From an uncultured Spirochaetaceae bacterium (lineage in GTDB: Bacteria; Spirochaetota; Spirochaetia; Sphaerochaetales; Sphaerochaetaceae), in assembly GCA_944388955.1 (NCBI GenBank), contig CALXKJ010000005.1:62001-126000 (forward strand): a stretch of DNA of 64,000 nucleotides. The letters run 5' to 3'. The position numbers were made by a program, and so were the translations under genes. Below, piece by piece: positions 1 to 64,000 of this stretch. Below the pieces are notes generated by a model. The model searched no databases, was not told the origin of the DNA, and saw only the letters and a list, made by a program, of their open reading frames with translations. Within the stretch, counting starts at the first letter, position 1. Each line of letters starts with the position of its first letter.

Positions 1-93
1 CATTGCTGTATGTATAAGTGAATTTCCTGTTTATTATGCTGTTCATCACCGTAATATAGTCAGCGAAAGCACATATAGTCAAATTCCAGCATT

Positions 94-144
94 TGTAAAT
101 ATAGTGAAGTGCAGAATATTTACAGTGTGTAAAAATTTTACACA
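94..144. promoter_or_regulatory. Two inverted repeats, likely activator (enhancer) sites
   Basis: TGTAAATAT (94-102) is inverted as ATATTTACA (116-124), and TGTGTAAAA (126-134) is inverted as TTTTACACA (136-144) around one central A. Both arms are perfect 9-mers sharing a TGT..AAA core. They lie about 80-125 nt upstream of the predicted start from the sigma54 promoter at 195-210, the usual distance for a bacterial enhancer-binding protein. The activator itself is not in the window. Inference from position and symmetry. Confidence 0.55.
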
Positions 145-194
145 GTAAGATATCTTTTGTTGCTATTTGGTGCATTTTATCAATTTTAAAAAGT

Positions 195-210
195 TGGCAC
201 GGTACTTGCA
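195..210 (+). promoter_or_regulatory. Sigma54 (-24/-12) promoter 1
   Basis: TTGGCACG-N4-TTGCA matches the RpoN consensus YTGGCACG-N4-TTGCW at every defined position. The GG (196-197) and GC (208-209) are separated by exactly 10 nt. It precedes a short non-coding stretch that ends in a terminator at 264-292. Confidence 0.8.
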
Positions 211-221
211 TTATGATTGCT

Positions 222-296
222 GAGCAAACAGTTTTTTCAACAAACCTCCTTTTTAGTGTATTCAAAGACGCCTTCTCCGGCGTCTTTGTACTTTTC
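222..296 (+). ncRNA. Predicted sigma54-dependent small RNA 1 with anti-SD motif
   Basis: Predicted transcript of about 75 nt, starting 12-14 nt after the -12 GC and ending in the hairpin at 264-287. The 5' part reads GAGCAAACAG, a T-run, then CAACAAACCTCCTTT. ACCTCCTTT equals the anti-Shine-Dalgarno tail of bacterial 16S rRNA. There is no ORF with a ribosome-binding site. A homologous second unit follows at about 355-450. Expression and exact ends are inferred. Confidence 0.6.
264..292 (+). terminator. Rho-independent terminator of small RNA 1
   Basis: AAAGACGCC (264-272) pairs perfectly with GGCGTCTTT (279-287) around a 6-nt loop and is followed by a T-rich tail. Confidence 0.85.
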
Positions 297-326
297 TTAC
301 AGAATTCATCGTCAAAAACATCTGAT

Positions 327-342
327 TGGCACATATAATGCA
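327..342 (+). promoter_or_regulatory. Sigma54 (-24/-12) promoter 2
   Basis: TTGGCAC followed by ATATAATGCA keeps the invariant GG (328-329), 10-nt spacing and GC (340-341), with two departures from the full consensus. It precedes a second unit that resembles small RNA 1, which raises confidence in both. Confidence 0.65.
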
Positions 343-354
343 ATAAAAATGTTA

Positions 355-450
355 CAGAGCAACAGTTTTTCATACCTCCTTTGCAACGTGTGAAAAAACT
401 TGCGCCAGGTAGCTTCTCTCCCACCCCATTCTGCTGCCTGGCGTTTTCTT
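355..450 (+). ncRNA. Predicted sigma54-dependent small RNA 2 with anti-SD motif
   Basis: Second copy of the arrangement at 195-296. The 5' region (GAGCAACAG, T-run, CATACCTCCTTT, 357-382) aligns with unit 1, and the exact ACCTCCTTT is kept while the downstream part differs. It ends in a terminator at 403-450. Conservation of the 5' segment and anti-SD motif with divergence elsewhere is typical of sibling small RNAs. The 5' end is estimated from the -12 element. Confidence 0.58.
403..450 (+). terminator. Rho-independent terminator of small RNA 2
   Basis: CGCCAGG (403-409) pairs with CCTGGCG (437-443), extended by inner AGC/GCT pairs, and is followed by TTTTCTTTT. Confidence 0.8.
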
Positions 451-467
451 TTATCTTTTCTTCCTGT

Positions 468-502
468 TTGACGGCTTTTTATGTAACAGCTATGCTCTTC
501 GT
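468..502 (+). promoter_or_regulatory. rlmE promoter, predicted leaderless start
   Basis: TTGACG (468-473), 17-nt spacer, TATGCT (491-496), then 6 nt to the ATG. Transcription would start at the start codon, and there is no Shine-Dalgarno sequence. Confidence 0.65.
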
Positions 503-1114
503 ATGGCTGTATCAAGAAGAGACAAGGCAGATTTCTATACGCAGAAGGCACACAAGGAAGGCTACCCCGCGAGATCGGTTTATAAACTTGAGGAAATCAA
601 CAGCACGCATAAGCTGATAAAACCCGGAGACAGCGTGCTTGATGTAGGTGCGGCTCCTGGCTCATGGACACTATACACGCACAGAGTGCTTCTCAAGGGA
701 AAAGGGAGGATTGTCTCTGTAGACCTTAATCCCATCTCTCTTGACCCAATACCACCGACAGTGACAGCTCTTGTCGGCGATGCGTTCTCGAAGGAGATAC
801 GGACACGTCTTGTCGAGGAAGGGCCATACGACGCAATCATCTCAGATGCCGCCCCGATGACAACAGGAAACAGGATTGTAGACACTTCACGCTCGGAGTA
901 TCTTGCAGAACAAGTTGTAATGCTTGCGGAAGAACAGCTCAAGGCACACGGCAACATGGTGATAAAGATATTCCAGGGCGGAGGAGAGCAGGAAGTCCTC
1001 AAGCGGATGAGAGAGATATTCCAGAAGGCGAAGGCATTCAAGCCGAAAGCTTCCCGTGATGACTCTTTTGAAGTTTTCCTTATCGGCCTTGATAAAAAAG
1101 AAGGGACCAACTGA
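503..1114 (+). CDS. rlmE: 23S rRNA (uridine-2'-O)-methyltransferase RlmE (FtsJ/RrmJ)
   Basis: 203 aa, the usual length for RlmE, which 2'-O-methylates U2552 in the A-loop of 23S rRNA at a late stage of 50S assembly. The SAM site LDVGAAPGSW lies at residues 46-55. The K-D-K-E catalytic tetrad can be assigned: K28 (VYKLEE), Asp in IISDAAP, Lys in VIKIFQGG, Glu in FEVFLIG. The ATG at 503 follows a sigma70-type promoter by only 6 nt, so a leaderless mRNA is predicted. It converges on htpG; the heat-shock link of both genes in other bacteria is established, but no heat-shock element was found here. Confidence 0.95.
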   Translation: MAVSRRDKADFYTQKAHKEGYPARSVYKLEEINSTHKLIKPGDSVLDVGAAPGSWTLYTHRVLLKGKGRIVSVDLNPISLDPIPPTVTALVGDAFSKEIRTRLVEEGPYDAIISDAAPMTTGNRIVDTSRSEYLAEQVVMLAEEQLKAHGNMVIKIFQGGGEQEVLKRMREIFQKAKAFKPKASRDDSFEVFLIGLDKKEGTN

Positions 1115-1145
1115 AAAGCGGCCCCTCCTCTGTTGATTCTTCCCC

Positions 1146-3026
1146 TTATTCAGAGAGAAGCTTCGTTAGCTCTGCGGCAAACGCAGCAGGATCCGAAGGC
1201 ATGACACCCTCCTGTATCAAAGCCTGATCAAGGATGACCGATGATAGAGCTTTGACATAATCCTCATCATCGCTCTTCTCAATCTTCTGGATTACCGGGG
1301 AATCTGGATTGACCTCAAGAATAGGCTTAACGTCCATATCATCTCCAGCTCCCATCTGCTTCATAAGACGCTGCATCTGCACAGACGGGTCATTATCTCC
1401 GAGAACGACTGCCGCAGGTGTTGATACAAGACGGCTTGAGATGATGACATCGCGTACCTTATCTCCAAGAGCCTTCTTGATTTTCTCAGCGACAGGCTTC
1501 TTCTCTTCTTCCTTCGCCTTATCCTCATCGCTCTTGAGATCATCCATAGCGCCTTGCTTGTTTATTGCCTTGAGCGGAGTCTTGTCATACTCACCGATTG
1601 TCTGGATAACGATATCGTCGATATCATCACCCATGATGAGGACTTCATAACCCTTCTCTTTATATGCTGCCACAAGCGGAGATGTTCTCAGGACTTCTTC
1701 CTTTCCGCCTGTGATATAGTAGATGGCTTTCTGTCCATCCTTCATCCTGGACTTGTAATCCTTCAATGAGACATATCCATCTTCAGCGCTGCTCTTATAG
1801 CGTACAAGCTCAAGAAGCGTTTCCCTATTTGCGTAATCGGAGTAAAGACCTTCCTTAAGCGGCCTATTGTACTCTGTTATAAACTTCTGATAGAGCTCCG
1901 GATTATTCTCTGAGATTTTCCTGAATTCCCCAAGAAGCTTCTTGACCGATGCATTCCTGATGGAAACCATGATACGGTTCTCCTGAAGTATCTCTCTTGA
2001 TACATTCAGCGGAAGATCCTCGCTATCGATGATACCTCTGACAAATCTCAGGTATGTCGGAAGCAGATCCTTGTCATCATCTGTGATATACACTCTCTTC
2101 ACATAGAGCTTCACACCCGGACGATAATCTGCATAGTACATATCAAACGGGGCTTTTGCAGGGATATAGAAGAGTGTCGCATACTCATTCGTACCCTCTG
2201 CCTGCGTATGGATGTAGAATAGCGGATCCTCACTATCATAGAATGAGTTTTTGTAGAATTCCTTATACTCCTCATCCTTGATTGATGACTTAGGACGTTT
2301 CCAAAGCGCGGATGCACTGTTTATCTGCTCGACTTTATGCTCAGTTGTCTTAAGAGCGTTACCGCTCTCATCCTTCTTCTCGTTATCGTAATGAACCTGG
2401 TCATACTCAAGATAAATCGGGTATGCAATATTATCTGAATACTTCTTCACGAGCGTCTCAAGCTGCCAGCGATTGGCGAACTCCTCACCTTCCTCGTTAA
2501 GAGTGAGAATTATAGTGGAGCCCTGGCCTTCGCGCTCCGCCATCTCGATTGAATATGAGCTCTCACCATCAGAAGTCCACTTCCAAGCCTGATCCTCACC
2601 AGCCTTCTTTGATATCACAGTGATTCTCTTTGCCACCATGAAAGCGGAATAGAAGCCTACACCGAACTGTCCTATGAGATTCGAGTCCTTCTTCTGGTCT
2701 TCTGTGAGCGACGCGAGGAACTTCCTTGTACCTGATGACGCGATTGTACCGAGATTGTCATTGAGATCATTCTCATTCATACCGATGCCGTTATCGCGGA
2801 TGGTAAGGGTTCTCTCACCTTCTTCTGTGAAGCTTATGTCTATTCTAGGCTCAAACGAAAAGCCTTTAAGATGCTCATCTGTCAGAGAAAGATACCTAAG
2901 CTTATCGATAGCGTCCGATGCATTCGAGATAAGCTCACGAAGAAATATCTCCTTATTGGAATAAAGCGAATGTATGATGAGGTGCAGGAGATCAGCAACC
3001 TCTGTCTTGAATTTTCTGCTGGACAT
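1146..3026 (-). CDS. htpG: Molecular chaperone HtpG (Hsp90 family)
   Basis: 626 aa, close to E. coli HtpG, an ATP-driven cytosolic dimeric chaperone. The N-terminal GHKL ATPase domain shows the helix ending LISNASDAIDKLR and the ATP-lid motif DNGIGM; the middle and C-terminal dimerisation domains follow in normal order. The start was set at the ATG at 3026 because a strong GGAGG lies about 7 nt upstream and the protein then begins MSSRKFKTEVADLL like other family members; an in-frame extension to 3083 is not supported. It is divergent from the ROK regulator. No CIRCE element is visible. Confidence 0.97.
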   Translation of the reverse strand: MSSRKFKTEVADLLHLIIHSLYSNKEIFLRELISNASDAIDKLRYLSLTDEHLKGFSFEPRIDISFTEEGERTLTIRDNGIGMNENDLNDNLGTIASSGTRKFLASLTEDQKKDSNLIGQFGVGFYSAFMVAKRITVISKKAGEDQAWKWTSDGESSYSIEMAEREGQGSTIILTLNEEGEEFANRWQLETLVKKYSDNIAYPIYLEYDQVHYDNEKKDESGNALKTTEHKVEQINSASALWKRPKSSIKDEEYKEFYKNSFYDSEDPLFYIHTQAEGTNEYATLFYIPAKAPFDMYYADYRPGVKLYVKRVYITDDDKDLLPTYLRFVRGIIDSEDLPLNVSREILQENRIMVSIRNASVKKLLGEFRKISENNPELYQKFITEYNRPLKEGLYSDYANRETLLELVRYKSSAEDGYVSLKDYKSRMKDGQKAIYYITGGKEEVLRTSPLVAAYKEKGYEVLIMGDDIDDIVIQTIGEYDKTPLKAINKQGAMDDLKSDEDKAKEEEKKPVAEKIKKALGDKVRDVIISSRLVSTPAAVVLGDNDPSVQMQRLMKQMGAGDDMDVKPILEVNPDSPVIQKIEKSDDEDYVKALSSVILDQALIQEGVMPSDPAAFAAELTKLLSE

Positions 3027-3092
3027 ATGCCCTCCTCGAAATTTCCCAATGCTGAAGATACTAACGGAAAGAGAAAATGGCAAATGATGGAA

Positions 3093-3116
3093 TAATCTGT
3101 AAGGACAGATTACAAT
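3093..3116 (+). promoter_or_regulatory. Operator dyad overlapping the ROK-gene promoter
   Basis: TAATCTGT (3093-3100) and ACAGATTA (3105-3112) form a perfect 8-bp inverted repeat around AAGG. The dyad overlaps a -10-like TACAAT (3111-3116) that sits exactly 6 nt before the ATG at 3123. Autoregulation by the ROK protein is inferred from position only. Confidence 0.5.
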
Positions 3117-3122
3117 TCCCCT

Positions 3123-4175
3123 ATGGATTTCTCTAAACCGGACAACGCAAGAAAGATAAACAGACTCAGGTTGCTATCAGAGCTCAGAAAAGGATCCGTA
3201 TCAAAAGCCGAGATCTCAAGAAGACTTGGAATAAACAAGGTCTCAATCGGTGAAATGGCAAAAGAGCTAATAGATGAAGGATTCATCGCAGAAGGAGAAA
3301 AAGACTTCTCATCGCCTGGAAGACCAGGCCGTCTTCTTTCTATCGCGGGAAATTCCGGAAGAGTATTCTCATTCTCTGTATCTGAAAAGGCAGTATCAGT
3401 TTCCGTTTCAGACATGCTTGGGATGGTACTGCGATTCGAGCGTTATCCACGCAGTGGGGATATCGCGGAGAACCTCAAGCGCGCTATAGAAAGAATGAGC
3501 GGCGATGCAAGAATCTACGGAAGCGCTGTTGTCGCGCCCGATGATTTCGATACATCTCTCCTTCCTTCTCCCGTGATACGAATCTCAAGAGCCGAAGCAG
3601 AGGCCATGAGTGAAATAAACAGGAGCGGGGAGATGGACAGGATGCTTTTCCTCTCATGGTCAGACACAATCGATGCGGCATTCGCAGAGAATGGCACGCT
3701 CAGGCATCTTCCTGATTTCGCACACATAAAAGCGCAAAGGGATGGCAGTTGCAGCTGTGGTGGCAAAGGCTGTCTGGAGGCTGCTATTTCAGGGAATGTC
3801 CTGATGCAGAAAGCAGGAGTCAGCTCTATAAAGGATCTCGTCAGGAACAATTCATATGAGCATGTGCTGATGGAAGCGATGAAACCCCTTGCAGCGGCAC
3901 TTTCCGAAGCTGTACAAGCGCTATCAGCGGAAAGCGTGATGCTCACAGGGGAGCTTTCCCAGCTCTCCGATAATATCTTCTCATATCTCTCGGAGCTTCT
4001 TCATTCCGTACTTCCTCCTTACAGGAAAGAGCTTCCGCTTTACAGAAGCCATTCAGGAGAAAGCGCACAGAGAGAAGGAGCTGCGATAATGGCGCTGGAT
4101 GCCTTCTTCTACAGATCTCTTCTCCTGGAGAAACTCGATGCTATAGAGAGCCTCTCCTCCGCGCTCCAGATCTAA
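3123..4175 (+). CDS. ROK-family transcriptional regulator (NagC/XylR/Mlc-like)
   Basis: 350 aa. The N-terminal winged helix (about residues 10-60, AEISRRLGINKVSIGEMAKELID) is followed by a ROK domain. The ROK zinc motif CSCGGKGCLEA is intact near residues 208-218. The ATP-binding DxGxT signature near residue 80 is not recognisable, so sugar-kinase activity is unlikely and a repressor role fits better. Effector and targets are unknown; nagA is far away at 60.5 kb. The gene has no SD sequence and a likely leaderless start with a dyad in its promoter. Its 3' end overlaps the convergent lipoprotein gene by 35 nt. Confidence 0.88.
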   Translation: MDFSKPDNARKINRLRLLSELRKGSVSKAEISRRLGINKVSIGEMAKELIDEGFIAEGEKDFSSPGRPGRLLSIAGNSGRVFSFSVSEKAVSVSVSDMLGMVLRFERYPRSGDIAENLKRAIERMSGDARIYGSAVVAPDDFDTSLLPSPVIRISRAEAEAMSEINRSGEMDRMLFLSWSDTIDAAFAENGTLRHLPDFAHIKAQRDGSCSCGGKGCLEAAISGNVLMQKAGVSSIKDLVRNNSYEHVLMEAMKPLAAALSEAVQALSAESVMLTGELSQLSDNIFSYLSELLHSVLPPYRKELPLYRSHSGESAQREGAAIMALDAFFYRSLLLEKLDAIESLSSALQI

Positions 4176-4956
4176 GGATAAAGTACGTAAAGAGCAGGAG
4201 AAGATACGAAAGCCACACGGCTGACCACCCCGCTATAATTGTGGAGAGGACAATCATAAGCACTGTCATCAGCAGCGCTATCGCGATAGATACCACAGCT
4301 GTAAGAGGCACACGCGCGGCATTTCTTATAGCAGATGCAGCTGTAAACAGCACGATGTCTATGATCAAAGCAATCATAAGCTTTAGCATCCATGGCTGCA
4401 TCGGCTCAGACATCAGACCTTCGGAGCTGTCGTCTTCGGCATTCTCCGCTGGAAGTGTACGCATTGCGCTTGATTCAGAGTTGTCAGATACAGGGACTAT
4501 CGCTGAGCTATCAGCCGGAGACTCTGTTTTCTCGATTACAGGAACGTCATCGCTGAATGTATAGAGAACCGTCTCTTCCTCTTCAGGCTCCAGAGGCTCC
4601 TCCTCAGGGACAGCAGTTGTTTCAGGCGGCGTCTCTGTCATCTCTTCCTCTGCAGTTTCCTGAGGCGCTTCTATATCTTGCTCCGCCACTTCTTCACTAG
4701 GTGCAATCTCTTCTTCTACAGGTGCTTCTGCTGCTGTTTCCTCTTCCTCATGATGCGTATTGACAACACGAGGTACTACACGCTCAGGCTGAGGAATGGA
4801 AGAATCCCTGCCTTTCTCATTGGCAGGATTGGCAGCCAGCGCTTCAAGCAGGGCCTCTGTGCGGTCCTTCGCCTGAAACCTGTTTCCTTCTGTCGACGTG
4901 CAGGAGGAAACAAGCATGACTGTGATAATCATCAGCACAAGAGCGATTCTCTTCAT
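4141..4956 (-). CDS. Acidic lipoprotein with C-terminal membrane segments, unknown function
   Basis: 271 aa. A signal peptide ends in a lipobox (LVSSC). About 130 residues of Glu/Pro/Ala-rich low-complexity sequence follow, then three hydrophobic segments (about residues 187-209, 213-240, 243-262) before a basic ARRRGSL tail. A lipidated N-terminus on a chain that ends in several membrane helices is unusual: the acidic linker would tether an outer-leaflet lipid to an inner-membrane anchor, or the signal peptide is simply a first helix. I recognise no family. No clear SD sequence precedes the ATG. Confidence 0.7.
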   Translation of the reverse strand: MKRIALVLMIITVMLVSSCTSTEGNRFQAKDRTEALLEALAANPANEKGRDSSIPQPERVVPRVVNTHHEEEETAAEAPVEEEIAPSEEVAEQDIEAPQETAEEEMTETPPETTAVPEEEPLEPEEEETVLYTFSDDVPVIEKTESPADSSAIVPVSDNSESSAMRTLPAENAEDDSSEGLMSEPMQPWMLKLMIALIIDIVLFTAASAIRNAARVPLTAVVSIAIALLMTVLMIVLSTIIAGWSAVWLSYLLLLFTYFILRSGARRRGSL

Positions 4957-5031
4957 ATAGAAAACTTTTACCAGTTAAACACACCTAGCACAAGACTTGT
5001 TATAAAACTACACAATGACTACGCATCTTCT

Positions 5032-5991
5032 TCATTTCCTGACAAGATGAAAGACTGTCTTGCTCATGAAAGGCTTTCCTGGCTCTGTATAGAATCCTGG
5101 GTAGTCAGGATGATTGGGAAAATCCGGATAGAATTCGCTCTCAAGGGCGACCCCGCTGAACGCTCCTATTGTCTTCCCGTCTTTTCCAGGAGCCTTTGAC
5201 GACAAGAACTCACCGGTATACACCTGAATGGCTGGAAGATCTGTGCTTACAGTCAGTACATATTCATCATTTTCCAGAGAAAGTTTCCCGCCCTTGTCGA
5301 AGATGAAGCAATGGTCATATTTCCCATCCCTGCGGCTTGCTATCATAGCACCAGACTGGAAATCAAAAGGTGTGCCTGCTGTATCCATCACAGAAAGAGG
5401 AATCAGAGCGGAATCCACTTCAAGGTAACGAGAGGCCCCGATAGTAAGCTTATGCGCTTTTATATCCCCAGTACCATCGAGATTGAAATATGCGTGGTTT
5501 GTCACATTGACAGGGCAGATGTCATCGCTTGAGACACTGTATGAAATTGAAAGCTCCCCATCAGATGAGAGAGAGTACTCAACCTCCGCATGATGATTTC
5601 CCGGAAAACCTCCTTCCTCCCTCGATTCCAGCGAAAGCCTCACACTGCTCTCGTCTGTGCTTTCGATTTTCCAGTATTTTGAGCCGAAGTTCTTGGATCC
5701 GGAATGGAGATTATTCTCTCCATTATTCTTCTCGAGGCTGAATCTCCTGTCTCCGATTGCAAACGATGCGTTGGCAATCCTGTTCGCGAAAGGCCCGACC
5801 ACCTCACTGAAATAAGCATCCGAGAGATCCGGAATATAGTCCTCATATCTATCATGACCGACAACAATGTCATGACCTTTATAGCTGAACTTGTGGAGTA
5901 TGGCACCTAGAGTGAATATACCGATGGAATAATCACCATTTATTACGGCGACTTCCGAGACTTTATCATCAAGCTTTCTGATTTCTGTCAT
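5032..5991 (-). CDS. galM: Aldose 1-epimerase (galactose mutarotase family)
   Basis: 319 aa. Interconverts alpha and beta anomers of aldoses in the cytoplasm before phosphorylation or isomerisation. The family core is clear: FANRIANASF near the substrate site, NNGENNLHSG, and the catalytic His region CPVNVTNHAYFNLDG; the C-terminal catalytic Glu region (GVALESEFYPDFPNH) is also present. The ATG is preceded by AAGGAGG at good spacing. It appears to be a single-gene unit; a terminator-ended minus-strand transcript lies just upstream (6047-6153). Substrate cannot be fixed from sequence. Confidence 0.9.
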   Translation of the reverse strand: MTEIRKLDDKVSEVAVINGDYSIGIFTLGAILHKFSYKGHDIVVGHDRYEDYIPDLSDAYFSEVVGPFANRIANASFAIGDRRFSLEKNNGENNLHSGSKNFGSKYWKIESTDESSVRLSLESREEGGFPGNHHAEVEYSLSSDGELSISYSVSSDDICPVNVTNHAYFNLDGTGDIKAHKLTIGASRYLEVDSALIPLSVMDTAGTPFDFQSGAMIASRRDGKYDHCFIFDKGGKLSLENDEYVLTVSTDLPAIQVYTGEFLSSKAPGKDGKTIGAFSGVALESEFYPDFPNHPDYPGFYTEPGKPFMSKTVFHLVRK

Positions 5992-6046
5992 TACTGCCTC
6001 CTTCCGCGATTATACCGCATCCCTGCATTATCTGGATGAAAAAGGC

Positions 6047-6077
6047 AAAAAAATCACCGCTGGAGCAAAACCAGCGG
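6047..6077 (-). terminator. Terminator upstream of galM (minus strand)
   Basis: CCGCTGG / CCAGCGG stem around a 7-nt loop, then TGATTTTTTT on the minus strand. Confidence 0.75.
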
Positions 6078-6153
6078 CAAACCTCCTTGTTCCCATTTCC
6101 TATTATGAGAGCCATCAGAAAAGACTGCAGGGTCAATCATGTCCTTTCCAACT
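6047..6153 (-). ncRNA. Short terminator-ended transcript (small RNA or 28-aa leader peptide)
   Basis: On the minus strand, TTGCAT (6083-6088), a 17-nt spacer and GACAAT (6160-6165) form a promoter. The RNA would end at a perfect 7-bp hairpin (6057-6063 with 71-77) followed by seven T. It holds a 28-codon ORF (ATG 6138-6140, TGA 6054-6056; MIDPAVFSDG...) whose stop abuts the T-run, plus an internal AAGGAGG. The terminator would separate this transcript from galM. Whether it is a small RNA, a peptide gene or an attenuated galM leader cannot be decided. The rest of the gap 5992-6310 is AT-rich with no gene. Confidence 0.4.
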
Positions 6154-6310
6154 GTTTCAATTGTCGCACGCTTTTTAGCTCAATGCAAACAATTTTTAAT
6201 GGAAATACGAAAGATTTTCACAATAATTTAACATATTTTCAAACATTTTCACCTATTTCTGTTCAGTATGCGGCATCGCAATTGATACGCATTTGATTTA
6301 TCATGCGTAT

Positions 6311-7087
6311 ATGGAAGCTGTGACAATCAGGCACGCCAGTGTAAGACGTGACGGAAAGTATATTCTCACCGATGTATCGTTTCACGCTGAGAAAGGCGAG
6401 AAAATCGCCATTATCGGACCCAATGGCGCAGGAAAATCAACACTGATTGATGTCATCGACAGAAGGACTTACCCACTGGCGAAGGATGAGTACTTCTCTT
6501 CAATACTTGGGGAAGAACGCTGGATGGTCGCAGATCTGAGAAAGAGAATCGGGCATGTCTCCCCTGGAACCGATGAATTCTACAGGACATCCTACACCGC
6601 ACGTGAAATTGTAGCCTCAGGTCTTTACGCCTCGCTTGGATTCGATTTCCATCATGTGATAAGCAAGGAAGACTGGGAGAAAGCAGATGAGGAGCTAAGG
6701 AAGGTTTCGATGCTCAGCCACAGGGAAAGGACGATGAATACTCTCTCGACAGGTGAGATGCGGCGTGTGCTCCTTGCACGAGCTGCCATCACAAATCCTG
6801 ATATCCTCCTTCTGGATGAAGCCTCTTCAGGCCTCGACTTCCCTTCTCGCGCAGACCTCCGCGACACAATCTCGGGATATATAACGGCAGGAAGAACACT
6901 TGTAATGGTAACGCATGAGCTTTCAGAAATTCTTCCATCGATAGACAGAATCATACTCATGAAAGACGGCTGTATTGTCATGGATGGGAAGAAAGAGGAT
7001 GTGCTTACTGAGGAAAACCTCTCCGCTCTCTATTCACGCACTGTCCATATTGCAGAAGCCGATGGAATCTACACCGCATTCTGCTGA
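6311..7087 (+). CDS. ABC transporter ATP-binding protein
   Basis: 258 aa stand-alone ABC ATPase. Walker A GPNGAGKST, signature LSTGEMRRVLLARA, Walker B ILLLDEASSGLD and switch His (VTHELSEI) are all intact. No permease or binding protein adjoins it. It most resembles the single ATPases related to ModF/YlmA-like proteins, but the substrate is unknown. The start is placed at the ATG at 6311, six residues inside a possible TTG start, because TATCAT at 6299-6304 lies exactly 6 nt upstream (leaderless pattern) and no SD sequence exists. Confidence 0.85.
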   Translation: MEAVTIRHASVRRDGKYILTDVSFHAEKGEKIAIIGPNGAGKSTLIDVIDRRTYPLAKDEYFSSILGEERWMVADLRKRIGHVSPGTDEFYRTSYTAREIVASGLYASLGFDFHHVISKEDWEKADEELRKVSMLSHRERTMNTLSTGEMRRVLLARAAITNPDILLLDEASSGLDFPSRADLRDTISGYITAGRTLVMVTHELSEILPSIDRIILMKDGCIVMDGKKEDVLTEENLSALYSRTVHIAEADGIYTAFC

Positions 7088-7163
7088 CAAATACACAACA
7101 ACAACACTTTCTGCACTATCCTGTTCTTTTTTCTCGGTTATAATCTCCTAAAGGAGGAGAAAA

Positions 7164-7718
7164 ATGAGAGCTAATATCATCATCCACTCCATTTCAGGGA
7201 ATCTCTACTTAATAGCGGAGACATTCAGGGAAAAGCTCGAAGAACACGGATTCGACGCGCGTCTTTACAGGGTTTCCGACCCGGATCTGCATCTTGCAGC
7301 CAACGAGAGGACGGAGGCTATTGAATACTACGAGGAAATCACAGCACTTCCAGAAGCTACCCCAGAGAAACTGGAGAATGCGGATATCATAATTCTGGGA
7401 ACACCATCACGCTTCGGTATGCCAACTGCCGAGATGAAGGCATTTCTTGATGAGACATGGCCTCTTTATATGAAGCAGAGTCTTGCCGGGAGGAGGTTTT
7501 ACGCGTTCTCATCCACGACAGAAGGCTCATACGATGGGCTGAGAGCAGCTTCATCGTTATATCTCTGGGCTGAGATGATGAATCTCGTGAACATCCCATA
7601 TGAGCCATATGTCCACGAAGAAAGCGACATAATGCCAAACAGACCATCCGAGATGATTGATGACATCGCAGAAAGATTCGCGGATATGGCGTCTATTCCG
7701 GATCTTCCGCTCTCCTAA
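7164..7718 (+). CDS. Flavodoxin-fold NAD(P)H:quinone oxidoreductase-like protein (WrbA-like)
   Basis: 184 aa. A flavodoxin fold with the phosphate-binding loop HSISGNLYLIAE near residues 8-19 and the FMN-contact segment ILGTPSRFGMPTAEMKAFLD characteristic of the WrbA group, which reduces quinones with two electrons. It has a strong AAGGAGG SD sequence and a TATAAT -10 box about 20 nt upstream of the ATG. The 3' end overlaps the convergent ParB-like gene by 4 nt. Quinone reductase is the likely role but the electron acceptor is inferred. Confidence 0.8.
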   Translation: MRANIIIHSISGNLYLIAETFREKLEEHGFDARLYRVSDPDLHLAANERTEAIEYYEEITALPEATPEKLENADIIILGTPSRFGMPTAEMKAFLDETWPLYMKQSLAGRRFYAFSSTTEGSYDGLRAASSLYLWAEMMNLVNIPYEPYVHEESDIMPNRPSEMIDDIAERFADMASIPDLPLS

Positions 7719-8620
7719 GAGCGCGAAAGCTTGGAAAGATAGTATTTCGCGTAACGGCCGAGAAGATGCAGGAAGTCATTTCCTCTTTCCTTCCCGGCCC
7801 TTTTCACAGCCTCTGCAGCTGGCATTGAAGCATCCTGCTTCTTGTACTCGTCCCATTTCCTGACAATCCACATATACATATCGCCTTCAGTCTGGCCAGG
7901 GAAAGCCGAAAGAAGATGCTCCTGGCGGATCTCCTGTACTATCGGGGAATACACATTCTTATACCAGCTCTCTGCCGCTTCCTCGAATGATATCTCATGA
8001 TCGATTTTCTGGTTGATATAATACTTATGAACAAGTATGTGATTGACCATTTCAGGGTATGAGCCTGGGGTGGTGAACACGATATCCCCCATCGGGAGAT
8101 TTGAGGACTTATACTGTGCTATGAACATATTCCTCTCGTAATCCACGACTTTTGCCCTGAGCTCTTTCATCGTCATCTCAGGAGAGAGAGGTATCTCGCT
8201 ATCGAGTTCCACGACTTCAGCATCGATGAACTCAACACCTTGGGCTTTTGCGACAGAGACGCGATGGTTGCCATCACGCACGAAATAATATCCGCCAAGG
8301 CTATACACAGATATAGGCGGAAGGATTATGTCATTGAGAACAGCTGTATCAACGCTGCACCAGCGTGTCTTCAGCATCTCGCGCTTCGGGAAGAATGCAG
8401 ATGAGAAATCATGATAACGGCCTTCCGAGCCGATGATTTTATTCACAGGTATAGTCTGCATCCCGAGATAGGTCTCTGATTTCGGTTTTATGATTGAGGT
8501 TACCTCATAAAGAGACATCAGATTGCTATTCTTCCAGGTGAGTGCTGAGAGCATGGACTGGAACTTTGCCTTTCGTTTGGCTCTGGAAAAATCCTCAAGA
8601 GCCGCTGAATCAATCGACAT
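7715..8620 (-). CDS. ParB/Srx-like fold protein, unknown function
   Basis: 301 aa. The recognisable core is a ParB/sulfiredoxin-like segment: QTIPVNKIIGSEGRYHDF, then VRDGNHRVSVAKAQG near residues 120-135, where DGNHR matches the nucleotide-binding GxxR-type motif of ParB folds. No parA, parS or chromosome-partition context is present, so a partition role is not supported. It follows the phosphoesterase gene by 2 nt and probably forms one transcript with it. Similar proteins occur in other anaerobes without known function, so I leave it unnamed. Confidence 0.7.
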   Translation of the reverse strand: MSIDSAALEDFSRAKRKAKFQSMLSALTWKNSNLMSLYEVTSIIKPKSETYLGMQTIPVNKIIGSEGRYHDFSSAFFPKREMLKTRWCSVDTAVLNDIILPPISVYSLGGYYFVRDGNHRVSVAKAQGVEFIDAEVVELDSEIPLSPEMTMKELRAKVVDYERNMFIAQYKSSNLPMGDIVFTTPGSYPEMVNHILVHKYYINQKIDHEISFEEAAESWYKNVYSPIVQEIRQEHLLSAFPGQTEGDMYMWIVRKWDEYKKQDASMPAAEAVKRAGKERGNDFLHLLGRYAKYYLSKLSRS

Positions 8621-8622
8621 CG

Positions 8623-9312
8623 CTATTTCCTACCCAATTCATCATCCTCTAGGATGTAGTTCTTATAGATATTGATTACTTTCGTACCCTTGTATTCAGT
8701 AACACGTGGCGCATTCAGATCATCAAGGTGCACATGTCCATGAAGAAGATATTTCGGTCTGAATTTTTCCATGAACTGCAGAAAGCATTCAAAGCCTTTA
8801 TGACAGAGGTCTTCCCCATCTCCCATTCCCCGTGGAGGTGCGTGGGTTATGAGGATATCAAGATAACGGCCATAACGTTTCTTGTTGTAAATGAGTTTTG
8901 GGTACATCTTCGCGATCCTCATCTTCATCTCCCGCTCTGTATACTGGCTGTCGCCCCCGTTGTAGAGCATGGAGCCCCCAAGCCCCGCGATGATAAGGTC
9001 ATTCCGCTTGTCATAGAGAATCTTGCCATCGGCAAAACTGCCACCGAATAAAGGCATAGAAGGCACAAGCGTGTTGTTCCTGATTGTCAGAGAAGAAGAC
9101 AATGAGGAATGCATCATCCTGTCAAACTCCTCCAGATTATGATTGCCATAGACATAATAGACATCCTTTCTGAGGATAGTCTGTATATAATCGTAATATC
9201 TCAGAGGCAAATCACCGGCGGAGATGACAAAATCAACATCCCTGTAGATTTCAGGGGCCACAGATGAGTATATGAGTGTATCCGTCGTATCGGAGATGCA
9301 AAGGATCTTCAT
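8623..9312 (-). CDS. Calcineurin-like metallophosphoesterase with atypical motif I
   Basis: 229 aa. Family motifs follow in order: ISAGD (motif II), VYGNHN (III), ITHAPP (IV) and HGHVH (V). Motif I, normally DxH, reads SDTTD, so one metal-ligand His is replaced. It probably hydrolyses a phosphomonoester or diester in the cytoplasm with a changed metal site; the substrate is unknown. The start is the ATG at 9312, two codons inside a TTG alternative. It sits between the purine nucleoside cluster and the ParB-like gene on the same strand, so a nucleotide-related substrate is possible but unproven. Confidence 0.8.
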   Translation of the reverse strand: MKILCISDTTDTLIYSSVAPEIYRDVDFVISAGDLPLRYYDYIQTILRKDVYYVYGNHNLEEFDRMMHSSLSSSLTIRNNTLVPSMPLFGGSFADGKILYDKRNDLIIAGLGGSMLYNGGDSQYTEREMKMRIAKMYPKLIYNKKRYGRYLDILITHAPPRGMGDGEDLCHKGFECFLQFMEKFRPKYLLHGHVHLDDLNAPRVTEYKGTKVINIYKNYILEDDELGRK

Positions 9313-9360
9313 ACCCAACTCAAGGTTATCGAAGGAAGCAACTCTTTGTAAATACCCTGT

Positions 9361-10200
9361 TTAGCAGAGCATCTCCTCAGGCCACGTCCTGATGATTTCC
9401 CTGACAAGAGCGGAGAATGTCTTCTTAACCCTCTCTCCTGTCTCCAGAACCTCCTCATGATTGAGAGGCTGGTCAAGTATGCCTGCCGCCATGTTAGTCA
9501 GACAGCTTATTCCAAGCGTGTGCATACGCATATGGGAAGCAGCTATGGACTCTGGAACAGTGGACATGCCGACAGCATCAGCACCGGCTGTACGCGCAAA
9601 TCTTATCTCTGCAGGCGTCTCAAACGATGGTCCCGTAAAAAGCATGTAAACACCTTTCCTTATTTCAATTCCCTTCGCCTCTGCAGCTTTCTCCGCCGTT
9701 TTCACGAGCTTCTTGTCATAAGCACTCGTCATATCAAAGAAGCGTTCACCAAGAGCATCAGGATTTGAGCCCCTCAAAGGATTCTCAGCCACCAGCTTGA
9801 TATGATCCTCGATAATCATGAGATCTCCGGGTTTCCATGCCTTATTCACACACCCCGCCGCATTTGTAAGGAAGAGCGATCTGATTCCAAGCATCTTCAT
9901 CACGCGTATCGGGTAGACAACGTCTTCCATCGAGTAGCCTTCGTAATAATGGAATCTGCCTTGCATGACAAGAACCGTCTTCCCTTCAAGAAGCCCGATG
10001 ACAAGTCTTCCTTTATGACCGGGAACCGTGGAGACGGGGAAATGGGGTATGTCATGATAATCAATGATGACAGCATCCTCTACGGCATCTGCCATATCAC
10101 CAAGGCCAGAGCCAAGGATAAGTCCTATCACAGGGCTTCTTCCTTCAAGACGTCCTTCAATATATTTCCGTGTTTCCTCAAGCTTTTTCATCAAATTCAT
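9361..10200 (-). CDS. punA: Purine-nucleoside phosphorylase (trimeric PNP family)
   Basis: 279 aa. Cleaves inosine/guanosine with phosphate to base plus ribose-1-phosphate. Family landmarks: LILGSGLG phosphate loop, VPGHKGRL (His), LTNAAGCVN, the base-binding Glu in FTGPSFETPAEI and Asn in SCLTNMAAG. It has a good SD sequence (AAGGAG) and lies 9 nt downstream of a nucleoside permease gene, as the last step of an uptake-and-salvage operon: nucleosides imported by the transporter can be split at once, and deoC at 35.7 kb can process deoxyribose-phosphate. Confidence 0.94.
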   Translation of the reverse strand: MNLMKKLEETRKYIEGRLEGRSPVIGLILGSGLGDMADAVEDAVIIDYHDIPHFPVSTVPGHKGRLVIGLLEGKTVLVMQGRFHYYEGYSMEDVVYPIRVMKMLGIRSLFLTNAAGCVNKAWKPGDLMIIEDHIKLVAENPLRGSNPDALGERFFDMTSAYDKKLVKTAEKAAEAKGIEIRKGVYMLFTGPSFETPAEIRFARTAGADAVGMSTVPESIAASHMRMHTLGISCLTNMAAGILDQPLNHEEVLETGERVKKTFSALVREIIRTWPEEMLC

Positions 10201-10209
10201 AATGACTCC

Positions 10210-11166
10210 TTAGAATGGCTCTCCTGATGCAAGAGGCGCTGCACTCCTGCGGCTGGAGAAGATAAGCGCTATAAGCGTCGCGACATACGGGAACATCCCA
10301 AGATATCCGGCAGGTATGCTCTGGAATACCGGGAATACCTTTCCCATATTAGCTATGGTCATACATAAACCGAAGAAGAAGGTCGAGCCAAGTATTCCCA
10401 AAGGCTTCCACTGACCGAATATCAGAGCGGCAATCGCGAGGAATCCCAGACCGTTGATTCCGCTTCCGGCATTGTACTCTCCTGCATATGTGACAAGGAT
10501 GCACGCCCCGCCAAGACCGGACAGAAGGCCTGATGCAAGCACGCCTATGTATCTCATCTTATGGACATTGACGCCAGCAGACGCCACCGCCGATGGATGC
10601 TCACCGCACGCGCGGAGCCTCAGCCCGAATGATGTCTTATAAAGCAGGAACCATGATGCACCCCAGATAAGGAGGCAGATCCATGTCGTCCAGTAAGTAT
10701 TATGGAAGAAGAGCGGACCGATTACAGGAATCGATGAAAGAAGCGGGATATCTGCCCTGAGAACACCCCTGACAATCGTTATGTTTCCAGATCCTGTTAT
10801 CGTCTGGGCAAGGAATAGGGTTATAGCTGTTGAGAGCATGTTTATCGCTGTTCCCGATATAACCTGATTAGCCCTGAGATTTATCGCTGCAATGCCATGC
10901 AGCACTGAAAGCAGCATTGAGGAAAGCATAGCCACGCCAATGCCAATGATAACTGCAAGCGTGAAGCTGAAGCCCGGAATAGCCTGCAGCTTGACGATAG
11001 TCGCGGCAGACGAGAAGACCCCGAAGAGCATAAGGCCCTCAATACAAAGATTCGTCACACCCGAACGCTCAGAATAAAGGCCTCCAAGCGCTCCCATCAG
11101 GAGAGGCATCGTGTACGCGATTGCTGACGGTATAATGCTTGTTATGATATCCCAGAAACCCATCAC
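10210..11166 (-). CDS. Nucleoside ABC transporter permease (NupQ/PnrE-like)
   Basis: 318 aa integral membrane protein of the branched-chain/BMP permease family (BPD_transp_2). About eight to nine hydrophobic segments are seen, and the family motif region around GLRLRACGEHPSAVASAGVN matches the coupling loop that contacts the ATPase. Its start overlaps the stop of the other permease (ATGA), showing translational coupling. Together with the ATPase and the periplasmic protein it forms the purine nucleoside importer. Confidence 0.88.
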   Translation of the reverse strand: MMGFWDIITSIIPSAIAYTMPLLMGALGGLYSERSGVTNLCIEGLMLFGVFSSAATIVKLQAIPGFSFTLAVIIGIGVAMLSSMLLSVLHGIAAINLRANQVISGTAINMLSTAITLFLAQTITGSGNITIVRGVLRADIPLLSSIPVIGPLFFHNTYWTTWICLLIWGASWFLLYKTSFGLRLRACGEHPSAVASAGVNVHKMRYIGVLASGLLSGLGGACILVTYAGEYNAGSGINGLGFLAIAALIFGQWKPLGILGSTFFFGLCMTIANMGKVFPVFQSIPAGYLGMFPYVATLIALIFSSRRSAAPLASGEPF

Positions 11167-12374
11167 TCTGCCTCCTTCTTTGCTTTGAGTATCATGCGCC
11201 CTTCTTTTATATATGCCTTCTGGGCTGCCTCCGTAAGCTTCCCGGGAGGCGTGCTGTCACCATGCTTCGCCATAGCCGCTGAAAGATATGACATCTTCTT
11301 TTCAAAGGATGTATGGAAACGGCTGTTCCAGAATTTCGCGAGTATCACATTCGTGGCAGTGAAGTAAATGATAGTCGCGATTATCGTGTCCGCGATTTCT
11401 GTCGGTATGCCCGTTGCAGCAAGAGAGCCTTTTCCCATCTTGAGGATTCCGAAGAAAAGCGCCGCGAAGAACACACCGCACGGCGAGCAGTTACCAAGGA
11501 GGGCGACAGCTATGCCATCATAGCCTTCCCCTGGCATCTTCCCCATCTCCATGATTGTCGAATAACCGCAATAGTATGTCAGGCCAGCAAGGCTTGAAAG
11601 CGCGCCCGCGATAGCCATTGAAATCATTATCGAGCGCTCGACTTTTATTCCGGCATATTCAGCGCAGAACTTGTTGGATCCAACAGCCTTCAGACTGAAG
11701 CCGAGCGTTGTCTTCTCGAGAATGAACCAGATGACGATGCACATTATTATCGCGATGAAAATACCGTAGTTTATCGAAAAGCTTCCTGTGAGCTTTGATA
11801 GCCACTCCGCCCGGAGTGTATGCATAGTCTCAATCGGCTTTGACTTTACGGAGATTGTCGGGTCGATGATGAAACGAGGGATGAAATCATAGACTATCCA
11901 ATAAGCAATCCAGTTGAGCATTATCGTGGAGACAACCTCATGAACGTTGAATTTCGCCTTCAGAAACCCTGATATGAAGCCCCAAAACGCACCTGTAAGC
12001 ATCGAGGCAATGATGATTATCAGAAGATAAAGAGGCCTTGGCACGCTCATCGGTATATAGAAAGCAAGGATTGAGCCTGTGATACCGCCTATGAGCATCT
12101 GACCCGATGCTCCGATATTGAAAAGTCCTGTCTTAAAGGCGAATGCAACTGAAAGACCAATCAATATAAGCTGAGTGGACATTCCTATTGTATTGCCTAT
12201 GCGCCTTGTATTTGAAAGAGCCCCGAAGAGAATCTTCTCAAACCCGGAAAAAGGATTCTTTCCTATAAGGAGGATGAAAACGCACCCCGCAGCTATGCCA
12301 AGAACGACCGCTGATAGCGAAACCAGAAGCGGCGACGCCTTTCTTTCCTCAAGAAGTGCTATTTTCTTCTTCAT
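11163..12374 (-). CDS. Nucleoside ABC transporter permease (NupP/PnrD-like)
   Basis: 403 aa. The larger of the two permeases, with a central BPD_transp_2 domain, the coupling-loop motif GFSLKAVGSNKFCAEYAGI, and a basic C-terminal extension of about 60 residues that follows the last membrane helix. It overlaps the ATPase gene upstream and the second permease downstream by 4 nt each. Paired unequal permeases are standard for this transporter type. Confidence 0.88.
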   Translation of the reverse strand: MKKKIALLEERKASPLLVSLSAVVLGIAAGCVFILLIGKNPFSGFEKILFGALSNTRRIGNTIGMSTQLILIGLSVAFAFKTGLFNIGASGQMLIGGITGSILAFYIPMSVPRPLYLLIIIIASMLTGAFWGFISGFLKAKFNVHEVVSTIMLNWIAYWIVYDFIPRFIIDPTISVKSKPIETMHTLRAEWLSKLTGSFSINYGIFIAIIMCIVIWFILEKTTLGFSLKAVGSNKFCAEYAGIKVERSIMISMAIAGALSSLAGLTYYCGYSTIMEMGKMPGEGYDGIAVALLGNCSPCGVFFAALFFGILKMGKGSLAATGIPTEIADTIIATIIYFTATNVILAKFWNSRFHTSFEKKMSYLSAAMAKHGDSTPPGKLTEAAQKAYIKEGRMILKAKKEAE

Positions 12375-13885
12375 ACTTCGCTCCTTCTGATGCCGGCCAT
12401 CATAAGGCCAACGGCATGCTCATCTGTCTCAGATGTCTCAACAATATCTATGAGCTTTCCGCCTGATATAACAGCGATTTTGTCGGAAAGATTGAATATC
12501 TCATCGAGCTCGAATGATACGAGAAGTACAGCCTTGCCGTTATCGCGCTCAGCGACAAGCTGGCTATGGATGAACTCAATTGCTCCCACATCCAGACCTC
12601 GCGTGGGCTGGACTGCGATGAGCAAGTCAGGATCAGCAGTAATCTCGCGTCCTATTATGGCCTTCTGCTGATTGCCGCCTGAAAGCTTACCAGCCAAGGA
12701 CTCTATCCCCTCTCCAGAACGCACGTCGAATTTCCCAACTATGGCATCTGAATAGGAGTCGATCTCACTTTCATTGAGAATGCCATGTGATGAGAACGGT
12801 GTCTTACCATATTCCTTGATAACCATATTCGTTGTCAGAGGAGCAGACAGGATAAGCCCTCTTTTCTGTCTATCCTCAGGTATATGGCCAAGTCCCATCT
12901 CATTGCGCTCCGCAATAGATAATCCCGTTATATCGCGGCCTTTGAAGATTATAGAGCCGGACTCAGCCTTTCTCAGTCCTGTAATCGCTTCCACAAGCTC
13001 GCTCTGGCCATTGCCATCCACACCAGCTATACCGATGATTTCGCCTTTTCTTACCGTGAGTGAGAAATCCTTAAGTCCAAGGACTCTCTTGCTGTTCATT
13101 ACAGATAGATTCCTCACCTCGAGAACAGGCTCACCCGGCGGGGAAGGTTTTTTATCAACTTTGAATGATACAGGACGACCGACCATGGCCGCAGCCATCT
13201 CCTCCGGAGTCGCTTCAGCTACATCGACTTCCCCGATGAGCTTTCCTCTTCTGATTATCGTGCATCTGGAGGCTACCTGCTTTATCTCATCAAGCTTATG
13301 CGTAATGAGGATTATCGATTTGCCTTCCGCCGCGAGATTCCTCATTATCTGCATGAGCTCATCAATCTCCTGCGGCGTCAGCACAGCAGTCGGCTCGTCA
13401 AAGATGAGGATATCGGCATCGCGGTAGAGCATCTTGAGAATTTCCACTCTCTGCTGCATGCCGACCGAGATGTCCTCAATCACCATATCAGGCTCTATTG
13501 AGAGTCCATAGCGCTCGGATATCTCCTTTATCTTCTTTGAAGCTTTTCTGATGTCATATACAAAGCTTCCTTCTTTCCCAAGGATTATGTTCTCGGCTAC
13601 TGTGAAGTTATGGACCAGCTGGAAATGCTGGTGAACCATGCCTATCCCAAGATCATAGGCATCGTTAGGGCTTTTTATGCTTACTTCTTTTCCCCTGACC
13701 TTTATTATTCCTTTATCAGGCTTGTAAAGACCGAAGAGGATGCTCATGAGCGTGGATTTGCCAGCGCCGTTCTCGCCAAGGATTGCGTGGATTTCACCTT
13801 CTTCCACCCTCAGTGATATATCATCATTTGCCACGATTCCAGGAAATTCCTTCCTGATTCCAAGCATCTCTATTACGTAGCTCAA
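12371..13885 (-). CDS. Nucleoside ABC transporter ATPase, duplicated (NupO/PnrC-like)
   Basis: 504 aa with two ABC domains in tandem, as in sugar and nucleoside importers of the RbsA/YufO type. The first has Walker A GENGAGKST and Walker B ILIFDEPTAVLTP; the second has GVDGNGQSEL in place of a canonical Walker A and signature LSGGNQQKAIIGRE. The degenerate second Walker A is normal in this family. It overlaps the downstream permease gene by 4 nt and follows the binding-protein gene across a hairpin at 13908-13928. Confidence 0.92.
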   Translation of the reverse strand: MSYVIEMLGIRKEFPGIVANDDISLRVEEGEIHAILGENGAGKSTLMSILFGLYKPDKGIIKVRGKEVSIKSPNDAYDLGIGMVHQHFQLVHNFTVAENIILGKEGSFVYDIRKASKKIKEISERYGLSIEPDMVIEDISVGMQQRVEILKMLYRDADILIFDEPTAVLTPQEIDELMQIMRNLAAEGKSIILITHKLDEIKQVASRCTIIRRGKLIGEVDVAEATPEEMAAAMVGRPVSFKVDKKPSPPGEPVLEVRNLSVMNSKRVLGLKDFSLTVRKGEIIGIAGVDGNGQSELVEAITGLRKAESGSIIFKGRDITGLSIAERNEMGLGHIPEDRQKRGLILSAPLTTNMVIKEYGKTPFSSHGILNESEIDSYSDAIVGKFDVRSGEGIESLAGKLSGGNQQKAIIGREITADPDLLIAVQPTRGLDVGAIEFIHSQLVAERDNGKAVLLVSFELDEIFNLSDKIAVISGGKLIDIVETSETDEHAVGLMMAGIRRSEV

Positions 13886-13907
13886 TATGGCCTCCGATTC
13901 TTAAAGA

Positions 13908-13928
13908 AGGCCGCCACCAGGGCGGCCT
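13908..13928 (-). terminator. Partial terminator / mRNA-stabilising hairpin after binding-protein gene
   Basis: AGGCCGCC (13908-13915) pairs with GGCGGCCT (13921-13928); on the minus strand a short TCTTT follows. Located between the binding protein and ATPase genes, it would lower downstream transcription and stabilise the binding-protein message. Confidence 0.6.
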
Positions 13929-13948
13929 GATCTGCTTTACGCGGCTCG

Positions 13949-15004
13949 TTATCTGATAAGCCCGTCCGCTGTATCCTGAACAACAATCGTGCCCTCAGCG
14001 ACAAGTTTTGCAACTTCCGCGACCTGGCTTTCGATCTCAGGAGTAAGATTAGGATTGGAAGCAGGGATGCCTGCCCTGTTCTCAGCAACGCCGAGTACGA
14101 TGTGGCGTCCGCCTTCAAATGTGCCATTTGCGGCAGCGATTGCCTGATCATAAGCAACGCCTGTGACATCCTTCATCGCTGATGTGAGGATACAGGATTC
14201 GCCATTGCCCATATCACCGACAGAGTACTGATCGACATCAACACCTACAGCCCAGACATCCTCACCGAGGAGACGGCGGTTCTTTGCCTCGTTGATGACA
14301 CCAACACCTGTGCCGCCCGCTGCTGCGAAGATTGCATCCACGCCCTTCTCATACATAGCCATAGCAAGCTGCTGACCACCAGCAAGATCTGCAAACGATC
14401 CCTGATATACGAAGTTGGAAGGATCCATCTCGATAGATGTTCCGAGATTCTCGTTAGCGTACGCGATTCCCTGCTGGAAGCCCCAGTTGAACTTCTGGAC
14501 TGATGGAATCTCAAGACCACCGACGAATCCGACGCTGCCTTCCTGAAGCTTGAGAGCTGTTGCGATACCAGCGAGGAATGCCGACTCCTGCTCCTTGAAT
14601 GTGATAGCAACTGTATTCTCTCCGATTCCTGCTGCGAGAGCATCATCGATGATGATAAGCATGAGGTCATCGAACATCTCCTGAGCCTGTCCAACAGCTT
14701 CCGCGAAGAGGTATCCAGGGCATGCGATGAATCTGTAACCCTGATCATAGAGGTCTGTAATAGCTGTAAGGTAATCAGTGGTTGTTGTTCCGGATGGGCG
14801 GAGGTATGTGCACTGAAGCCCCAGCTCATCTGCAGCCTTCTTCACACCTTCATATGTTCCCTGATTGAATGAGCGGTCATCGATAGTACCTGAATCGGTA
14901 ACCATACCGAGCATAAGCTTTCCATCAGAGCTCTCACCGGCTCCACCTGCAAAAAGCATCACTGAAATGCATGCAACAAGCATGACAGCAAGAATCTTCT
15001 TCAT
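13949..15004 (-). CDS. pnrA: BMP-family purine nucleoside-binding protein (PnrA/TmpC-like)
   Basis: 351 aa periplasmic binding protein of the basic membrane protein family, whose T. pallidum member PnrA binds purine nucleosides. Mature-domain landmarks: GMVTDSGTIDDRSFNQGTYEG at the N-terminus, FKEQESAFLAGIATAL and the VGVDVDQYSVGD strand. Unlike PnrA it lacks a lipobox Cys: the signal peptide ends LFAGGAGES, so a soluble or otherwise anchored periplasmic form is predicted. It has a strong SD sequence (AAGGAG) and heads the uptake operon behind a consensus promoter. Confidence 0.9.
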   Translation of the reverse strand: MKKILAVMLVACISVMLFAGGAGESSDGKLMLGMVTDSGTIDDRSFNQGTYEGVKKAADELGLQCTYLRPSGTTTTDYLTAITDLYDQGYRFIACPGYLFAEAVGQAQEMFDDLMLIIIDDALAAGIGENTVAITFKEQESAFLAGIATALKLQEGSVGFVGGLEIPSVQKFNWGFQQGIAYANENLGTSIEMDPSNFVYQGSFADLAGGQQLAMAMYEKGVDAIFAAAGGTGVGVINEAKNRRLLGEDVWAVGVDVDQYSVGDMGNGESCILTSAMKDVTGVAYDQAIAAANGTFEGGRHIVLGVAENRAGIPASNPNLTPEIESQVAEVAKLVAEGTIVVQDTADGLIR

Positions 15005-15034
15005 TGATTTCTCCTTATGAGGATTTGTAGCTTC

Positions 15035-15063
15035 ATTCTACAAGCACTCAAAAGTGCTGTCAA
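15035..15063 (-). promoter_or_regulatory. Promoter of the nucleoside uptake operon with operator in the spacer
   Basis: On the minus strand TTGACA (15058-15063), a 17-nt spacer and TAGAAT (15035-15040). The spacer holds the inverted repeat AGCACT-N4-AGTGCT (15043-15058). A repressor bound there would block RNA polymerase directly. The regulator is unknown. The rest of the gap up to 15300 shows no gene. Confidence 0.75.
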
Positions 15064-15305
15064 ATAAAGATGAAGAGACTCGCTCTTGTGCATAATCAAA
15101 TAAATCATTGTATTGCATAATGATATACAATATACTATTTCAATGCCTACAACAGATTGCAACTTGCGTCCGCGTCATGTGTCCGGATGAGGATAAAAAG
15201 CCGGAAGGAATATCATCCTGCACTGCCTGTGTCCATCACTCAGATTTCCTCTATACAACAGTTTTTCACCTCGACGCTATTCTTGCTTTTTATAGGATTC
15301 CGTAT

Positions 15306-15328
15306 AAACTGGAACTATGTTCCGTTTT
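15306..15328. promoter_or_regulatory. Operator upstream of uxaB (GGAAC-N3-GTTCC)
   Basis: AAACTGGAAC-TAT-GTTCCGTTTT, a near-perfect inverted repeat whose core is GGAAC-TAT-GTTCC (15311-15323). It begins just after a -10-like TATAAA. A matching core lies between kdgK and eda (32505-32521) and a related half-identical site lies before the SDR gene (57976-57992), so it probably binds the IclR-family protein encoded at 19812. IclR proteins bind palindromes of this size. Confidence 0.65.
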
Positions 15329-15403
15329 CATCTGGCGATGAGCGGAAAACTGTACTGTCATCACCTTTTTCAATGGTGACCATACACTAAGGAGTGCAAA
15401 TAT

Positions 15404-16888
15404 ATGAAGAATGTCTGTGAGACAATTGAGAAGAAGGATCGTCCAGTAAAGATCCTTCAGTATGGAGAGGGCAATTTCCTCCGCGCATTCGTAGACTGGA
15501 TTGTTGATATCCTCAACGAAAAGAGCGACTTCAACGGCAGCGTAATGCAGGTCCAGCCACTCAAGCAGGGCATGGGAGAGATGATCAACGCCCAGAACGG
15601 AATTTACACAACTGTTCTCCGCGGTGTCCAGAACGGAAAGCCTGTAGAGGAATTCAGGAAGATAACAAGCGTGAAAGGCTGTCTCAACCCCTATGTCGAA
15701 GCAGACTACGAAGAGTATATGAAGCTTGCTGAGAGCCCTGATCTCAGGTTCATCATCTCCAACACGACAGAAGCCGGTATTGCATATCATGAAGGAGACA
15801 AGCTTGATGACAAGCCCCAGATATCCTACCCTGCAAAGGTCTGTGCATTCCTTTATCACCGCTACAAGGCGTTTAACGGTGCTGAGGACAAGGGTATCAT
15901 CGCTATTCCATGCGAGCTTATAGACAAGAATGGAGACAATCTCAAGAGAATCGTCAAGCAGTATGCTTCCGAGTGGAAACTTGAGGAAGGTTTCGTGAAC
16001 TGGCTCGACACAGCATGTGATTTCTGCAACAGCCTTGTCGATAGAATCGTTCCGGGCTATCCGAGAGCGGAAGCAGACGCGATATGTGAAAAGCTTGGCT
16101 ACAAGGATAACCTCCTCGACTCCGCAGAGATCTTCCTTCTCTGGGTCATCGAATGCCACGGAAAGACACATGAGGACGAGCTGCCGACCGACAAGGCAGG
16201 AGTGAATGTCATCTGGACTGATGATATGTCTTTCTACCGCACAAGGAAGGTCCGCATCCTCAATGGCACCCACACGATGATGGTTCTTGCCGCTTATCAG
16301 GCGGGGCTCAATACTGTCGAGGAATGTATTAAGAGCAATCTTATCTTCCCGATGGCAAAGAGAGGCCTTTTTGAGGAAATCATCCCTTCAATGGATGGTG
16401 ACAGGAAGCAGCTTGAGGATTACGCTGCGGACGTGCTTGAGAGATTCGCAAATCCATATATCGTGCACCTCCTTCTTTCAATCTCACTCAACAGCGTCTC
16501 CAAGTTCAAGACAAGGGATCTGCCATCGCTTCTTGGTTATGTAAAGAAAGAAGGAAAGCTTCCACAGGTACTTACATTCTCCCTCGCAGCACTCATCTCA
16601 TTCTATGAGGGTGTTGAATATGAAGGTACAGCCCTCAAAGGAAACAGGAACGGCGAGAAGTATCTCATAAATGACGGACCTGAAGTACTCGATGTCTTCC
16701 AGAAGCTTTACAGTGCTGAATACAAGGATACAGCCGAGAAGAGCAGGAAAATAGCGCATGCTGTTCTTTCCAACACATCATGGTGGGGTGAGGATCTCAC
16801 GCTTGTTGAAGGCCTTGAGGATAGAATCACATCCTGCCTTGAGAAAATCTGGACAGATGGCATGACAAAAGCCATCGAAAGTCTTTGA
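15404..16888 (+). CDS. uxaB: Tagaturonate reductase (altronate oxidoreductase)
   Basis: 494 aa, mannitol-dehydrogenase superfamily. Reduces D-tagaturonate to D-altronate with NADH in the cytoplasm. The nucleotide-binding N-terminus reads ILQYGEGNFLRAFVDW, and the catalytic Lys segment is RTRKVRILNGTHTMM, typical of UxaB. It has an SD sequence AAGGAG and is first in the uxaB-uxaA-uxaC-iclR operon, 7 nt before uxaA. The operator at 15306-15328 indicates repression relieved by pathway intermediates. Confidence 0.94.
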   Translation: MKNVCETIEKKDRPVKILQYGEGNFLRAFVDWIVDILNEKSDFNGSVMQVQPLKQGMGEMINAQNGIYTTVLRGVQNGKPVEEFRKITSVKGCLNPYVEADYEEYMKLAESPDLRFIISNTTEAGIAYHEGDKLDDKPQISYPAKVCAFLYHRYKAFNGAEDKGIIAIPCELIDKNGDNLKRIVKQYASEWKLEEGFVNWLDTACDFCNSLVDRIVPGYPRAEADAICEKLGYKDNLLDSAEIFLLWVIECHGKTHEDELPTDKAGVNVIWTDDMSFYRTRKVRILNGTHTMMVLAAYQAGLNTVEECIKSNLIFPMAKRGLFEEIIPSMDGDRKQLEDYAADVLERFANPYIVHLLLSISLNSVSKFKTRDLPSLLGYVKKEGKLPQVLTFSLAALISFYEGVEYEGTALKGNRNGEKYLINDGPEVLDVFQKLYSAEYKDTAEKSRKIAHAVLSNTSWWGEDLTLVEGLEDRITSCLEKIWTDGMTKAIESL

Positions 16889-16895
16889 GGTTGTT

Positions 16896-18407
16896 ATGGC
16901 GAATCTTATCAGAATCAACGACCGTGACAACGTCGCAGTAGCTATCGATTCGCTGATGAAAGGTGATGTCGTAACTGTAGATGGTGATACTTTCACCATC
17001 TACTCTGACATCCCAGGCGGCCATAAAGTCGCTCTTTGCGATATAAAGAAAGGAGATAGGATAATCAAATACGGCTATCCTATCGGTGAGGCAACTGCTG
17101 ATATCGAGAAAGGCTCCCATGTCCACGCTTTCAATATAAAGACGCTTCTGAATGAGAATGCTGAATACAGCTATGACAAGGAAACAGCGAAGGAAGCGAT
17201 GAGAGAGGCTGAAGAAGACAGAAAGAGATGGGAGAACCATGTTCCTTCAATCATGGCGTATAAGCGCAGGAATGGTGAGATAGGAATAAGGAATGGACTC
17301 TGGATCATCCCTACTGTCGGCTGTGTAAACAGAGTTGCTGAAAAGCTCATGGCATGGGGAAACAAAGAGCTTGGGCTCGAGGATGGAGTACATGCATGGA
17401 CTCACCCTTTCGGATGCTCACAGCTTGGTGGAGACCTTGAGACCACGAGGAAAATCCTTGCGGACCTAGTTCATCATCCTAATGCGGGCGGCGTGCTTGT
17501 GCTTGGACTAGGCTGTGAGAACAACACGATGGACTCCTTCAAGGAGCTTGTCGGTGAAACAGATCCGGAGCGTGTAAAATACCTTATCGCACAGGAATCC
17601 GAGGATGAGATTGAAGATGGAAAGAGGCTTCTATCGGAAATCGCTTCAGCAATGAAAGACGATAAGAGAGAAGCTGTACCGATGTCAAAGCTCGTCGTGG
17701 GATTCAAATGCGGCGGCTCCGATGGATTTTCCGGAATCACTGCCAACCCTCTTGTAGGCCGTTTCTGCAATGAGCTTACTGCAATGGGCGGAACAGGAAT
17801 CCTTACCGAAGTTCCTGAGATGTTCGGAGCGGAACAGGTGCTGATGAACAGATGCGTATCCGAGGAAATCTACGAAAAGACTGTAAAGCTTATCCAGGAC
17901 TTCAAGGACTATTTCGTGCAGCATGGACAGGTTGTCTACGAGAATCCATCACCTGGTAACAAAGCTGGAGGAATCTCAACACTTGAGGATAAGAGTCTTG
18001 GCTGCGTGCAGAAGGGAGGAAGGGCTCCTGTGAAAGCTGTCCTTTCATATGGTGACAGAGTCTCTGAAAGCGGACTTAATCTCCTCTCTGGTCCGGGCAA
18101 CGATATAGTATCAACAACGGTGCAGAGCGCGGCAGGCGCACATATGATTCTCTTCACGACAGGAAGGGGAACTCCACTCGGGGCTCCAGTACCAACAGTG
18201 AAGATTGCAACGAATCATACGCTCGCGGAACACAAGAAAGACTGGATTGACTATGACGCATCGGTAATGCTGACTGACGATCCAAGGAAAATAACGGAAC
18301 ATTTCATCAAGCAGATCATAAGCATCGCAAATGGTGAGATTCGCACAAGAAACGAGATCAACGGATATGAGGAGATCTCTATTTTCAAAGACGGAGTAAT
18401 ACTATGA
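16896..18407 (+). CDS. uxaA: Altronate dehydratase
   Basis: 503 aa. Dehydrates D-altronate to 2-keto-3-deoxygluconate. Contains the short N-terminal SAF-like domain (about residues 1-90) followed by the large catalytic UxaA domain, whose conserved segments HPFGCSQLGGD, GLGCENN and FKCGGSDGFSGITANP (metal/substrate Cys) are intact. GAGG lies 7 nt before the ATG. The stop codon overlaps the uxaC start (ATGA). Length matches the full two-domain enzyme. Confidence 0.95.
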   Translation: MANLIRINDRDNVAVAIDSLMKGDVVTVDGDTFTIYSDIPGGHKVALCDIKKGDRIIKYGYPIGEATADIEKGSHVHAFNIKTLLNENAEYSYDKETAKEAMREAEEDRKRWENHVPSIMAYKRRNGEIGIRNGLWIIPTVGCVNRVAEKLMAWGNKELGLEDGVHAWTHPFGCSQLGGDLETTRKILADLVHHPNAGGVLVLGLGCENNTMDSFKELVGETDPERVKYLIAQESEDEIEDGKRLLSEIASAMKDDKREAVPMSKLVVGFKCGGSDGFSGITANPLVGRFCNELTAMGGTGILTEVPEMFGAEQVLMNRCVSEEIYEKTVKLIQDFKDYFVQHGQVVYENPSPGNKAGGISTLEDKSLGCVQKGGRAPVKAVLSYGDRVSESGLNLLSGPGNDIVSTTVQSAAGAHMILFTTGRGTPLGAPVPTVKIATNHTLAEHKKDWIDYDASVMLTDDPRKITEHFIKQIISIANGEIRTRNEINGYEEISIFKDGVIL

Positions 18408-19807
18408 AAGAATTCATGGACAAGGACTTCCTGCTTGAAAGCGAAATGGCTAAGAAGCTCTTCCACAATCATGCAGCTGACATGCCTATTTTCGACTATC
18501 ACTGCCATCTCATTCCAGAGCAGATTGCAGAGGATAAGAGATTCACGACCATAACAGATGCATGGCTTGGTGGAGACCACTATAAGTGGAGACAGATGAG
18601 GACTTGCGGCTTTGACGAGAAGCTCGTGACAGGAGATGCAGATCCTTTCGATAAATTCATGGCATGGGCGGAGACGATGGAGAATCTCATCGGCAATCCT
18701 CTTTATCATTGGACACACCTTGAGCTCCAGAGATATTTCGGAATCTATGATGTGCTCAACAGGAAGAATGCGAAAAAGATTTATGACGAAGCTAACGAGC
18801 AGTTCAAGAGCAATCCGGAGCTCTCCGTTTTCGGCATCATGAAGAAATTCAACGTCTATGCTGTCGGCACAACAGATGATCCTGCAGATGACCTGAAGTA
18901 TCACAAGATCATCAGAGAAGAAGGAAAGTGCCCGGCAAAGGTCATTCCTTCCTATCGTCCTGACAAGGCTCTCAATATTGAGAAACCGGATTTCGCTGAA
19001 TATATCGCAAAGCTCGGAAAGGCGGCTGGAATCGAGATCAAGAAAGCAGATGATGTTGTCAGCGCACTCGAAAAGAGACTTGAATTCTTCGTGGAGATAG
19101 GTTGCCGCGCATCCGACCACGCGCTTATGACATGCCCGCATACATTCTGGTCCGCAGAATGCATCGAAAGCGTATTCGAGAAGAGAATGAGCGGTGAGGC
19201 TGTAACAAAGGAAGAAGCAGATGCATGGAGAACATTCATTCTCACTGCACTTGCCCGTGCTTACAAGAAGAGCAACGTTGCGATGCAGCTTCACTTCGCG
19301 GCTATCCGTGACAACAACCTCACGATGTATAAGCTCCTTGGACCTGATACAGGATACGATGCTTCCTATGATGAGAATCTCGCTTATGGCGTTGCAGAGT
19401 TCTTCAAGGCTCTCTCCGCGGAGAACTCAGTGCCTAAGACAATCTTCTATTCCCTCAACCCGAAGGATTACTATTCACTCGGAACACTGATGGGATGCTA
19501 TCAGGGAGATGGAATCAAAGGAAAGATCCAGCTTGGGTCTGCTTGGTGGTTCTGCGATCATAGAGATGGAATGGAAGAGCAGATCAAGGTTCTCGCTAAC
19601 CTTGGATGTCTCCCGGCATTCATCGGTATGCTTACCGATTCCCGCTCATTCCTCTCCTACTCCAGACACGAATACTTCAGAAGGATACTCTGCAATGTCA
19701 TCGGTGGCTGGGCAGACAATGGTGAAGTGCCGAATGACGAGGAGATGCTTGGCAGAATTGTTTCTGATATCTCCTTCAGCAATGCACAGAAATACTTCGA
19801 AGGCTGA
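18404..19807 (+). CDS. uxaC: Glucuronate/galacturonate isomerase
   Basis: 467 aa, amidohydrolase-fold uronate isomerase. Converts D-galacturonate to D-tagaturonate and D-glucuronate to D-fructuronate. The metal-binding motif FDYHCHLIPEQIAED lies at residues 28-42, and the family segment GSAWWFCDHRDGMEEQ is near the C-terminus. Translationally coupled to uxaA by an ATGA overlap. Since it can feed both uronate branches, the ManD-like dehydratase at 26.5 kb may serve the fructuronate side. Confidence 0.95.
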   Translation: MKEFMDKDFLLESEMAKKLFHNHAADMPIFDYHCHLIPEQIAEDKRFTTITDAWLGGDHYKWRQMRTCGFDEKLVTGDADPFDKFMAWAETMENLIGNPLYHWTHLELQRYFGIYDVLNRKNAKKIYDEANEQFKSNPELSVFGIMKKFNVYAVGTTDDPADDLKYHKIIREEGKCPAKVIPSYRPDKALNIEKPDFAEYIAKLGKAAGIEIKKADDVVSALEKRLEFFVEIGCRASDHALMTCPHTFWSAECIESVFEKRMSGEAVTKEEADAWRTFILTALARAYKKSNVAMQLHFAAIRDNNLTMYKLLGPDTGYDASYDENLAYGVAEFFKALSAENSVPKTIFYSLNPKDYYSLGTLMGCYQGDGIKGKIQLGSAWWFCDHRDGMEEQIKVLANLGCLPAFIGMLTDSRSFLSYSRHEYFRRILCNVIGGWADNGEVPNDEEMLGRIVSDISFSNAQKYFEG

Positions 19808-19811
19808 TGCT

Positions 19812-20597
19812 ATGAGAGAAGACGAGAAGCAGATGAGTGCGGTTATCCGCACCATTTCCATACTTGAAGCACTATCAAAGACAGATAGAATCAATCTGGA
19901 GAATCTCTCGAAGGAGACGGAACTCCCGAAAGCAACGCTTCTGCGTTTTCTCTCAACACTCATATCCTTAGGGTATGTTTTCAGAGATGGGGCTGACATG
20001 TACCATCTGACAATGAAGATGTTCGCTGTCGGCTCCAGATCCCTTAAGCACATCGATCTGATAAACACTGCCATTCCATTCGCGAAAGAGCTTTCCGATG
20101 AGCTTGGAGAGACGGTACACATGGCTATCATGGAAGAAGGCAATGCTGTCTATGTGCTAAAGGAAGAATCAAAATACACACTCCGTATGTATTCACGAGT
20201 TGGAAAGGTCATTCCTCTTTACTGCACCGCAATAGGAAAGATATTCCTTACAGGCATGAGCAGGAAAGAAAGAGATGAATACTACGCAAGAACTCCGCTG
20301 AAACCATTTACTGCGAAATCAATATGCTCTGCTGAGAATCTGGAGAAACAGCTTGGAATCTCAGAAGAACGAGGTTGGGCAATCGATGATGAGGAGCATG
20401 AGGATAATGTGATATGCATCGCAGCCCCTGTACGCGATTCATCGGAGAGCATTATCGCATCGATATCCGCATCCTGGCCAACATTCAGATTCGACAGGAA
20501 TCACATAGAGCAATATGCTGAGAAAGTGAAAAAAGCCGCTGATAAGCTTTCCGGTGTACTCGGATATTGTCCAAGCGATGAAAATCACATCAACTAA
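19812..20597 (+). CDS. IclR-family regulator of the hexuronate operon (KdgR-like)
   Basis: 261 aa. The N-terminal winged helix (residues 10-65, including LENLSKETELPKATLLRFLSTL) is followed by the IclR effector domain (GETVHMAIMEEGNAVYVLK, FTAKSICSAENLEKQL, GWAIDDEEHEDNVICIAAPV). The ATG at 19812 lies 4 nt after the uxaC stop; a longer reading frame running back into uxaC is an artefact. Being the fourth gene of the operon it most likely recognises the GGAAC-N3-GTTCC palindromes upstream of uxaB and eda. The effector (probably KDG or a related acid) is inferred. Confidence 0.9.
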   Translation: MREDEKQMSAVIRTISILEALSKTDRINLENLSKETELPKATLLRFLSTLISLGYVFRDGADMYHLTMKMFAVGSRSLKHIDLINTAIPFAKELSDELGETVHMAIMEEGNAVYVLKEESKYTLRMYSRVGKVIPLYCTAIGKIFLTGMSRKERDEYYARTPLKPFTAKSICSAENLEKQLGISEERGWAIDDEEHEDNVICIAAPVRDSSESIIASISASWPTFRFDRNHIEQYAEKVKKAADKLSGVLGYCPSDENHIN

Positions 20598-20611
20598 AAA
20601 CAAATTCTGCG

Positions 20612-20680
20612 TTGTTATATCACAGAATATGCCTTATATTGATTGATATGAGAAAATAAAACCGCGAATCACGGTTTTAT
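20612..20680 (+). promoter_or_regulatory. Promoter and leader hairpin of the ATPase/TOPRIM pair
   Basis: TTGTTA (20612-20617), 17-nt spacer and TATATT (20635-20640) give the pair its own promoter. Just before the SD sequence, ATAAAACCG (20656-20664) pairs perfectly with CGGTTTTAT (20672-20680); it may terminate readthrough from iclR or structure the leader. Confidence 0.6.
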
Positions 20681-20692
20681 CTGGAGGCAATT

Positions 20693-21850
20693 GTGAAAAT
20701 ACTCAGAATCGAAGCAATTGGTTTGCCATTGTTCAAGGAAAAACTCGATATAACATTCTATGCTCAGCAACGTGTAAGTGAAGAAAATAAGAGTATTCTT
20801 TACAGTGTTTCTGAAACACCGCCTCTATATCTCAACACAGCTAATGCATTCATTGGAATAAATGCCTCAGGGAAAACATCGATACTGAAGGCTTTCGAGC
20901 TTGCAGCCTCTCTCCTACGAGGTGAAAGCTTAAATCATATAGCCTCAAGAAATTTAATCGGGGGTTCTGAGCATGCGATATTCAGAACGTGTTTTCTCAG
21001 CAATGACAACCATATATTCTGTCTGGAAACAGCAATCACATCCAGGTTATCACGACTAGGAGAATATATTTACACCATTGCTGATGAGAAAATCTGGAAG
21101 AAGAATCTTAACAGTGTGAAATCAAAAAAATACCTGACAGACTTCTCGGATATGCAGCCTGTTGCTATAAGGCAGAAGGATGAGAGATATCTTCCGGATG
21201 ATGTGAGCTTCATTATCGGACACAACAAGGAGACTGGAGATAGTCTGGATCTGCTTAGTCTCATGACATACACGAACATGAATATACTACCCTTCTCAGA
21301 AGATATTCCTCTTGACGCGGTAAGATACCTCGATTCCACCATTGAGAATCTCTATTTCGAGAAAGATGGTGAGAAACTCCTTATTCATCTCAAGTTCTGG
21401 AACACGGAAGAGATTATTATCAACAATGCTGCAAAGCTGGAGCAATATCTCTCTTCCGGAACAATCAAAGGAATCATGACTTTCTCCATGCTGAAAGATG
21501 TGCTTTGCTCGGGTGGATACCTACTGATTGACGAGATAGAGAACCACTTTAACAAAGAAATAGTTATGACGATCCTGAGATTCTTTCTGGATTCATCGCT
21601 TAACAAAAAAGGCGGCATTCTGGTTTTTACCACTCACTATCCAGAAATACTGGATGAATATGAAAGAAATGATTCGATATACATTGTCCGCAACAGGAAT
21701 GGTATAACAGCCAAAAATCTCAGTCAGATCCTCCATCGCAACGACATCAGGAAAAGCGATGCATATCAGAGCGGTTTCCTAGAAGGAACGACCCCGCAGT
21801 ATGAAGCGTATATCAAGCTTAAGGAAAGCGTCAGCAAGGGTGGCTATTGA
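20693..21850 (+). CDS. AAA-family (SMC/OLD-like) ATPase, candidate defence gene
   Basis: 385 aa. Starts at GTG 20693 behind TGGAGG. It has an ABC/SMC-like ATPase fold: Walker A GINASGKTS near residues 55-63, a signature-like YLSSGTIKG, Walker B LLIDEIEN near 277-284, and a switch His in FTTHYPEIL near 313. This is the AAA_15/AAA_21 architecture used by the ATPases of AbiL, PARIS and Gabija-like systems. The stop overlaps the start of the TOPRIM-like gene (TGATG), so the two are coupled. The pair sits between two sugar regulators with its own promoter. A defence role is inferred; no specific system is claimed. Confidence 0.75.
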   Translation: MKILRIEAIGLPLFKEKLDITFYAQQRVSEENKSILYSVSETPPLYLNTANAFIGINASGKTSILKAFELAASLLRGESLNHIASRNLIGGSEHAIFRTCFLSNDNHIFCLETAITSRLSRLGEYIYTIADEKIWKKNLNSVKSKKYLTDFSDMQPVAIRQKDERYLPDDVSFIIGHNKETGDSLDLLSLMTYTNMNILPFSEDIPLDAVRYLDSTIENLYFEKDGEKLLIHLKFWNTEEIIINNAAKLEQYLSSGTIKGIMTFSMLKDVLCSGGYLLIDEIENHFNKEIVMTILRFFLDSSLNKKGGILVFTTHYPEILDEYERNDSIYIVRNRNGITAKNLSQILHRNDIRKSDAYQSGFLEGTTPQYEAYIKLKESVSKGGY

Positions 21851-22449
21851 TGGAGCTAGCAAAATACAAAGCCTGCATCTGCGAAGGCTCGGCAGAAACC
21901 GCAATCATCGATATCCTCCTCGATGGCAATCTGCTGATTTTCTCAAGGAAAGAGATGCTGGATGAAAAGGTCCTCAGATGCAGAAACGCAAAGCATTTCG
22001 AAGAGCGCTATTTAAGACAGAGCTTTGATGGGAAGATTTCCGTCATCAGGATACTTGATTCACGCAAGGAAAACTTCAGACTAAGCAAAGCATATGAACA
22101 CAAAGTCGATGTGATTAACGTTGTAACTGCACCTGAAATAGAAATGCTGATTATCATCAACGAGGGAAAATATGAGAATTTCAAACGCTCTGGAAAGAAA
22201 CCAAGCGAATACTGCAAAGCAGATCTTCATTTTCACAACGTTAAATCCTACAGCTTTGTGAGAAACTATTTCGGAGATAGCGATACTCTTTTTCAGCAAT
22301 ATGGGGATATAAGAGATTATCTAGAATACCAAAAGGAGAATATACGCTGCTTGATCTCATTTCACCATCCAGTCTCCCATAAAGCTATAAGTGCAAACTA
22401 TCCTCTGCCACCATATTCTGCAAAACCAAATATCTTGTATTATCATTAA
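21850..22449 (+). CDS. TOPRIM/RloB-like partner of the ATPase, candidate defence effector
   Basis: 199 aa. The N-terminal KACICEGSAE (about residues 7-17) carries the TOPRIM-type acidic Glu motif. RILDSRKENF (about 65-74) offers the Asp pair position, and TAPEIEMLII (about 93-102) corresponds to the PCFExWLL strand of RloB-like proteins. A TOPRIM nuclease encoded immediately after an OLD-like ATPase is the layout of AbiL and PARIS. The ATG at 21850 overlaps the ATPase stop. Homology is judged by eye from short motifs, so the family call is tentative although coupling to the ATPase is clear. Confidence 0.6.
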   Translation: MELAKYKACICEGSAETAIIDILLDGNLLIFSRKEMLDEKVLRCRNAKHFEERYLRQSFDGKISVIRILDSRKENFRLSKAYEHKVDVINVVTAPEIEMLIIINEGKYENFKRSGKKPSEYCKADLHFHNVKSYSFVRNYFGDSDTLFQQYGDIRDYLEYQKENIRCLISFHHPVSHKAISANYPLPPYSAKPNILYYH

Positions 22450-22452
22450 TGT

Positions 22453-23382
22453 ATGGAAGTCGGTATCAACGATTACATCGAGGCTGAGCATTTCCGTGCT
22501 ATCTGCGAGGATGCATACAATGTATCCCGAACATGTGAGTGGGAGAAAAACTCGATGCACCATATCCATAACTCATGTGAAATCCTCCTTATTGAGGAGG
22601 GTGTCACCGATTATTATATCCTCGATGAGAAATATCATCTTGACCCCGGGGATATCCTTGTAATAAGCGCCATGCACCATCATGTAAGGCAGATGCATAC
22701 ACTGCCATATCTCAGATACGGTCTCACCATCAGTCCTGATTACTACCGCTCATTCATCTTCGATCCCAATCTTCTGCGCGTGTTCACCACACCGTCTCCG
22801 GCAGATTATGAAAAGTACTACAAGAATGTCCCCAAAGGTGATTTCAGCCATCTTGTATCCCTTGTGAAAGCTCTTTATGCCGAGCAAACATCAAAGTCCG
22901 CAGAGAATCCCATGAAAAACATGATGGAGAAAGCCCTGATACAGGAAATAGCTGTGACTTTATACCGCACATTCAGGATGCAGGAACGCAATGTCATCAT
23001 CGATCCATATCAGGAAGAGAGAATGGGAAAGATCAGGGATTATATCAACACTCATTACAAGGATGAGCTATCTCTGGAATCTCTCAGTGATATCTTCTAT
23101 ATGCATCCATCAAATATAAGTAAGTATTTCCACAGATACTGTGGATTCACGCTTAACCAATACATAAACACCGTACGGGTCTACGAAGCGCAAAAACTGC
23201 TTGAAACATCATCGAAAAGCATTGCTGTAATCGCTGAAGAAGCGGGATTCGGAAGTATCAACAACTTCATAAGACAATACAAAGGCATATTGAAAAAGAC
23301 TCCCGAGCGCTACAGAAAAGACTTCAGGGCCTTTCTTCTGTCTTCCTCGCATAAAAACGGACAGCATATGCCTATTCTCTAA
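22453..23382 (+). CDS. AraC-family transcriptional regulator
   Basis: 309 aa. N-terminal cupin-like sensor (HHIHNSCEILLIEEG, residues about 35-50) and a C-terminal double helix-turn-helix (residues about 200-295: LSLESLSDIFYMHPSNISKYF and IAVIAEEAGFGSINNFIRQY). It probably activates the adjacent sugar transporter operon (23478-27777) in response to a sugar or uronate. No SD sequence is present; TATCAT at 22441-22446 lies exactly 6 nt before the ATG and overlaps the end of the TOPRIM-like gene, which suggests an independent leaderless transcript. Confidence 0.88.
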   Translation: MEVGINDYIEAEHFRAICEDAYNVSRTCEWEKNSMHHIHNSCEILLIEEGVTDYYILDEKYHLDPGDILVISAMHHHVRQMHTLPYLRYGLTISPDYYRSFIFDPNLLRVFTTPSPADYEKYYKNVPKGDFSHLVSLVKALYAEQTSKSAENPMKNMMEKALIQEIAVTLYRTFRMQERNVIIDPYQEERMGKIRDYINTHYKDELSLESLSDIFYMHPSNISKYFHRYCGFTLNQYINTVRVYEAQKLLETSSKSIAVIAEEAGFGSINNFIRQYKGILKKTPERYRKDFRAFLLSSSHKNGQHMPIL

Positions 23383-23477
23383 ATCACGACCAAATTCTGG
23401 TGATTTCTTGCCAATATCCTGCAACAACAGATTGATGCACCCAATAAAATTTTAGCCATCAAAGCAGGAGGAAAGAA

Positions 23478-24770
23478 ATGAAGAAAGCTTTAACTGTTTT
23501 CACTGTGGTCTTACTTTCAGCTGCATTCCTTTTTGCTGGTGGAAAAGCTGAAAGCGATAATGAACAGGTCCACATCATAATGATGGACAGCTATGCAGCA
23601 GAGGACCCGCATGGTCAGTATGTCTATGAATATGCAGAGAAGTTCATGGCAGAGAATCCGAATGTAACAATCGAAATCCAGGCTGTCGCATCCAACGATA
23701 TCTATACTCGTCTTGCTGCAATGGCAACAAGCCCGGATGAACTCCCGACTATGTTCTTCACATCTGCAGATCAGGTTCCTACCCTCTATGATCTCGGACT
23801 TACAGAGGATCTCAACAACTACATGACAGATGAAGATAAGGCACTCTGGACAGACGGTGTCATCGAGTCAGGAACAATCAATGGAGATCTCACATACATC
23901 CCGGTATCTCTCCAGCCTACAGATATTATCTACAGAATCGACAGATTCGAGGAAGCTGGTCTTGAGATTCCAACAACATGGGATGAGTTCATCGAGTGTG
24001 CAAGAGCTCTTACAAAGGACACAGATGGCGACGGACAGATCGATCAGTGGGGATTCGGCATGGTTGGCTCGAATGACTCTTCCGGTCAGTCAAGATTCAT
24101 GAGCTACCTCTGGTCAAACGGCTACGAGTGTGCTTATGAGGAAGATGGCGAGTGGAAGACAGACATCACAGCATCACCTGAGTTCATCGATGTGTTCTCA
24201 AAGTGGACATCTATGAATGCTGAAGGCCTTGTTCCTATCGGAATCACAGAAGTCAACTACTCAACAGCTGCAAACTACTTCGCAATGGGTTATACAAGCA
24301 TGTTCCTTACAGGTCCGAACGCTCTTGGCGTTGCTTACTCAAGCAATCCTGATCTGAGAGGAAAGCTCGGCTCATTCAAGATTCCTGGCTCTTACTCAGG
24401 AACGATGCTTGGTGCTGAAGGCTATGCAATCTCATCTTACGCATCAGATGCTGAGAAGCAGGCTGCATATGACTTCATCAAGTTCTTCGCTACAGCTGAT
24501 TCCGAGTATAAGTTCTGGCAGTCCTCTGGAAAGATTCCTGCAGTAAAGGCTGGACAGGATGTGGATTTCATCACAGGACAGGACTATGAAGGATTCCTCC
24601 AGCAGATTGCTGATGGATGCCGTCCAACCCTCACCTTCGCAGGTATCGCAGGACTCAAGGGAGCTCTTGGAGATGCATACTCTGCTGTATTCAGCGGTGA
24701 GATGACAAACGAGCAGGCTGTCAACGCTCTCGTTGCGGACCTTGCAGAGCTCATGGAAGATTACAACTGA
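23478..24770 (+). CDS. Sugar ABC transporter substrate-binding protein
   Basis: 430 aa periplasmic binding protein of the CUT1 (MalE/UgpB-like, SBP_bac_1) class. The signal peptide ends FLFAGGKAES, again without a lipobox Cys. An EF-hand-like calcium loop (DTDGDGQIDQW, about residues 181-191) is inserted in the fold, as seen in some sugar-acid binders. SD sequence GGAGG. It is first in an operon with two permeases and a ManD-like dehydratase, so uronate or oligouronide uptake is the likely job. The shared ATPase of such systems (MsmX-like) is not encoded nearby. Confidence 0.9.
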   Translation: MKKALTVFTVVLLSAAFLFAGGKAESDNEQVHIIMMDSYAAEDPHGQYVYEYAEKFMAENPNVTIEIQAVASNDIYTRLAAMATSPDELPTMFFTSADQVPTLYDLGLTEDLNNYMTDEDKALWTDGVIESGTINGDLTYIPVSLQPTDIIYRIDRFEEAGLEIPTTWDEFIECARALTKDTDGDGQIDQWGFGMVGSNDSSGQSRFMSYLWSNGYECAYEEDGEWKTDITASPEFIDVFSKWTSMNAEGLVPIGITEVNYSTAANYFAMGYTSMFLTGPNALGVAYSSNPDLRGKLGSFKIPGSYSGTMLGAEGYAISSYASDAEKQAAYDFIKFFATADSEYKFWQSSGKIPAVKAGQDVDFITGQDYEGFLQQIADGCRPTLTFAGIAGLKGALGDAYSAVFSGEMTNEQAVNALVADLAELMEDYN

Positions 24771-24793
24771 GTTTGTAATATGGTGTTCTGATT

Positions 24794-24816
24794 GCCGGGC
24801 AAATCGCCCGGCTTCT
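24794..24816 (+). terminator. Attenuating hairpin between binding-protein and permease genes
   Basis: GCCGGGC (24794-24800) pairs with GCCCGGC (24806-24812), followed by a short TTCTT. Probably partial termination that keeps binding protein in excess over permease. Confidence 0.65.
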
Positions 24817-24831
24817 TAAAAAGGAGCATAG

Positions 24832-25719
24832 ATGAGACGCTTAACATCTCAGAAGAAGCTGGAGAACCAGAGACCCGGATACGCATTCGTAGCTCCTGTC
24901 GTAATCATGATGGCGGGACTTCTGGTGTATCCGATGCTCTATGGTCTCTACATAAGCTTCTTCAACACAAACCTTGTTTCAAGATGGAATTTCGTTGGTC
25001 TCAAATACTATATCGAGGCATTCACAGATCCTGAATTCTATTCATCTGTTCTGCTTACGCTCGAGTTCATGGTACTTGTCGTTGCAGGTCATTTCATCAT
25101 CGGTTTCTACCTCGCGACACAGCTGAACAAAGCATTCAGAGGCAGAATCGGATACAGGATCATATTCATGCTTCCATGGTTCTTCCCGGAAGCCGTTGTT
25201 GCTCTTCTTTTCACATGGATTCTCAATCCTATGTATGGAATCATGAATAGCATCCTGAACAGCCTTGGGCTGATTTCCACGAATGTGTCATGGCTGGGAA
25301 GCCAGGAACTCGCATTCCCGACCGTCGTGGCTGTATGTATATGGAAAGGTTTCCCGCTTGTAATGACGATGATTCTCGCCGGATTGCAGACAATACCATC
25401 CGAGCTGTATGAGGCTGCGGAAATCGATGGCGTCGGCAAGTTCGCACAGCTAAGATACATCACAATTCCAAGCCTCAAACCTATTCTCAAGACTGTCCTC
25501 ATCCTCGACTGTGTCTGGTGGTTCAAGCAATACACGCTTGTCTACACAATGACAGCTGGAGGGCCGGGAACTGCCACGAGCCTCATAAGCCTGAGCGTGT
25601 ACGGAACAGCGTTCAACGATCTCAGATTCGGCAAAGGAGCGGCATGGGGAATCCTCGTATTCTTCATCTGCTATCTCATTAATATCCTACTGAAGGCGGT
25701 GATCAAAGATGACGACTAA
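24832..25719 (+). CDS. Sugar ABC transporter permease (MalF/UgpA-like)
   Basis: 295 aa with six predicted membrane helices and the EAA coupling loop ELYEAAEIDGVGKFAQLRYITIPSL that docks on the ATPase. Begins RRLTSQKKLENQRPGYAFVAP, typical of CUT1 family first permeases. SD sequence AAGGAG. It overlaps the second permease gene by 11 nt. Works with the binding protein at 23478. Confidence 0.92.
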   Translation: MRRLTSQKKLENQRPGYAFVAPVVIMMAGLLVYPMLYGLYISFFNTNLVSRWNFVGLKYYIEAFTDPEFYSSVLLTLEFMVLVVAGHFIIGFYLATQLNKAFRGRIGYRIIFMLPWFFPEAVVALLFTWILNPMYGIMNSILNSLGLISTNVSWLGSQELAFPTVVAVCIWKGFPLVMTMILAGLQTIPSELYEAAEIDGVGKFAQLRYITIPSLKPILKTVLILDCVWWFKQYTLVYTMTAGGPGTATSLISLSVYGTAFNDLRFGKGAAWGILVFFICYLINILLKAVIKDDD

Positions 25720-26548
25720 AACAGCAAGATTGACTGGTTCAATAATAAGATATGTTCTTCTGACATTGCTTGCGCTCATGATAATCATCCCGATTCTCTG
25801 GATGCTAAGCACGTCATTCAAGACAGAGCCGCAGACTTATGAGCCTAAGCCGTCATGGCTGCCGGATCCATTCTCACTAGTCGCTTATCAGAAATTCTTC
25901 AGTACATATAGCTTCGGAAGGATGCTCATAAACAGCCTTGTGACCTGCCTTGCCTCTGTTGTGATCTGTCTTGTGTTCTCATGCCTTGCGGGCTATGGAC
26001 TGACACGCTTCAGATTCAAGGGAAAGAAGCAGATATTATCATTCCTGCTCCTTTCTCAGATGTTCCCATCTGTCATGCTTGTCGTTCCTTTCTATGCCAT
26101 GCTCTCGAAGATCCACCTGACAAACACTCTTTTCAGTCTGATTGTCGTATATTCCGCGACTAATGTTGCATTCTCGACATGGCTTCTTGTATCGTATTTC
26201 AAGACAATACCTCTGGAACTCGATGAGGCAGCAAGAGTTGACGGCGCAACGCATTTCAGGATTTTCTACAACATTGTCCTTCCGCTTGTCCTTCCTGGAA
26301 TCGCAGCAGTGGCCATGTTCGTTCTATTCAATGGATGGAATGAATATATGTATTCATCAGTACTTGTTTCCTCTGACAGGCTCAAAACCATCACAGTAGG
26401 AATCATAGCGCTGAATTCTCAATACCAGATAAAATGGAATGATCTTATGGCAGCTTCGGCATTCTCAAGCATACCGCTTGTAGTACTGTTCGTTTGCTTC
26501 CAGAAGTACTTCATAGCAGGAATGACAGGAGGAGCCGTTAAAGGCTGA
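25709..26548 (+). CDS. Sugar ABC transporter permease (MalG/UgpE-like)
   Basis: 279 aa, six membrane helices, EAA loop LELDEAARVDGATHFRIFYNIVLPL near residues 170-195. It has the normal length and ends in the GGAVKG-type tail of MalG-like permeases. Overlaps the upstream permease gene; 11 nt separate its stop from the dehydratase start. Confidence 0.92.
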   Translation: MTTKTARLTGSIIRYVLLTLLALMIIIPILWMLSTSFKTEPQTYEPKPSWLPDPFSLVAYQKFFSTYSFGRMLINSLVTCLASVVICLVFSCLAGYGLTRFRFKGKKQILSFLLLSQMFPSVMLVVPFYAMLSKIHLTNTLFSLIVVYSATNVAFSTWLLVSYFKTIPLELDEAARVDGATHFRIFYNIVLPLVLPGIAAVAMFVLFNGWNEYMYSSVLVSSDRLKTITVGIIALNSQYQIKWNDLMAASAFSSIPLVVLFVCFQKYFIAGMTGGAVKG

Positions 26549-26559
26549 GTGGAGATTAT

Positions 26560-27777
26560 ATGAGCAATATAACGATCAAGGACGTAAAAGTATTCGTTAC
26601 CGCCCCGAAGGATATCAACTTGGTGGTAGTCAAAGTTGAGACAAGCGAGCCAGGACTTGTAGGCTATGGCTGTGCAACATTCACATGGCGTCATACAGCT
26701 GTTGTTAAAGCTATTGAGGATTACCTTGTTCCAGCTGTCAAAGGCAGATGCGTTGACGATATCGAGGATATCTGGCAGGTGATGAAAGGCTCTTCATACT
26801 GGAGAAACGGACCTGTTCTCAATAATGCTATATCAGGTATCGACGAAGCACTCTGGGATATAAAGGGAAAAATGGCTAACATGCCTCTGTATTCCCTTCT
26901 TGGAGGCAGAAGCAGAACAGGTATTCTTGTCTACAGGCATGCTGATGGAAACTCTATCGATGCAGTAGAGAAGCAGGTTCAGTCATATCTTGATGAAGGC
27001 TACAAGTACATCAGATGCCAGATGGGAACATATGGCGGGAACTATGATGGAACACGCCAGTCGATTGATAAGCCAAAGGACTCATTTGGAGGTTCATACT
27101 ACAATCCTGACATGTACATCCGCAGCGTCCTTGAGCTCTTCAAGCACATCAGAGCCGACTTTGGCGGCAGCCTTGGCTTGCTTCATGATATCCACGAGCG
27201 TCTCACACCTGTCGACACACTCAAACTCGCAAAGAAGATGGAGGAATTCGATCTCTTCTTCCTCGAGGATGCGCTCTCTCCTGCACAAGGCAGCTACTTC
27301 AAGTATCTGAGGGAACAGACATCTGTTCCTCTTGCGATGGGAGAGCTATTCGCGAACCAGCTTGAATGGAAGCCTCTTGTAGAGAACCAGTGGATTGATT
27401 TCGTCAGGGCTCACCTGAGTGATATCGGAGGTTTGACACCGGCTATAAAACTTGCTCATTTCTGCGATGCATACAGCGTAAGGACAGCATGGCATGGACC
27501 TAGTGATCTCTCGCCTATCGGTATGGTTGCTCAGATGCACCTTGATCTCAATATCCACAATTTCGGAATCCAGGAATTCTCTGAATTCACAGATGAAGAG
27601 AGAGAAGTCTTCCCAGGATGTCCTAACCATGGCGGAGATGGCTATGTATACCTTTCCGACAAACCTGGTATCGGAGTGGATTTTGACGAGAAAGCTGCAG
27701 CAAAGTATCCACCAGTGGATATGGATCACAGCTGGATGTTCTCAAGAATCACGGACGGAACTGCTGTTCGCCCATAA
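26560..27777 (+). CDS. Enolase-superfamily sugar acid dehydratase (ManD/RspA-like)
   Basis: 405 aa, mandelate-racemase subgroup. Metal ligands are visible in LLHDIHERLTP (Asp), FFLEDALSP (Glu) and AMGELF (Glu), and the catalytic His in AWHGPSDLSPIG. The arrangement matches D-mannonate dehydratases of the ManD group (converting mannonate to KDG), though members vary in specificity (mannonate, gluconate, low activity). Last gene of the sugar uptake operon, followed by a terminator. Within the uronate pathway it could supply the glucuronate branch, for which no UxuA is present in the window. Confidence 0.85.
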   Translation: MSNITIKDVKVFVTAPKDINLVVVKVETSEPGLVGYGCATFTWRHTAVVKAIEDYLVPAVKGRCVDDIEDIWQVMKGSSYWRNGPVLNNAISGIDEALWDIKGKMANMPLYSLLGGRSRTGILVYRHADGNSIDAVEKQVQSYLDEGYKYIRCQMGTYGGNYDGTRQSIDKPKDSFGGSYYNPDMYIRSVLELFKHIRADFGGSLGLLHDIHERLTPVDTLKLAKKMEEFDLFFLEDALSPAQGSYFKYLREQTSVPLAMGELFANQLEWKPLVENQWIDFVRAHLSDIGGLTPAIKLAHFCDAYSVRTAWHGPSDLSPIGMVAQMHLDLNIHNFGIQEFSEFTDEEREVFPGCPNHGGDGYVYLSDKPGIGVDFDEKAAAKYPPVDMDHSWMFSRITDGTAVRP

Positions 27778-27799
27778 AGCCAACAAGAATCATCAGCAG

Positions 27800-27832
27800 A
27801 TTGCCGGGGCACAAGAGCTCCGGCAATTTTTC
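27800..27832 (+). terminator. Terminator of the sugar transporter operon
   Basis: ATTGCCGG (27800-27807) pairs with CCGGCAAT (27820-27827), followed by TTTTT. Confidence 0.85.
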
Positions 27833-27833
27833 A

Positions 27834-29318
27834 TCATATTCGCAGACGGATTTTCTGGTTTGGTGCTCTTTTACTGCTTTCTGTGTATTCTATCCTTCCC
27901 TGAGCCATTAGATTCTTAATCACAGCTCTTAAAGATGATGGTGGCATTTGATAGCCTAGCTTACTGGATAATTCAGATACGGAAAGTTTGCCTTCATCCG
28001 CAAGCAGCGAGAGAACATCATTCCTAAGCTCAGCATCGGAGCGTCGCCTGCCATTCTCCTCTTTTTCCGGAGCAAACCCGGGATGTATCGGGAGAACTAC
28101 TGAAAAATGACAGCGTTCGTTATCTGAGATAAATACAGGGAAAGGAGAGCCGTTGCTTTCCATTGCGCTGATAATCTTCGCAATTCCCGTGTTACGGCCT
28201 TCTGCCAATCGAAGTTCTTTCAGATAATCCCCAATCCTCCTGTTACGGTATCGCTGTCCAACTATATGACCATTCTGGAGATCATCATCTGTGATATATC
28301 TGTCAGGACCTGGAAAGCTTTTGATTTCAAGACAATCAGGAGTAAGCGTAACTGTGATAGGCTCCCTTATTTCATATGACTTATGATAAACAGCATTAAC
28401 AAGAGCTTCTTCAATAGCAGCATATGGAAAGTTGAAGAATCGTATAGCCTCTGCTTGGGTATCCAGCTTCATTATCCTTTCTTTTATGACATATCCACGA
28501 ATGAATTGGAGCGCTGATGTTAGCTGTTTATCCAAAGGCCCCTTGAACACGGCCTCGGTCATGTTTTCTCCAGAAGGATTAGGTTTATCAACAAAGTCTA
28601 TCTGCGCATATGGAAAGAAGCGATCCGGACTCTGATTGAAAAACATCAACGCTATATTCTTTGGCAATCGGTATTCAGCCGGCCCCCCAACGATACCCAT
28701 CTGCAATGCAATCTCTTCAAGATTATTTTTGAACGTTTTTGCTAATGAGCTGCCGACATTATTCAGGAACCCTGATACAAGATATGGATCTATATCCTCA
28801 AGTTCAGCCTGATTATTGACACGATCATCAAAGGGGATGTTCTCAGATACGGAAAACAGCTGTTTTTCTTCCGAAGCATTTGCTTTTATCGTATTTGATG
28901 CCTTGCGGATATAGTAAGCCTTGTCGGTTTTAGCGTTTTTATAAATACCGACAGGACATTTATATGGACGGGCATCTCCTCCAGGAACCCAAAGCACAAG
29001 AATATCTTTCCCCTCATATATCTCATGAGAAACAACAGGAACGTACCTCGGTTCAATCAAATTACACTTGTTCACGATATCTTTGTTGATATCGTCAATT
29101 GAATCTCGAAGCAGTCCTTTTACAGGAATTATGGGCTTTCCATTCTGCTCCTCAACTCCAATTACAATATATCCACCGCCAATATTGTCTATATCATTTG
29201 CAAAGGCACAAATAGTATGGATTATTGATTCAGGGTTCCATCCCTCTTTGTAATCAATACGTGAACTTTCTACTATTTGCTGTCCTAAAAGCTTTCCCAC
29301 ACTGATTGGCAACGGCAT
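27834..29318 (-). CDS. AlbA_2-domain (Schlafen-like) ATP-binding regulator
   Basis: 494 aa accessory gene. N-terminal AlbA_2 domain (ESSRIDYKEGW, GGGYIVIGVEEQNG; about residues 15-130), a central GHKL-like ATP-binding region of the HATPase_c_4 type (AIEEALVNAVYHKSYE, about 300-320), and a C-terminal winged helix (LSVSELSSKLGYQMPPSSLRAVIKNL). Such proteins are common around mobile elements and toxin or defence genes and are called putative transcriptional regulators; the true activity is unknown. SD sequence GGGGAGG. A hexamer repeat sits in its 5' leader. Confidence 0.82.
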   Translation of the reverse strand: MPLPISVGKLLGQQIVESSRIDYKEGWNPESIIHTICAFANDIDNIGGGYIVIGVEEQNGKPIIPVKGLLRDSIDDINKDIVNKCNLIEPRYVPVVSHEIYEGKDILVLWVPGGDARPYKCPVGIYKNAKTDKAYYIRKASNTIKANASEEKQLFSVSENIPFDDRVNNQAELEDIDPYLVSGFLNNVGSSLAKTFKNNLEEIALQMGIVGGPAEYRLPKNIALMFFNQSPDRFFPYAQIDFVDKPNPSGENMTEAVFKGPLDKQLTSALQFIRGYVIKERIMKLDTQAEAIRFFNFPYAAIEEALVNAVYHKSYEIREPITVTLTPDCLEIKSFPGPDRYITDDDLQNGHIVGQRYRNRRIGDYLKELRLAEGRNTGIAKIISAMESNGSPFPVFISDNERCHFSVVLPIHPGFAPEKEENGRRRSDAELRNDVLSLLADEGKLSVSELSSKLGYQMPPSSLRAVIKNLMAQGRIEYTESSKRAPNQKIRLRI

Positions 29319-29330
29319 AAGACCTCCCCT

Positions 29331-29368
29331 TACTTTAACTCTTACTTTAACTTTAACTTTAACTTTTG
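29331..29368. repeat. Imperfect hexanucleotide repeat in the AlbA_2 gene leader
   Basis: Units of TTTAAC/TTACTTTAAC repeat between the SD sequence and a -10-like TATATAC on the minus strand (AAAGTT units when read with the gene). Unit number changes by slippage would alter leader length between promoter and ribosome-binding site. No effect on reading frame. Confidence 0.6.
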
Positions 29369-29416
29369 TATATACTCCAATTGTCAGTACAAGAGAAACG
29401 ATTGCTGTTTTTACTT

Positions 29417-29560
29417 CTATTTAAGTGAAAAGTACATTCGGAGATTCTGGCTCTTCTCAACTCCACCTGTATTGCAAATAGACTTGAGATCTTTCGGCGT
29501 TTGATCAATGATGGCAAGAGTGCAAAATAGATGCAAGCCTAAGAAGGACTTGCCTAGCAT
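29417..29560 (-). pseudogene. Possible C-terminal remnant of an ArsC/Spx-like gene
   Basis: An open frame of 47 codons (ATG 29558-29560, TAG 29417-29419) encodes TPKDLKSICNTGGVEKS...LRMYF, which faintly resembles the C-terminal FNTSG..YRELGLK segment of arsenate-reductase-like proteins. No N-terminal catalytic part and no SD sequence. Probably decayed; it may be chance. Confidence 0.22.
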
Positions 29561-29575
29561 ACCCGATTCAGAATT

Positions 29576-29872
29576 ATGACAATAGAAAGAAACATCAATG
29601 GAACGAGTATGATTTTCATGCTCACGGAGTCAGAACTTTTCAAAGCATATAAAGAACAGAAAGAAGAACTATTATCTTCTTTTGCTCTTTCATTTCTTTC
29701 TGCATATCCATCGTTCCCTAAACAGAAAGCAGATGATTTCATATCATCATTTCTACATGAGATAGCGAAAACCGATAGCTCTGAAGAATATGATTGCGCT
29801 ATGAAAATCCTCATCAGAGATTTTCCTGAGGTTATAGCTTCTGGTATTTCCCCCGCTCAAGAAATGCAATGA
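29576..29872 (+). CDS. Small hypothetical protein
   Basis: 98 aa. Begins MTIERNINGTSMIFMLTESELFKAYKEQ. The I-N-G then L-T-E-x-E-L-x-x-A-Y-x-E-Q pattern recalls small proteins common on accessory elements of gut anaerobes, but no function is known for them. No convincing SD sequence precedes the ATG; an internal Met at residue 12 or 15 is an alternative. It overlaps the 3' end of the convergent beta-helix/winged-helix gene by 41 nt. Confidence 0.45.
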   Translation: MTIERNINGTSMIFMLTESELFKAYKEQKEELLSSFALSFLSAYPSFPKQKADDFISSFLHEIAKTDSSEEYDCAMKILIRDFPEVIASGISPAQEMQ

Positions 29873-30659
29873 CACCGGCATCTCTGAGTTTCTGAAGCTG
29901 TTGCCTGATTTTGTCTTTTATAAAGTTGTTGTCGGGATATTTTCCCTTCAGTTCATCTTTGTATGAATACACATCATCAAGAGTAAAATACTCCTTCGTA
30001 ATTTTGTTCTTCACAATATCTTCGATATTATCGTACCAAGTGCTCATACGTTCATGATAACACGGAACAAAGCCTTTCACCGAAGACAGAGGATAAACAA
30101 CAGCATCTTTCGCGATTACAGATCCTGGATTTATAACAGAGTTGCAGCCGATTTCCGCCCTGTCTCCGATGAGAGCTCCAAGCTTCAGCATGCCTGTATC
30201 CATTGTATTGTTCTCATAATGTATTCGTACTGGTTTCTTATCGAGACGCACATTCGATAGCTTTACGCCTGCTCCGAGATGGGCTTTATAGCCAAGAATG
30301 CTATCTCCTACATAGCTGAAGTGCGGGATTTCAGCTTCGTCGAATATGATTGAATTCTTTATCTCTGAAGAGTTCCCGATTACAGCTTTCTTCCCTATCA
30401 CGGCATTTCCCCTGATAAATGCTGAGAAACGGATTTCCGCACCTTCACAGATGATACAAGGCGGCATGATGCATGTCCCTGAAGAAACAGCAGCACTCTC
30501 ATGAACCCAGACACCTTCCGTGATTTCCCTGAAACCTGTCTTATCATAGGATTCGATGAATTCGGATATATGATTCAATACTTCGTGCGGATAGCCGAAT
30601 GAGGCTAAGAAATTTCCTGCTATTGAATGCTCCAGTGAGAATAAATCTTTCGCTTTCAT
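29832..30659 (-). CDS. Left-handed beta-helix nucleotidyltransferase-like protein fused to a DpnI-C-like winged helix
   Basis: 275 aa. Residues about 35-200 form hexapeptide-repeat turns (GTCIMPPCIICEGAEIRFSAFIRGNAVIG, NPGSVIAKDAVVYPLSSVKG) as in GlmU-like C-terminal halves; related stand-alone proteins end shortly after the PLS.V+G segment. Here about 75 residues follow, and the last 51 (FTLDDVYSYKDELKG, IRQQLQKLRDAGVIAFLERGKY) match the winged-helix domain at the C-terminus of DpnI-type (Dam-replacing) restriction enzymes. Start set at the ATG at 30659, which overlaps the esterase stop (ATGA). Sugar-nucleotide metabolism plus DNA binding is an unexpected pairing. Confidence 0.75.
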   Translation of the reverse strand: MKAKDLFSLEHSIAGNFLASFGYPHEVLNHISEFIESYDKTGFREITEGVWVHESAAVSSGTCIMPPCIICEGAEIRFSAFIRGNAVIGKKAVIGNSSEIKNSIIFDEAEIPHFSYVGDSILGYKAHLGAGVKLSNVRLDKKPVRIHYENNTMDTGMLKLGALIGDRAEIGCNSVINPGSVIAKDAVVYPLSSVKGFVPCYHERMSTWYDNIEDIVKNKITKEYFTLDDVYSYKDELKGKYPDNNFIKDKIRQQLQKLRDAGVIAFLERGKYQKL

Positions 30660-31321
30660 ATAATAAACTCCGGTCGTTCTGAAAGCATTGAAAGCGCGTC
30701 GAAAATAAGAGAAGCGACCCACTCGGCACCTTCTGGTCTGAGATGCGTATCATCCTCGTTTCCTTCTGGATAATTCTCATAAAGACCAGGACCGAAATTC
30801 ATGAAATAGTCTTTTGATTCCTCTTCGCCACGGGCCATTATGCCAATCATTGTGGGTATTGTCATATCAATGCAATCCACAGAGGCATCATGCGCCGCAG
30901 CTTTCATAGCCGCAGGCCAATCTCCATGCGTATCAACAAGAAGACCATCTTCAAATCTGCGCCGAGCTATTGACGTTATGAAGATTGCCCTAACACCCTT
31001 TTTCCTGAACTCTTCAGCCATGTAGATGAGATTCACGCGATAAGCATGCCAGGCATCTGCGCCTCGTCCCTCTTTCACTTTCTCGTCGTTATGTCCGAAC
31101 TGGATAATAACAGCATCTCCAGATACTGCATCTTCAAGCGCTTTATGAAATTCTCCGTTCTCGAGTATCTCTCTGGTAGAACGTCCGTTTATGGCTCTGT
31201 TATCGAGAATCCAACCGGGTTTGAGATATTTCCAGAAAACCTCTCCCCATCCCGTCTCAGGCCTTGCGGATGCTGTTTTGATAGCACATGTCGAATCACC
31301 GAGAAGAAAAAGACGCGGCAT
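30656..31321 (-). CDS. SGNH/GDSL-family esterase (rhamnogalacturonan acetylesterase-like)
   Basis: 221 aa. Block I LFLLGDST with the nucleophile Ser near residue 8, block III VIIQFGHNDEK, and block V with the Asp-His pair in DDTHLRPEGAEW. This order is typical of RGAE/pectin acetylesterases (CE12), which remove acetyl groups from pectic sugars. No signal peptide is present, so a cytoplasmic role on imported acetylated oligouronides is suggested. Start at ATG 31321 behind AGGAG; a longer frame to 31372 is not supported. It lies downstream of kdgK across a terminator. Confidence 0.85.
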   Translation of the reverse strand: MPRLFLLGDSTCAIKTASARPETGWGEVFWKYLKPGWILDNRAINGRSTREILENGEFHKALEDAVSGDAVIIQFGHNDEKVKEGRGADAWHAYRVNLIYMAEEFRKKGVRAIFITSIARRRFEDGLLVDTHGDWPAAMKAAAHDASVDCIDMTIPTMIGIMARGEEESKDYFMNFGPGLYENYPEGNEDDTHLRPEGAEWVASLIFDALSMLSERPEFII

Positions 31322-31330
31322 AACATCTCC

Positions 31331-31358
31331 TAAAGAAACAGCGTGCCGAAGCACGCTG
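31331..31358 (-). terminator. Terminator of kdgK
   Basis: Minus strand: CAGCGTGC-TTCG-GCACGCTG (31339-31358), a UUCG tetraloop stem, followed by TTTCTTT. Confidence 0.88.
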
Positions 31359-31378
31359 CATGTTGATTGCAATTCAGA

Positions 31379-32413
31379 TCAGCGCTGAACGCGTCCAGAG
31401 CCATCTCCCTCACAGAGAGCCTTGACTTCGTTAAGGCGTGTAAGGTTGAAGTCGCCGCTGATAGAGTGCTTAAGGCAGGATGAAGCAACTGCGAAATTGA
31501 TTGCATACTGCTCATCATCGAAGTGAGAAAGAGCATAGATGATACCAGCTGCGAAGGAGTCACCGCCGCCGACTCTGTCGACAATATCGGTAATCTCATA
31601 ATGTCTTGAAAGATAGAAACCTGTCTTTCCGGAAAGTGCTGCTGACCAGCCATTGTGATCTGCGCTCTTTGACTCACGAAGAGTAATTGCGACAACAGAC
31701 ACGTTCGGGAACTGCTCCTTAACCTTTGCTGCAAGCTCCTCATATACCTTTGTATCAAGCTCGCCCTTTGTAACATCGCTGTCAGCTTCAATTCCGAGGC
31801 ACTTCTGGATATCCTCCTCGTTAGCTATAACGACATCAGCATACTTAACAAGCTCTCTCATCACCTCTGGAGCCTTCTTTCCATAATTCCAGAGCTTCTT
31901 GCGGTAGTTAAGGTCGATGGAAACTGTAGCGCCAGCCTTCTTTGCAGCCTTCATAGCAGCAAGAGCACAGTCTGCAGCACCCTGGCTGATAGCCGGTGTG
32001 ATACCTGTTGTATGGAACCATGTAGCGCCATTGAGGATAGCATCAAAATCAAAATCTGCAGGAACTGCATTAGCGATAGCGGAATCCGCGCGGTCATATA
32101 CAACGAGAGAAGGTCTCTGGTTTGCGCCTGTCTCAAGGAAGTAGATACCGAGTCTGCTGCCCTTTACCTTGTTGATAGCGGATGTATCAACACCATACTT
32201 CATGAGCTCACGCTCTGCAGCCTCACCAACAGCGTTGTCAGGAAGAGCTGTCACGAACACAGCCTTCTCGCCGAAGATTGAAAGAGATACTGCTACATTT
32301 GCCTCACCACCACCGAATGTTGCTTCAAGAGAAGGTGTCTGGAAAAGACGATAGAGCTCCTGGCTTCTGAGGCGGAGCATGATTTCACCGAAAGTTACGT
32401 ATTTATTGGACAT
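31379..32413 (-). CDS. kdgK: 2-dehydro-3-deoxygluconokinase
   Basis: 344 aa PfkB-family kinase. Phosphorylates KDG, the common product of altronate and mannonate dehydration, to KDPG. The N-terminal FGEIMLRL and FGGGEANVAVSL substrate region and the C-terminal catalytic DRVGGGDSFAAG (anion hole and base Asp) are intact. SD sequence AGGAGG. Divergent from eda, with the shared operator at 32505-32521, and ended by a strong terminator. Confidence 0.94.
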   Translation of the reverse strand: MSNKYVTFGEIMLRLRSQELYRLFQTPSLEATFGGGEANVAVSLSIFGEKAVFVTALPDNAVGEAAERELMKYGVDTSAINKVKGSRLGIYFLETGANQRPSLVVYDRADSAIANAVPADFDFDAILNGATWFHTTGITPAISQGAADCALAAMKAAKKAGATVSIDLNYRKKLWNYGKKAPEVMRELVKYADVVIANEEDIQKCLGIEADSDVTKGELDTKVYEELAAKVKEQFPNVSVVAITLRESKSADHNGWSAALSGKTGFYLSRHYEITDIVDRVGGGDSFAAGIIYALSHFDDEQYAINFAVASSCLKHSISGDFNLTRLNEVKALCEGDGSGRVQR

Positions 32414-32504
32414 AAAACCTCCTAATCAGTTCCCTGATTGTTTGTTTTCCGATTTTGAATGTAGACTCATTGTAATGTCAGTGAATGGCACGGTCAAGTT
32501 TGAG

Positions 32505-32521
32505 ATGGAACATTGTTCCAT
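32505..32521. promoter_or_regulatory. Operator between kdgK and eda (GGAAC-N3-GTTCC)
   Basis: ATGGAAC-ATT-GTTCCAT is a perfect 7-bp inverted repeat with the same core as the uxaB site. It lies near the -35 of the eda promoter (-10 TACAAT at 32539-32544) and upstream of the divergent kdgK gene, so one bound dimer could control both. Confidence 0.72.
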
Positions 32522-32573
32522 TTCCGCCCATGCTGTGGTACAATTCAGGAAGACTCTAAAAAGGGAGATCACT

Positions 32574-33536
32574 ATGACAAAAGAAGAACTTTTCACAACG
32601 TTTCATGACATCGGTCTTGTACCAGTAGTCAAGATCGAGGATGCAGAGAAGGCAGTACCACTTGCAAAGGCACTCATCGATGGAGGAATTCCTTGCGCCG
32701 AAGTCACATTCCGCACAGATGCGGCAGAAGAGGCTATCAGGAAAATCAGCCAGGCATATCCTGAGATGCTCGTTGGAGCTGGAACTGTAATCAATCCACA
32801 GCTTGCTGAGAAAGCTGTCGCCGCAGGTGCTAAGTTCATCGTTTCCGCAGGTCTTAACCCAGAGACTGTTAAGTGGTGTATCTCACACAATGTTCCTGTA
32901 ACACCTGGTGTATGCACACCTTCTGAAATCGAGCAGGGAATTGCACTTGGCCTTGACGTACTCAAGTTCTTCCCAGCTGAGGCTTCTGGCGGAGTCGCAA
33001 TGCTCAAGGACTTTGCAGGTCCGTTCTCGAAGATCAAATTCATGACAACCGGCGGAATCAACCCGAATAACGTTCAGGATTATGCCAAGACACCTAATGT
33101 GCTTGCTATCGGTGGTTCATGGATGGTAAAGCCAGATCTCATCAATAACTGCAAGTGGGACGAGATCACAGAGCTCTGCAAAGAAGCAAGAGTGAAGATT
33201 CAGGGACTGACACTTGCTCATGTAGGAATCAACCTCCCGGATCCGGAAGCTGCCGCAAAGGTTGCTGACGAGTTCGCCAAGTTCGGCATGGAAATCAAGA
33301 ACGGCAATTCCTCCATCTTCATGAACAAGGAAATCGAGGTCATGAAGAAGAATTATCTCGGCACAAACGGTCACCTTGCATTCAGATGCTTCGATATCGA
33401 GAGAACGCTCTACTTCCTCAAGGACAAGGGCTTCACGGTAAACGAGTCGACAATCGCACGCGATGCGAATGGCAAAATCAAGGTATGTTACCTTAACGAG
33501 GAAATCGGCGGTTTCGCAGTCCACCTTGTAAAATAA
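32574..33536 (+). CDS. eda: KDPG aldolase with C-terminal VOC (glyoxalase-like) domain
   Basis: 320 aa, about 100 residues longer than ordinary Eda. Residues 1-205 are a KDPG/KHG aldolase: AEVTFRT (catalytic Glu), VGAGTVIN, PGVCTPSE, LKFFPAEASGG (Schiff-base Lys) and FMTTGGINP. Residues about 210-320 (LTLAHVGINLPDPEAAAKVADEF to GGFAVHLVK) have the beta-alpha-beta repeats of VOC proteins. It cleaves KDPG to pyruvate and glyceraldehyde-3-phosphate; the added domain may bind a sugar acid or metal. Start at ATG 32574 with AGGGAG SD; the upstream in-frame extension carries the operator and is non-coding. Confidence 0.92.
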   Translation: MTKEELFTTFHDIGLVPVVKIEDAEKAVPLAKALIDGGIPCAEVTFRTDAAEEAIRKISQAYPEMLVGAGTVINPQLAEKAVAAGAKFIVSAGLNPETVKWCISHNVPVTPGVCTPSEIEQGIALGLDVLKFFPAEASGGVAMLKDFAGPFSKIKFMTTGGINPNNVQDYAKTPNVLAIGGSWMVKPDLINNCKWDEITELCKEARVKIQGLTLAHVGINLPDPEAAAKVADEFAKFGMEIKNGNSSIFMNKEIEVMKKNYLGTNGHLAFRCFDIERTLYFLKDKGFTVNESTIARDANGKIKVCYLNEEIGGFAVHLVK

Positions 33537-33563
33537 AAATAAAGCTCTAAAACCAAGCTCACG

Positions 33564-33595
33564 CTCCCGGGATGCAGATTCCGGGAGTTTTGTTT
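33564..33595 (+). terminator. Terminator of eda
   Basis: CTCCCGG (33564-33570) pairs with CCGGGAG (33581-33587), followed by TTTTGTTT. Confidence 0.88.
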
Positions 33596-33650
33596 CGCAC
33601 TTTACATGATTTTCCTTTTATTCATACATCTTTTGAGGTATCTTCAGATT

Positions 33651-34526
33651 ATGCCAGAAGTAGGATATAGAGCACACGATTTCGGTTCATTCGGCTCCGC
33701 TGCCGAGCTCGGCGAGAGGATTGAGAGCATAAGAAAAGGATGTATTCAGCTTGCCCTGAATAAAGTCATCCCATCGGCAAAGCCCTGGGAGGAATGGGAC
33801 GAGGAATACATATCAGGGATAAGAGATGACCTTCTTAAGCACGGTGTCTGGGTTGCCATGATAGGCTGTTACATCAACCCCGTGCATCCTGTTAAGGAAG
33901 CTAGGGACTTGGAAGTGAAGCGTTTCGAGACATCCCTCAAGCTCGCAAAAGCTTTCGGTTGCCCATATGTAGGCACAGAAACCGGAACACAGAATCCTGA
34001 TGGTGGTTATTCCGTCTATACTTCAGATCCGAGGTTCATGGATGTCTTCTACGAAAGCCTCGACAGGATGCTTGAGGCCGCGGAGAAATATGATTCATAT
34101 GTCGCTATTGAAGCTGTCGCGAGAAACCACACCATGTCAACTATAGAGAGAATGCATGACATGCTTGACAAATACCCGACAAAACGCCTCCGCGTAATCT
34201 TCGATCCAGTCAATCTTCTTCCCTACTGTGGAATAAAGGAAAAAGATGGAGTGACGCTGAAAGTCCCATCTGAAGATGCTGAGCATCGTTTCGTCTCGGA
34301 AGCTCTCGATGTATACGGTACAAGACTTGCCGCTATACATTGCAAGGATTATGTGATTGATGACAATGGCTTCAAGCATGGGGATATCCCGGCACTCACA
34401 GGCATATTCAGGTGGAAGGCTTTTGCCGAGGAGCTCAGAAGGAGGAATATCGATGTCCCATGGCTCCTCGAAAATCACAATCCGCTTACTGTCAAAGAGA
34501 CTGCCGACACGATAGCAGCATACTGA
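33651..34526 (+). CDS. Sugar phosphate isomerase/epimerase-like TIM-barrel protein
   Basis: 291 aa, xylose-isomerase-like (AP_endonuc_2) fold. Likely metal ligands: Glu in YVAIEAVA, Asp in VIFDPVNLL, His in AAIHCKDY and Glu in WLLENHN, a set typical of sugar epimerases and inosose isomerases. The substrate is unknown; a uronate or keto-sugar fits the neighbourhood. Start at ATG 33651 rather than 33606, because TATCTT at 33639-33644 lies exactly 6 nt upstream (leaderless pattern). It ends one base before the convergent thymidine-kinase-like gene. Confidence 0.82.
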   Translation: MPEVGYRAHDFGSFGSAAELGERIESIRKGCIQLALNKVIPSAKPWEEWDEEYISGIRDDLLKHGVWVAMIGCYINPVHPVKEARDLEVKRFETSLKLAKAFGCPYVGTETGTQNPDGGYSVYTSDPRFMDVFYESLDRMLEAAEKYDSYVAIEAVARNHTMSTIERMHDMLDKYPTKRLRVIFDPVNLLPYCGIKEKDGVTLKVPSEDAEHRFVSEALDVYGTRLAAIHCKDYVIDDNGFKHGDIPALTGIFRWKAFAEELRRRNIDVPWLLENHNPLTVKETADTIAAY

Positions 34527-35669
34527 TCAGAGAAGATAAGGCTGGGAAAACGACACAGGATGCCTGTTCTCCTGAAGCACCTTCTCAAGGTATTCGGTAT
34601 CAAGGCTGAGGTCAGAGACAATCTTCACGAGAAGCGCTTCACCTATGAGATTCTGCTCGCAGAAAAGATAGCTGAGCGCTTTTTCCGCTATGTGACCTGG
34701 CAGAATAGAATTCATGTAGATATCACTATCATCAGAGTCCCCATAACGCTTTATGAGATTATCATAGAGAGCTGATGTTTCAGGTCTTTCATTGAGCGCC
34801 TGCAGTTCTTTTATAAGAGGCTCCGCGTTTCCTCTTCCAGCCTCTTCGCCAAGAGGTTTCAGCGTGAAGAATGTGTATTCCTTTCCGGGGAGGAAATGAT
34901 GACGCTCACATCGCGCAGCATAATTCGGCTCAAGACTGCTGTTCTTGATTTTATCTCCGCCAACAACGATAAGCGGATCGAAATAAAGCGCCGGGCACTC
35001 TCTGTCATCTATCTGGTAATACCTATACGTGTAGAAAGCGGAAGACATGCAATCGGGATGCTCACAGTAGGCGGTGAGAGGAATCACATCTGTTGCTATA
35101 TCAAGCATAAGACGTGCTGTGGAATTGAAGAATTCGCGTCGGAAATTGAGTATCAGAGTCGGAAAGACAAACATGCATCCGCGCTCGATAGACAGATTTC
35201 TGGCGACATACGCAAGCCGCTCATCGAAGAATGAGGCCTCATCGATTATATAAGTCCCCACATCAGGATTATCTCTCACGACTTCCTCGAAACCGAATGA
35301 GTCCCTGATTCTCGCAATATTCTTTCCGCATCTGACATATCCCGAACGGAAAGCAAGCGCATCTTCCGGATACTCAGTGAATCTCACGCCATCGATTTCA
35401 GAGCGGATAAAGAAAATCTTACGTCTATCAACAGCACCTGTTGATGTCATAGCGCCGACAACAGAGCTCTTCTTCTGAGCAACTGACGCATCACGCCATA
35501 CACGGGCAGCGAATTCTGTCTTGCCAGAGCCCATAGGCCCTATGAGGAGAACACGCCGTCCCGGTACAGTGAAATCGAAATGAGTGAATGTCTCATGCAC
35601 ATCCAGCGTAGGAAAGCCCAGGGATTTGAGAAAATCAGCTCCGGGAGTGTTATTTATTATCTCAGGCAT
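34527..35669 (-). CDS. Thymidine kinase-like protein, long spirochaete form
   Basis: 380 aa, about twice the usual type II thymidine kinase. P-loop [12 protein letters not shown] near residue 42, lasso/Walker B region [13 protein letters not shown], and the zinc-ribbon halves CEHPDC and ARCERHH typical of TK1. About 140 additional residues follow the ribbon and are not recognised. It probably phosphorylates thymidine in a salvage route with PNP and DeoC, which is encoded just downstream with an 8-nt overlap. Weak SD (GGAAG). Function is inferred from motifs; the C-terminal extension is unexplained. Confidence 0.78.
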
Positions 35670-36312
35670 TCTCTTCCTTCACTATAGCGATACCAGCGCT
35701 AGCTCCGATACGATTCGCGCCTGCATCAATCATGGCTTTCGCCTTCTTGTAGTCCCTTATGCCTCCAGAAGCCTTGACGCCAAGCTTATCACCGACAACG
35801 CTTCTCATCAAAGCAACATCATGCTCAGTCGCGCCACCTGTGGAGAAGCCTGTGCTTGTCTTGACGAAATCAGCACCGGCTTCCGCTGAAAGCTCACATG
35901 CTGTTCTCTTCTCGTCATCCGAAAGGAGGCATGTCTCGATGATAACTTTCAGCACCTTACCTTCCGTAGCTTTCCTCACAGCCTTTATATCTTCAAGCAC
36001 CTCACTTGTCATACCTGACTTGAGATACCCGATATTGATTACCATATCTATCTCGTCGGCACCATCAGCGACAGCTTTTTCTGCCTCATATGCCTTTGAT
36101 TCAGTATCCATCGCACCAAGAGGGAATCCAACAACAGTACATACCGCAACATCACTCCCGGAAAGAATCTCAGATGCCAGCTTTACCCAGCAAGAGTTGA
36201 CACAAACTGATGCGAAATGATACTCAAGAGCCTCTTTGCAAAGCTTTTCGATTTTCTCCTTTGTGGCCTCCGCCGCCAGTAATGTATGATCTATGAAACG
36301 CTGAATAGCCAT
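35662..36312 (-). CDS. deoC: Deoxyribose-phosphate aldolase
   Basis: 216 aa class I aldolase. Splits 2-deoxyribose-5-phosphate to acetaldehyde and glyceraldehyde-3-phosphate. The Schiff-base Lys is in [11 protein letters not shown], with partner residues in KVIIETCLL and [15 protein letters not shown] opens the barrel. Start at ATG 36312 with GGAGG SD; the longer frame to 36366 runs into the upstream oxidoreductase. Encoded between an oxidoreductase and the thymidine-kinase-like gene, it completes deoxynucleoside salvage. Confidence 0.95.
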
Positions 36313-36328
36313 ATTCACTCCTCCCTCA

Positions 36329-37300
36329 TCAAAGCATTTTGCCCAGCCTAGCATCAAGAATACCATCCCTCATTGTCGGATAGCCACTACCTTTTACAAC
36401 ATGGTCAAGCAGAATCGCAATACCTATCTCATCATCTGAAAGATTCATGGGATAGAATGGATTCTCGAAAATAGTTTTCGCTCCCAGTGTCACATGTGTC
36501 AGTGTCATAGGACCATTACCCACAGACACATCGCGATGGAAGACGAAAGGCATGAACACAGGATAGCCTTTATCGTCTACTGTGCTTACTCCCCTCTCTG
36601 TTATGATTCCCCTTTCACCTCTTATCTCAATGGTTTTTCCATAGAAATATGAATGATACTGATTGGATGAGAAATCATTGATGAAAAGGCCTTTGCTGAA
36701 GCGGAGGAGGCGAAGCGCTCTTTTGTAATCCTCCATCTCTCCAGTACGGACCATCCCCTTCCTTTCACCTGTCTTCAGCATATGAGATGGATAATCCACA
36801 GAGCCAAGGCTCTCAGGCATTTCATCATCTATGCCGAGAACACGGCGTGCTATCGAGGCTGCATGATGATTATGAAGTCCTGAAATCCTGACCTGATCGA
36901 TATTTCCTACAATATGCAGAGAGGATAATATCGATGCGTATAACGGCGTGTACTGATACTGCTCGCATACAACGCCTTTCGCATCGATAAGTGATGAGAG
37001 CTCTTCATCGGAAAATGGATAGAATACAGTCTCAGAGATTATGAATTCTCCCTTTTTCTTCAGGTAAGAAAGAAGCTCATAGCATCCTTCCTTGCCTGTG
37101 GACACAATGACTGCCACATGCTCTGCTTCAAGAGCTTTATCGATCTCAGAATATGCATTGAAGCCCATTTCACGCATCTCCTGTGCACGTTTCTCCGTAT
37201 GCGTGTAGATTGCGGAAATCTCCATAAGCGATGGAATCATACTGGCAATACGCACAAAGAACATAGCGCGCCACCCCGTACCGGCAAGGACAACTTTCAT
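36329..37300 (-). CDS. Gfo/Idh/MocA-family oxidoreductase
   Basis: 323 aa. N-terminal Rossmann segment [17 protein letters not shown] with a GxGxR-type dinucleotide loop (GTGWR), then the [10 protein letters not shown] strand and a C-terminal alpha/beta substrate domain. The usual EKP motif is changed to ISETVFYP, so activity and substrate are uncertain. SD sequence GGAGG before the ATG at 37300. It lies 16 nt upstream of deoC on the same strand. Probably a sugar or cyclitol dehydrogenase. Confidence 0.8.
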
Positions 37301-37374
37301 GGCATTCCTCCATGAATGAGTATACATCATCCGTGGCGCTTGAAGCATTCGCTTTCAGATTGTAAGCTCTGGTC

Positions 37375-38328
37375 ATGCTACTGAATATTTTCCAGGAGCT
37401 TTTCACGTGGATAATGCTCCTTATCATCCTGCTTAATATCTCACAGAGAAAATACCCGAGAACGGAAAAGAAGAGAAAGGCGACGATTCTCCTTGCTGTC
37501 GATTTCCTTGTCGTCTATACAATTCTCGCGCTTCTTGCCGCTCTAAGTCTTCCGATGTGGCTTGGCTGGATTGCGGTTGCTGCCGGCATAGTGCTTCCGA
37601 TTGTCCTCCATAGACAATTCTGGCCTTTCAGGATGCACTGCTCAAAGTGCGGCAAACGCCTCGACTACAGCCATATCATCGGCTACGACGAGAACCTATG
37701 CCAGGATTGCTATTTCGATGCTCATCCAGATGAGAAACGCATCGAGGAAGAAAAGAATAAGACCAAGGAAGAGAAGCTTGAGGAATCATTCACGAAAGCA
37801 GATAAAGTCGATGATATAAACTGGGACGAATGGGAGCCTACAGAGCGCTGTGTACTTACATATGTGACAGACAACGGCAGAATTCTTCTCATAAACAAGA
37901 AGCGAGGTCTCGGAAAAGGCTACATCAACGCACCCGGCGGGCATATAGAGATTGAGGAGACAAAGAAGGAAGCCGCAATAAGGGAAACAAAGGAAGAGAC
38001 AGGTCTCGATGTCGACAACCTTGAGGAGAGAGGAACTCTTTACTTCCAGTTCAAGGACGGCATGAGGATGATTGGCTATGTCTTCTTCACATCGACATGG
38101 TCTGGCACCCTTATCGATGAATGTGATGAGACAAAACCATTCTGGATCGATATCTCATCTCTCGATTACTCCGCGATGTGGGAAGATGATAAACTATGGC
38201 TTCCAGTCGCGCTTTCAGGCAAGAAGTTCTCTGGTTACTTCATCTTCGACGATCTCACGATGATTGATTCAAAGGTTGTTGAAGAGGAAGACGATGAGCC
38301 AATCATAGAGCTCGATGAGAATCCTTGA
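37375..38328 (+). CDS. Membrane-anchored zinc-ribbon Nudix hydrolase
   Basis: 317 aa with three parts. Residues 1-85: three hydrophobic segments. Residues about 86-120: a zinc ribbon (MHCSKCGKRLDY to ENLCQDC). Residues about 155-270: a Nudix domain with a full Nudix box (GHIEIEETKKEAAIRETKEETGL pattern GX5EX7REUXEEXGU). The Nudix part resembles MutT/8-oxo-dGTP hydrolases, so it would hydrolyse a nucleoside diphosphate-X at the inner face of the membrane. It has no SD sequence, with TAAGCT exactly 6 nt before the ATG. Overlaps the aldo-keto reductase gene by 14 nt. The architecture is unusual. Confidence 0.83.
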   Translation: MLLNIFQELFTWIMLLIILLNISQRKYPRTEKKRKATILLAVDFLVVYTILALLAALSLPMWLGWIAVAAGIVLPIVLHRQFWPFRMHCSKCGKRLDYSHIIGYDENLCQDCYFDAHPDEKRIEEEKNKTKEEKLEESFTKADKVDDINWDEWEPTERCVLTYVTDNGRILLINKKRGLGKGYINAPGGHIEIEETKKEAAIRETKEETGLDVDNLEERGTLYFQFKDGMRMIGYVFFTSTWSGTLIDECDETKPFWIDISSLDYSAMWEDDKLWLPVALSGKKFSGYFIFDDLTMIDSKVVEEEDDEPIIELDENP

Positions 38329-39172
38329 TAGCCTCCCCATAATGGGACTATGGAACATGGGAGACACTCCATTCCATAGTCCTATCCCATCAAAAGAAGC
38401 CAAGAATATAATAAAAAAGGCTTACAGAATGGGAATAAGGACATTCGACACAGCATTCTCTTATGGCAATGCTGACACACTCCTCTATTCCGCGATGCGA
38501 GAACTCGGGAAGGACGACTGGTCCGTAATCTCAAAAGTAATGCCAGTACCAACACTGAGAAAGAAAGCTGAAATCTCGCTATCAAGATTGCATAAAGATT
38601 GTTTCAGCGTTCTGCTTCTCCATTGGCCGACTGAAGATGAGTCATTATACAGAAGGCTGAAAGAGCTTGAATCACTGCTTTCAGAAGGAAAAACAGAGGC
38701 GATAGGTGTTTCGAATTTTCCACTCACTCTCCTTAAAAAAGTGATGCATGATTTTCCTCTTACATATCATGAAAGGCCACTGTCGCTTATATGGGATAAA
38801 GACTACGAGGAAGAGAAAAATACAGGGATAAAGATACTTGCTTACGCCCCGCTTGGCATGGGGCTTCTCTCCGGGAAATACTCCAGGAAAGAAGACGTTG
38901 CTGACAGCAGAGCAAGTCTCTATGCTTTCTCTTCCCCACACATGGAAGAACTTCTCACACTGCTTGCCAATAAACCATCAATGGCACTTTCCTGGGTGTA
39001 TATGAAGAAACCGTATGGTGTGGTATCAGGGTATGGGAAAGTGGAAGAACTGGAGATTCTCAGGAATATAAAGACAATTGATAATGAAAACTTCAGCCAT
39101 CTTTCAGAGCTTTCTCATAAGATTACATCTCTTGCTTCTTCAGATAACATCTTCGCTCATAACTGGAAATGA
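38315..39172 (+). CDS. Aldo/keto reductase family protein
   Basis: 285 aa (alpha/beta)8 barrel NADPH-dependent reductase. The catalytic tetrad can be traced: FDTAFSYG (Asp, Tyr), VISKVMPVP (Lys) and VLLLHWP (His). The GVSNFP and LAYAPLGMGLLSGKY segments are typical. The substrate is unknown. Its start lies inside the Nudix gene, so the two are translationally coupled; YigZ follows 14 nt downstream with its own leaderless-type promoter. Confidence 0.85.
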   Translation: MRILDSLPIMGLWNMGDTPFHSPIPSKEAKNIIKKAYRMGIRTFDTAFSYGNADTLLYSAMRELGKDDWSVISKVMPVPTLRKKAEISLSRLHKDCFSVLLLHWPTEDESLYRRLKELESLLSEGKTEAIGVSNFPLTLLKKVMHDFPLTYHERPLSLIWDKDYEEEKNTGIKILAYAPLGMGLLSGKYSRKEDVADSRASLYAFSSPHMEELLTLLANKPSMALSWVYMKKPYGVVSGYGKVEELEILRNIKTIDNENFSHLSELSHKITSLASSDNIFAHNWK

Positions 39173-39186
39173 GTTAAAATCGGAAT

Positions 39187-39783
39187 ATGCTCATACTCAA
39201 GGAACGCGCTGAAGCCGAGATAGAAGTGAAGAAATCACGGTTCATAGCCATTGCGCTGCCGACATCATCAATAGAAGATGTGAAGAAAAATGTGATGATG
39301 ATACGCTCCGAGTATCCCGATGCGACACATGTCGTCCATGCAGCTGTCATAGGCAAAGCAGGAACGATGTACTCTTCATCAGACGACAGGGAGCCGAAAA
39401 ACACAGCAGGACGTCCCGCGCTGGAGGTTCTGAAAGGCTCGGGAGTCACAGACATAACAGTATGCATTGTCAGATACTTCGGGGGCACGCTCCTTGGAAC
39501 AGGCGGGCTTGTCAAAGCCTATGGTGACAGCACCAAGGAAGTGCTGAAGATAGCTCCCACGGAGCCTCTTATAGAGAAGACAGATTTCAGGATGGTGCTT
39601 CCCTATAATGCGTACACTCTCATAAAAAGACTTTTTGACGCAACAGGAACAGAAGTGAAAAAAGAAGAATTCGATATAAACATAACAGTGGAAGGCTCAC
39701 TTCCATCTTCTTCATATCCTGATCTCAAAAGCGGTGCTGAGGATATAGGGCAAGGAAAGATAATCCTCGAAATCATTCACTGA
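39187..39783 (+). CDS. YigZ/IMPACT family protein
   Basis: 198 aa. N-terminal UPF0029 domain with KKSRFIAIALPTSSIEDV, SDDREPKNTAGRPALEVL and the strongly conserved IVRYFGGTLLGTGGLVKAYGD, followed by the smaller YigZ C-terminal domain. E. coli YigZ and eukaryotic IMPACT share this fold; a role in translation or protein turnover has been proposed but the reaction is unknown. TAAAAT (39175-39180) lies exactly 6 nt before the ATG and there is no SD sequence. Overlaps the convergent M28 gene by 7 nt. Confidence 0.92.
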   Translation: MLILKERAEAEIEVKKSRFIAIALPTSSIEDVKKNVMMIRSEYPDATHVVHAAVIGKAGTMYSSSDDREPKNTAGRPALEVLKGSGVTDITVCIVRYFGGTLLGTGGLVKAYGDSTKEVLKIAPTEPLIEKTDFRMVLPYNAYTLIKRLFDATGTEVKKEEFDINITVEGSLPSSSYPDLKSGAEDIGQGKIILEIIH

Positions 39784-41147
39784 CGCGAAAGCTTGTATTT
39801 CCTATTCCCATCAAGAAGAAGCTCTGTCTTCCTTTCCACACTATCTCTCTCATCACGTTTCATCGCAAAACGTATTGCGAGCTGTAAACAGCGCGAGAGC
39901 GCTTCTGGTGAGACTTTATCTGGAGTATCATCTGTGCTATGTGATGGTGTATCAACACCAGGAGGCATTCCTGTAAGCGTTGTAGCGGCAATCCCTCTGA
40001 TAGCGGCAGAGACTGCATCTGTCTCACCTCCAAACAGACCAAGCCGGCCAAGCCCTATCTTATACCCCATCGATGAAGCTATTGCGGAAAGCTCCGCCGC
40101 GAGCTTCTGGGAAAGTGACACAAGCCCATTGCCATCGGATGACAGGAAGACAAGATCATCTTCCGAGAATATGCCATCGAAATTTATATTCTCCGCGTTC
40201 ACCAAAAGGTGGGAATTATCGCTGTACCAGATATTACTGCCTTGTGCTTCGCACTCCTCGCCATCGAATGAGACAAACACAAGACGTGTATTCTTCATTC
40301 CCCTTCCCACTTTCTTCTCCCTGGAGAAATATAAACCGAGAGTCGTGACAATCGCGACACCGGAGAGGTTATCACCAGCACCGCCTGTATATTCCTTACC
40401 GGACATTGAGATGATATAAACAGCCGCCAGCGAAGCAAGGAATGAAAGAAAAAGGAGTATCACAATAAGCGCGTCCGGGATATTCGCCCTGAAAAGCCTA
40501 CCCTCGAAGATCTCCGCGATAAATGAAAGCAAGGAAACAATCGAAAGAGCAAGAAAGCCAAGCAAAGCTGTGTTCATCGAGAAGACTGCTTTCATCTTCG
40601 CATCGTCAATACCGCTTATCGAGGCTGTATCATGATGGGCAGAGAAGATAATCGTGCGATGAACTTCCTCTTCTGGCTCAATCACTGCATGGACATTAGT
40701 CGCGACTGCAGATGGGAAGAAACGGCGAAGAGGATTGCTTCTCTTTGCAAGGTCCCTTGAGATAGCAATTATGAATAGAATGGCTATCGGCAGAGCAATA
40801 TACGGAAGTCCGATGAACGAGAACAGGAAGACAACTGACGAAAAAACAGCAAGCGACACCAAATGCCACTTTGTGATATCCGGAATGATCTTCCCTGTTG
40901 TGACAGTAACATCATCAGTGAATTTCTCAAACTGCGATGCAATACGGCGCGCCGCATTCCGCGATGCATCTGACGCTGCAGGTCTAGGACCTAATTCATC
41001 AAATAGCGAAGAAAGAAGCGAGAAGCATTCATCTGAAAGCTTAGGTGCAAAGATTGTCTCTTCTGGAATCACTTCCGGCTTTTTCTCACGCCTGAGTTTT
41101 CCAAGACTGTCTTTCAGTTTGTTTCCGAAATCCCTAAGCTTTCCCAT
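39777..41147 (-). CDS. M28-family membrane metallopeptidase
   Basis: 456 aa. Zinc ligands are seen in SAHHDTAS, AGDNLSG, FDGEECEAQG and a late HSTDDTPDKV. Four hydrophobic segments (two around residues 95-135 and two around 205-265) split the N-terminal part, so the peptidase domain is membrane-tethered. Such proteins are di-zinc aminopeptidases. Start at ATG 41147: TATATT on the minus strand lies exactly 6 nt upstream, so a leaderless mRNA is likely and the longer frame to 41234 is rejected. Peptide substrate unknown. Confidence 0.85.
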   Translation of the reverse strand: MGKLRDFGNKLKDSLGKLRREKKPEVIPEETIFAPKLSDECFSLLSSLFDELGPRPAASDASRNAARRIASQFEKFTDDVTVTTGKIIPDITKWHLVSLAVFSSVVFLFSFIGLPYIALPIAILFIIAISRDLAKRSNPLRRFFPSAVATNVHAVIEPEEEVHRTIIFSAHHDTASISGIDDAKMKAVFSMNTALLGFLALSIVSLLSFIAEIFEGRLFRANIPDALIVILLFLSFLASLAAVYIISMSGKEYTGGAGDNLSGVAIVTTLGLYFSREKKVGRGMKNTRLVFVSFDGEECEAQGSNIWYSDNSHLLVNAENINFDGIFSEDDLVFLSSDGNGLVSLSQKLAAELSAIASSMGYKIGLGRLGLFGGETDAVSAAIRGIAATTLTGMPPGVDTPSHSTDDTPDKVSPEALSRCLQLAIRFAMKRDERDSVERKTELLLDGNRKYKLSRQ

Positions 41148-41258
41148 GCTTTGAATATAGCAGAAGAAAGAATTTGACGAAATAATCGAGCTCGGCCAAG
41201 ACAACAAACAAGCTTCAGGATGCAATAATGCCACTTAATCCCAATACGGGATTGATGA

Positions 41259-41287
41259 TTGACACAATTTCCATCAATCTGTAATAT
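41259..41287 (+). promoter_or_regulatory. Promoter of the tRNA cluster
   Basis: TTGACA (41259-41264), 17-nt spacer, TAATAT (41282-41287), with the first tRNA starting 24 nt downstream. Confidence 0.8.
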
Positions 41288-41310
41288 CGTAATCCGATTG
41301 ATATTGTATT

Positions 41311-41395
41311 GGAGAGATGTCCGAGTGGTCGATGGTGGCAGTCTTGAAAACTGCTGAGGCGAAAGTCTCCGGGGGTTCGAATCCCTCTCTCTCCG
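41311..41395 (+). tRNA. tRNA-Ser (anticodon UGA)
   Basis: Acceptor GGAGAGA/TCTCTCC, long variable arm, anticodon loop CTTGAAA. 3' CCA is not encoded. Reads UCA/UCG. Confidence 0.95.
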
Positions 41396-41403
41396 ATAAA
41401 ACT

Positions 41404-41493
41404 GGAGAGGTGCGAGAGAGGCCGAATCGGGCTCCCTGCTAAGGAGTTGACCTGCTAAACCCGGGTCCGGGGGTTCGAATCCCCCCTTCTCCG
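41404..41493 (+). tRNA. tRNA-Ser (anticodon GCU)
   Basis: Long variable arm; stem GCTCC/GGAGT around loop CTGCTAA; acceptor GGAGAGG with one G-U pair. Reads AGC/AGU. Followed by a terminator at 41500-41531. Confidence 0.95.
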
Positions 41494-41499
41494 TAAAGA

Positions 41500-41531
41500 C
41501 CATAGCTTTCTGAAGATGGCTATGGTTTTTT
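41500..41531 (+). terminator. Terminator after the first two tRNA-Ser genes
   Basis: CCATAGC (41500-41506) pairs with GCTATGG (41519-41525), followed by TTTTTT. Confidence 0.88.
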
Positions 41532-41600
41532 CTTGCAATGGAAAAGAATAGCACTTGCCTCACCTTTTCTATTGTGATAGATTGTTACGCGTTGTTAATT

Positions 41601-41674
41601 GAGACTATAGCTCAGCTGGATAGAGCATCAGTTTGCGGAACTGAGGGTCGGAGGTTCGAATCCTCTTAGTCTCG
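41601..41674 (+). tRNA. tRNA-Arg (anticodon GCG)
   Basis: All stems pair: acceptor GAGACTA/TAGTCTC, D stem GCTC/GAGC, anticodon stem TCAGT/ACTGA, T stem GGAGG/CCTCT. The loop TTGCGGA gives anticodon GCG, which reads CGC directly. Most bacteria use ACG edited to ICG for CGU/CGC/CGA, so an encoded G34 is uncommon. Confidence 0.93.
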
Positions 41675-41681
41675 TCCTTTT

Positions 41682-41769
41682 GGAGAGATGTCCGAGTGGT
41701 CGAAGGAGCCGGACTCGAAATCCGGTGTAGTGCTCTGCATTACCGAGGGTTCGAATCCCTCTCTCTCCG
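41682..41769 (+). tRNA. tRNA-Ser (anticodon CGA)
   Basis: Long variable arm, stem CCGGA/TCCGG with loop CTCGAAA. Reads UCG. Acceptor identical to the UGA isoacceptor. Confidence 0.94.
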
Positions 41770-41783
41770 TCCTAGGCAAATCT

Positions 41784-41869
41784 GGAGAGGTGTCCGAGTG
41801 GTCGAAGGTGCACGATTGGAAGTCGTGTATGGTCGAAAGCCATCGGGGGTTCGAATCCCCCCCTCTCCG
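41784..41869 (+). tRNA. tRNA-Ser (anticodon GGA)
   Basis: Stem CACGA/TCGTG around loop TTGGAAG, long variable arm. Reads UCC/UCU. With UGA, GCU and CGA this completes a serine set able to read all six codons. Confidence 0.94.
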
Positions 41870-41870
41870 T

Positions 41871-41975
41871 TCAGCAGCAGATACCTGGCTATGAACGCCG
41901 CCCAACCCCGTCAGGGCAGGAATGCAGCAGCGGTAAGCGGAATGTTTATGAGACCAGGAGCATTTGCTGCTGTTT
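41871..41975 (+). ncRNA. ffs: Signal recognition particle RNA (small 4.5S type)
   Basis: Domain IV is clear: GTCAGG, then GCA-GGAA-TGC with a GNRA-type tetraloop, then AGCAGC, the asymmetric-loop sequences that bind Ffh. The ends pair (CAGCAGCA at 41872 with TGCTGCTG ending at 41972), giving a hairpin of about 102 nt that runs straight into a T-run. No Alu domain. It starts 2 nt after tRNA-Ser(GGA), so it is probably co-transcribed and processed. Confidence 0.92.
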
Positions 41976-41987
41976 TTCTTTAAAGAC

Positions 41988-42430
41988 ATGAGTGAAAGCA
42001 AAACCAATCATTTTATATTGCGTCTTGTGATACTATGCATCGGCCTTGGCATCATGGGTTTTGTGTGGAGTTCTCTATCCTCGCCTTACTAAGCACCTCA
42101 TAGATATAGCTTTCCCCGTACTCTCTGAATAACATCATCATCTTATCCTGAGCAGTTATTGTTTTGCTTTATAGTAGTCATACTCGTTGCTCTTGACATC
42201 TCAGTTGAAGTTATGGCTGGCCTTGTGATAGTTACGTGAAAAGGAATGGTACTTACAATAAGCAAAGTGACAGGCATAAATTCTGTAACATGAAAGTGTG
42301 CTTCGATGTAACACTTGGCATCATGGCGACAGCACTCTCTTTCATATTCCTCAAACATCTTGATGGAATAAGAGAAGGCACATTCTTGCAGCACTTCTTG
42401 TCGGGCAGACAACAAAGATTACAAACAAGC
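41988..42430 (+). pseudogene. Decayed YczE/YitT-like membrane protein gene
   Basis: The first frame (ATG 41988) reads FILRLVILCIGLGIMGF and then stops after 34 codons. A shifted frame continues VEFSILALLSTS, resembling the family's GVALSxxADLGTSPIS, with stops. Near 42291-42400 a third stretch reads FDVTLGIMATALSFIFLKHLDGIREGT, matching the FD.TL...LSl.FlG.l.GvREGT end of these proteins. The pieces are in family order but out of frame, so the gene is broken by several indels. It explains most of the 500-bp gap before the surface-protein operon. Confidence 0.7.
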
Positions 42431-42506
42431 TTACAGATTCACTACTTGGAAAGAAAATATTCCGTTGAACGACCAGTATTTACATGTAGTTATTTCAAAT
42501 TAACTA

Positions 42507-43304
42507 TCAAACAGTTACGGTAATCAATTCTCCACTGCTCAGCGATCCAGATATAGTAGTAATTGCACCAGAAGCAATAACCACATCATTTAAAATATAC
42601 TGCCCTTTTAATACTTCATCTTCATAAATCAAAAAACTGCACGCATATACACCCGCCACAAACTCAACTGGATTCTCACCAGAAGAGATGAAACAATCAG
42701 TAAAGTTTCCGTTTTGACTGCTTAATGTTGCCTTATAACTTTCAATTTCATTCTCAAGTGAAATTCCAATCTTTATATTACTCGGAGTACTACCATAAGG
42801 TGTATAAACAAGATCATTTAAAATTACTCTTCCTGTAGCAATTTGAGGATTTACAGTAATTCCCACTGTGTTGTGTCCAGAACAAAGGACAACATCCGTC
42901 TTTTTTCCTTTGTATAAAATATCCGTTTTATCTGCTTCGCGATATGCGCTCAAAGTAAATGTCCAAGTACCAAGAGAAAAACCACCTACTTCATTTCCAT
43001 CAAGCCCCTGACTAGGATTACCATCACTATCAGTTTTTACAGGAATCTCGTCCAGAGTTTCTCCGCAGGAGCCATAACTATCCGTTTTTTCTGCTGTATA
43101 GAACCAATACAGTGATGAGAAATCATATGCGTCTATAGTATGTTCAAGACTTCTGGTTTGAATGCTATTTTGAGAGAATGAAACACGGGCAACGGCATCT
43201 ACATCTTCATTGGCATCAATCGAATCCGAACATGAAATGAAAAGTGTCAAAAATAAAGCACAAAGAACAAAGTCTGCTATCAATAATACCTTTTTAACAC
43301 TCAT
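42507..43304 (-). CDS. Surface lipoprotein, short paralogue
   Basis: 265 aa. Signal peptide with lipobox LFISC; mature part begins SDSID. The first 150 residues are clearly related to the N-terminus of the 1084-aa lipoprotein upstream in the operon (shared TRSLE, LYWFYTAEK, GS.GET, FTL.AY and NTVGITVNPQ blocks). The rest looks all-beta. Start at ATG 43304 with AAGGAG SD. It is the last gene of the operon, 131 nt after the previous one, with a hairpin at 43392-43420 between. Function unknown; surface exposure inferred. Confidence 0.78.
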   Translation of the reverse strand: MSVKKVLLIADFVLCALFLTLFISCSDSIDANEDVDAVARVSFSQNSIQTRSLEHTIDAYDFSSLYWFYTAEKTDSYGSCGETLDEIPVKTDSDGNPSQGLDGNEVGGFSLGTWTFTLSAYREADKTDILYKGKKTDVVLCSGHNTVGITVNPQIATGRVILNDLVYTPYGSTPSNIKIGISLENEIESYKATLSSQNGNFTDCFISSGENPVEFVAGVYACSFLIYEDEVLKGQYILNDVVIASGAITTISGSLSSGELITVTV

Positions 43305-43391
43305 CTTACTCTCCTTCTTATGAGGAATTTTTCTCTGTTCAAAAGCTTGCGTCTGAACAGGTTGCCTATTTTTCACAAAAATCTAATGTAC

Positions 43392-43420
43392 GGCGTATGA
43401 GGAAACTGACCTCATACGCC
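43392..43420 (-). terminator. Perfect hairpin between the two lipoprotein paralogues
   Basis: GGCGTATGAGG (43392-43402) pairs over 11 bp with CCTCATACGCC (43410-43420); on the minus strand a TTTTT lies about 10 nt further. Probably a partial terminator limiting the last gene. Confidence 0.6.
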
Positions 43421-43435
43421 ACCAATGAAGTAGGA

Positions 43436-46400
43436 TTAATTCTGCAAAGCATAAGCAGAGCCGTCTACGTTATAAAGATTGTATCCACCATTATTTTCAA
43501 CAGATGGTTGTCCACCCGGATAATTTGATTGTGTATCAACAACAATTTCGCATCCAGCTTTAATCTGCACTTTGGAATCTCCGACTTGCCCTACAGAATC
43601 ACCTGTACAATTAAATGCTGCATCTTTATTTGCAATAAGGGTACCACATCTAGCAAGAATACCTACACCATCAGTAATATTGAAAGATCCTCCATTCAAT
43701 ATAACTTTTCCCGAATTACCCATATTGATGCCACAAGCTATCCATCCTGCTGTTTCTGTGCTTCCATAGAAAGATCCTCCATTTACCGTAAGCTCATACG
43801 GATAAGGAGTAAATTCATCGCCGCCAAAAACAAAAATTACCGCATTATCAGTTGAAGTAAAACTTCCATCTTCAATTGTAATATTAGCTCTGCCTTCTAT
43901 TTGAATACACGGTCCTGTACTCTCGAGTTCACCAGACTTGAACTCTATAGAAGAAGCAACATCATCACCTTCCGCCAAAATGCTATACCAAGAATTATTG
44001 ACATATTTTCCACCATCAACAACAAGCGCACCGCCTGCATAAACTTGGAAAACACCATATTGACCATTTGAAGTAACTGTTCCTTCACCTGTAATCTTCA
44101 ATGAGCCTTTTACATTGAATCGATACATATTCCCCGATTTAAAAGTGAGATTGTGCCCATCTTTTTCCAAATGAACAATTGCACCTTCATTTATAGTTAT
44201 GGAAACAGTATTTGTAATGTCATTACCTAGCTTATAGAATACCTCATCACTATTCTGCTCTGAGATCATTTTAAGTTGCGATGTCGTACTAATTATATAC
44301 GGGTCGGACTCTGTTCCACTACCACTATCAAATGTTTCATCAAATACTACCCTGAATGGAACTACTTCATCATCTCCATCGCTATTTTCACGGGTAAGAT
44401 AGCCTGCAGCAATATATCTATCACTGATATAACTATAAGCACCTCCTGAAGCAAAAGCTAAACAGTTTTGAGTAGAAATAGTTCCTGAGAATTTCCCTCC
44501 CGTTACACTAAGATTTATAGAAGAAGAAGGCTCATTTTCAACAATATTCTTCTCATACAAAGCCTGCTTCCCGGAGAAAGAACCTCCGCTAATTGTTAAA
44601 TTTATCTCAGGCTTATATGTATGCTGAGAAACAGCAATTGCAGCTCCATTAACTGTGTTGCCATCTTCGGCACTTTCTGGATACGTTTCAAATTTTCCTT
44701 TTGCGATAAAAGTACCATCTGATATAGTTACATCACCGCCCCTGATCTCAACACCTGTCTCACCTTCAAAATTACCACCTGAAATCTTAAGTGTGCCAAC
44801 CTGCGGATGAAATAATGCAGGGCCCATTGCACTTATAAAATTACCATCGTTAATTTCTATATAAGTATCTGATTTCAATCCTAAATGTGCATTCCCAGCA
44901 ATCGGAAAAGCATCAGATTTGAACGTTCCTCCATTGATAATCAGAGACTCAATCTCTCCACCGGCATTATCTGGATAAACGACAATGCATGAATAAACTG
45001 GTGCTCCTGTTGAAACATCAATAGTACCTGTTTTCTCCATGCTAGAATCTTCTATAGTGAGTTTACCATCATCTTTGACAATTAAAACACCGCTTTCACT
45101 AATATAATCTTCGGGGACGGTTATCATATGTCCTGCAAGGTCTAATGTGATTGACTTTCCTTTGATAGGTATGCCGGTGCCCTTACCTTCCGCATTTGTT
45201 CCGGTATAAAGAATATCGCCAATAAGTTTGATTTCATCCCCATCTGTGGCATCAGAAATTGCAGTTTGCAGATCTGTGTACCATCTGTCATGTGTTTCGT
45301 TTCTTACAACACTTTGCGTGGTTACATAAAAAGATGAGAAGTGGTTTGTTGTGAATTTAAGTTCACCTGTTTCATTGTCATATGAAACAATCTCATGGTT
45401 GTAAGTAACATCACCAGCCTGTGCACCATTCTCAATAATATTTCCAGCAGCATCTACATAGACAAGTCTAATCTTACTATTTGAAACAATATCCTCGCCA
45501 AGACCCGGCTGAATATAGGTTATAATAGTTATTTCTTCATTGAATGTTTCAACTTGGGATGTTGTTGGCCCTTGTTCTCCATCTGTTGTTGTATATAGAG
45601 ACATATCAATATTCGCAACAGCTGTGAAATCTTCTGCTTCTTTTTCAGAGATACCTTCAAACTTAGAAGCGGACTTTTGACCTGAAGAAACTTCAACAAT
45701 CAACTGATGTGTGCCATCTCCAAGGTTATTGCTACCAAAATCAACAGCTGTTGTTTTTTCTTCTGCTGGAGCAGCGTTAACTGTTACGGTAGAGCTTGTC
45801 TGAGATTCAAAAACTTCTGTTGCTACCTGATCATTGACACTTGATTCACCTTTGAAGTCAACCATAGCATCTGGAGTTTCGAGAAGATCTCCAGAAATCA
45901 CGGTTTTTCCATTGCCGAAAATGTTGAGAGAGAACTCATTCTTTGCAACAACTGAATTCTCAGAATATTCGCCGATATATGCCTCTACTACACATGTATA
46001 TGTACTTATAGGAATAGAAGATGTTGTGACACCTTCTGGTGTACCCACAATAAGATCCCCTAAATTAAGAACGAAGCGGCCTTCATCATTCCTATCGCTA
46101 ACCGTTATGTTGATTATATATTCAGCTCCAGTTGTACCTTTAAGAGTTAGCTTGATTGTCGGCTTACCTGTTGCTCCCGTATCAGATGAATTCTTCCAGC
46201 TGAAATAAGCATCCTTTAGTGAAAGCGTACCTGTATTACCTTGAGGCTGAACGGTAACAGTGACTGTATTGTCGCCCCCTTTAAGGATTACATTGCTGTT
46301 TACACCTTGATATACAAGATTTTCCTCGTTTGCACCTGATTCCGAGTATGCATACAGAGTGAATTTCCAAGCGCCCTGAGAAAAAGGACCAACTTTTCCA

Positions 46401-46690
46401 GCAAGACCCGAGGTATTATCGTTATTTACTGCTGTCTGTTCCGTTGTCTCTCCTGATGATCCAAAGTCATCAAGCTTTTCAGCCGTATAATACCAATAAA
46501 GTTCATCAAACCCTGTCATTTCATAACTCGGTTCAAGCGACCTTGTTTTTGAATTATTGAAACTGACATATGCTGTTGCTTCGCCATTTCCGCCCAGTTC
46601 TCCTATTTTATCGGAGCACGAAACGAAAATACTCAAGAAAATTGCAATCATGCAGAATGCAATCAAAAGTTTCTTTTTCTTATTCTCCAT
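43436..46690 (-). CDS. Large surface lipoprotein with beta-helix-type repeats
   Basis: 1084 aa. Lipobox FVSC near residue 25, then an N-terminal domain shared with the short paralogue, an all-beta middle region (about 200-470) and, from about 490 onward, many turns of the form GG(T/S/N)F in a parallel beta-helix pattern (INGGTFKSD, ISGGNFEG, ISDGTFIA, ISGGSFSGK, VNGGSFYGS). Such helices serve as adhesins or glycan-binding stalks. SD sequence GGGGAGGAG before the ATG. Third gene of the operon. I find no catalytic motif, so an adhesive or structural role is inferred. Confidence 0.82.
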   Translation of the reverse strand: MENKKKKLLIAFCMIAIFLSIFVSCSDKIGELGGNGEATAYVSFNNSKTRSLEPSYEMTGFDELYWYYTAEKLDDFGSSGETTEQTAVNNDNTSGLAGKVGPFSQGAWKFTLYAYSESGANEENLVYQGVNSNVILKGGDNTVTVTVQPQGNTGTLSLKDAYFSWKNSSDTGATGKPTIKLTLKGTTGAEYIINITVSDRNDEGRFVLNLGDLIVGTPEGVTTSSIPISTYTCVVEAYIGEYSENSVVAKNEFSLNIFGNGKTVISGDLLETPDAMVDFKGESSVNDQVATEVFESQTSSTVTVNAAPAEEKTTAVDFGSNNLGDGTHQLIVEVSSGQKSASKFEGISEKEAEDFTAVANIDMSLYTTTDGEQGPTTSQVETFNEEITIITYIQPGLGEDIVSNSKIRLVYVDAAGNIIENGAQAGDVTYNHEIVSYDNETGELKFTTNHFSSFYVTTQSVVRNETHDRWYTDLQTAISDATDGDEIKLIGDILYTGTNAEGKGTGIPIKGKSITLDLAGHMITVPEDYISESGVLIVKDDGKLTIEDSSMEKTGTIDVSTGAPVYSCIVVYPDNAGGEIESLIINGGTFKSDAFPIAGNAHLGLKSDTYIEINDGNFISAMGPALFHPQVGTLKISGGNFEGETGVEIRGGDVTISDGTFIAKGKFETYPESAEDGNTVNGAAIAVSQHTYKPEINLTISGGSFSGKQALYEKNIVENEPSSSINLSVTGGKFSGTISTQNCLAFASGGAYSYISDRYIAAGYLTRENSDGDDEVVPFRVVFDETFDSGSGTESDPYIISTTSQLKMISEQNSDEVFYKLGNDITNTVSITINEGAIVHLEKDGHNLTFKSGNMYRFNVKGSLKITGEGTVTSNGQYGVFQVYAGGALVVDGGKYVNNSWYSILAEGDDVASSIEFKSGELESTGPCIQIEGRANITIEDGSFTSTDNAVIFVFGGDEFTPYPYELTVNGGSFYGSTETAGWIACGINMGNSGKVILNGGSFNITDGVGILARCGTLIANKDAAFNCTGDSVGQVGDSKVQIKAGCEIVVDTQSNYPGGQPSVENNGGYNLYNVDGSAYALQN

Positions 46691-46748
46691 TGTAATCTCC
46701 TCCCCACTAGAAGGGTTATCTTATGCCTGCAAACAAGCAGGTTTTCTT

Positions 46749-48209
46749 TTATGCAGAAACCTGAACATACCAAGTAACAGTAGTTCCATCTGTTTTTGTG
46801 AGAGTGCACATTATGAGCAAATCAGCATCAACAGAAGAATTGAGCGTTACTTCAATAGGCCCGAATCCAATATCTGATGAGGAACAGATTTCCTCGCCTT
46901 TGTAATTCGTCCATATACAGCTTGAATACTCAGACTTAGCACCTTCACTGATTCCCAGTTTCCAAGAATTTGCAGTAAGACGCGTTACTTCTATATCTCC
47001 ATAAACGAGACTTACATCAAAAACTCCACTGAATGGTGGCTGTTCGGAATTCGTGTACTCACATTTTGAACATGAAATATCGACAGATACTTTATTCCCA
47101 TCTGAAGAGAACACATACCACCAATCATGCTCTTCGTATTCCGTCTGCTCATCGCACCTTATACATTCTTTCCAATGATGAGTTTCATTGTTTGCATATT
47201 CTGTTTTCCATTCGTGATTTAATTTTGCAAGGATGGTCTCGTTCTCAGTGATTTTTTTGTCTGCTTGTGCGTCAATATAGCAATTTCCGCAGACAGAGCA
47301 TTTCCAATACTCAATATTTCCATCCTCTGTACAGGTTGGCTCTATTTTTTCAAAATGCACGAGCCTATGAGTTACATGATTATCTGTCTCTTTATAACCA
47401 CAAATTGTACAGCTTCGTTCCCAACAAGTACCACAATCTGCCCATTCACCGGGTTCATGCTTTGACTTTTCTATTTCGTTATTACATACTGGACACCGCT
47501 TCCAATGAGATAAAGCATCGGACTCCCAGTTTCCGGTATATACGTGGTCACTCAACGGTCTGCTAATTGATTCTAGATTTGTCTCATTAATGCCTGCTGC
47601 ATCAAGATAAAGCTTACCGCAGAATTCCGCAGTGCATTCATAATAAGCTTCATGTCCTTGAACTAAGCATGTGGAATTTACCTCTTCATGGAAAGTAAGA
47701 GTATGCTTCTCAAATACTGCTATTATCTTTGCATTATAAGGATCAACAGTATCACCAGGATTAATCTCACTTTCTCCCGCAAACCAGCCAACGAAATGCT
47801 GGCCAAGTGGAGCTTGTGGTGCAGGAAGATCAGGCCATACGGCGCCTTCACAAACATCTGTTAGTTCTATCTTCGCAAGATTCGGAGAATTGCTTAAAGC
47901 ACCTTCTTTTATCGTTACAGCTGCTGGAATGTAGAGGGCTGTAAGCTTTTCTGCATCTTCTGGGTTCTGGAAACCTGTGAATGCTGTTACTGGCTTTGCT
48001 TCTCCATTTATCATGACTTCACTTGGTATGGAGATGAAGCTTACATCCGCACCTTCTACTACAGATACAGCTACCTCATTTTCTTCTTCCGTGAATTCGA
48101 GATATGGGTATATGAAAATGTTCACATGGCTGTTCTGCCCATCCATCAATGGATTACTGCAAGAGAGAAGCATCAGAACAGCAAGTAGTACAGGTAAGAG
48201 TCTTTTCAT
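46749..48209 (-). CDS. Surface lipoprotein with Cys-rich repeats
   Basis: 486 aa. Lipobox LMLLSC. The N-terminus has a leucine-rich BspA-like stretch (LTALYIPAAVTIKEGALSNSPNLAKIEL) and a GWF.G repeat-type segment, followed by repeats of a small module with CxxC pairs and Trp/His (HWKRCPVCNNEIEKSKHE, RSCTICGYKETDNH, YWKCSVCGNCYID, HHWKECIRCDEQTEYEEHDW), like those of surface proteins of gut Firmicutes. A compact C-terminal beta domain closes it. Its start lies 8 nt after the barrel gene stop. Metal binding is possible but not shown. Confidence 0.78.
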   Translation of the reverse strand: MKRLLPVLLAVLMLLSCSNPLMDGQNSHVNIFIYPYLEFTEEENEVAVSVVEGADVSFISIPSEVMINGEAKPVTAFTGFQNPEDAEKLTALYIPAAVTIKEGALSNSPNLAKIELTDVCEGAVWPDLPAPQAPLGQHFVGWFAGESEINPGDTVDPYNAKIIAVFEKHTLTFHEEVNSTCLVQGHEAYYECTAEFCGKLYLDAAGINETNLESISRPLSDHVYTGNWESDALSHWKRCPVCNNEIEKSKHEPGEWADCGTCWERSCTICGYKETDNHVTHRLVHFEKIEPTCTEDGNIEYWKCSVCGNCYIDAQADKKITENETILAKLNHEWKTEYANNETHHWKECIRCDEQTEYEEHDWWYVFSSDGNKVSVDISCSKCEYTNSEQPPFSGVFDVSLVYGDIEVTRLTANSWKLGISEGAKSEYSSCIWTNYKGEEICSSSDIGFGPIEVTLNSSVDADLLIMCTLTKTDGTTVTWYVQVSA

Positions 48210-48217
48210 AATCTGCC

Positions 48218-49249
48218 TCAGAATCTTGTCTCAAAGGTGAGAGCGACAGTATCGAGAAGATATGTCATGCTTTTATAAAGAGAATCTTCATTATCGAGAT
48301 AGCTTGCTGTGACACCTGTCTGTATTCCGATAATGAAATTATCCGTGATTGCATAATCGAGTCCGATACGGGCACCGAGGATTGACGAGATATCCATATA
48401 GCCCGCGTTGAAACTGAAAAGCGCACCGCTGAATAGACCAGCGTTAAGGCTGAAATCACTGAATCTGACAATTTTTACATCTAAACCAAGGTATGCTTCC
48501 GCGAAATGTACACGATTTGCATCCGGAATGACAGTCTCTTTCTTATCAGTGAAAGCATAGCTTCCTCCGATATAAAGCCTGAGATTGTCTATTACATACC
48601 AGCCGATTTCCAGATCCGCAGATAATCCATACTTTGATATAGTCAAAGCCTTTGAGCTTGCTGTTCCATGTCCATTGAAGAAATCGAAGAAGCCAAATGT
48701 CAGAGGAGAAAAGGCCGCTCTTATAGAGAATGGATTGCTTTTTCTTACATTTGTATCAACGTTTACAGAGTATGGAATGATTGTTTTTTCCTCTGTTTCT
48801 GACCAGTTTGTGCCATCATCAGAGAACTGAAGTGCAAACTTCAGAGGTTTTCCGCTCTCGATATTCCTCAGGACAAACTTTTCATTCCCACTGCTTTCCG
48901 TCCATTCGCTGTCATTTATCATGTAGCGCACGAATTGGGCATCGCTTGCCGGTGTCCATGATATATCAACAAAGGAAGCTGTGGATGAAAGAGATGAATG
49001 TCCTGCATTCTGCCATGCTTCTCCATCTTCCGAGTATTGCAAGCTGAAATTCGCGTCATTGTTTATGTTACAGGTTGTTACCGATGATGCATTTCCTATT
49101 GAAATCCAGCTGTCACCATCAGAGAGGCTATAACGGTAATACCCTTCTTCAGGCTCCCAGTACCACGTCGCGTTTATATCAGCAGCGAATGCATATGATA
49201 TAACAGAAAGAAGCACTGCAATAAACAGGCATCCTGCTCTCCTAAACAT
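48218..49249 (-). CDS. Outer-membrane beta-barrel protein
   Basis: 343 aa. Signal peptide ends SYAFA-ADI. Residues about 20-160 contain fibronectin-like or dystroglycan-like beta repeats (YRYSLSDGDSWISIG, LQYSEDGEAW, LQFSDDGTNW). Residues about 170-343 alternate amphipathic strands ending in ...LDTVALTFETRF; a C-terminal Phe is the BAM recognition signal. First gene of the surface operon. Start at ATG 49249 behind GAGGGG. Expression is governed by a promoter with a G9 tract in its spacer (49328-49356). Confidence 0.82.
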   Translation of the reverse strand: MFRRAGCLFIAVLLSVISYAFAADINATWYWEPEEGYYRYSLSDGDSWISIGNASSVTTCNINNDANFSLQYSEDGEAWQNAGHSSLSSTASFVDISWTPASDAQFVRYMINDSEWTESSGNEKFVLRNIESGKPLKFALQFSDDGTNWSETEEKTIIPYSVNVDTNVRKSNPFSIRAAFSPLTFGFFDFFNGHGTASSKALTISKYGLSADLEIGWYVIDNLRLYIGGSYAFTDKKETVIPDANRVHFAEAYLGLDVKIVRFSDFSLNAGLFSGALFSFNAGYMDISSILGARIGLDYAITDNFIIGIQTGVTASYLDNEDSLYKSMTYLLDTVALTFETRF

Positions 49250-49327
49250 AAAATCCCCTCCATCACCTTCAACATTTTTCATCGGGAATGAAAAAGACAG
49301 CATTCGAGATGAGAAATGTACATAATC

Positions 49328-49356
49328 ATGCTACCCCCCCCCGTCAGAGCTGTCAA
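49328..49356 (-). promoter_or_regulatory. Phase-variable-type promoter: G9 tract in the -35/-10 spacer
   Basis: Minus strand: TTGACA (49351-49356), then a spacer of exactly 17 nt whose last 9 nt are G (C9 on the plus strand, 49334-49342), then TAGCAT (49328-49333). Gain or loss of G by slippage would move the -35 and -10 away from optimal spacing. At G9 the promoter is in its best configuration. The transcript start would lie about 75 nt before the barrel gene ATG. Confidence 0.82.
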
Positions 49357-49554
49357 CTTTTTTAAGGGCTGCTGGAAGCAATTTGAATAAAAAACAGATG
49401 CACACTTATGGACAGATTTTGTATGTTCTCGGATTCATCCGACAGTATTTTCATTATTTATGGTCAGTAATTTTAGGTATTGTTCATAAAGTATCCATCT
49501 CACGGCATCTTGTCTTTTCTCTGTCACTTTGAGTCTCTTATATCTATCGTCTTT

Positions 49555-49577
49555 CAGGAGGTGCCATAATAAGATAT
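49555..49577 (+). promoter_or_regulatory. dnaX promoter (tentative)
   Basis: TATAAT just upstream of GGAGGATTGGATG, with TTTCAG about 17 nt before it as a weak -35. Confidence 0.5.
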
Positions 49578-49599
49578 AATCGCGTAAGCGGAGGATTGG

Positions 49600-51366
49600 A
49601 TGGCAGGAGCCTATGAAGTAACAGCGACAAGAAAAAGACCTCAGGATTTTGATAAGCTTGTTGGTCAGGATTTCGTCGTATCAACACTTGAGAATGCGAT
49701 AAAAGAAGGTCGTATAGCCCATGCTTACTTGTTTTCTGGTCCAAGAGGTGTCGGAAAGACAAGCTCTGCACGTCTTCTCGCGAAAGCCCTCAATTGCGAG
49801 AAAGGCCCTACTCCACACCCATGCGGAGAGTGTGATTCATGTAAGGCTATCGCGATTGGGCAGGATGTTGATGTCATAGAAATCGATGGTGCATCCAACA
49901 CGAGCGTCAATGATATCCGCGCGATAAAAGAAGAGGTGATGTATCCACCACAGTCTTCCCGCTACAAGATCTACATTATCGACGAAGTGCATATGCTCTC
50001 AACATCCGCATTCAATGCCCTCCTGAAGACTATCGAGGAGCCGCCTGAGTATATCATCTTCATATTCGCGACAACTGAGCTTCAGAAGGTACCTGCAACA
50101 ATACGATCGCGATGCCAGCAGTTCAGATTCCACCTCATAAGTCAGGAGGAAATAATGAAATGCCTCCGCAGCGCCGCTGAAGACCTTGGCATAGAAGCCG
50201 ATGAGGATGCTCTTTTCTGGATAGCAAGAGAATCCACAGGCTCAATGCGCGATGCATATACGCTATTCGATCAGGTTGCAGCTTTCTCTGGAAAGCATAT
50301 AACACTCAGCGGCATACGCGAGAAACTATCAATTGCAGGTTTCGGAGCTATCTCAAATATTGTAGAGAAGACACTGCAGGGAAAGAGTGAGGAAACGCTT
50401 TCCGCAATAGCAAAACTCTTTGAGGATGGTGTTTCAGCTGACCAGATTGTCAAAGACAGCGCGGAGTTCTTCAGAACACTTCTGCTGTATTCTGCCGGAA
50501 TAAGAAGGCCTGAAATCCTTGGTGCCGCTCTTTCGGATATACCGGAAAACATCACTTCATTACTGACAAGAGAGCAGATAGAGGCAGCTTTAAAGGCGTT
50601 CCTGGATCTTTATCGAGATCTCAGATACTCCCTGTCTCCTCGCTATGAGATAGAGCTTCTCTTCACAAGGCTCTCTGCTCTTCCAGGCCTTGTATCAAAG
50701 GAAGAGATTGTAAGAAGAATGGAAGAGCTGAAGAAAGGTGTTGTTTCCGGCTCCGTTGTAGTGAAGACAGCGCCACTCCCATCCATTCCCATGGAAAAAA
50801 AAACTCCAATAGCTAAGGCTGATGAAAAACAGAGAGAGATAGCTGATCAGCAGCCTATAAACGTCAGCATAGCGCCTTCTGCACCACCTGCTGAAGCTGA
50901 GGAGGAAAATGAAGAAGAGGAAGCCAACGGTGATCTTACTATCACACCAGATGTATTTCCTTCAATAGCGGAAGCCCTCAGGAAGATGGGGAAGATATCG
51001 AGCGCGAGATATATAACATCTATCGACAGAATTGAGAAAGATGATAACGGCTTCTTCATTTTCATTATTTCCAAGCCATTAGCATTCAACACGCTCAAGA
51101 ATGATGAGAAAAGCATAGAGAAAGCCACTGCTTCCGCACTTGAGGAAGAGGTGCATATAAAGCTCAGATTCGAGGAGAAGGAAAAAGACGAGGAAGTCTT
51201 CTCGGAGCAGATGAAAGCTCTCAGGGCTTTCTTCGGTGGCAACCTGAGCCATACGAAAAAGAAAGAGACAAAGAAGGAAGAGGAGATAAATCATGTCACC
51301 GACAATGAACCCGTTCGAATTGATGAAAATGATGGGCTCGCTCCAGAGCCAGACGAAGAAGATTAA
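49600..51366 (+). CDS. dnaX: DNA polymerase III subunits gamma/tau
   Basis: 588 aa clamp-loader ATPase. Walker A GPRGVGKTS, zinc-binding Cys cluster CEKGPTPHPCGECDSC, Walker B IDEVHML and sensor ATTELQKVP are intact in residues 1-240; domain III ends near residue 365; an acidic/basic linker and tau-specific C-terminus follow. An A9 run at 50795-50803 (codons 399-402) lies at the domain III-IV boundary and both alternative frames stop within seven codons, so a short gamma form of about 401-405 aa is likely. SD sequence GGAGG. It heads a dnaX-ybaB-recR operon. Confidence 0.96.
   Translation: MAGAYEVTATRKRPQDFDKLVGQDFVVSTLENAIKEGRIAHAYLFSGPRGVGKTSSARLLAKALNCEKGPTPHPCGECDSCKAIAIGQDVDVIEIDGASNTSVNDIRAIKEEVMYPPQSSRYKIYIIDEVHMLSTSAFNALLKTIEEPPEYIIFIFATTELQKVPATIRSRCQQFRFHLISQEEIMKCLRSAAEDLGIEADEDALFWIARESTGSMRDAYTLFDQVAAFSGKHITLSGIREKLSIAGFGAISNIVEKTLQGKSEETLSAIAKLFEDGVSADQIVKDSAEFFRTLLLYSAGIRRPEILGAALSDIPENITSLLTREQIEAALKAFLDLYRDLRYSLSPRYEIELLFTRLSALPGLVSKEEIVRRMEELKKGVVSGSVVVKTAPLPSIPMEKKTPIAKADEKQREIADQQPINVSIAPSAPPAEAEEENEEEEANGDLTITPDVFPSIAEALRKMGKISSARYITSIDRIEKDDNGFFIFIISKPLAFNTLKNDEKSIEKATASALEEEVHIKLRFEEKEKDEEVFSEQMKALRAFFGGNLSHTKKKETKKEEEINHVTDNEPVRIDENDGLAPEPDEED
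50795..50803 (+). promoter_or_regulatory. A9 slippage / frameshift site in dnaX
   Basis: ATG GAA AAA AAA ACT contains nine consecutive A. A -1 shift gives AAC TCC AAT AGC TAA (405-aa product); the other frame gives CTC CAA TAG. T. thermophilus makes gamma by transcript slippage on an A9 tract of dnaX, and E. coli by ribosomal frameshifting. Confidence 0.7.
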
Positions 51367-51601
51367 GGAAGAGATGTCAGCTCTCAGAGTCACAGGCAAC
51401 TCAGGAGCAGGACTGGTCGAAGCTACAGTAAATGGAGAATTCCAGCTTGTAGGACTCAATATCTCAGATGAGGCATATTCTCTCGGAGACAAAGAGAATC
51501 TAAAAGTGCTTATTATCTCAGCAGTAAACGATGCAGTTAACAAGGCAAAGGCTGCTGTAGAAGGCAAGACTCAGGAAATCCTGATGAATATCTCACGCTG
51601 A
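51293..51601 (+). CDS. Nucleoid-associated protein YbaB/EbfC
   Basis: 102 aa. The typical MNPFELMKMMGSLQSQTKKIKEEM coiled N-terminus and the central beta segment (VEATVNGEFQLVGLNI) of YbaB/EbfC, a small dimeric DNA-binding protein nearly always encoded between dnaX and recR. The start at 51293 has AGGAG 7 nt upstream and lies 74 nt inside dnaX; the family-like Met at codon 5 is an alternative. The stop overlaps the recR start. Confidence 0.93.
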   Translation: MSPTMNPFELMKMMGSLQSQTKKIKEEMSALRVTGNSGAGLVEATVNGEFQLVGLNISDEAYSLGDKENLKVLIISAVNDAVNKAKAAVEGKTQEILMNISR

Positions 51602-52191
51602 TGGACGCTATAGAGAACCTCCAGAATCTTCTGAAACGGCTTCCGGGAATGGGAGAGAAATCTGCAGCCCGTCTTTGTTACCATCTGATAAAAACAGATG
51701 ATAGCTTCAACAAAGCTCTTGGTGCCGCGATATCCTCATTGAAGGAGAAGATACATCCCTGCCCGATATGCGGGTGCTATACAGAGGATGAAATATGTAA
51801 ATACTGCTCGGATTCCGATAGGGATAAAACAACGCTCTGCATCGTCGAAGAAGCTCAGGATGTGCTTTCAATTGCTTCATCAGGTGCATATAACGGACTT
51901 TTCCATGTTCTTGGCGGTGCAATAAACCCACTTGGCGGAGTCGGACCTGAGAATCTTTCATTCCCACTTCTCATGAAGAGAATCGAGGAAGGCAGCTTTA
52001 AGGAAATAATCATAGCGACAAACCCGACGGAGGAAGGGGACACCACTGCCCTCTATATACGCCATATGCTTAAAGACAGGAATGATATAACGCTATCCCG
52101 TCTCGCGGCAGGACTTCCTATCGGAGGGGATCTTGGCTATGCGGATAAACTGACGCTCGCGCGCTCAATGCGCGGTCGTATCAGGCTTTGA
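51601..52191 (+). CDS. recR: Recombination protein RecR
   Basis: 196 aa. Helix-hairpin-helix LLKRLPGMGEKSAARL, C4 zinc finger CPICGCYTEDEICKYC, and a Toprim domain beginning LCIVEEAQDVLSI with VIIATNPTEEGDTTALY. RecR clamps DNA and with RecO/RecF loads RecA at gaps. TGATG overlap couples it to ybaB. The last 27 nt overlap the convergent permease gene. Confidence 0.96.
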   Translation: MDAIENLQNLLKRLPGMGEKSAARLCYHLIKTDDSFNKALGAAISSLKEKIHPCPICGCYTEDEICKYCSDSDRDKTTLCIVEEAQDVLSIASSGAYNGLFHVLGGAINPLGGVGPENLSFPLLMKRIEEGSFKEIIIATNPTEEGDTTALYIRHMLKDRNDITLSRLAAGLPIGGDLGYADKLTLARSMRGRIRL

Positions 52192-52926
52192 GCCAAGGAG
52201 CTGCAGCGACGCGGCTAATAGAAGGATAATAAGAGCTGGAAACAGTATCATCCACCAGGCTTCTGTCATCACGGGCCTTGCATCAGAGAGGATAGAGCCA
52301 AGCGATGGCAGTGGCTGTGGAACTCCGCAGCCAAGAAAAGATAATGATGATTCAGCGATTATAGATGAAAGGAATACCGATATACCTTGTTCATAGAGAT
52401 ATCCTTTCATATTCGGAAGCACATGATGGAGGAATATCCAGCGAGTGCTGCCATTCATTGCACGCGCAGCTTCCACATATCCTTCTTTTGATATCCTTCG
52501 CGATTCGGCATATGAAGTACGGGAGATATCAGAGATATGCGACAGCGATAGTGATATCACAAGGACTGCGATGCCTGGACCGGCGATTGCTGAAACAAAG
52601 AGAGCAAGCACGATAGACGGAATGGATTTAAGGCTATCTGACACACTCAGGATTATGCCTTCATGAAATGAAGGATGAAGATAAAGAAAAGACAGCAGGA
52701 TACCGAAAGCAAGAGAGATAGCAGTTACGGAGGAAGCTATCAGTATCGAGATAAGAGTGCCTAAAGCACATCGTGAGAGAATATCGCGTCCAAGCATATC
52801 TGTTCCAAAAGGATGCTCGGATGATGGCGGCATAAGCCTTATCTGAAGATCAGTAAATCCTACTCCGCCGAAAGCCAGAGAGAAAACGAATATCGTAAAA
52901 AGAATTATAAGCGCAGCTTTCTTCAT
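52165..52926 (-). CDS. Peptide/nickel ABC transporter permease (DppC-like)
   Basis: 253 aa with about five membrane helices. HPFGTDMLGRDILSRCALG near residue 38 is the DppC signature, and the EAA loop is EGYVEAARAMNGSTRWIFLHHVLPN. It overlaps the DppB-like gene by 4 nt. No ATPase genes follow, so the pumps are encoded elsewhere or shared. Probably part of a five-gene importer whose binding protein is at 54267. Confidence 0.9.
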   Translation of the reverse strand: MKKAALIILFTIFVFSLAFGGVGFTDLQIRLMPPSSEHPFGTDMLGRDILSRCALGTLISILIASSVTAISLAFGILLSFLYLHPSFHEGIILSVSDSLKSIPSIVLALFVSAIAGPGIAVLVISLSLSHISDISRTSYAESRRISKEGYVEAARAMNGSTRWIFLHHVLPNMKGYLYEQGISVFLSSIIAESSLSFLGCGVPQPLPSLGSILSDARPVMTEAWWMILFPALIILLLAASLQLLGSKPDTTAH

Positions 52927-53837
52927 TTCCTGCCCTTTGGATCCGATACCCGTATTACAATTTCGGAAATAATTGATATTGCTCCCGTGATTATGACTAT
53001 CACAGCGACAGCGGCACCTGAGAGCATCGCATCACGTTCAAGAGCGGCTTTTACAAGAAGCGAGCCAAGACCTGGAAGCGCAAATACTGTTTCAATGATT
53101 GCACTGCCACCAAGAATAGATACAGCACTTTCCCCTATTACAGCTGCCAATAGCGGGATTGCGGGCCGTGTTCCTATAACAAATGCCGCCTCTTCCATGC
53201 TCATACCTGCAGAAAGCGCGTAGAAGCCTGCAGGCGACGAGAGAATTTCCCTCAGTTTTCTTCGTAGAACCCTGATGAACAACGACGAGTAGACAACTCC
53301 TAATGAAAGAGAAGGAAGGATAAAAGAAGAAAATCCCGACGCAAGCCCTGCTGCCGGGAAAAGCTGAAGCTTTACCGAGAAAAGCAGCACGGAAAGCATC
53401 GCGATAAGAAACAATGGGAAAGATGCGCTTATAACCGCAAAAGCGGCAACTGCTTTGCTTCTCAGTGAGGTCTGCCTCAATGATATATATGAAAGCGGTA
53501 ATGCTATAAGAAGCGCGATGATAATCGAAAAAAACATCAGAAAAAGAGAAACTGGAAGACGTTGCACTATCGCATCTTTTATCGGATAACCAGAAATACT
53601 TTCATCAAAATCTCCAGAGAAGAAAGATGCTAGGAATGCAAAATATCTCTTAATCGTGCTGTCTTCAAGGCCTGCATTTTCCCTATAGCTTTCGATATTC
53701 TCTGATGAAGAGCTTTCTGAAAGAATATACGCCGAGCTATCACCTTCAGAAAAAGAAGAGAACAGAAAGACCACAGAAGAGACAAGAACAAGGGAAATTA
53801 ATAATGAAAGTATCCTGATTACTATATACCTCTTCAT
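52923..53837 (-). CDS. Peptide/nickel ABC transporter permease (DppB-like)
   Basis: 304 aa, six membrane helices. N-terminal YIVIRILSLLISLVLVSSVVFLF anchor, long periplasmic loop, and an EAA-loop region around MSMEEAAFVIGTRPAIPL, shorter than usual but recognisable. Pairs with the DppC-like permease. Its start is separated from the binding-protein gene by 430 nt of remnant sequence, so the operon may have been interrupted by an insertion. Confidence 0.87.
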   Translation of the reverse strand: MKRYIVIRILSLLISLVLVSSVVFLFSSFSEGDSSAYILSESSSSENIESYRENAGLEDSTIKRYFAFLASFFSGDFDESISGYPIKDAIVQRLPVSLFLMFFSIIIALLIALPLSYISLRQTSLRSKAVAAFAVISASFPLFLIAMLSVLLFSVKLQLFPAAGLASGFSSFILPSLSLGVVYSSLFIRVLRRKLREILSSPAGFYALSAGMSMEEAAFVIGTRPAIPLLAAVIGESAVSILGGSAIIETVFALPGLGSLLVKAALERDAMLSGAAVAVIVIITGAISIISEIVIRVSDPKGRK

Positions 53838-54019
53838 CGAGAGAGATTATAGCAAGCAAGCTTCATAACGCAAAGGATTCTACAAAGCTGGCATGCTATG
53901 CTTGCAGTCCAGCTCTGGATATCATTTGCTCAAAGTATGAGTGCAGATCACAAATCTGTTTGCCAAAATACCGCAAATCTGTTTGACAAGAAGGCTATAA
54001 TCTCATCGCAATATAATAT

Positions 54020-54103
54020 ATGGAAACAACTTACTATCCGAGAATCATAAACGGAGCAATTGCTCATAGCCTCAAAGCTTTTGGAGGGATTCAGCTGCGC
54101 TGA
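54020..54103 (+). pseudogene. N-terminal remnant of an AAA_14/DUF4143-type ATPase gene
   Basis: 27 codons, METTYYPRIINGAIAHSLKAFGGIQLR then TGA, match the start of DUF4143 ATPases (YxPRIID..i...L..FG.i.i.GPK.CGKT) up to just before the Walker A. The rest of the gene is gone. Upstream, CAAATCTGTTTG is repeated (53952-53963 and 53975-53986). The remainder of the gap 53838-54266 holds no intact gene; a minus-strand open stretch (54110-54230) reads like protein but I cannot name it. Confidence 0.5.
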
Positions 54104-54266
54104 TAATCATCACGAGATAGAAAATATCCTGCACAAAAGAGAATGGAATCCATGTCGTGCCAATAAGCTACCTTGCCCCCTGAAAGTACATCTTTCATCA
54201 GCAGCCTATGCCCAATGATACCAACGTGAAAAGAAATCCCGAACAGCAAAATACTTCAGCGCTCAA

Positions 54267-55739
54267 TCAATCCACCTCAGCAGACAGGAAGCTGAATCCA
54301 TTTGATGATATACCAATATTCCTGACATTATCTTTTGCGGCATGTGTTGTTGAATAGTGCCCAAGGACAATAGCTGGTATATATTCCCAATACTTCATCT
54401 GAGCTTTCTGCCATATATCCTCAGCTATTTCATCGCTTTCTGCCAAAACGAGATCATCAAGAATGTAATACGCATCTGTATCTGTCCAGCCAGGATAATC
54501 AGGGGAAAGAAAGGCTTTATCAAGAGGAAGCGGTACTGCCGTAAGCGCTGTTATCGCGATATCCCAGCTTTCAGGATTCTTCCTCCTCTCTAGAAATGCC
54601 GCCCAATCAAGAATTATAAGTTCAGCTTTCAGACCTTTTGCTTCCAACTGAGATGCAAGTGTTACAGCTATGCGATCAAGTCCCGTGAGATTGGATGAGA
54701 GAATTCTTACTGTTTCGCAGCTGAATGCAGAAAGAAGATTATCAGCCTCTTTATGGTTCTCCCTTCCATATGGATCCAAGGAGGAATCAGAATGCCAGGC
54801 TGTACCCCTTTCCATATACGATGAGTCGATACTATAGCCATATTCTCCATAGCACGACTTCATAAGGCTATCGCGGTTGATAGCAAATGAAACACCCTTC
54901 CTGAAGTCCAGTGCGGTGCTGATTCCTTCTTTTTTGTTGAAAAGAAGCGCTATAGAGCCATTCTCCGCACCACCGACAAGCTTTATTCCAGCCGTCTTTT
55001 CAAGGCGAGGTATATCATCCGAAGATACAGTATCTATGAAATCATATGTCCCGCTTTCAAGCCCAGAACGTCTTGTAACAGGATCAGAGACGAAGTAGTA
55101 GCTCAGCTTCTTTATTAAGGGTTTTGTACCATAGTATTCATCGTTTACGATAAGTACTATCTTCTCGCCTAATCGATAATCATCAATCCGGTATGGTCCA
55201 GTACCTATCGTAGTGTTTACAATACCATCTTCAGGAATATCTTCAGCTCTATATATGACAGCACTTTCAGAAGCGGTTGCTATCAAGAGAGGGAGAAGTG
55301 TCAGAGGTTTATCATTTCTGATTACAATCGAATTTCCGTCATCTTCAAAAAGATTTTCCCCCGTTATTCTTCCTGCTGCCGATGAGTATCTAAGCCAGCG
55401 GTTCATCGAAGCTGCCGCATCTTCTGTATCAAGCTCGGAGCCATCGTGGAAATATACGCTGTCCTTTATTGTGATTCTCAGAGTTTTGCTATCTTCGGAA
55501 AATTCATATGAAGAAGCAAGAAGGGGAATAACATTACTGCCATCGTAGGAGAAAAGCTTCTCAAAGACATTCCCAGCTAGTATCTCTCGCCCGGAGATTG
55601 ATGTATTCACCATCACATCAAGCGATGGAGGCTCTTGAGCGATAGCAATAGAAAAGCCATCATTCTCACTCCGGCATGAAGTGAGAACGATGACCACAAT
55701 CAATACTATGGATATGAATCTCAGTATCTTAGACCGCAA
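54267..55739 (-). CDS. Peptide/oligosaccharide ABC transporter binding lipoprotein (SBP_bac_5)
   Basis: 490 aa. Lipobox VLTSC near residue 22, then the DppA/OppA fold (AQEPPSLDVMVNTSISGREI, LRITIKDSVYFHDGSELDTEDAAASMNRW, GTGPYRIDDY, FRKGVSFAINRD). Start is a TTG at 55739 that overlaps the GH4 gene stop by 19 nt, suggesting coupling to the glycosidase. Members of this family also bind oligosaccharides, so in this setting oligouronide uptake is as plausible as peptides. The permeases follow after a remnant-filled gap. Confidence 0.85.
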   Translation of the reverse strand: MRSKILRFISIVLIVVIVLTSCRSENDGFSIAIAQEPPSLDVMVNTSISGREILAGNVFEKLFSYDGSNVIPLLASSYEFSEDSKTLRITIKDSVYFHDGSELDTEDAAASMNRWLRYSSAAGRITGENLFEDDGNSIVIRNDKPLTLLPLLIATASESAVIYRAEDIPEDGIVNTTIGTGPYRIDDYRLGEKIVLIVNDEYYGTKPLIKKLSYYFVSDPVTRRSGLESGTYDFIDTVSSDDIPRLEKTAGIKLVGGAENGSIALLFNKKEGISTALDFRKGVSFAINRDSLMKSCYGEYGYSIDSSYMERGTAWHSDSSLDPYGRENHKEADNLLSAFSCETVRILSSNLTGLDRIAVTLASQLEAKGLKAELIILDWAAFLERRKNPESWDIAITALTAVPLPLDKAFLSPDYPGWTDTDAYYILDDLVLAESDEIAEDIWQKAQMKYWEYIPAIVLGHYSTTHAAKDNVRNIGISSNGFSFLSAEVD

Positions 55740-57061
55740 ACTGCTATCATCCTGTTAAAGAGTTCGTGTGCCTTATCAACATTGATATTCACAAGAGGAT
55801 CAGAGATGAAAGCCTGGAAGAGAAGATCCATATCATTGTTCCAGATTGCCTCGAGCGCGATATCCTGCTCTGCCTCAACTCTTCTGACCATAGACTGGAC
55901 ACTGAGCGTCGGGTCTGTGGACACGATAGGAACGATGGAATCTGCAGAGATATAACCATTGCTTTCTACGATATGGCCTTCTTTGAGATATCTTACCTGA
56001 CCGCGGTTAGGAACATTGATGTTTGTCTTGAGCGTGCGCTCTCCGAAGAGGGAGAGAAGGATATCAACACCTTCCTCATCTGATGGTGCCGCGACAAGCT
56101 CCTCATCTGTATATACCTTGCTCTTCTTTCTTTTATCCTCAACAACGCGGTATGAGAATGGAGTGCGGACAAAACCATATCTCCAGGCTTCCTCGTCGGA
56201 ATTGAGGAAGAATGGGACAAACTCTGCAAGGTGTCTATCTCCAGCTGCGCCGAGGGTGCCGAAATCACGGAGGAATGAGAGCGCGACAAGGTGATCGCTT
56301 TCAAACCATTTTCCATCTTCAACGCGCTTCTTTGCCTTCTCTGTGAGATCTGGGAATGTTGCAGGATCCTTGACCATCTCCTTGAGATAAGGAATGTAAT
56401 CAACTCCCTTATAGAGAGCCTTTGTCACGAATGTGAAGTGATTGAGACCTGAGACATCAACCATGATATCTCTTCTGTCCGGAGTCTCAATACCTTCTTT
56501 CTTTGCGATAAGAGAAGCGATGAAGTTCTCTGTACCAAAGACCTCATGACAACAGCCAAGAGCTTTGATTCCAGGATATGCCTTATAGAGAGCCGCCGTG
56601 CAGAGAGTCATCGGGTTCGTGTAGTTGATAACCCATGCATTTGGAGCATTCTTCTCGATTGCGCGAGCAAAATCGAAGAAGAGAGGAAGTGCTCTCCATG
56701 CTCTCATGAGTCCACCAGGTCCTGTCGTATCGCCAACAGACTGGTAGATTCCATATTCCTCAGGAAGCTCAAGATCATACTTCCTGATATCAATCACGCC
56801 AGGCTCGATAGCGATAATGATGAAATCAACACCTTTGAGGCCTTCATCCAACGTTGAGGCAACAGACACAGAAAGATGGCTCTTACCGTTTATGCGGAAG
56901 ATTCTTTCCGCCACTTCCTTGTTGTTCTCTGCGGCTTTTTTATCGATGTCGTAAAGCGCGACATGTGCTCCGATTTTATTCTGAAGGGAAAGATCCATCA
57001 GGAATCTGATAGCCCACTGTCTGGATCCTCCACCGATAATGCATATTCTTGTGTTTTCCAT
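55721..57061 (-). CDS. GH4-family glycosidase, probably alpha-galacturonidase (LplD-like)
   Basis: 446 aa. GH4 enzymes use NAD and Mn and work by oxidation-elimination. The dinucleotide loop ICIIGGGSRQW lies at residues 6-16, metal ligands are CCHEVFG (about 170-176) and GLNHFTF, and the family signature INYTNPM is near residue 145. The motif CHEV, rather than the CHS/CHG of maltose-type members, is as in LplD-like alpha-galacturonidases; this fits the uronate genes but is a by-eye call. Start at ATG 57061 with GAAGGAAG SD. A terminator separates it from the SDR gene. Confidence 0.83.
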   Translation of the reverse strand: MENTRICIIGGGSRQWAIRFLMDLSLQNKIGAHVALYDIDKKAAENNKEVAERIFRINGKSHLSVSVASTLDEGLKGVDFIIIAIEPGVIDIRKYDLELPEEYGIYQSVGDTTGPGGLMRAWRALPLFFDFARAIEKNAPNAWVINYTNPMTLCTAALYKAYPGIKALGCCHEVFGTENFIASLIAKKEGIETPDRRDIMVDVSGLNHFTFVTKALYKGVDYIPYLKEMVKDPATFPDLTEKAKKRVEDGKWFESDHLVALSFLRDFGTLGAAGDRHLAEFVPFFLNSDEEAWRYGFVRTPFSYRVVEDKRKKSKVYTDEELVAAPSDEEGVDILLSLFGERTLKTNINVPNRGQVRYLKEGHIVESNGYISADSIVPIVSTDPTLSVQSMVRRVEAEQDIALEAIWNNDMDLLFQAFISDPLVNINVDKAHELFNRMIAVCGLRY

Positions 57062-57076
57062 TTTTTCTTCCTTCAA

Positions 57077-57104
57077 AAAGAGCCAGGAAAATTCCTGGCT
57101 CTTT
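57077..57104 (-). terminator. Terminator between the SDR and GH4 genes
   Basis: A 13-bp perfect inverted repeat, AAAGAGCCAGGAA (57077-57089) and TTCCTGGCTCTTT (57092-57104), with TTTTTG following on the minus strand. GH4 then needs readthrough or its own promoter. Confidence 0.85.
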
Positions 57105-57118
57105 CAGTCATCTGATTC

Positions 57119-57904
57119 TTACTGTGGCTGCTTGCCGATGTAAGCAAGAATACCGCCATCAACATAAAGGATATGTCCATTGACGAAGTTCGATGCATCG
57201 GATGCAAGGAATACTGCCGGTCCCTGAAGGTCGGATGTCTTTCCCCATCTGTTCGCTGGAGTCTTCGCGAGGATAAACTCATTGAATGGATGGCCAGGTG
57301 TTCTGAGAGGCGCTGTCTGAGGAGTCTCGATGTATCCAGGTCCGATACCATTGCACTGGATGTTATATGCGCCATACTCGGAAGCGATGTTCCTTGTAAG
57401 CATCTTAAGACCACCCTTAGCAGCTGCATATGCACTGACTGTCTCTCTTCCGAGCTCAGACATCATAGAGCAGATGTTGATGATCTTTCCGTGTCCCTGC
57501 TTAATCATTCCAGGAATAACAGCCTTTGAAACGATGAAAGGTGCGTTGAGGTCAACATCGATAACCTTGCGGAAATCTGCAGCAGCCATATCAAGCATCG
57601 GGATTCTCTTGATGATACCAGCGTTATTTACGAGAATATCGATCTTGCCGAGATCCTTGATAATCTGCTCTGTTGTTGCCTGAACCTGAGCCTCATCTGT
57701 TACGTCACAGACGTAGCCATGAGCCTCGATGCCTTCTTCCTTATAAGCTTTGATTCCCTTGTCAACGAGTTCCTGGTTGATGTCATTGAAAGCAATAGCT
57801 GCACCTGCTGTATGAAGAGCAGTTGCAATAGCAAATCCAATTCCATAGGATGCGCCCGTTACCCATGCGACTTTCCCTTCAAGGGAGAAATCCTTCATTT
57901 CCAT
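57119..57904 (-). CDS. SDR oxidoreductase (gluconate 5-dehydrogenase / KduD-like)
   Basis: 261 aa short-chain dehydrogenase. Cofactor motif TGASYGIG near residues 16-23, NNAGI, catalytic Ser in ICSMMS and YAAAK (Tyr, Lys), and the C-terminal YVDGGILAYIGKQP typical of gluconate 5-dehydrogenases; the nearest alternative is KduD (2-dehydro-3-deoxygluconate dehydrogenase of pectin breakdown). SD sequence AAGGAGG. A GTTCCGTTTT half-operator upstream ties it to the uronate regulon. Which of the two reactions it performs cannot be decided from sequence. Confidence 0.86.
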   Translation of the reverse strand: MEMKDFSLEGKVAWVTGASYGIGFAIATALHTAGAAIAFNDINQELVDKGIKAYKEEGIEAHGYVCDVTDEAQVQATTEQIIKDLGKIDILVNNAGIIKRIPMLDMAAADFRKVIDVDLNAPFIVSKAVIPGMIKQGHGKIINICSMMSELGRETVSAYAAAKGGLKMLTRNIASEYGAYNIQCNGIGPGYIETPQTAPLRTPGHPFNEFILAKTPANRWGKTSDLQGPAVFLASDASNFVNGHILYVDGGILAYIGKQPQ

Positions 57905-57975
57905 AATATCGCCTCCTTGTCTAAAGCCAACATTAATAGTCTACTCTGCACATCAAAGCCTTGCAAGCAAAAATG

Positions 57976-57992
57976 AAACGGAGTTCCGTTTT
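57976..57992. promoter_or_regulatory. Candidate uronate-regulon operator upstream of the SDR gene
   Basis: AAACGGA-GT-TCCGTTT is a perfect 7-bp inverted repeat. Its right arm GTTCCGTTTT is identical over 10 nt to the uxaB operator (15319-15328), but the left arm is 1 nt closer and lacks GGAAC. Confidence 0.5.
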
Positions 57993-57993
57993 A

Positions 57994-59421
57994 TCAGAGC
58001 TTATCAATAAGCATCGAGCACTTGCCCGAAGGTATCGGTAGCGTCTTCTTCTTATCCTCATCAAGGATGTGGATGGTGAAGTAATAGAGCTTCTCGCTCT
58101 CAAGCCTTATCTCCCAACCTCTCGTGTTCTTGTTAGCAAGGATTGTTATGTTGTTCTTCTTAAGTGAAAGATCCTCAATTCCCATTTCCTCGAGTGACTG
58201 CATCGTCCAGTTGACCGTCTTTCTCGGAAGAGAGATATCAAGGCCAATGATATTCTCTATCACAAGCGTGATAGTCAGAAGACCGATTACAGGAAGATAG
58301 CGCTTCTTGTTGACACATCCATCAGGCATTGCCGCAGGACCTTCAGACGCTGGCTTATAAAGCTCCCAGACATCTCCAAGCTGGTCAGCATCCGGATGAA
58401 GGGTGTCAAGGATAAAGTACATATGCCTTATAGTGCACTCACGCGCGAATATGAAGCCTCCGTAATTCATCAGGCCTTTTATTACGATATATGTGCAGAA
58501 CGATGATACACCGCAGGCGTATCCATTGCCTTCCGCATTGAAATGCTTCGAGGATACTGGAACCGTGGGGAATGGATTCTCCGTGCCGAATTCCTTGTCA
58601 TCCTTAAGCTCATCTATCATGTACGAGGCATATTCATCATTTGGGATTTCAGCCAGAAGTGTCCAGTAGGCTCCAATATGCTTGTTCCTGATTCTATTTC
58701 CATCAGCATCGAGATCATAATAGAAATGATCCTCGTCATCCCACATCATGCTGTTTATTCTCGTCTTCAACGAGAAATAAACCCTCTTGTAACGGAAGGA
58801 AAGCTCTTTGTCATTGAGAATATCACCGATATAAGACATATAGAGCGCGAAGACAGCTACAGCTGCATTATAGTCAACAGTGAATGTGGCGCCTTCTCTC
58901 TCCAGTCCATCCATATGTGTCGCGCTGTATGGAACACTGTAAAGCCCATTGGGCGCCATTGCTGTTTTCTGAAGCCATCCGAAATATCCTTCAAGCATCG
59001 GAACAATATCCTTCAGCCTCTTCTTATTTCCTATCTTATGGAAGAAAACGTACTCCACATATGACAGAAGAGGAAGAGAGAGCCCCTGTGGATTATTCTC
59101 CGAATACACAGGAGTTCCTGATGCTATATCATAGACTTCCGCAATCTCTCCATCTTCTTTCTGGTGAGCATAGAAGAAGTCTATCATCGAATATGGGCTG
59201 TATGTCTGATTACTATATACAAGGAACAATGAGGAAACTGATGCATCGAAGAGATTTATCTTCCCTTCATCTCCGTAAGTGAAGAAACCTTCCGGGAAAG
59301 CCCCTTCCTTGTCTCCGTGCTGCCAGATCTCATCGAGCCAGACCCAGGTTCTGTCGTACATATCAACAAAATCCTGATCATAGAAATGAATGCGTGGAAC
59401 TAAATCCTTTACCAATTCCAA
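57994..59421 (-). CDS. (alpha/alpha)6-barrel glycosidase, trehalase/GH63-like
   Basis: 475 aa. The repeated helical pairs and segments such as WVWLDEIWQHGDKEGAFPEGFF, NPQGLSLPLLSYVEY, DYNAAVAVFALYMSYIGD and MMWDDEDHFYYDLDADGN resemble GH37/GH63 enzymes, in which an Asp and a Glu in the barrel are catalytic. The specific family is not certain. No signal peptide, so it acts on imported saccharide. Either of two TTG codons could start it: 59421, or 59415, which has better spacing to GGAG. Followed by the SDR and GH4 genes. Confidence 0.68.
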   Translation of the reverse strand: MELVKDLVPRIHFYDQDFVDMYDRTWVWLDEIWQHGDKEGAFPEGFFTYGDEGKINLFDASVSSLFLVYSNQTYSPYSMIDFFYAHQKEDGEIAEVYDIASGTPVYSENNPQGLSLPLLSYVEYVFFHKIGNKKRLKDIVPMLEGYFGWLQKTAMAPNGLYSVPYSATHMDGLEREGATFTVDYNAAVAVFALYMSYIGDILNDKELSFRYKRVYFSLKTRINSMMWDDEDHFYYDLDADGNRIRNKHIGAYWTLLAEIPNDEYASYMIDELKDDKEFGTENPFPTVPVSSKHFNAEGNGYACGVSSFCTYIVIKGLMNYGGFIFARECTIRHMYFILDTLHPDADQLGDVWELYKPASEGPAAMPDGCVNKKRYLPVIGLLTITLVIENIIGLDISLPRKTVNWTMQSLEEMGIEDLSLKKNNITILANKNTRGWEIRLESEKLYYFTIHILDEDKKKTLPIPSGKCSMLIDKL

Positions 59422-59475
59422 AACTCCGTAATCTAAGGAAAATTCCCTGATTTATGTCCTTAAATCGCATTCTAC

Positions 59476-59504
59476 ATATTAATCGATGAACAAGCGGAAG
59501 TCAA
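59476..59504 (-). promoter_or_regulatory. Promoter of the glycosidase-SDR genes
   Basis: Minus strand TTGACT (59499-59504), 17-nt spacer, TAATAT (59476-59481), leader of about 50 nt. Confidence 0.75.
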
Positions 59505-59554
59505 ACGATTTTTTTATGATATTATCTTTTACTAATAAAGAAATTAACTTTAAA

Positions 59555-60447
59555 TTATATTTTTTCGCCGCGTACAAGTCCGAGTGCTCTGCGAAGAATA
59601 GTCAAAGAGAATTGCCGTCCGTTTCTCGTATAGACTTCACCATCACAATGCGCCTGCACTACGGCCTCATCTGAAAGGATATCCACCCTCTCGGCATTCA
59701 TGTAAGAAAAGACTTTCTTATCGGTGACATGAGAGCCCCGGAGAGCGGATAATTCGTGAACATGACATCAAAGACGCCATCGTCAATCTCAGCCTTAGGG
59801 GCCATCATGAAAGATGAGCCCATACGCCTGCCATTGCAAACAGATATCTGCTGAGATTCGATATCCTTTTCCACACCATCAATGACAAGCTTCAGGTGAT
59901 ATGGCTTGGGCGGATGCCTGAGTATATACAGGAAAGCAACCACATAACTTGGCATACCGTTAAGGCGCTTATACTCCATCGCTTTGAAGTTGACCATGGG
60001 CTCAAATCCGAATCCTGCTCCGTTAAGGAAGTACATGCCGTCGGGATGATCTGGGCCCTTGCATAACCCGACATCAATTCTGGACACATTCCCTCTAGCA
60101 ATAAGAGCAACAGCTTCCTCGGTTTTCTGCGGGATACCAGCAATCCAGGCAAAATCATTTCCGCGCCCAATTGGGATAATCCCAAGCGGGATATCCTTCC
60201 CGGAACGCAGGATTCCAGAAGCGACCTCATTGACGGTGCCATCACCGCCCGCAGCGACTATGATGCTGTAACCATAGCTAGCACCCCTGAAAGCAAGACT
60301 CATAGCATGTCCCTGATTACGCGTATAGGCAACAGTGCACGCCCTTCCATGTTTCTGGAATAGCGCCTTTATCTCTTTTGCCTTGCTTTTTCCCTTGCCC
60401 TTAGAGGCATTGGGATTGATAATCAGGAGAATATCTTTCTTGAGCAC
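59555..60447 (-). pseudogene. Diacylglycerol kinase-family gene, frameshifted
   Basis: The first frame (GTG 60447 to TGA 59698; 249 aa) has NPNASKGKGKSKA, GGDGTVNEVASG and PIGRGNDFAW, the DAGK catalytic signatures, but ends early at VMFTNYPLSGALMSPIRKSF. A second minus-strand frame continues HVTDKKVFSYMNAERVDILSDEAVV...CDGEVYTRNG and stops at 59555, which is the C-terminal DGE segment of the family. A small deletion with frameshift near 59710-59745 separates them. Start at GTG 60447: TTGTTA-17-GATAAT lies 6 nt upstream. It could be a recent lesion or a sequence error. Confidence 0.78.
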
Positions 60448-60514
60448 TCCTGAATTATCCAACAAAGCCCGATTCTTAACAACAGAAAAGCATTGGAAAT
60501 GATATAATCTCCAT

Positions 60515-61657
60515 ATGGAAATCTTGATAAAAAACATAAAGGCGGTAATTTCGGGTCGCGTCACCGAGACTGATATCGCGATAAGCGGAAACCACTTCTC
60601 CCCTGCAGGAGAAAAAGAGTATGAAAAAGTAATAGACGGGCATGGTCTTCTTGCTGTCCCCGGCTTCATAGACACACATATCCATGGCATTGGAGGCTAT
60701 GGCACAGAAGATGGCACAGAAGAAGCTATCCTCGGAATGTCCAAGTCACTCGCTAAAGCTGGCGTTACATCGTTTTTCCCGACAATCTACACAGACACGA
60801 TGGAAAGGATAACAGCTGATGAAAGAGCAATCGTGGCTGCACATGGCAAGGAAAAAGGTGCATCTATCGCAGGCATCCATATAGAAGGACCTTTCATCTC
60901 TCCTAACAGAATCGGTGCCCAGAATCCTCTTGGAAGACTTGAGCCATCAAAGGAGGCAATGGACACAATGCTCGCATCTGGTGAAGGGCTTATCAAAGAG
61001 ATGACGATAGCTCCAGAGCTACCAGGAGTGGAAGAAATTGTAAAGATTGCAAGGAATAAGGGTATCATTCTCTCAATGGGACATACAGATGCCACATATG
61101 ACGAGGCTATGAAGGGCATGGACATAGGAATAAGACATACAACGCATCTATTCAACGCAATGTCCGCTCTCAAGCACAGGAATCCTGGTGTTGTAGGCTG
61201 CGCCTTGCTGAACGATGCCATGAGCGTCGAAATCATAGGCGATGGCAAGCATGTACATCCCGATATAGTGAAATATGTCATAAACACAAAAGGCAAGGAC
61301 AGGACTGTCATCATAACAGATTCACTAAGGCCCACAATGCAGGATGAAGGTATACTCACAGCCAATGGTGTCGAAGTTATGATGGGAGACGGGTTATGGG
61401 TCACGAAAGGTAAGCCTGATCTCATACAGGGCTCAGCACTGACAATGCACAAAGCTTTCGTCAACCTTGTGTCATGGGGTGTGCCTATCGATACGGCTTC
61501 ATACATAACAAGCACAAGCGCCGCGAAGCTCTACGAACTTTCAGACAGAGGTGAAATAAGGCCAGGTTTCAGGGCGGACCTTGTTGTCATGGATATGAAT
61601 CTGGGAATAAAATTCACCGTAATCAATGGAGAAATCGTATGTGGTATGACAAACTGA
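60515..61657 (+). CDS. nagA: N-acetylglucosamine-6-phosphate deacetylase
   Basis: 380 aa amidohydrolase. Removes acetate from GlcNAc-6-P from chitin or peptidoglycan turnover. Motifs: DTHIHGIGGYGTEDG, GIHIEGPFISPNRIGAQ (metal Glu), GHTDATYDEA, TTHLFNAMSAL and the catalytic Asp in IITDSL. TATAAT (60503-60508) lies exactly 6 nt before the ATG and there is no SD sequence. The 3' end overlaps pepD by 19 nt. No nagB is visible in the window. Confidence 0.94.
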   Translation: MEILIKNIKAVISGRVTETDIAISGNHFSPAGEKEYEKVIDGHGLLAVPGFIDTHIHGIGGYGTEDGTEEAILGMSKSLAKAGVTSFFPTIYTDTMERITADERAIVAAHGKEKGASIAGIHIEGPFISPNRIGAQNPLGRLEPSKEAMDTMLASGEGLIKEMTIAPELPGVEEIVKIARNKGIILSMGHTDATYDEAMKGMDIGIRHTTHLFNAMSALKHRNPGVVGCALLNDAMSVEIIGDGKHVHPDIVKYVINTKGKDRTVIITDSLRPTMQDEGILTANGVEVMMGDGLWVTKGKPDLIQGSALTMHKAFVNLVSWGVPIDTASYITSTSAAKLYELSDRGEIRPGFRADLVVMDMNLGIKFTVINGEIVCGMTN

Positions 61658-63066
61658 ATAATAAACGCTTATGGAAGATTTTCACTGAGATATCTGCAAT
61701 ACCGCGCGAAAGCGGGAACGAGGAAGGAATCAGGGCTTATCTTCTATCATGGGCAGGAAAGAATGGCATTGAGGCTTTCAGTGATAAGAAGGGAAATGTC
61801 TATATGAAGAAAGCAGCGACAGCTGGATGCGAGAAGCTCCCGTCAGTCGCCCTTCAGGCTCATATGGATATGGTATGCGTGAAGAAAGAAGGTGTCACTC
61901 ATGATTTCACATCGGATCCGATAAAGATAAAGACAGATGGCGTCAAAGTAACTGCATCAGGAACATCTCTCGGAGCTGATGACGGACTTGGCGTCGCGAT
62001 GATTCTCGACATCCTGTCAGATCCGAAAGCTGAACATGGACAGATTGAAGCGATCTTCACTGTCGAGGAAGAAACTGGCCTTGGCGGTGCTTACGCTATC
62101 GAACCGGAGAAAATAACATCAAGACGGCTTATAAACCTGGACAGCGAGGAAGAGGGCATCATCTATATCGGATGCGCTGGCGGTATCGATATCGAAGCAA
62201 ACATGAAGCTTAAATATGAGAAAGCCGAAGGCCAAGCTCTTCTTGTAAAAGTCTCGGGGCTGCTTGGAGGACACAGCGGAGGAGAAATACATAAGGAAAG
62301 AGCCAATGCGATAAAAATCCTCGCTCGCTATCTCAACAGGCTTCCATCCTTCCGCATCGCTTCAATAAACGGAGGAACCAGGCATAATGTGATTCCATCT
62401 TCCGCTGAAGCTGTAATCATTGTCGACTCTGATGAAATCGCGATGAGGATGCAGAAAATGCTTCAGGAAGAGCTGAAGGATGAATATAGCGTGACAGATC
62501 CAGGAATCACGATAACAGTCACGAAGACAGAGCTTCCGTCTATAGCTATCAAAGCGAAGAAAAGCCAGAAGATTGCGGACTTCCTCTTCACAGCTCCACA
62601 TGGTGTCAAAGCGATGAGCTCGAAGATAGAAGGCATCGTCGAGACTTCTGATAATCTCGCAATAGTCAGAACAGACGATGATAAGCTTATACTTCATTTC
62701 TCTGTCAGAAGCAGCTCGGAAAGCGCGAAGATGGCTCTCTCGTATGAAATCATGACACTTGCAGAAGCCTTCTCATTCAAAGTCAAAGCAGGTAACAGCT
62801 ACCCTGCGTGGGCTCCGGATCCATCATCTAAGCTCGTAAAGGAAACAGCTGCAGCCTACAGGAAAATAACTGGAAGGAAAGCTGTTATCACAGCAATTCA
62901 TGCTGGTCTTGAATGCGGAATCATCAATTCTCTGATACCCGGAATGGAATCTGTATCGATCGGTCCGGAGCTCAGGGATGTTCATTCAGTGAATGAGAAT
63001 GTGGATGCAGCATCGGCAGAGAGAACTGCGGAATTCGTTAAGAAGATGCTCCCAATGCTTAAATAG
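61639..63066 (+). CDS. pepD: Aminoacyl-histidine dipeptidase (cytosol nonspecific dipeptidase)
   Basis: 475 aa M20 metallopeptidase. Zinc ligands: LQAHMDMVCVKK (His), GADDGLGVA (bridging Asp), EEETGLGGA (catalytic and metal Glu), NLDSEEEG (Asp) and a late IHAGLECG (Glu), His. Full length for PepD. It hydrolyses dipeptides imported by the cell. The ATG at 61639 is inside nagA, so translation is coupled. The next gene begins 2 nt after its stop. Confidence 0.93.
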   Translation: MWYDKLNNKRLWKIFTEISAIPRESGNEEGIRAYLLSWAGKNGIEAFSDKKGNVYMKKAATAGCEKLPSVALQAHMDMVCVKKEGVTHDFTSDPIKIKTDGVKVTASGTSLGADDGLGVAMILDILSDPKAEHGQIEAIFTVEEETGLGGAYAIEPEKITSRRLINLDSEEEGIIYIGCAGGIDIEANMKLKYEKAEGQALLVKVSGLLGGHSGGEIHKERANAIKILARYLNRLPSFRIASINGGTRHNVIPSSAEAVIIVDSDEIAMRMQKMLQEELKDEYSVTDPGITITVTKTELPSIAIKAKKSQKIADFLFTAPHGVKAMSSKIEGIVETSDNLAIVRTDDDKLILHFSVRSSSESAKMALSYEIMTLAEAFSFKVKAGNSYPAWAPDPSSKLVKETAAAYRKITGRKAVITAIHAGLECGIINSLIPGMESVSIGPELRDVHSVNENVDAASAERTAEFVKKMLPMLK

Positions 63067-63068
63067 CC

Positions 63069-63500
63069 ATGCAGAGAGCACTGAAACTTTCCCTTTCATC
63101 TCCTATATGGATGAGAGAAACAAATCTTTCACTCACTCACCTCATAGCCCGGTCTGAAAAGAAGGACAGGGGCTATGAGGCTGCTATCCACATGAAAATC
63201 ATCTGCTCCGATGAAGGCGTCTCCATTGAACACCTTGGCGCAGGCGAAAGAGATGGGTATACGGAAGATGAAAGAAAGCGTATAGAACGCGGCGAAAGCA
63301 TAGAGCAGAAGGATGATGAGACTTTCGTCATCCCTGACGGGCCTTATATCTTTGAGCAGATTCCCTTTCTTCCAGAGGAAATGGAACTCATACGCGTGCT
63401 CCTTCCATATCTGAGTAAAACAGAAACTGAAGTATATGTCAGGATTTACAAAGAGAATATGCTGGAAACTGTCATGCAGCTTCTCTTCCCCATAGGATAA
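63069..63500 (+). CDS. Hypothetical protein
   Basis: 143 aa, soluble, charged (26 percent Asp/Glu/Lys/Arg in the centre), no signal peptide or membrane segment. Two halves: an N-terminal part around RETNLSLTHLIARSEKKDRGYEA and a C-terminal part around EQIPFLPEEMELIRVLLPYLSKTETEVYVRI. I recognise no family. It follows pepD by 2 nt and looks co-transcribed with nagA-pepD. Codon use matches the neighbours. Confidence 0.65.
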   Translation: MQRALKLSLSSPIWMRETNLSLTHLIARSEKKDRGYEAAIHMKIICSDEGVSIEHLGAGERDGYTEDERKRIERGESIEQKDDETFVIPDGPYIFEQIPFLPEEMELIRVLLPYLSKTETEVYVRIYKENMLETVMQLLFPIG

Positions 63501-63521
63501 AGCTTAGTTATACTTCATTTC

Positions 63522-64000
63522 ATGCACATCGAGAAAATAAGCGATACATACCATAGGATTACCTTCTCTAATGGAAGCGAAGTTTTCCTCATCGGTACAG
63601 CACACGTATCAAAGAACAGCGTTCAGGAAGTCGCTGATATCATAGAAACCGAAAATCCAGACAGAGTATGCATCGAGCTTGATGCATCAAGGATGGCATC
63701 AAAGACAAACAAGAGCTGGGAAGAGACAGATATAAGAAAAGTCTTCAGGGAAGGAAAAGGCTTCTTGATGCTTGCCAATACCGCGCTTGCATCTTTCCAG
63801 AAGAAATTAGGTGCACAGACTGGCGCTAATCCCGGGGATGAGATACTTGGAGCTGCAAAGCTCGCTGAAGAGAAAGGCATCCCGGTCTCACTGTGCGACA
63901 GGGAGATACAGACGACATTCCGCAGGGCCTGGGCAAAAAGCAGTCTCTGGAACAAATGCAAGCTTCTTGCGACCCTTATCTCCGCCGCCTTCTCAAATGA
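63522..64000 (+). CDS. TraB/PrgY-family membrane protein (partial, 5' end)
   Basis: About 160 codons to the window edge. The open frame from ATG 63522 reads FSNGSEVFLIGTAHVSKNSVQEV, DRVCIELDASRM and EEKGIPVSLCDREIQTTFRRAW, the core of TraB/GumN/PrgY proteins (GTAHVS His and ELD/CDR acidic positions), a family related to the Tiki metalloproteases. The C-terminal membrane helices are beyond the window. TATACT (63509-63514) lies 7 nt before the ATG, with no SD sequence. Confidence 0.88.
   Translation, partial: MHIEKISDTYHRITFSNGSEVFLIGTAHVSKNSVQEVADIIETENPDRVCIELDASRMASKTNKSWEETDIRKVFREGKGFLMLANTALASFQKKLGAQTGANPGDEILGAAKLAEEKGIPVSLCDREIQTTFRRAWAKSSLWNKCKLLATLISAAFSN

Follow-up and report, generated by a model that had tools for sequence, protein, structure and literature searches.

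Our analysis identified a family-wide and previously undescribed pair of predicted, stress-type small RNAs, encoded in tandem upstream of rlmE in an uncultured Spirochaetaceae bacterium of the gut, that probably block the translation of genes encoding secreted and nutrient-binding proteins. In the most likely reading, the two RNAs act in trans and without Hfq to repress translation initiation, with a bias toward secreted proteins. The full proposed mechanism, in which two paralogous anti-Shine-Dalgarno (anti-SD) RNAs are switched by sigma54, was assigned a probability of roughly two in three. Positions given for the window refer to the whole stretch of 64,000 nucleotides that was analysed.

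Organization of the locus

Window positions 195-452 comprise a pair of independent units, and each consists of a -24/-12 promoter, a conserved 5' block, an anti-SD string and a terminator (Table 1). This is the arrangement that an earlier note on this DNA had described, and it could be read directly from the sequence. The first unit runs from TGGCACGGTACTTGCA through GAGCAAACAGTTTTTTCAACAAACCTCCTTTTTAG to a terminator end near 298, and the second from TGGCACATATAATGCA through ACAGAGCAACAGTTTTTCATACCTCCTTTGCAACGTGTGAAAAAACT to a terminator end near 452. In both units the 5' block has the form (AC)AGAGCAACAGUUUUU(U)CA, with GAGCAA blocks beginning near 223 and 358, and the anti-SD string is ACCUCCUUU. 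The 5' block of RNA 1 keeps a near-constant spacing from the -12 element across loci. Fold z scores were -2.94 for RNA 1 and -4.68 for RNA 2, and RNA 2 matched the covariance model at C5:62354-62450 of the genome with an E value of 1.2e-17, a figure to be read with RNA 2 being one of the training sequences of that model. Of the sizes of about 75 and 95 nt proposed in the earlier note, the first was reproduced by our prediction and the second lies near the 99 nt predicted here. The note's equation of the anti-SD with the 16S rRNA tail was also borne out, as the 16S 3' end GGATCACCTCCTTT was seen in three genomes of the same genus (G001, G011 and G013), while a search of the window's own MAG for GGATCACCTCCTTT gave no match.

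Table 1. Features of the tandem RNA locus, in window coordinates.
Feature	Position	Strand	Basis or remark
Activator-site-like dyad GTGTGTAAAAATTTTACAC	125..143	.	Palindrome; centre ~87 nt before predicted RNA 1 start
Putative sigma54 -24/-12 promoter, RNA 1 (TGGCACGGTACTTGCA)	195..210	+	Sequence; pattern search; promoter statistics
Predicted small RNA 1 (type A), ~75 nt	221..298	+	Predicted start 221-222
Anti-SD ACCTCCTTT, RNA 1	244..252	+	Unpaired stretch, behind TTTTTTCAACAA
Rho-independent terminator, RNA 1	263..298	+	Hairpin and T-run; fold
Putative sigma54 -24/-12 promoter, RNA 2 (TGGCACATATAATGCA)	327..342	+	Sequence; pattern search; promoter statistics
Predicted small RNA 2 (type B), ~99 nt	354..452	+	Predicted start 354
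5' hairpin, RNA 2, anti-SD displayed in loop	364..400	+	Predicted fold
Anti-SD ACCTCCTTT, RNA 2	374..382	+	Sequence; alignment; fold
Terminator, RNA 2	402..452	+	Hairpin and T-run; stem covariation
Conserved C-rich terminator loop CTCTCCCACCCC, RNA 2	416..427	+	Core columns conserved while stem varies
rlmE (23S rRNA 2'-O-methyltransferase), conserved downstream neighbour	503..1114	+	Protein match; synteny

The rlmE gene is regarded as separate from the RNA units. Directly before its ATG (window 468-503) stands a sigma70-type promoter, TTGACG-N17-TATGCT, with a similar layout in relatives; as read from the sequence, the transcription start would seem to coincide with the ATG, which would give a leaderless or near-leaderless mRNA. 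Beyond rlmE lies htpG on the opposite strand, and a minus-strand gene of the rhomboid family is located upstream of the units. A protein-coding reading of the region was rejected, as the long minus-strand ORF that crosses it is apparently an artefactual N-terminal extension of that rhomboid gene. Elsewhere in the window (41311-41972), four tRNA genes and a small SRP RNA are clustered.

Conservation across the family

A strict pattern combining the promoter, ACAGTTTTT and ACCTCCT matched 20 of 36 same-genus genomes; none of 24 from other families matched, and the reversed-pattern control gave zero matches. The covariance search that the earlier note had suggested was carried out with a model built from +1 onward, with the promoter left out, and recovered the unit in 78 of the 92 sampled genomes of the window's family in comparison to 3 of 303 others in the class sample. 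Both the promoters, which are at consensus, and ACCTCCTTT are strongly conserved in relatives, so the proposal withstood this comparison. Named relatives include Candidatus Ornithospirochaeta, Bullifex and Sphaerochaeta, and among public genomes the units precede rlmE in Bullifex porci, Sphaerochaeta halotolerans and a Pleomorphochaeta MAG. As cultured relatives, S. halotolerans and B. porci make the system directly testable.

All three matching genomes outside the family belong to one genus of family f17. Their units stand directly upstream of rlmE and carry a sigma54 promoter, GTTTTTCATACCTCCTTT and the C-rich terminator loop; the anti-SD is kept while other parts and the flanks diverge, and TGTG-N9-CACA dyads precede the unit in two of the three. 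A phylum-wide sample yielded no additional family carrying the RNA. The position directly upstream of rlmE is shared by most genomes examined, the units lying well away from it at five loci (L036, L039, L043, L086 and L094), and some copies have a variant anti-SD (ACTCCTCCTTT, GCCTCC or ATCTCC). One Sphaerochaeta-type genome (G278, L194) has four tandem type B copies upstream of rlmE, each with its own sigma54 promoter.

Two paralogue types and their structure

Alignment and folding place the anti-SD of type A in an open, unpaired stretch, and the predicted fold of type B displays it in the loop of a 5' hairpin; the loops hold (A)CCUCCUUU and CUCUCCC(C)ACCCC. The latter, in the type B terminator, is conserved while the stem sequence changes, with a stem covariation score of 0.624 in comparison to 0.150 after shuffling (alignment A4). 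Two-sided changes were counted in 9 of 10 stem pairs on A3 and in 10 of 10 on A4, the A3 figure being the more independent since A3 is a MAFFT alignment and A4 was fitted to the covariance model. Pairing in the type B 5' hairpin (helix 1) reaches 81%, two-sided changes being nearly absent, and its description as a covarying helix was set aside as unsupported beyond pairing frequency. In the isolated type B RNA the U-run is predicted to pair with a downstream A-run; in type A the U-run plus CA is equally conserved with no A-run partner. Two small genomes (L003 and L016) have a unit 2 that lost the anti-SD and retained the promoter, the 5' block and the C-rich loop, which suggests that this loop has a use of its own.

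Predicted sigma54 control

The -24/-12 elements (GG-N10-GC) precede 28 of the 30 model-found loci under a strict pattern and all 30 under a loose one, in comparison to a random-position background of 1.4% and 8.8%, respectively; many of the loci had served to train the model or had come up in the promoter-pattern search, and the independent part is the remainder. In keeping with the sigma54 dependence claimed in the earlier note, rpoN is present in the genome (C4:107729, a full sigma54 model match), as are sigma54 activators by profile matches. A same-genus genome without rpoN (G031) is also without a covariance-model match, although this joint absence in one fragmented genome is only suggestive. 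No match to the Hfq profile PF17209 was found in 60 genomes of the class, while control genomes were positive.

Four clear activator-type proteins (PF00158) are encoded in the genome, among them two response regulators of the NtrC type with a histidine kinase next to each (C17 and C7), and one larger protein (C15). The fourth (G000:C3:144688-145185; L285) is short, has GAFSGA instead of GAFTGA and no visible HTH or DNA-binding domain, and adjoins an rsmE-like gene.

The dyad that had been noted at the activator position recurs in relatives where an activator would bind, as most type A units there have a 17-bp dyad near TGTGAAAAATTTTCACA some 62-73 nt before the -24 element; a stricter dyad pattern was found in 4 of the 30 loci. 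The dyads of the RNA promoters are of the TGTGA-N7-TCACA type. They were not taken as CRP-type operators, whose spacing is N6 and not N7.

Sigma54 sites across the genome were sought with one relaxed pattern and a subset of the matches was examined, most of which were set aside because they fall inside ORFs. Besides those of the two RNAs, convincing intergenic promoters were found in C4, before two hsp20 genes, and in C17, before a gene for an RpoS-like sigma factor. The latter (G000:C17, L113:2143-3018, minus strand) has its sigma54 promoter near L113:3077, with an upstream dyad TGGGTCA-TTG-TGACCCA, and is close to the C17 histidine kinase and NtrC-type activator. The two tandem hsp20 genes (G000:C4, L117:4955-5898, minus strand) have a consensus sigma54 promoter at L117:5970 with an imperfect version of the same dyad. 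Since the dyad type of the sigma factor and hsp20 promoters differs from that of the RNA promoters, we infer by elimination that the C7 regulator is a candidate activator of the RNAs.

Predicted targets

Read as its reverse complement, the conserved 5' segment gives AAAGGAGGU followed by AUGAAAAA, which corresponds to an SD and the opening of Met-Lys-Lys genes; the part complementary to AUGAAAAA is the U-run plus CA next to the anti-SD. Pairing was modelled on about 0.9 Mb of the window's genome (G000) and 0.4 Mb each of two other genomes, with gene starts called by a script and partly chosen by SD; in the window's genome this gave 807 genes, of which 149 have an N-terminal signal-peptide-like segment according to a crude classifier script. 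Predicted pairing of the type A RNA favoured signal-peptide genes by -1.95 kcal/mol, and 190 shuffles keeping CCUCCUUU averaged 0.08 +/- 0.36, none being as extreme. On the same gene set the true 16S tail had the opposite bias (+1.13), and the type B RNA together with homologues from Sphaerochaeta, Bullifex and f17 gave values from -1.8 to -2.1. The bias recurred in two other genera with their own genes and RNAs, and it survived inclusion of the full small RNA fold (p 1.6e-6 to 1e-3). The U-run plus CA alone explains most of it, indicating that the predicted bias rests on complementarity to AUGAAAAA beside the SD.

Enrichment was approximately two-fold, and thus the predictions span a wide range of targets, of which many will prove incorrect when taken singly. 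Many of the top predicted targets are solute-binding proteins; as an illustration and not a test, 8 of 10 targets hand-picked from three genomes match Pfam solute-binding families. The top-scoring target of one run was an antisense artefact of the rhomboid-side ORF and was removed. Translational repression through SD pairing, put forward in the earlier note for many mRNAs, is an interpretation that the target modelling supports and would narrow toward signal-peptide genes. Points that go beyond that note are the type B C-rich loop, the complementarity of the U-run to AUGAAAAA, conservation reaching well outside the genus, and the sigma54 promoters before the hsp20 and RpoS-like genes.

Proposed mechanism and alternatives

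Two paralogous trans-acting small RNAs, each promoted and terminated on its own, would be induced under stress through RpoN when a phosphorylated NtrC-type activator occupies the 17-bp dyad near TGTGAAAAATTTTCACA. Each RNA would offer ACCUCCUU, unpaired in type A or in a hairpin loop in type B, directly after the U-run plus CA, and these together would match the SD and AUGAAAAA of Met-Lys-Lys mRNAs. Pairing would begin at the SD and extend across the start codon, preventing 30S binding without Hfq. As signal-peptide genes start Met-Lys-Lys, repression would fall preferentially on solute-binding proteins, lipoproteins and other exported proteins, and the C-rich terminator loop of type B may serve as a second seed or a protein site. 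What was observed comprises the sequence, its conservation and covariation, the presence of rpoN and activators, the lack of a recognisable Hfq and the in silico pairing bias; expression of the RNAs, the activator, the inducing signal, repression and the regulon are inferred. Against this mechanism, the type B U-run is paired in the isolated RNA, and helix 1 is almost without compensatory change. In its most far-reaching form, a sigma54-inducible and Hfq-free RNA pair silencing secreted-protein mRNAs as a class, with the C-rich loop as a further seed, the proposal is tentative, with somewhat better than one chance in three of being right. If true, one stress signal would lower the synthesis of nutrient-binding and envelope proteins together.

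Alternatively, the RNAs may compete as free anti-SD molecules and damp translation of SD-led mRNAs in general, secreted proteins not being favoured and the U-run serving only the hairpin or stability. Such general mimicry would suit the fact that no element has lasted better across families than the anti-SD, that SDs precede most genes of the genomes sampled and that the type B U-run has its A-run partner, but the partnerless type A U-run plus CA is just as conserved, and the signal-peptide bias exceeds all shuffles and is reversed for the real 16S tail. This alternative is considered unlikely. Less probable by a wide margin is a decoy role, where the RNAs would titrate a protein acting on the 16S tail (a nuclease, methylase or maturation factor) with no mRNA pairing. 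The identity with the 16S tail extends over nine bases and the fixed synteny with an rRNA methylase gene hints at ribosome biology; however, the identity ends there, copies with a variant anti-SD exist, and rlmE has its own sigma70-like promoter at its ATG. That promoter-like sequence also argues against the units being a leader of rlmE, with sigma54 transcripts reading through under some conditions and the hairpins acting as attenuators. The common position directly upstream of rlmE is in its favour, but strong terminators close both units and at the five loci named above the units are distant from the gene, making this the most improbable of the three.

Comparison with known systems

No spirochaete system of this kind was found in the open-access papers searched, in agreement with the earlier note. 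The closest functional parallels are the cuckoo RNAs, anti-SD RNAs of alphaproteobacteria that include alpha-r14/NfeR1 of Sinorhizobium (PMC10746234) and CcsR1-4 of Rhodobacter (PMC10253847). NfeR1 represses ntrB via CCUCCUCCC motifs independently of Hfq, and its candidate targets are mostly ABC transport mRNAs, of which two periplasmic-component mRNAs were confirmed (PMC10746234), while CcsR1-4 are tandem stress RNAs processed from one transcript (PMC10253847). The spirochaete RNAs resemble these stress-linked RNAs in having anti-SD motifs in unpaired regions. Cuckoo RNAs differ in having CCUCCUCCC, a motif absent from the hairpin loops of the spirochaete RNAs, as well as in alphaproteobacterial hosts, promoters and neighbours, and no homology between the two groups was detected. 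Rfam gave no match at gathering score, the Qrr and cuckoo/alpha-r14/CcsR models included; a BjrC1505 hit was discarded, as it reached 27.8 of 50 bits, below the cut-off, and covers untranscribed promoter DNA.

The Qrr RNAs of Vibrio act with Hfq, a partner not found here, belong to another phylum and lack the anti-SD design of the spirochaete RNAs. What the two share is the use of several small RNAs under sigma54 and an NtrC-family activator (PMC10162802, PMC8043402), the activator being a predicted one in the spirochaete case. CJnc230 of Campylobacter jejuni is likewise an anti-SD, sigma54-linked RNA, being RpoN-dependent with a single-stranded CCUU, but it is a single copy processed from the flgE mRNA that controls flagellar genes (PMC11187230), whereas the spirochaete RNAs are tandem units with their own promoters. 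Within the phylum, the Borrelia Rrp2-RpoN-RpoS cascade is a sigma54 network with an NtrC-type activator (PMC11109971), which is paralleled by the sigma54 promoter before the RpoS-like gene in our genome; a small RNA arm of this kind was not found described in the open-access papers searched.

As the combination of features, motif, phylum and locus differ from these systems and Rfam scores fall below cut-off, the spirochaete RNAs can be interpreted as a new family working like anti-SD RNAs rather than as members of a known one. They would constitute a family-wide regulatory RNA, in bacteria with no recognisable Hfq, within a phylum where conserved trans-acting RNAs are scarcely known. This suggests that anti-SD RNAs came into use convergently here and in alphaproteobacteria, and that by a simple logic a whole gene class, that of exported proteins, may be regulated through its shared start-region sequence.

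Follow-up and report, generated by a model that had tools for sequence, protein, structure and literature searches.

A left-handed beta-helix acetyltransferase fused to a DpnI-type winged helix in uncultured Spirochaetota

A gene in the window (i.e., the whole 64,000-nucleotide stretch analysed here, from an uncultured gut bacterium of the Spirochaetaceae) encodes a left-handed beta-helix (LbH) acyltransferase that continues, in the same frame, into a DpnI-type winged helix. Both parts have the expected fold and retain key residues, the winged helix has been under purifying selection, and a second fusion, differently built, is found in another species of the genus. In our judgement, there is about an even chance that the product is a trimeric acetyltransferase whose winged helix confers methylation-dependent DNA binding, a function as regulator or silencer being its likeliest use. 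We put forward only tentatively the broader reading, in which an acetyltransferase twice acquired the N6-methyladenine (6mA) reader of a restriction enzyme and, as a DNA-bound enzyme or regulator dependent on 6mA, now couples sugar metabolism to methylation.

The fusion gene and its acetyltransferase half

The fusion gene (P0001) occupies positions 29832–30659 of the minus strand and encodes 275 aa, in a single frame that runs without stops from the ATG at 30659 to the stop codon at 29832–29834. LbH and DpnI_C matches both lie within this one continuous ORF, which confirms the fusion proposed by a sequence-only reading of this DNA. An assembly artefact is unlikely, since the gene is internal to a 146-kb contig and an analogous fusion is present in a second species.

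That reading had described the N-terminal part as an LbH of acyl- or nucleotidyltransferase type. The LbH assignment holds, while the nucleotidyltransferase does not: only the acyltransferase-type half is there, and no NTP_transferase domain was found in the fusion protein by the Pfam search. Residues 1–44 (30528–30659) form instead a short helical segment, which homologues without the fusion share, with helices at residues 3–6, 15–19, and 24–37 in an AlphaFold2 model (pLDDT of about 90). The GlmU/ST0452-type acetyltransferase domain follows at residues 45–197 (30069–30527), where hexapeptide and LbH families are matched in the Pfam profile search (approximately residues 45–197; Hexapep, 3.6e-13). 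The best NCBIfam match is the archaeal GlmU family TIGR03992 (7.2e-45), of which only the C-terminal acetyltransferase part is covered, and the best PDB sequence match, for residues 49–194, is ST0452 (95 bits). The model of the whole protein, computed as a monomer, has a mean pLDDT of 87 and consists of the N-terminal helices, the beta-helix, a poorly ordered joint of low model confidence at residues 202–206, and a winged helix from residue 206; in a structure search, its first part superimposes on ST0452 with a Z score of 25.4 and an rmsd of 2.3 Å over 194 residues.

The residues H308, Y311, N331, K337, and K340, which we take to be the active-site residues of ST0452, correspond in a gapless alignment to H113, Y116, N136, K142, and R145 of the fusion protein, a putative active-site stretch encoded at 30225–30323. 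Four of the five are identical and K340 is replaced by R145; with these residues kept, the enzyme half looks catalytically competent, as judged from sequence. The protein would form a trimer and perform acetyl transfer. The Sulfolobus protein ST0452 and the C-terminal acetyltransferase domains of GlmU share the LbH fold with the fusion at about 30% identity, but differ from it in having an N-terminal nucleotidyltransferase and in lacking a DNA-binding tail. Closer relatives, with 47–49% identity over about 200 residues, are the stand-alone LbH proteins of Ruminococcus albus (WP_013483603) and Vescimonas (WP_212821727), annotated as "UDP-N-acetylglucosamine pyrophosphorylase" and, unlike the fusion, devoid of a winged helix. 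The R. albus gene adjoins a nucleotidyltransferase gene, an arrangement which suggests that an ST0452-like enzyme has been split and that this acyltransferase family represents its acetyltransferase half.

The winged helix and its DNA-contact residues

The linker and fusion junction (residues 198–206, 30042–30068), from which the native LbH tail of 15–20 aa is absent, lead into the winged helix at residues 207–275 (29835–30041). The sequence-only reading had likened the last 51 residues to the DNA-binding domain of Dam-replacing restriction enzymes; the domain is indeed of this DpnI type, its extent being larger, about 69 residues. The profile search of the C-terminus proposed with that reading gave an unambiguous answer, as the Pfam family DpnI_C (PF17726) matches residues 207–274 with 88 bits (E-value 4.5e-25, profile positions 4–70 of 70), far above the curated cut-off of 23 bits. 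The sole confident PDB sequence match of the C-terminus is DpnI itself (residues 218–275, 47 bits). Because the structure-search output for the full model was filled with LbH matches, the winged helix was also modelled alone (pLDDT 89); this model superimposes on the DpnI–DNA complex 4kyw with a TM score of 0.92, an rmsd of 0.8 Å, and 47% identity, and the next folds after DpnI score far lower.

Replacement of K229 and R231 of DpnI by alanine weakens DNA binding by its winged helix (PMC4117772). A gapless alignment places K250 and R252 of the fusion at these two positions, within the recognition helix (residues 244–260, 29880–29930), so that both residues are kept. Measured against the consensus sequence drawn from 27 DpnI-type nucleases, the fusion retains 18 of 21 residues in its recognition helix (0.86, for a nuclease mean of 0.87) and 8 of 13 in its wing (nuclease mean 0.64), whereas the first helix (6/16, i.e., 0.38, versus a mean of 0.56) and the segment comprising the FTL motif and the second helix (7/17, i.e., 0.41, versus 0.68) have diverged; conservation is thus concentrated on the side that faces the DNA. 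In the second fusion, found in the genome hereafter called G034, the winged helix is further from the consensus, with 0.57 for the recognition helix and 0.31 for the wing.

The resemblance to R.DpnI and the Dam-replacing restriction enzymes (PD-(D/E)XK-wH) is therefore one of winged helices, with 47% identity to DpnI and retention of the K229/R231 equivalents; the PD-(D/E)XK nuclease domain was not found in the fusion protein with Pfam, and the beta-helix acyltransferase stands in its place. DpnI-type winged helices have been 6mA readers in every published case that was tested, and that of DpnI also tolerates Sm6ATS (PMC11037411). By extension, the fusion protein probably binds DNA in a methyl-dependent manner.

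Distribution of the fusion and number of captures

The genus surveyed is that of Candidatus Ornithospirochaeta (Spirochaetota), represented by 48 genomes. The acyltransferase is encoded in 23 of them, two of which carry an intact fusion: the genome of the window (G000) and G034, whose 288-aa protein is encoded beside the same GDSL gene as in the window. DpnI_C was found in a third genome of the genus, G030, where the domain is broken (see below). The remaining acyltransferases have their own tail of 15–20 aa and no winged helix. Homologues with an unrelated C-terminus had been named beforehand as evidence against the fusion, and they are indeed the majority, 21 of the 23 being without an intact fusion; yet the domain is present in the window, and the scarcity of winged helices among homologues points to a lineage-specific addition rather than to absence of the domain.

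In the 139 genomes of the family, DpnI_C was otherwise found in just two proteins, a true DpnI (G100) and one from the next genus (G162). The latter was considered as a relative of the fusion and rejected: its gene (L042, 6046–6840, minus strand) encodes a PLD-like nuclease with a C-terminal DpnI_C, that is, the PLD-wH architecture already described (PMC11037411). Across 392 genomes of the phylum, the other DpnI_C loci with readable frames are DpnI-type nucleases, whole or partial; three further loci are weak or short. Apparent instances of the same fusion in Opitutales, Lentisphaeria, and Flavobacteriaceae, with matches extending from residue 145–170 to 275, proved to be ORFs of ordinary DpnI enzymes. 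A possible winged-helix remnant past the stop codon in G018 (match to residues 5–239, interrupted by three TGA) was likewise discarded as probably a chance extension, DpnI_C searches of the contig being empty.

Several observations bear on how many times the winged helix was acquired. In a tree of winged helices, the window and G030 domains form a pair (100/100) that groups with DpnI from Muribaculaceae (96/87), while the G034 domain, on a long branch, groups with the DpnI of G100 (98/85). Forcing the three domains into one clade costs 8.8 log units, with an AU p-value of 0.055, i.e., a single origin is not rejected. In the tree of acyltransferase domains, G034 is separated, with modest support, from the window and G030 and falls among relatives that have no fusion (74% to G016). 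Lastly, the native tail is kept at the G034 junction and lost in the window. Given these different junctions and the grouping of the winged helices with different DpnI nucleases, two captures are likely.

The sequence-only reading had left a choice between a novel DNA-associated enzyme and the captured end of a mobile element. With DpnI N-terminal halves as queries, no remnant of the nuclease part was detected in the window or in the G030, G034, G018, G007, and L028 loci, and no mobile element was found beside the fusion gene. An origin from a mobile element or virus was rejected, as two peptide-pattern scans of viral contigs revealed no related locus and no DpnI N-terminal remnant lies near the gene. 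Together with purifying selection and a probably independent second fusion, these results favour the first option.

The broken domain of G030 and selection on the winged helix

In the sister species G030, the kinase, GDSL, and acyltransferase genes follow one another as in the window, and the acyltransferase ends after VKGFIAHS. A gene for a 640-aa FUSC-type membrane protein then separates it from a winged-helix ORF with its own ATG, which encodes the first 51 residues of the domain and ends before the wing. The locus (L044, 3776–5956) has the appearance of a split fusion gene. Being cut off and truncated, the winged helix is dispensable in G030, and this counts against a functional reading.

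The comparison of the two species nevertheless informs on the history of the domain. Between the window and G030, pS and pN are 0.746 and 0.132, respectively, for the acyltransferase (LbH) part, and 0.728 and 0.149 for the 50 comparable codons of the winged helix. With synonymous sites near saturation, an unconstrained tail should display a pN similar to pS; the low pN of the winged helix indicates that it was held by selection during most of the time since the two lineages split. The winged helix is thus under purifying selection, comparable to that on the enzyme half. Furthermore, the two species differ at 14 winged-helix sites. The window has the more nuclease-like residue at 8 of these sites and G030 at 3, and the G030 sequence shows radical changes (F to R, E to W, K to E), a pattern that agrees with recent decay in G030 and retention in the window.

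These data weigh directly on the possibility that the tail is a neutral relic, i.e., a piece of a decayed DpnI-type gene into which the acyltransferase frame now extends, adding a harmless C-terminal stretch devoid of DNA binding. The fusion is rare and patchy in the genus, the domain is broken in G030, the GC content of the tail is low (0.371 versus 0.44), and the stem branch of the window/G030 winged helices is long (1.2 changes per site), all of which would fit such a relic. However, a relic accounts poorly for the low pN at saturated pS, for a recognition helix retained at nuclease level, for the bias of the differing sites toward nuclease-like residues in the window, for a third-position GC of the tail that is already host-like (0.451 versus 0.431), and for a second fusion with another junction in G034. 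We consider this explanation unlikely.

Selection could also have acted on a separate winged-helix protein instead of the fusion. If the winged helix was an independent small protein in the common ancestor, and the window lineage fused it to the enzyme by deleting the FUSC-type gene, then selection before the fusion says nothing about the fusion itself. The succession of enzyme gene, FUSC-type gene, and winged-helix ORF with its own ATG in G030 would agree with such a late event. On the other hand, the acyltransferases of the window and G030 both lack the native tail of 15–20 aa, and at the same point, as expected from one shared fusion; the FUSC-type gene occurs only sporadically in the genus and G000 lacks it, so that G030 is no less likely to have gained it by insertion than the window lineage is to have deleted it; and, on inspection, no obvious ribosome-binding site precedes the ATG of the G030 fragment, while short homology to the window extends upstream of it. 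These features seem to fit better with an old, shared fusion that G030 afterwards broke apart, and a late fusion appears improbable.

Gene neighbourhood and host methylation

The fusion gene is the last of a run that also comprises the genes for a GDSL-type esterase (30656–31321, minus strand; Lipase_GDSL_2, 6.2e-12), a conserved partner in the genus whose 4-base overlap with the fusion gene indicates coupling, and, upstream in the same run, for a PfkB-family sugar kinase of the 2-keto-3-deoxygluconate kinase type (31379–32413, minus strand; PfkB, 4.9e-33). From reading of the translations, KDPG-aldolase-like and enolase-family sugar genes are nearby, and the locus is a hexuronate/pectin locus. 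On its other side, the fusion gene is adjoined by a gene for a protein of Schlafen/AlbA_2–HATPase_c_4–winged-helix type (27834–29318, minus strand), at which a stretch of lower GC is observed (0.36–0.39 at 29.0–29.9 kb). A 98-aa ORF with no family match (29576–29872, plus strand) runs opposite to the fusion gene, shares 41 bases with its 3′ end, and is a possible gene.

As for a possible source of 6mA, the G000 genome contains, on contig C8 at about 24.9–26.8 kb (L095), a 1035-aa frame that combines two D12 adenine-methyltransferase domains with an N-terminal part weakly similar to AAA_21 ATPases. Double-D12 frames are present in all six genomes of the genus that were tested, G000 included, and no further D12 enzyme was found in the G000 genome. 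This double D12 layout resembles that of M.FokI, which would yield ApT methylated on both strands within GATG.

In the window, GATC occurs 175 times for 424 expected from trinucleotides (ratio 0.41), and CTAG is depleted as well (0.45). The shortage of GATC could hint at GATC-directed pressure and, thereby, at a role in defence, in which the protein would be a nuclease-free sensor of adenine-methylated foreign DNA, such as dam+ plasmids or phages, that silences or tags it, with trimers bridging DNA as nucleoid silencers do. The derivation of the domain from methyl-directed restriction enzymes (PADLOC mREase_II, 3e-19) and the adjoining Schlafen/AlbA_2-ATPase gene are in line with this. But the depletion is equally strong in relatives that lack the fusion (0.38 in G007, 0.42 in G016) and was therefore rejected as a hallmark of it, and the fusion gene is coupled to esterase and sugar kinase genes, within a sugar locus that is conserved and is no defence island. 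We consider a defence role unlikely. An autoregulatory GATC cluster near the kdgK/kdgA promoter region was also considered and found no support, as only one GATC, at 32567, is present there.

A possible methylation-dependent DNA-bound enzyme

The reading we prefer, that of a trimeric enzyme with a methylation-dependent DNA-binding module, can be outlined as follows. The gene for a stand-alone homotrimeric sugar or sugar-phosphate acetyltransferase of the GlmU/ST0452 type would have fused in frame with a decayed methyl-directed restriction gene, which gave the enzyme a C-terminal DpnI-type winged helix and left its catalytic half intact. Borne on a short flexible linker, the winged helix would bind fully N6-methylated ApT sites, either Gm6ATC or a relaxed form. 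As LbH proteins are trimers, each enzyme would display three winged helices, and this multivalency could hold it on adenine-methylated DNA. The state of the enzyme or its ligand could then modulate DNA binding or, conversely, DNA binding could position the enzyme. The likeliest use would be that of a metabolic enzyme doubling as a methylation-dependent DNA-binding regulator or silencer; such a regulatory role is the best purpose that we can suggest, and it is a speculative one. BirA, NadR, and PutA are metabolic enzymes that also bind DNA and, in this respect, resemble the fusion; as enzyme–HTH regulators, they are nonetheless made of unrelated domains and include no reader of DNA modification.

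The same 6mA-reading winged helix has been described as a reused module in PLD-wH, wH-GIY-YIG, PUA-wH-HNH, and wH-NTPase proteins; in contrast to the fusion reported here, those tested were nucleases, or NTPases paired with nucleases, and none was a transferase (PMC11037411). This 2024 survey of winged-helix fusions reported only nuclease and NTPase partners, nucleases having been its sole target by design (PMC11037411). No acyltransferase–DpnI_C (LbH-wH) fusion was found in the literature searched, which is weak evidence of novelty; the component domains are known, and their combination is new to that literature.

Few bacterial readers of 6mA in DNA are known, and endonucleases are the only proteins in which the DpnI-type winged helix has been characterised (PMC11037411). 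Its fusion, under selection, to a metabolic enzyme indicates recruitment of the module for a non-cutting role and suggests that bacteria use a methylated-adenine reader outside DNA-cutting defence. From its sequence, the protein is a candidate for a natural non-cutting Gm6ATC-binding protein, and it opens to direct test the question of whether bacteria tie metabolism or gene control to methylation state by means of 6mA readers.

A further protein with a DpnI_C domain was noticed on a plasmid of Lactiplantibacillus plantarum (NZ_CP028262.1; L088, 2791–4164). It is a 457-aa protein annotated as a sigma-70 factor, in which DpnI_C (66.6 bits, residues 71–136) is followed by regions 2, 3, and 4 of sigma-70; four plasmids carry near-identical copies, next to a DEAD/DEAH helicase gene. 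Its domain composition makes a 6mA-reading sigma factor possible and, if the winged helices of this protein and of the acetyltransferase fusion truly are readers, the two would show that the DpnI winged helix is put to use more generally, beyond nucleases.
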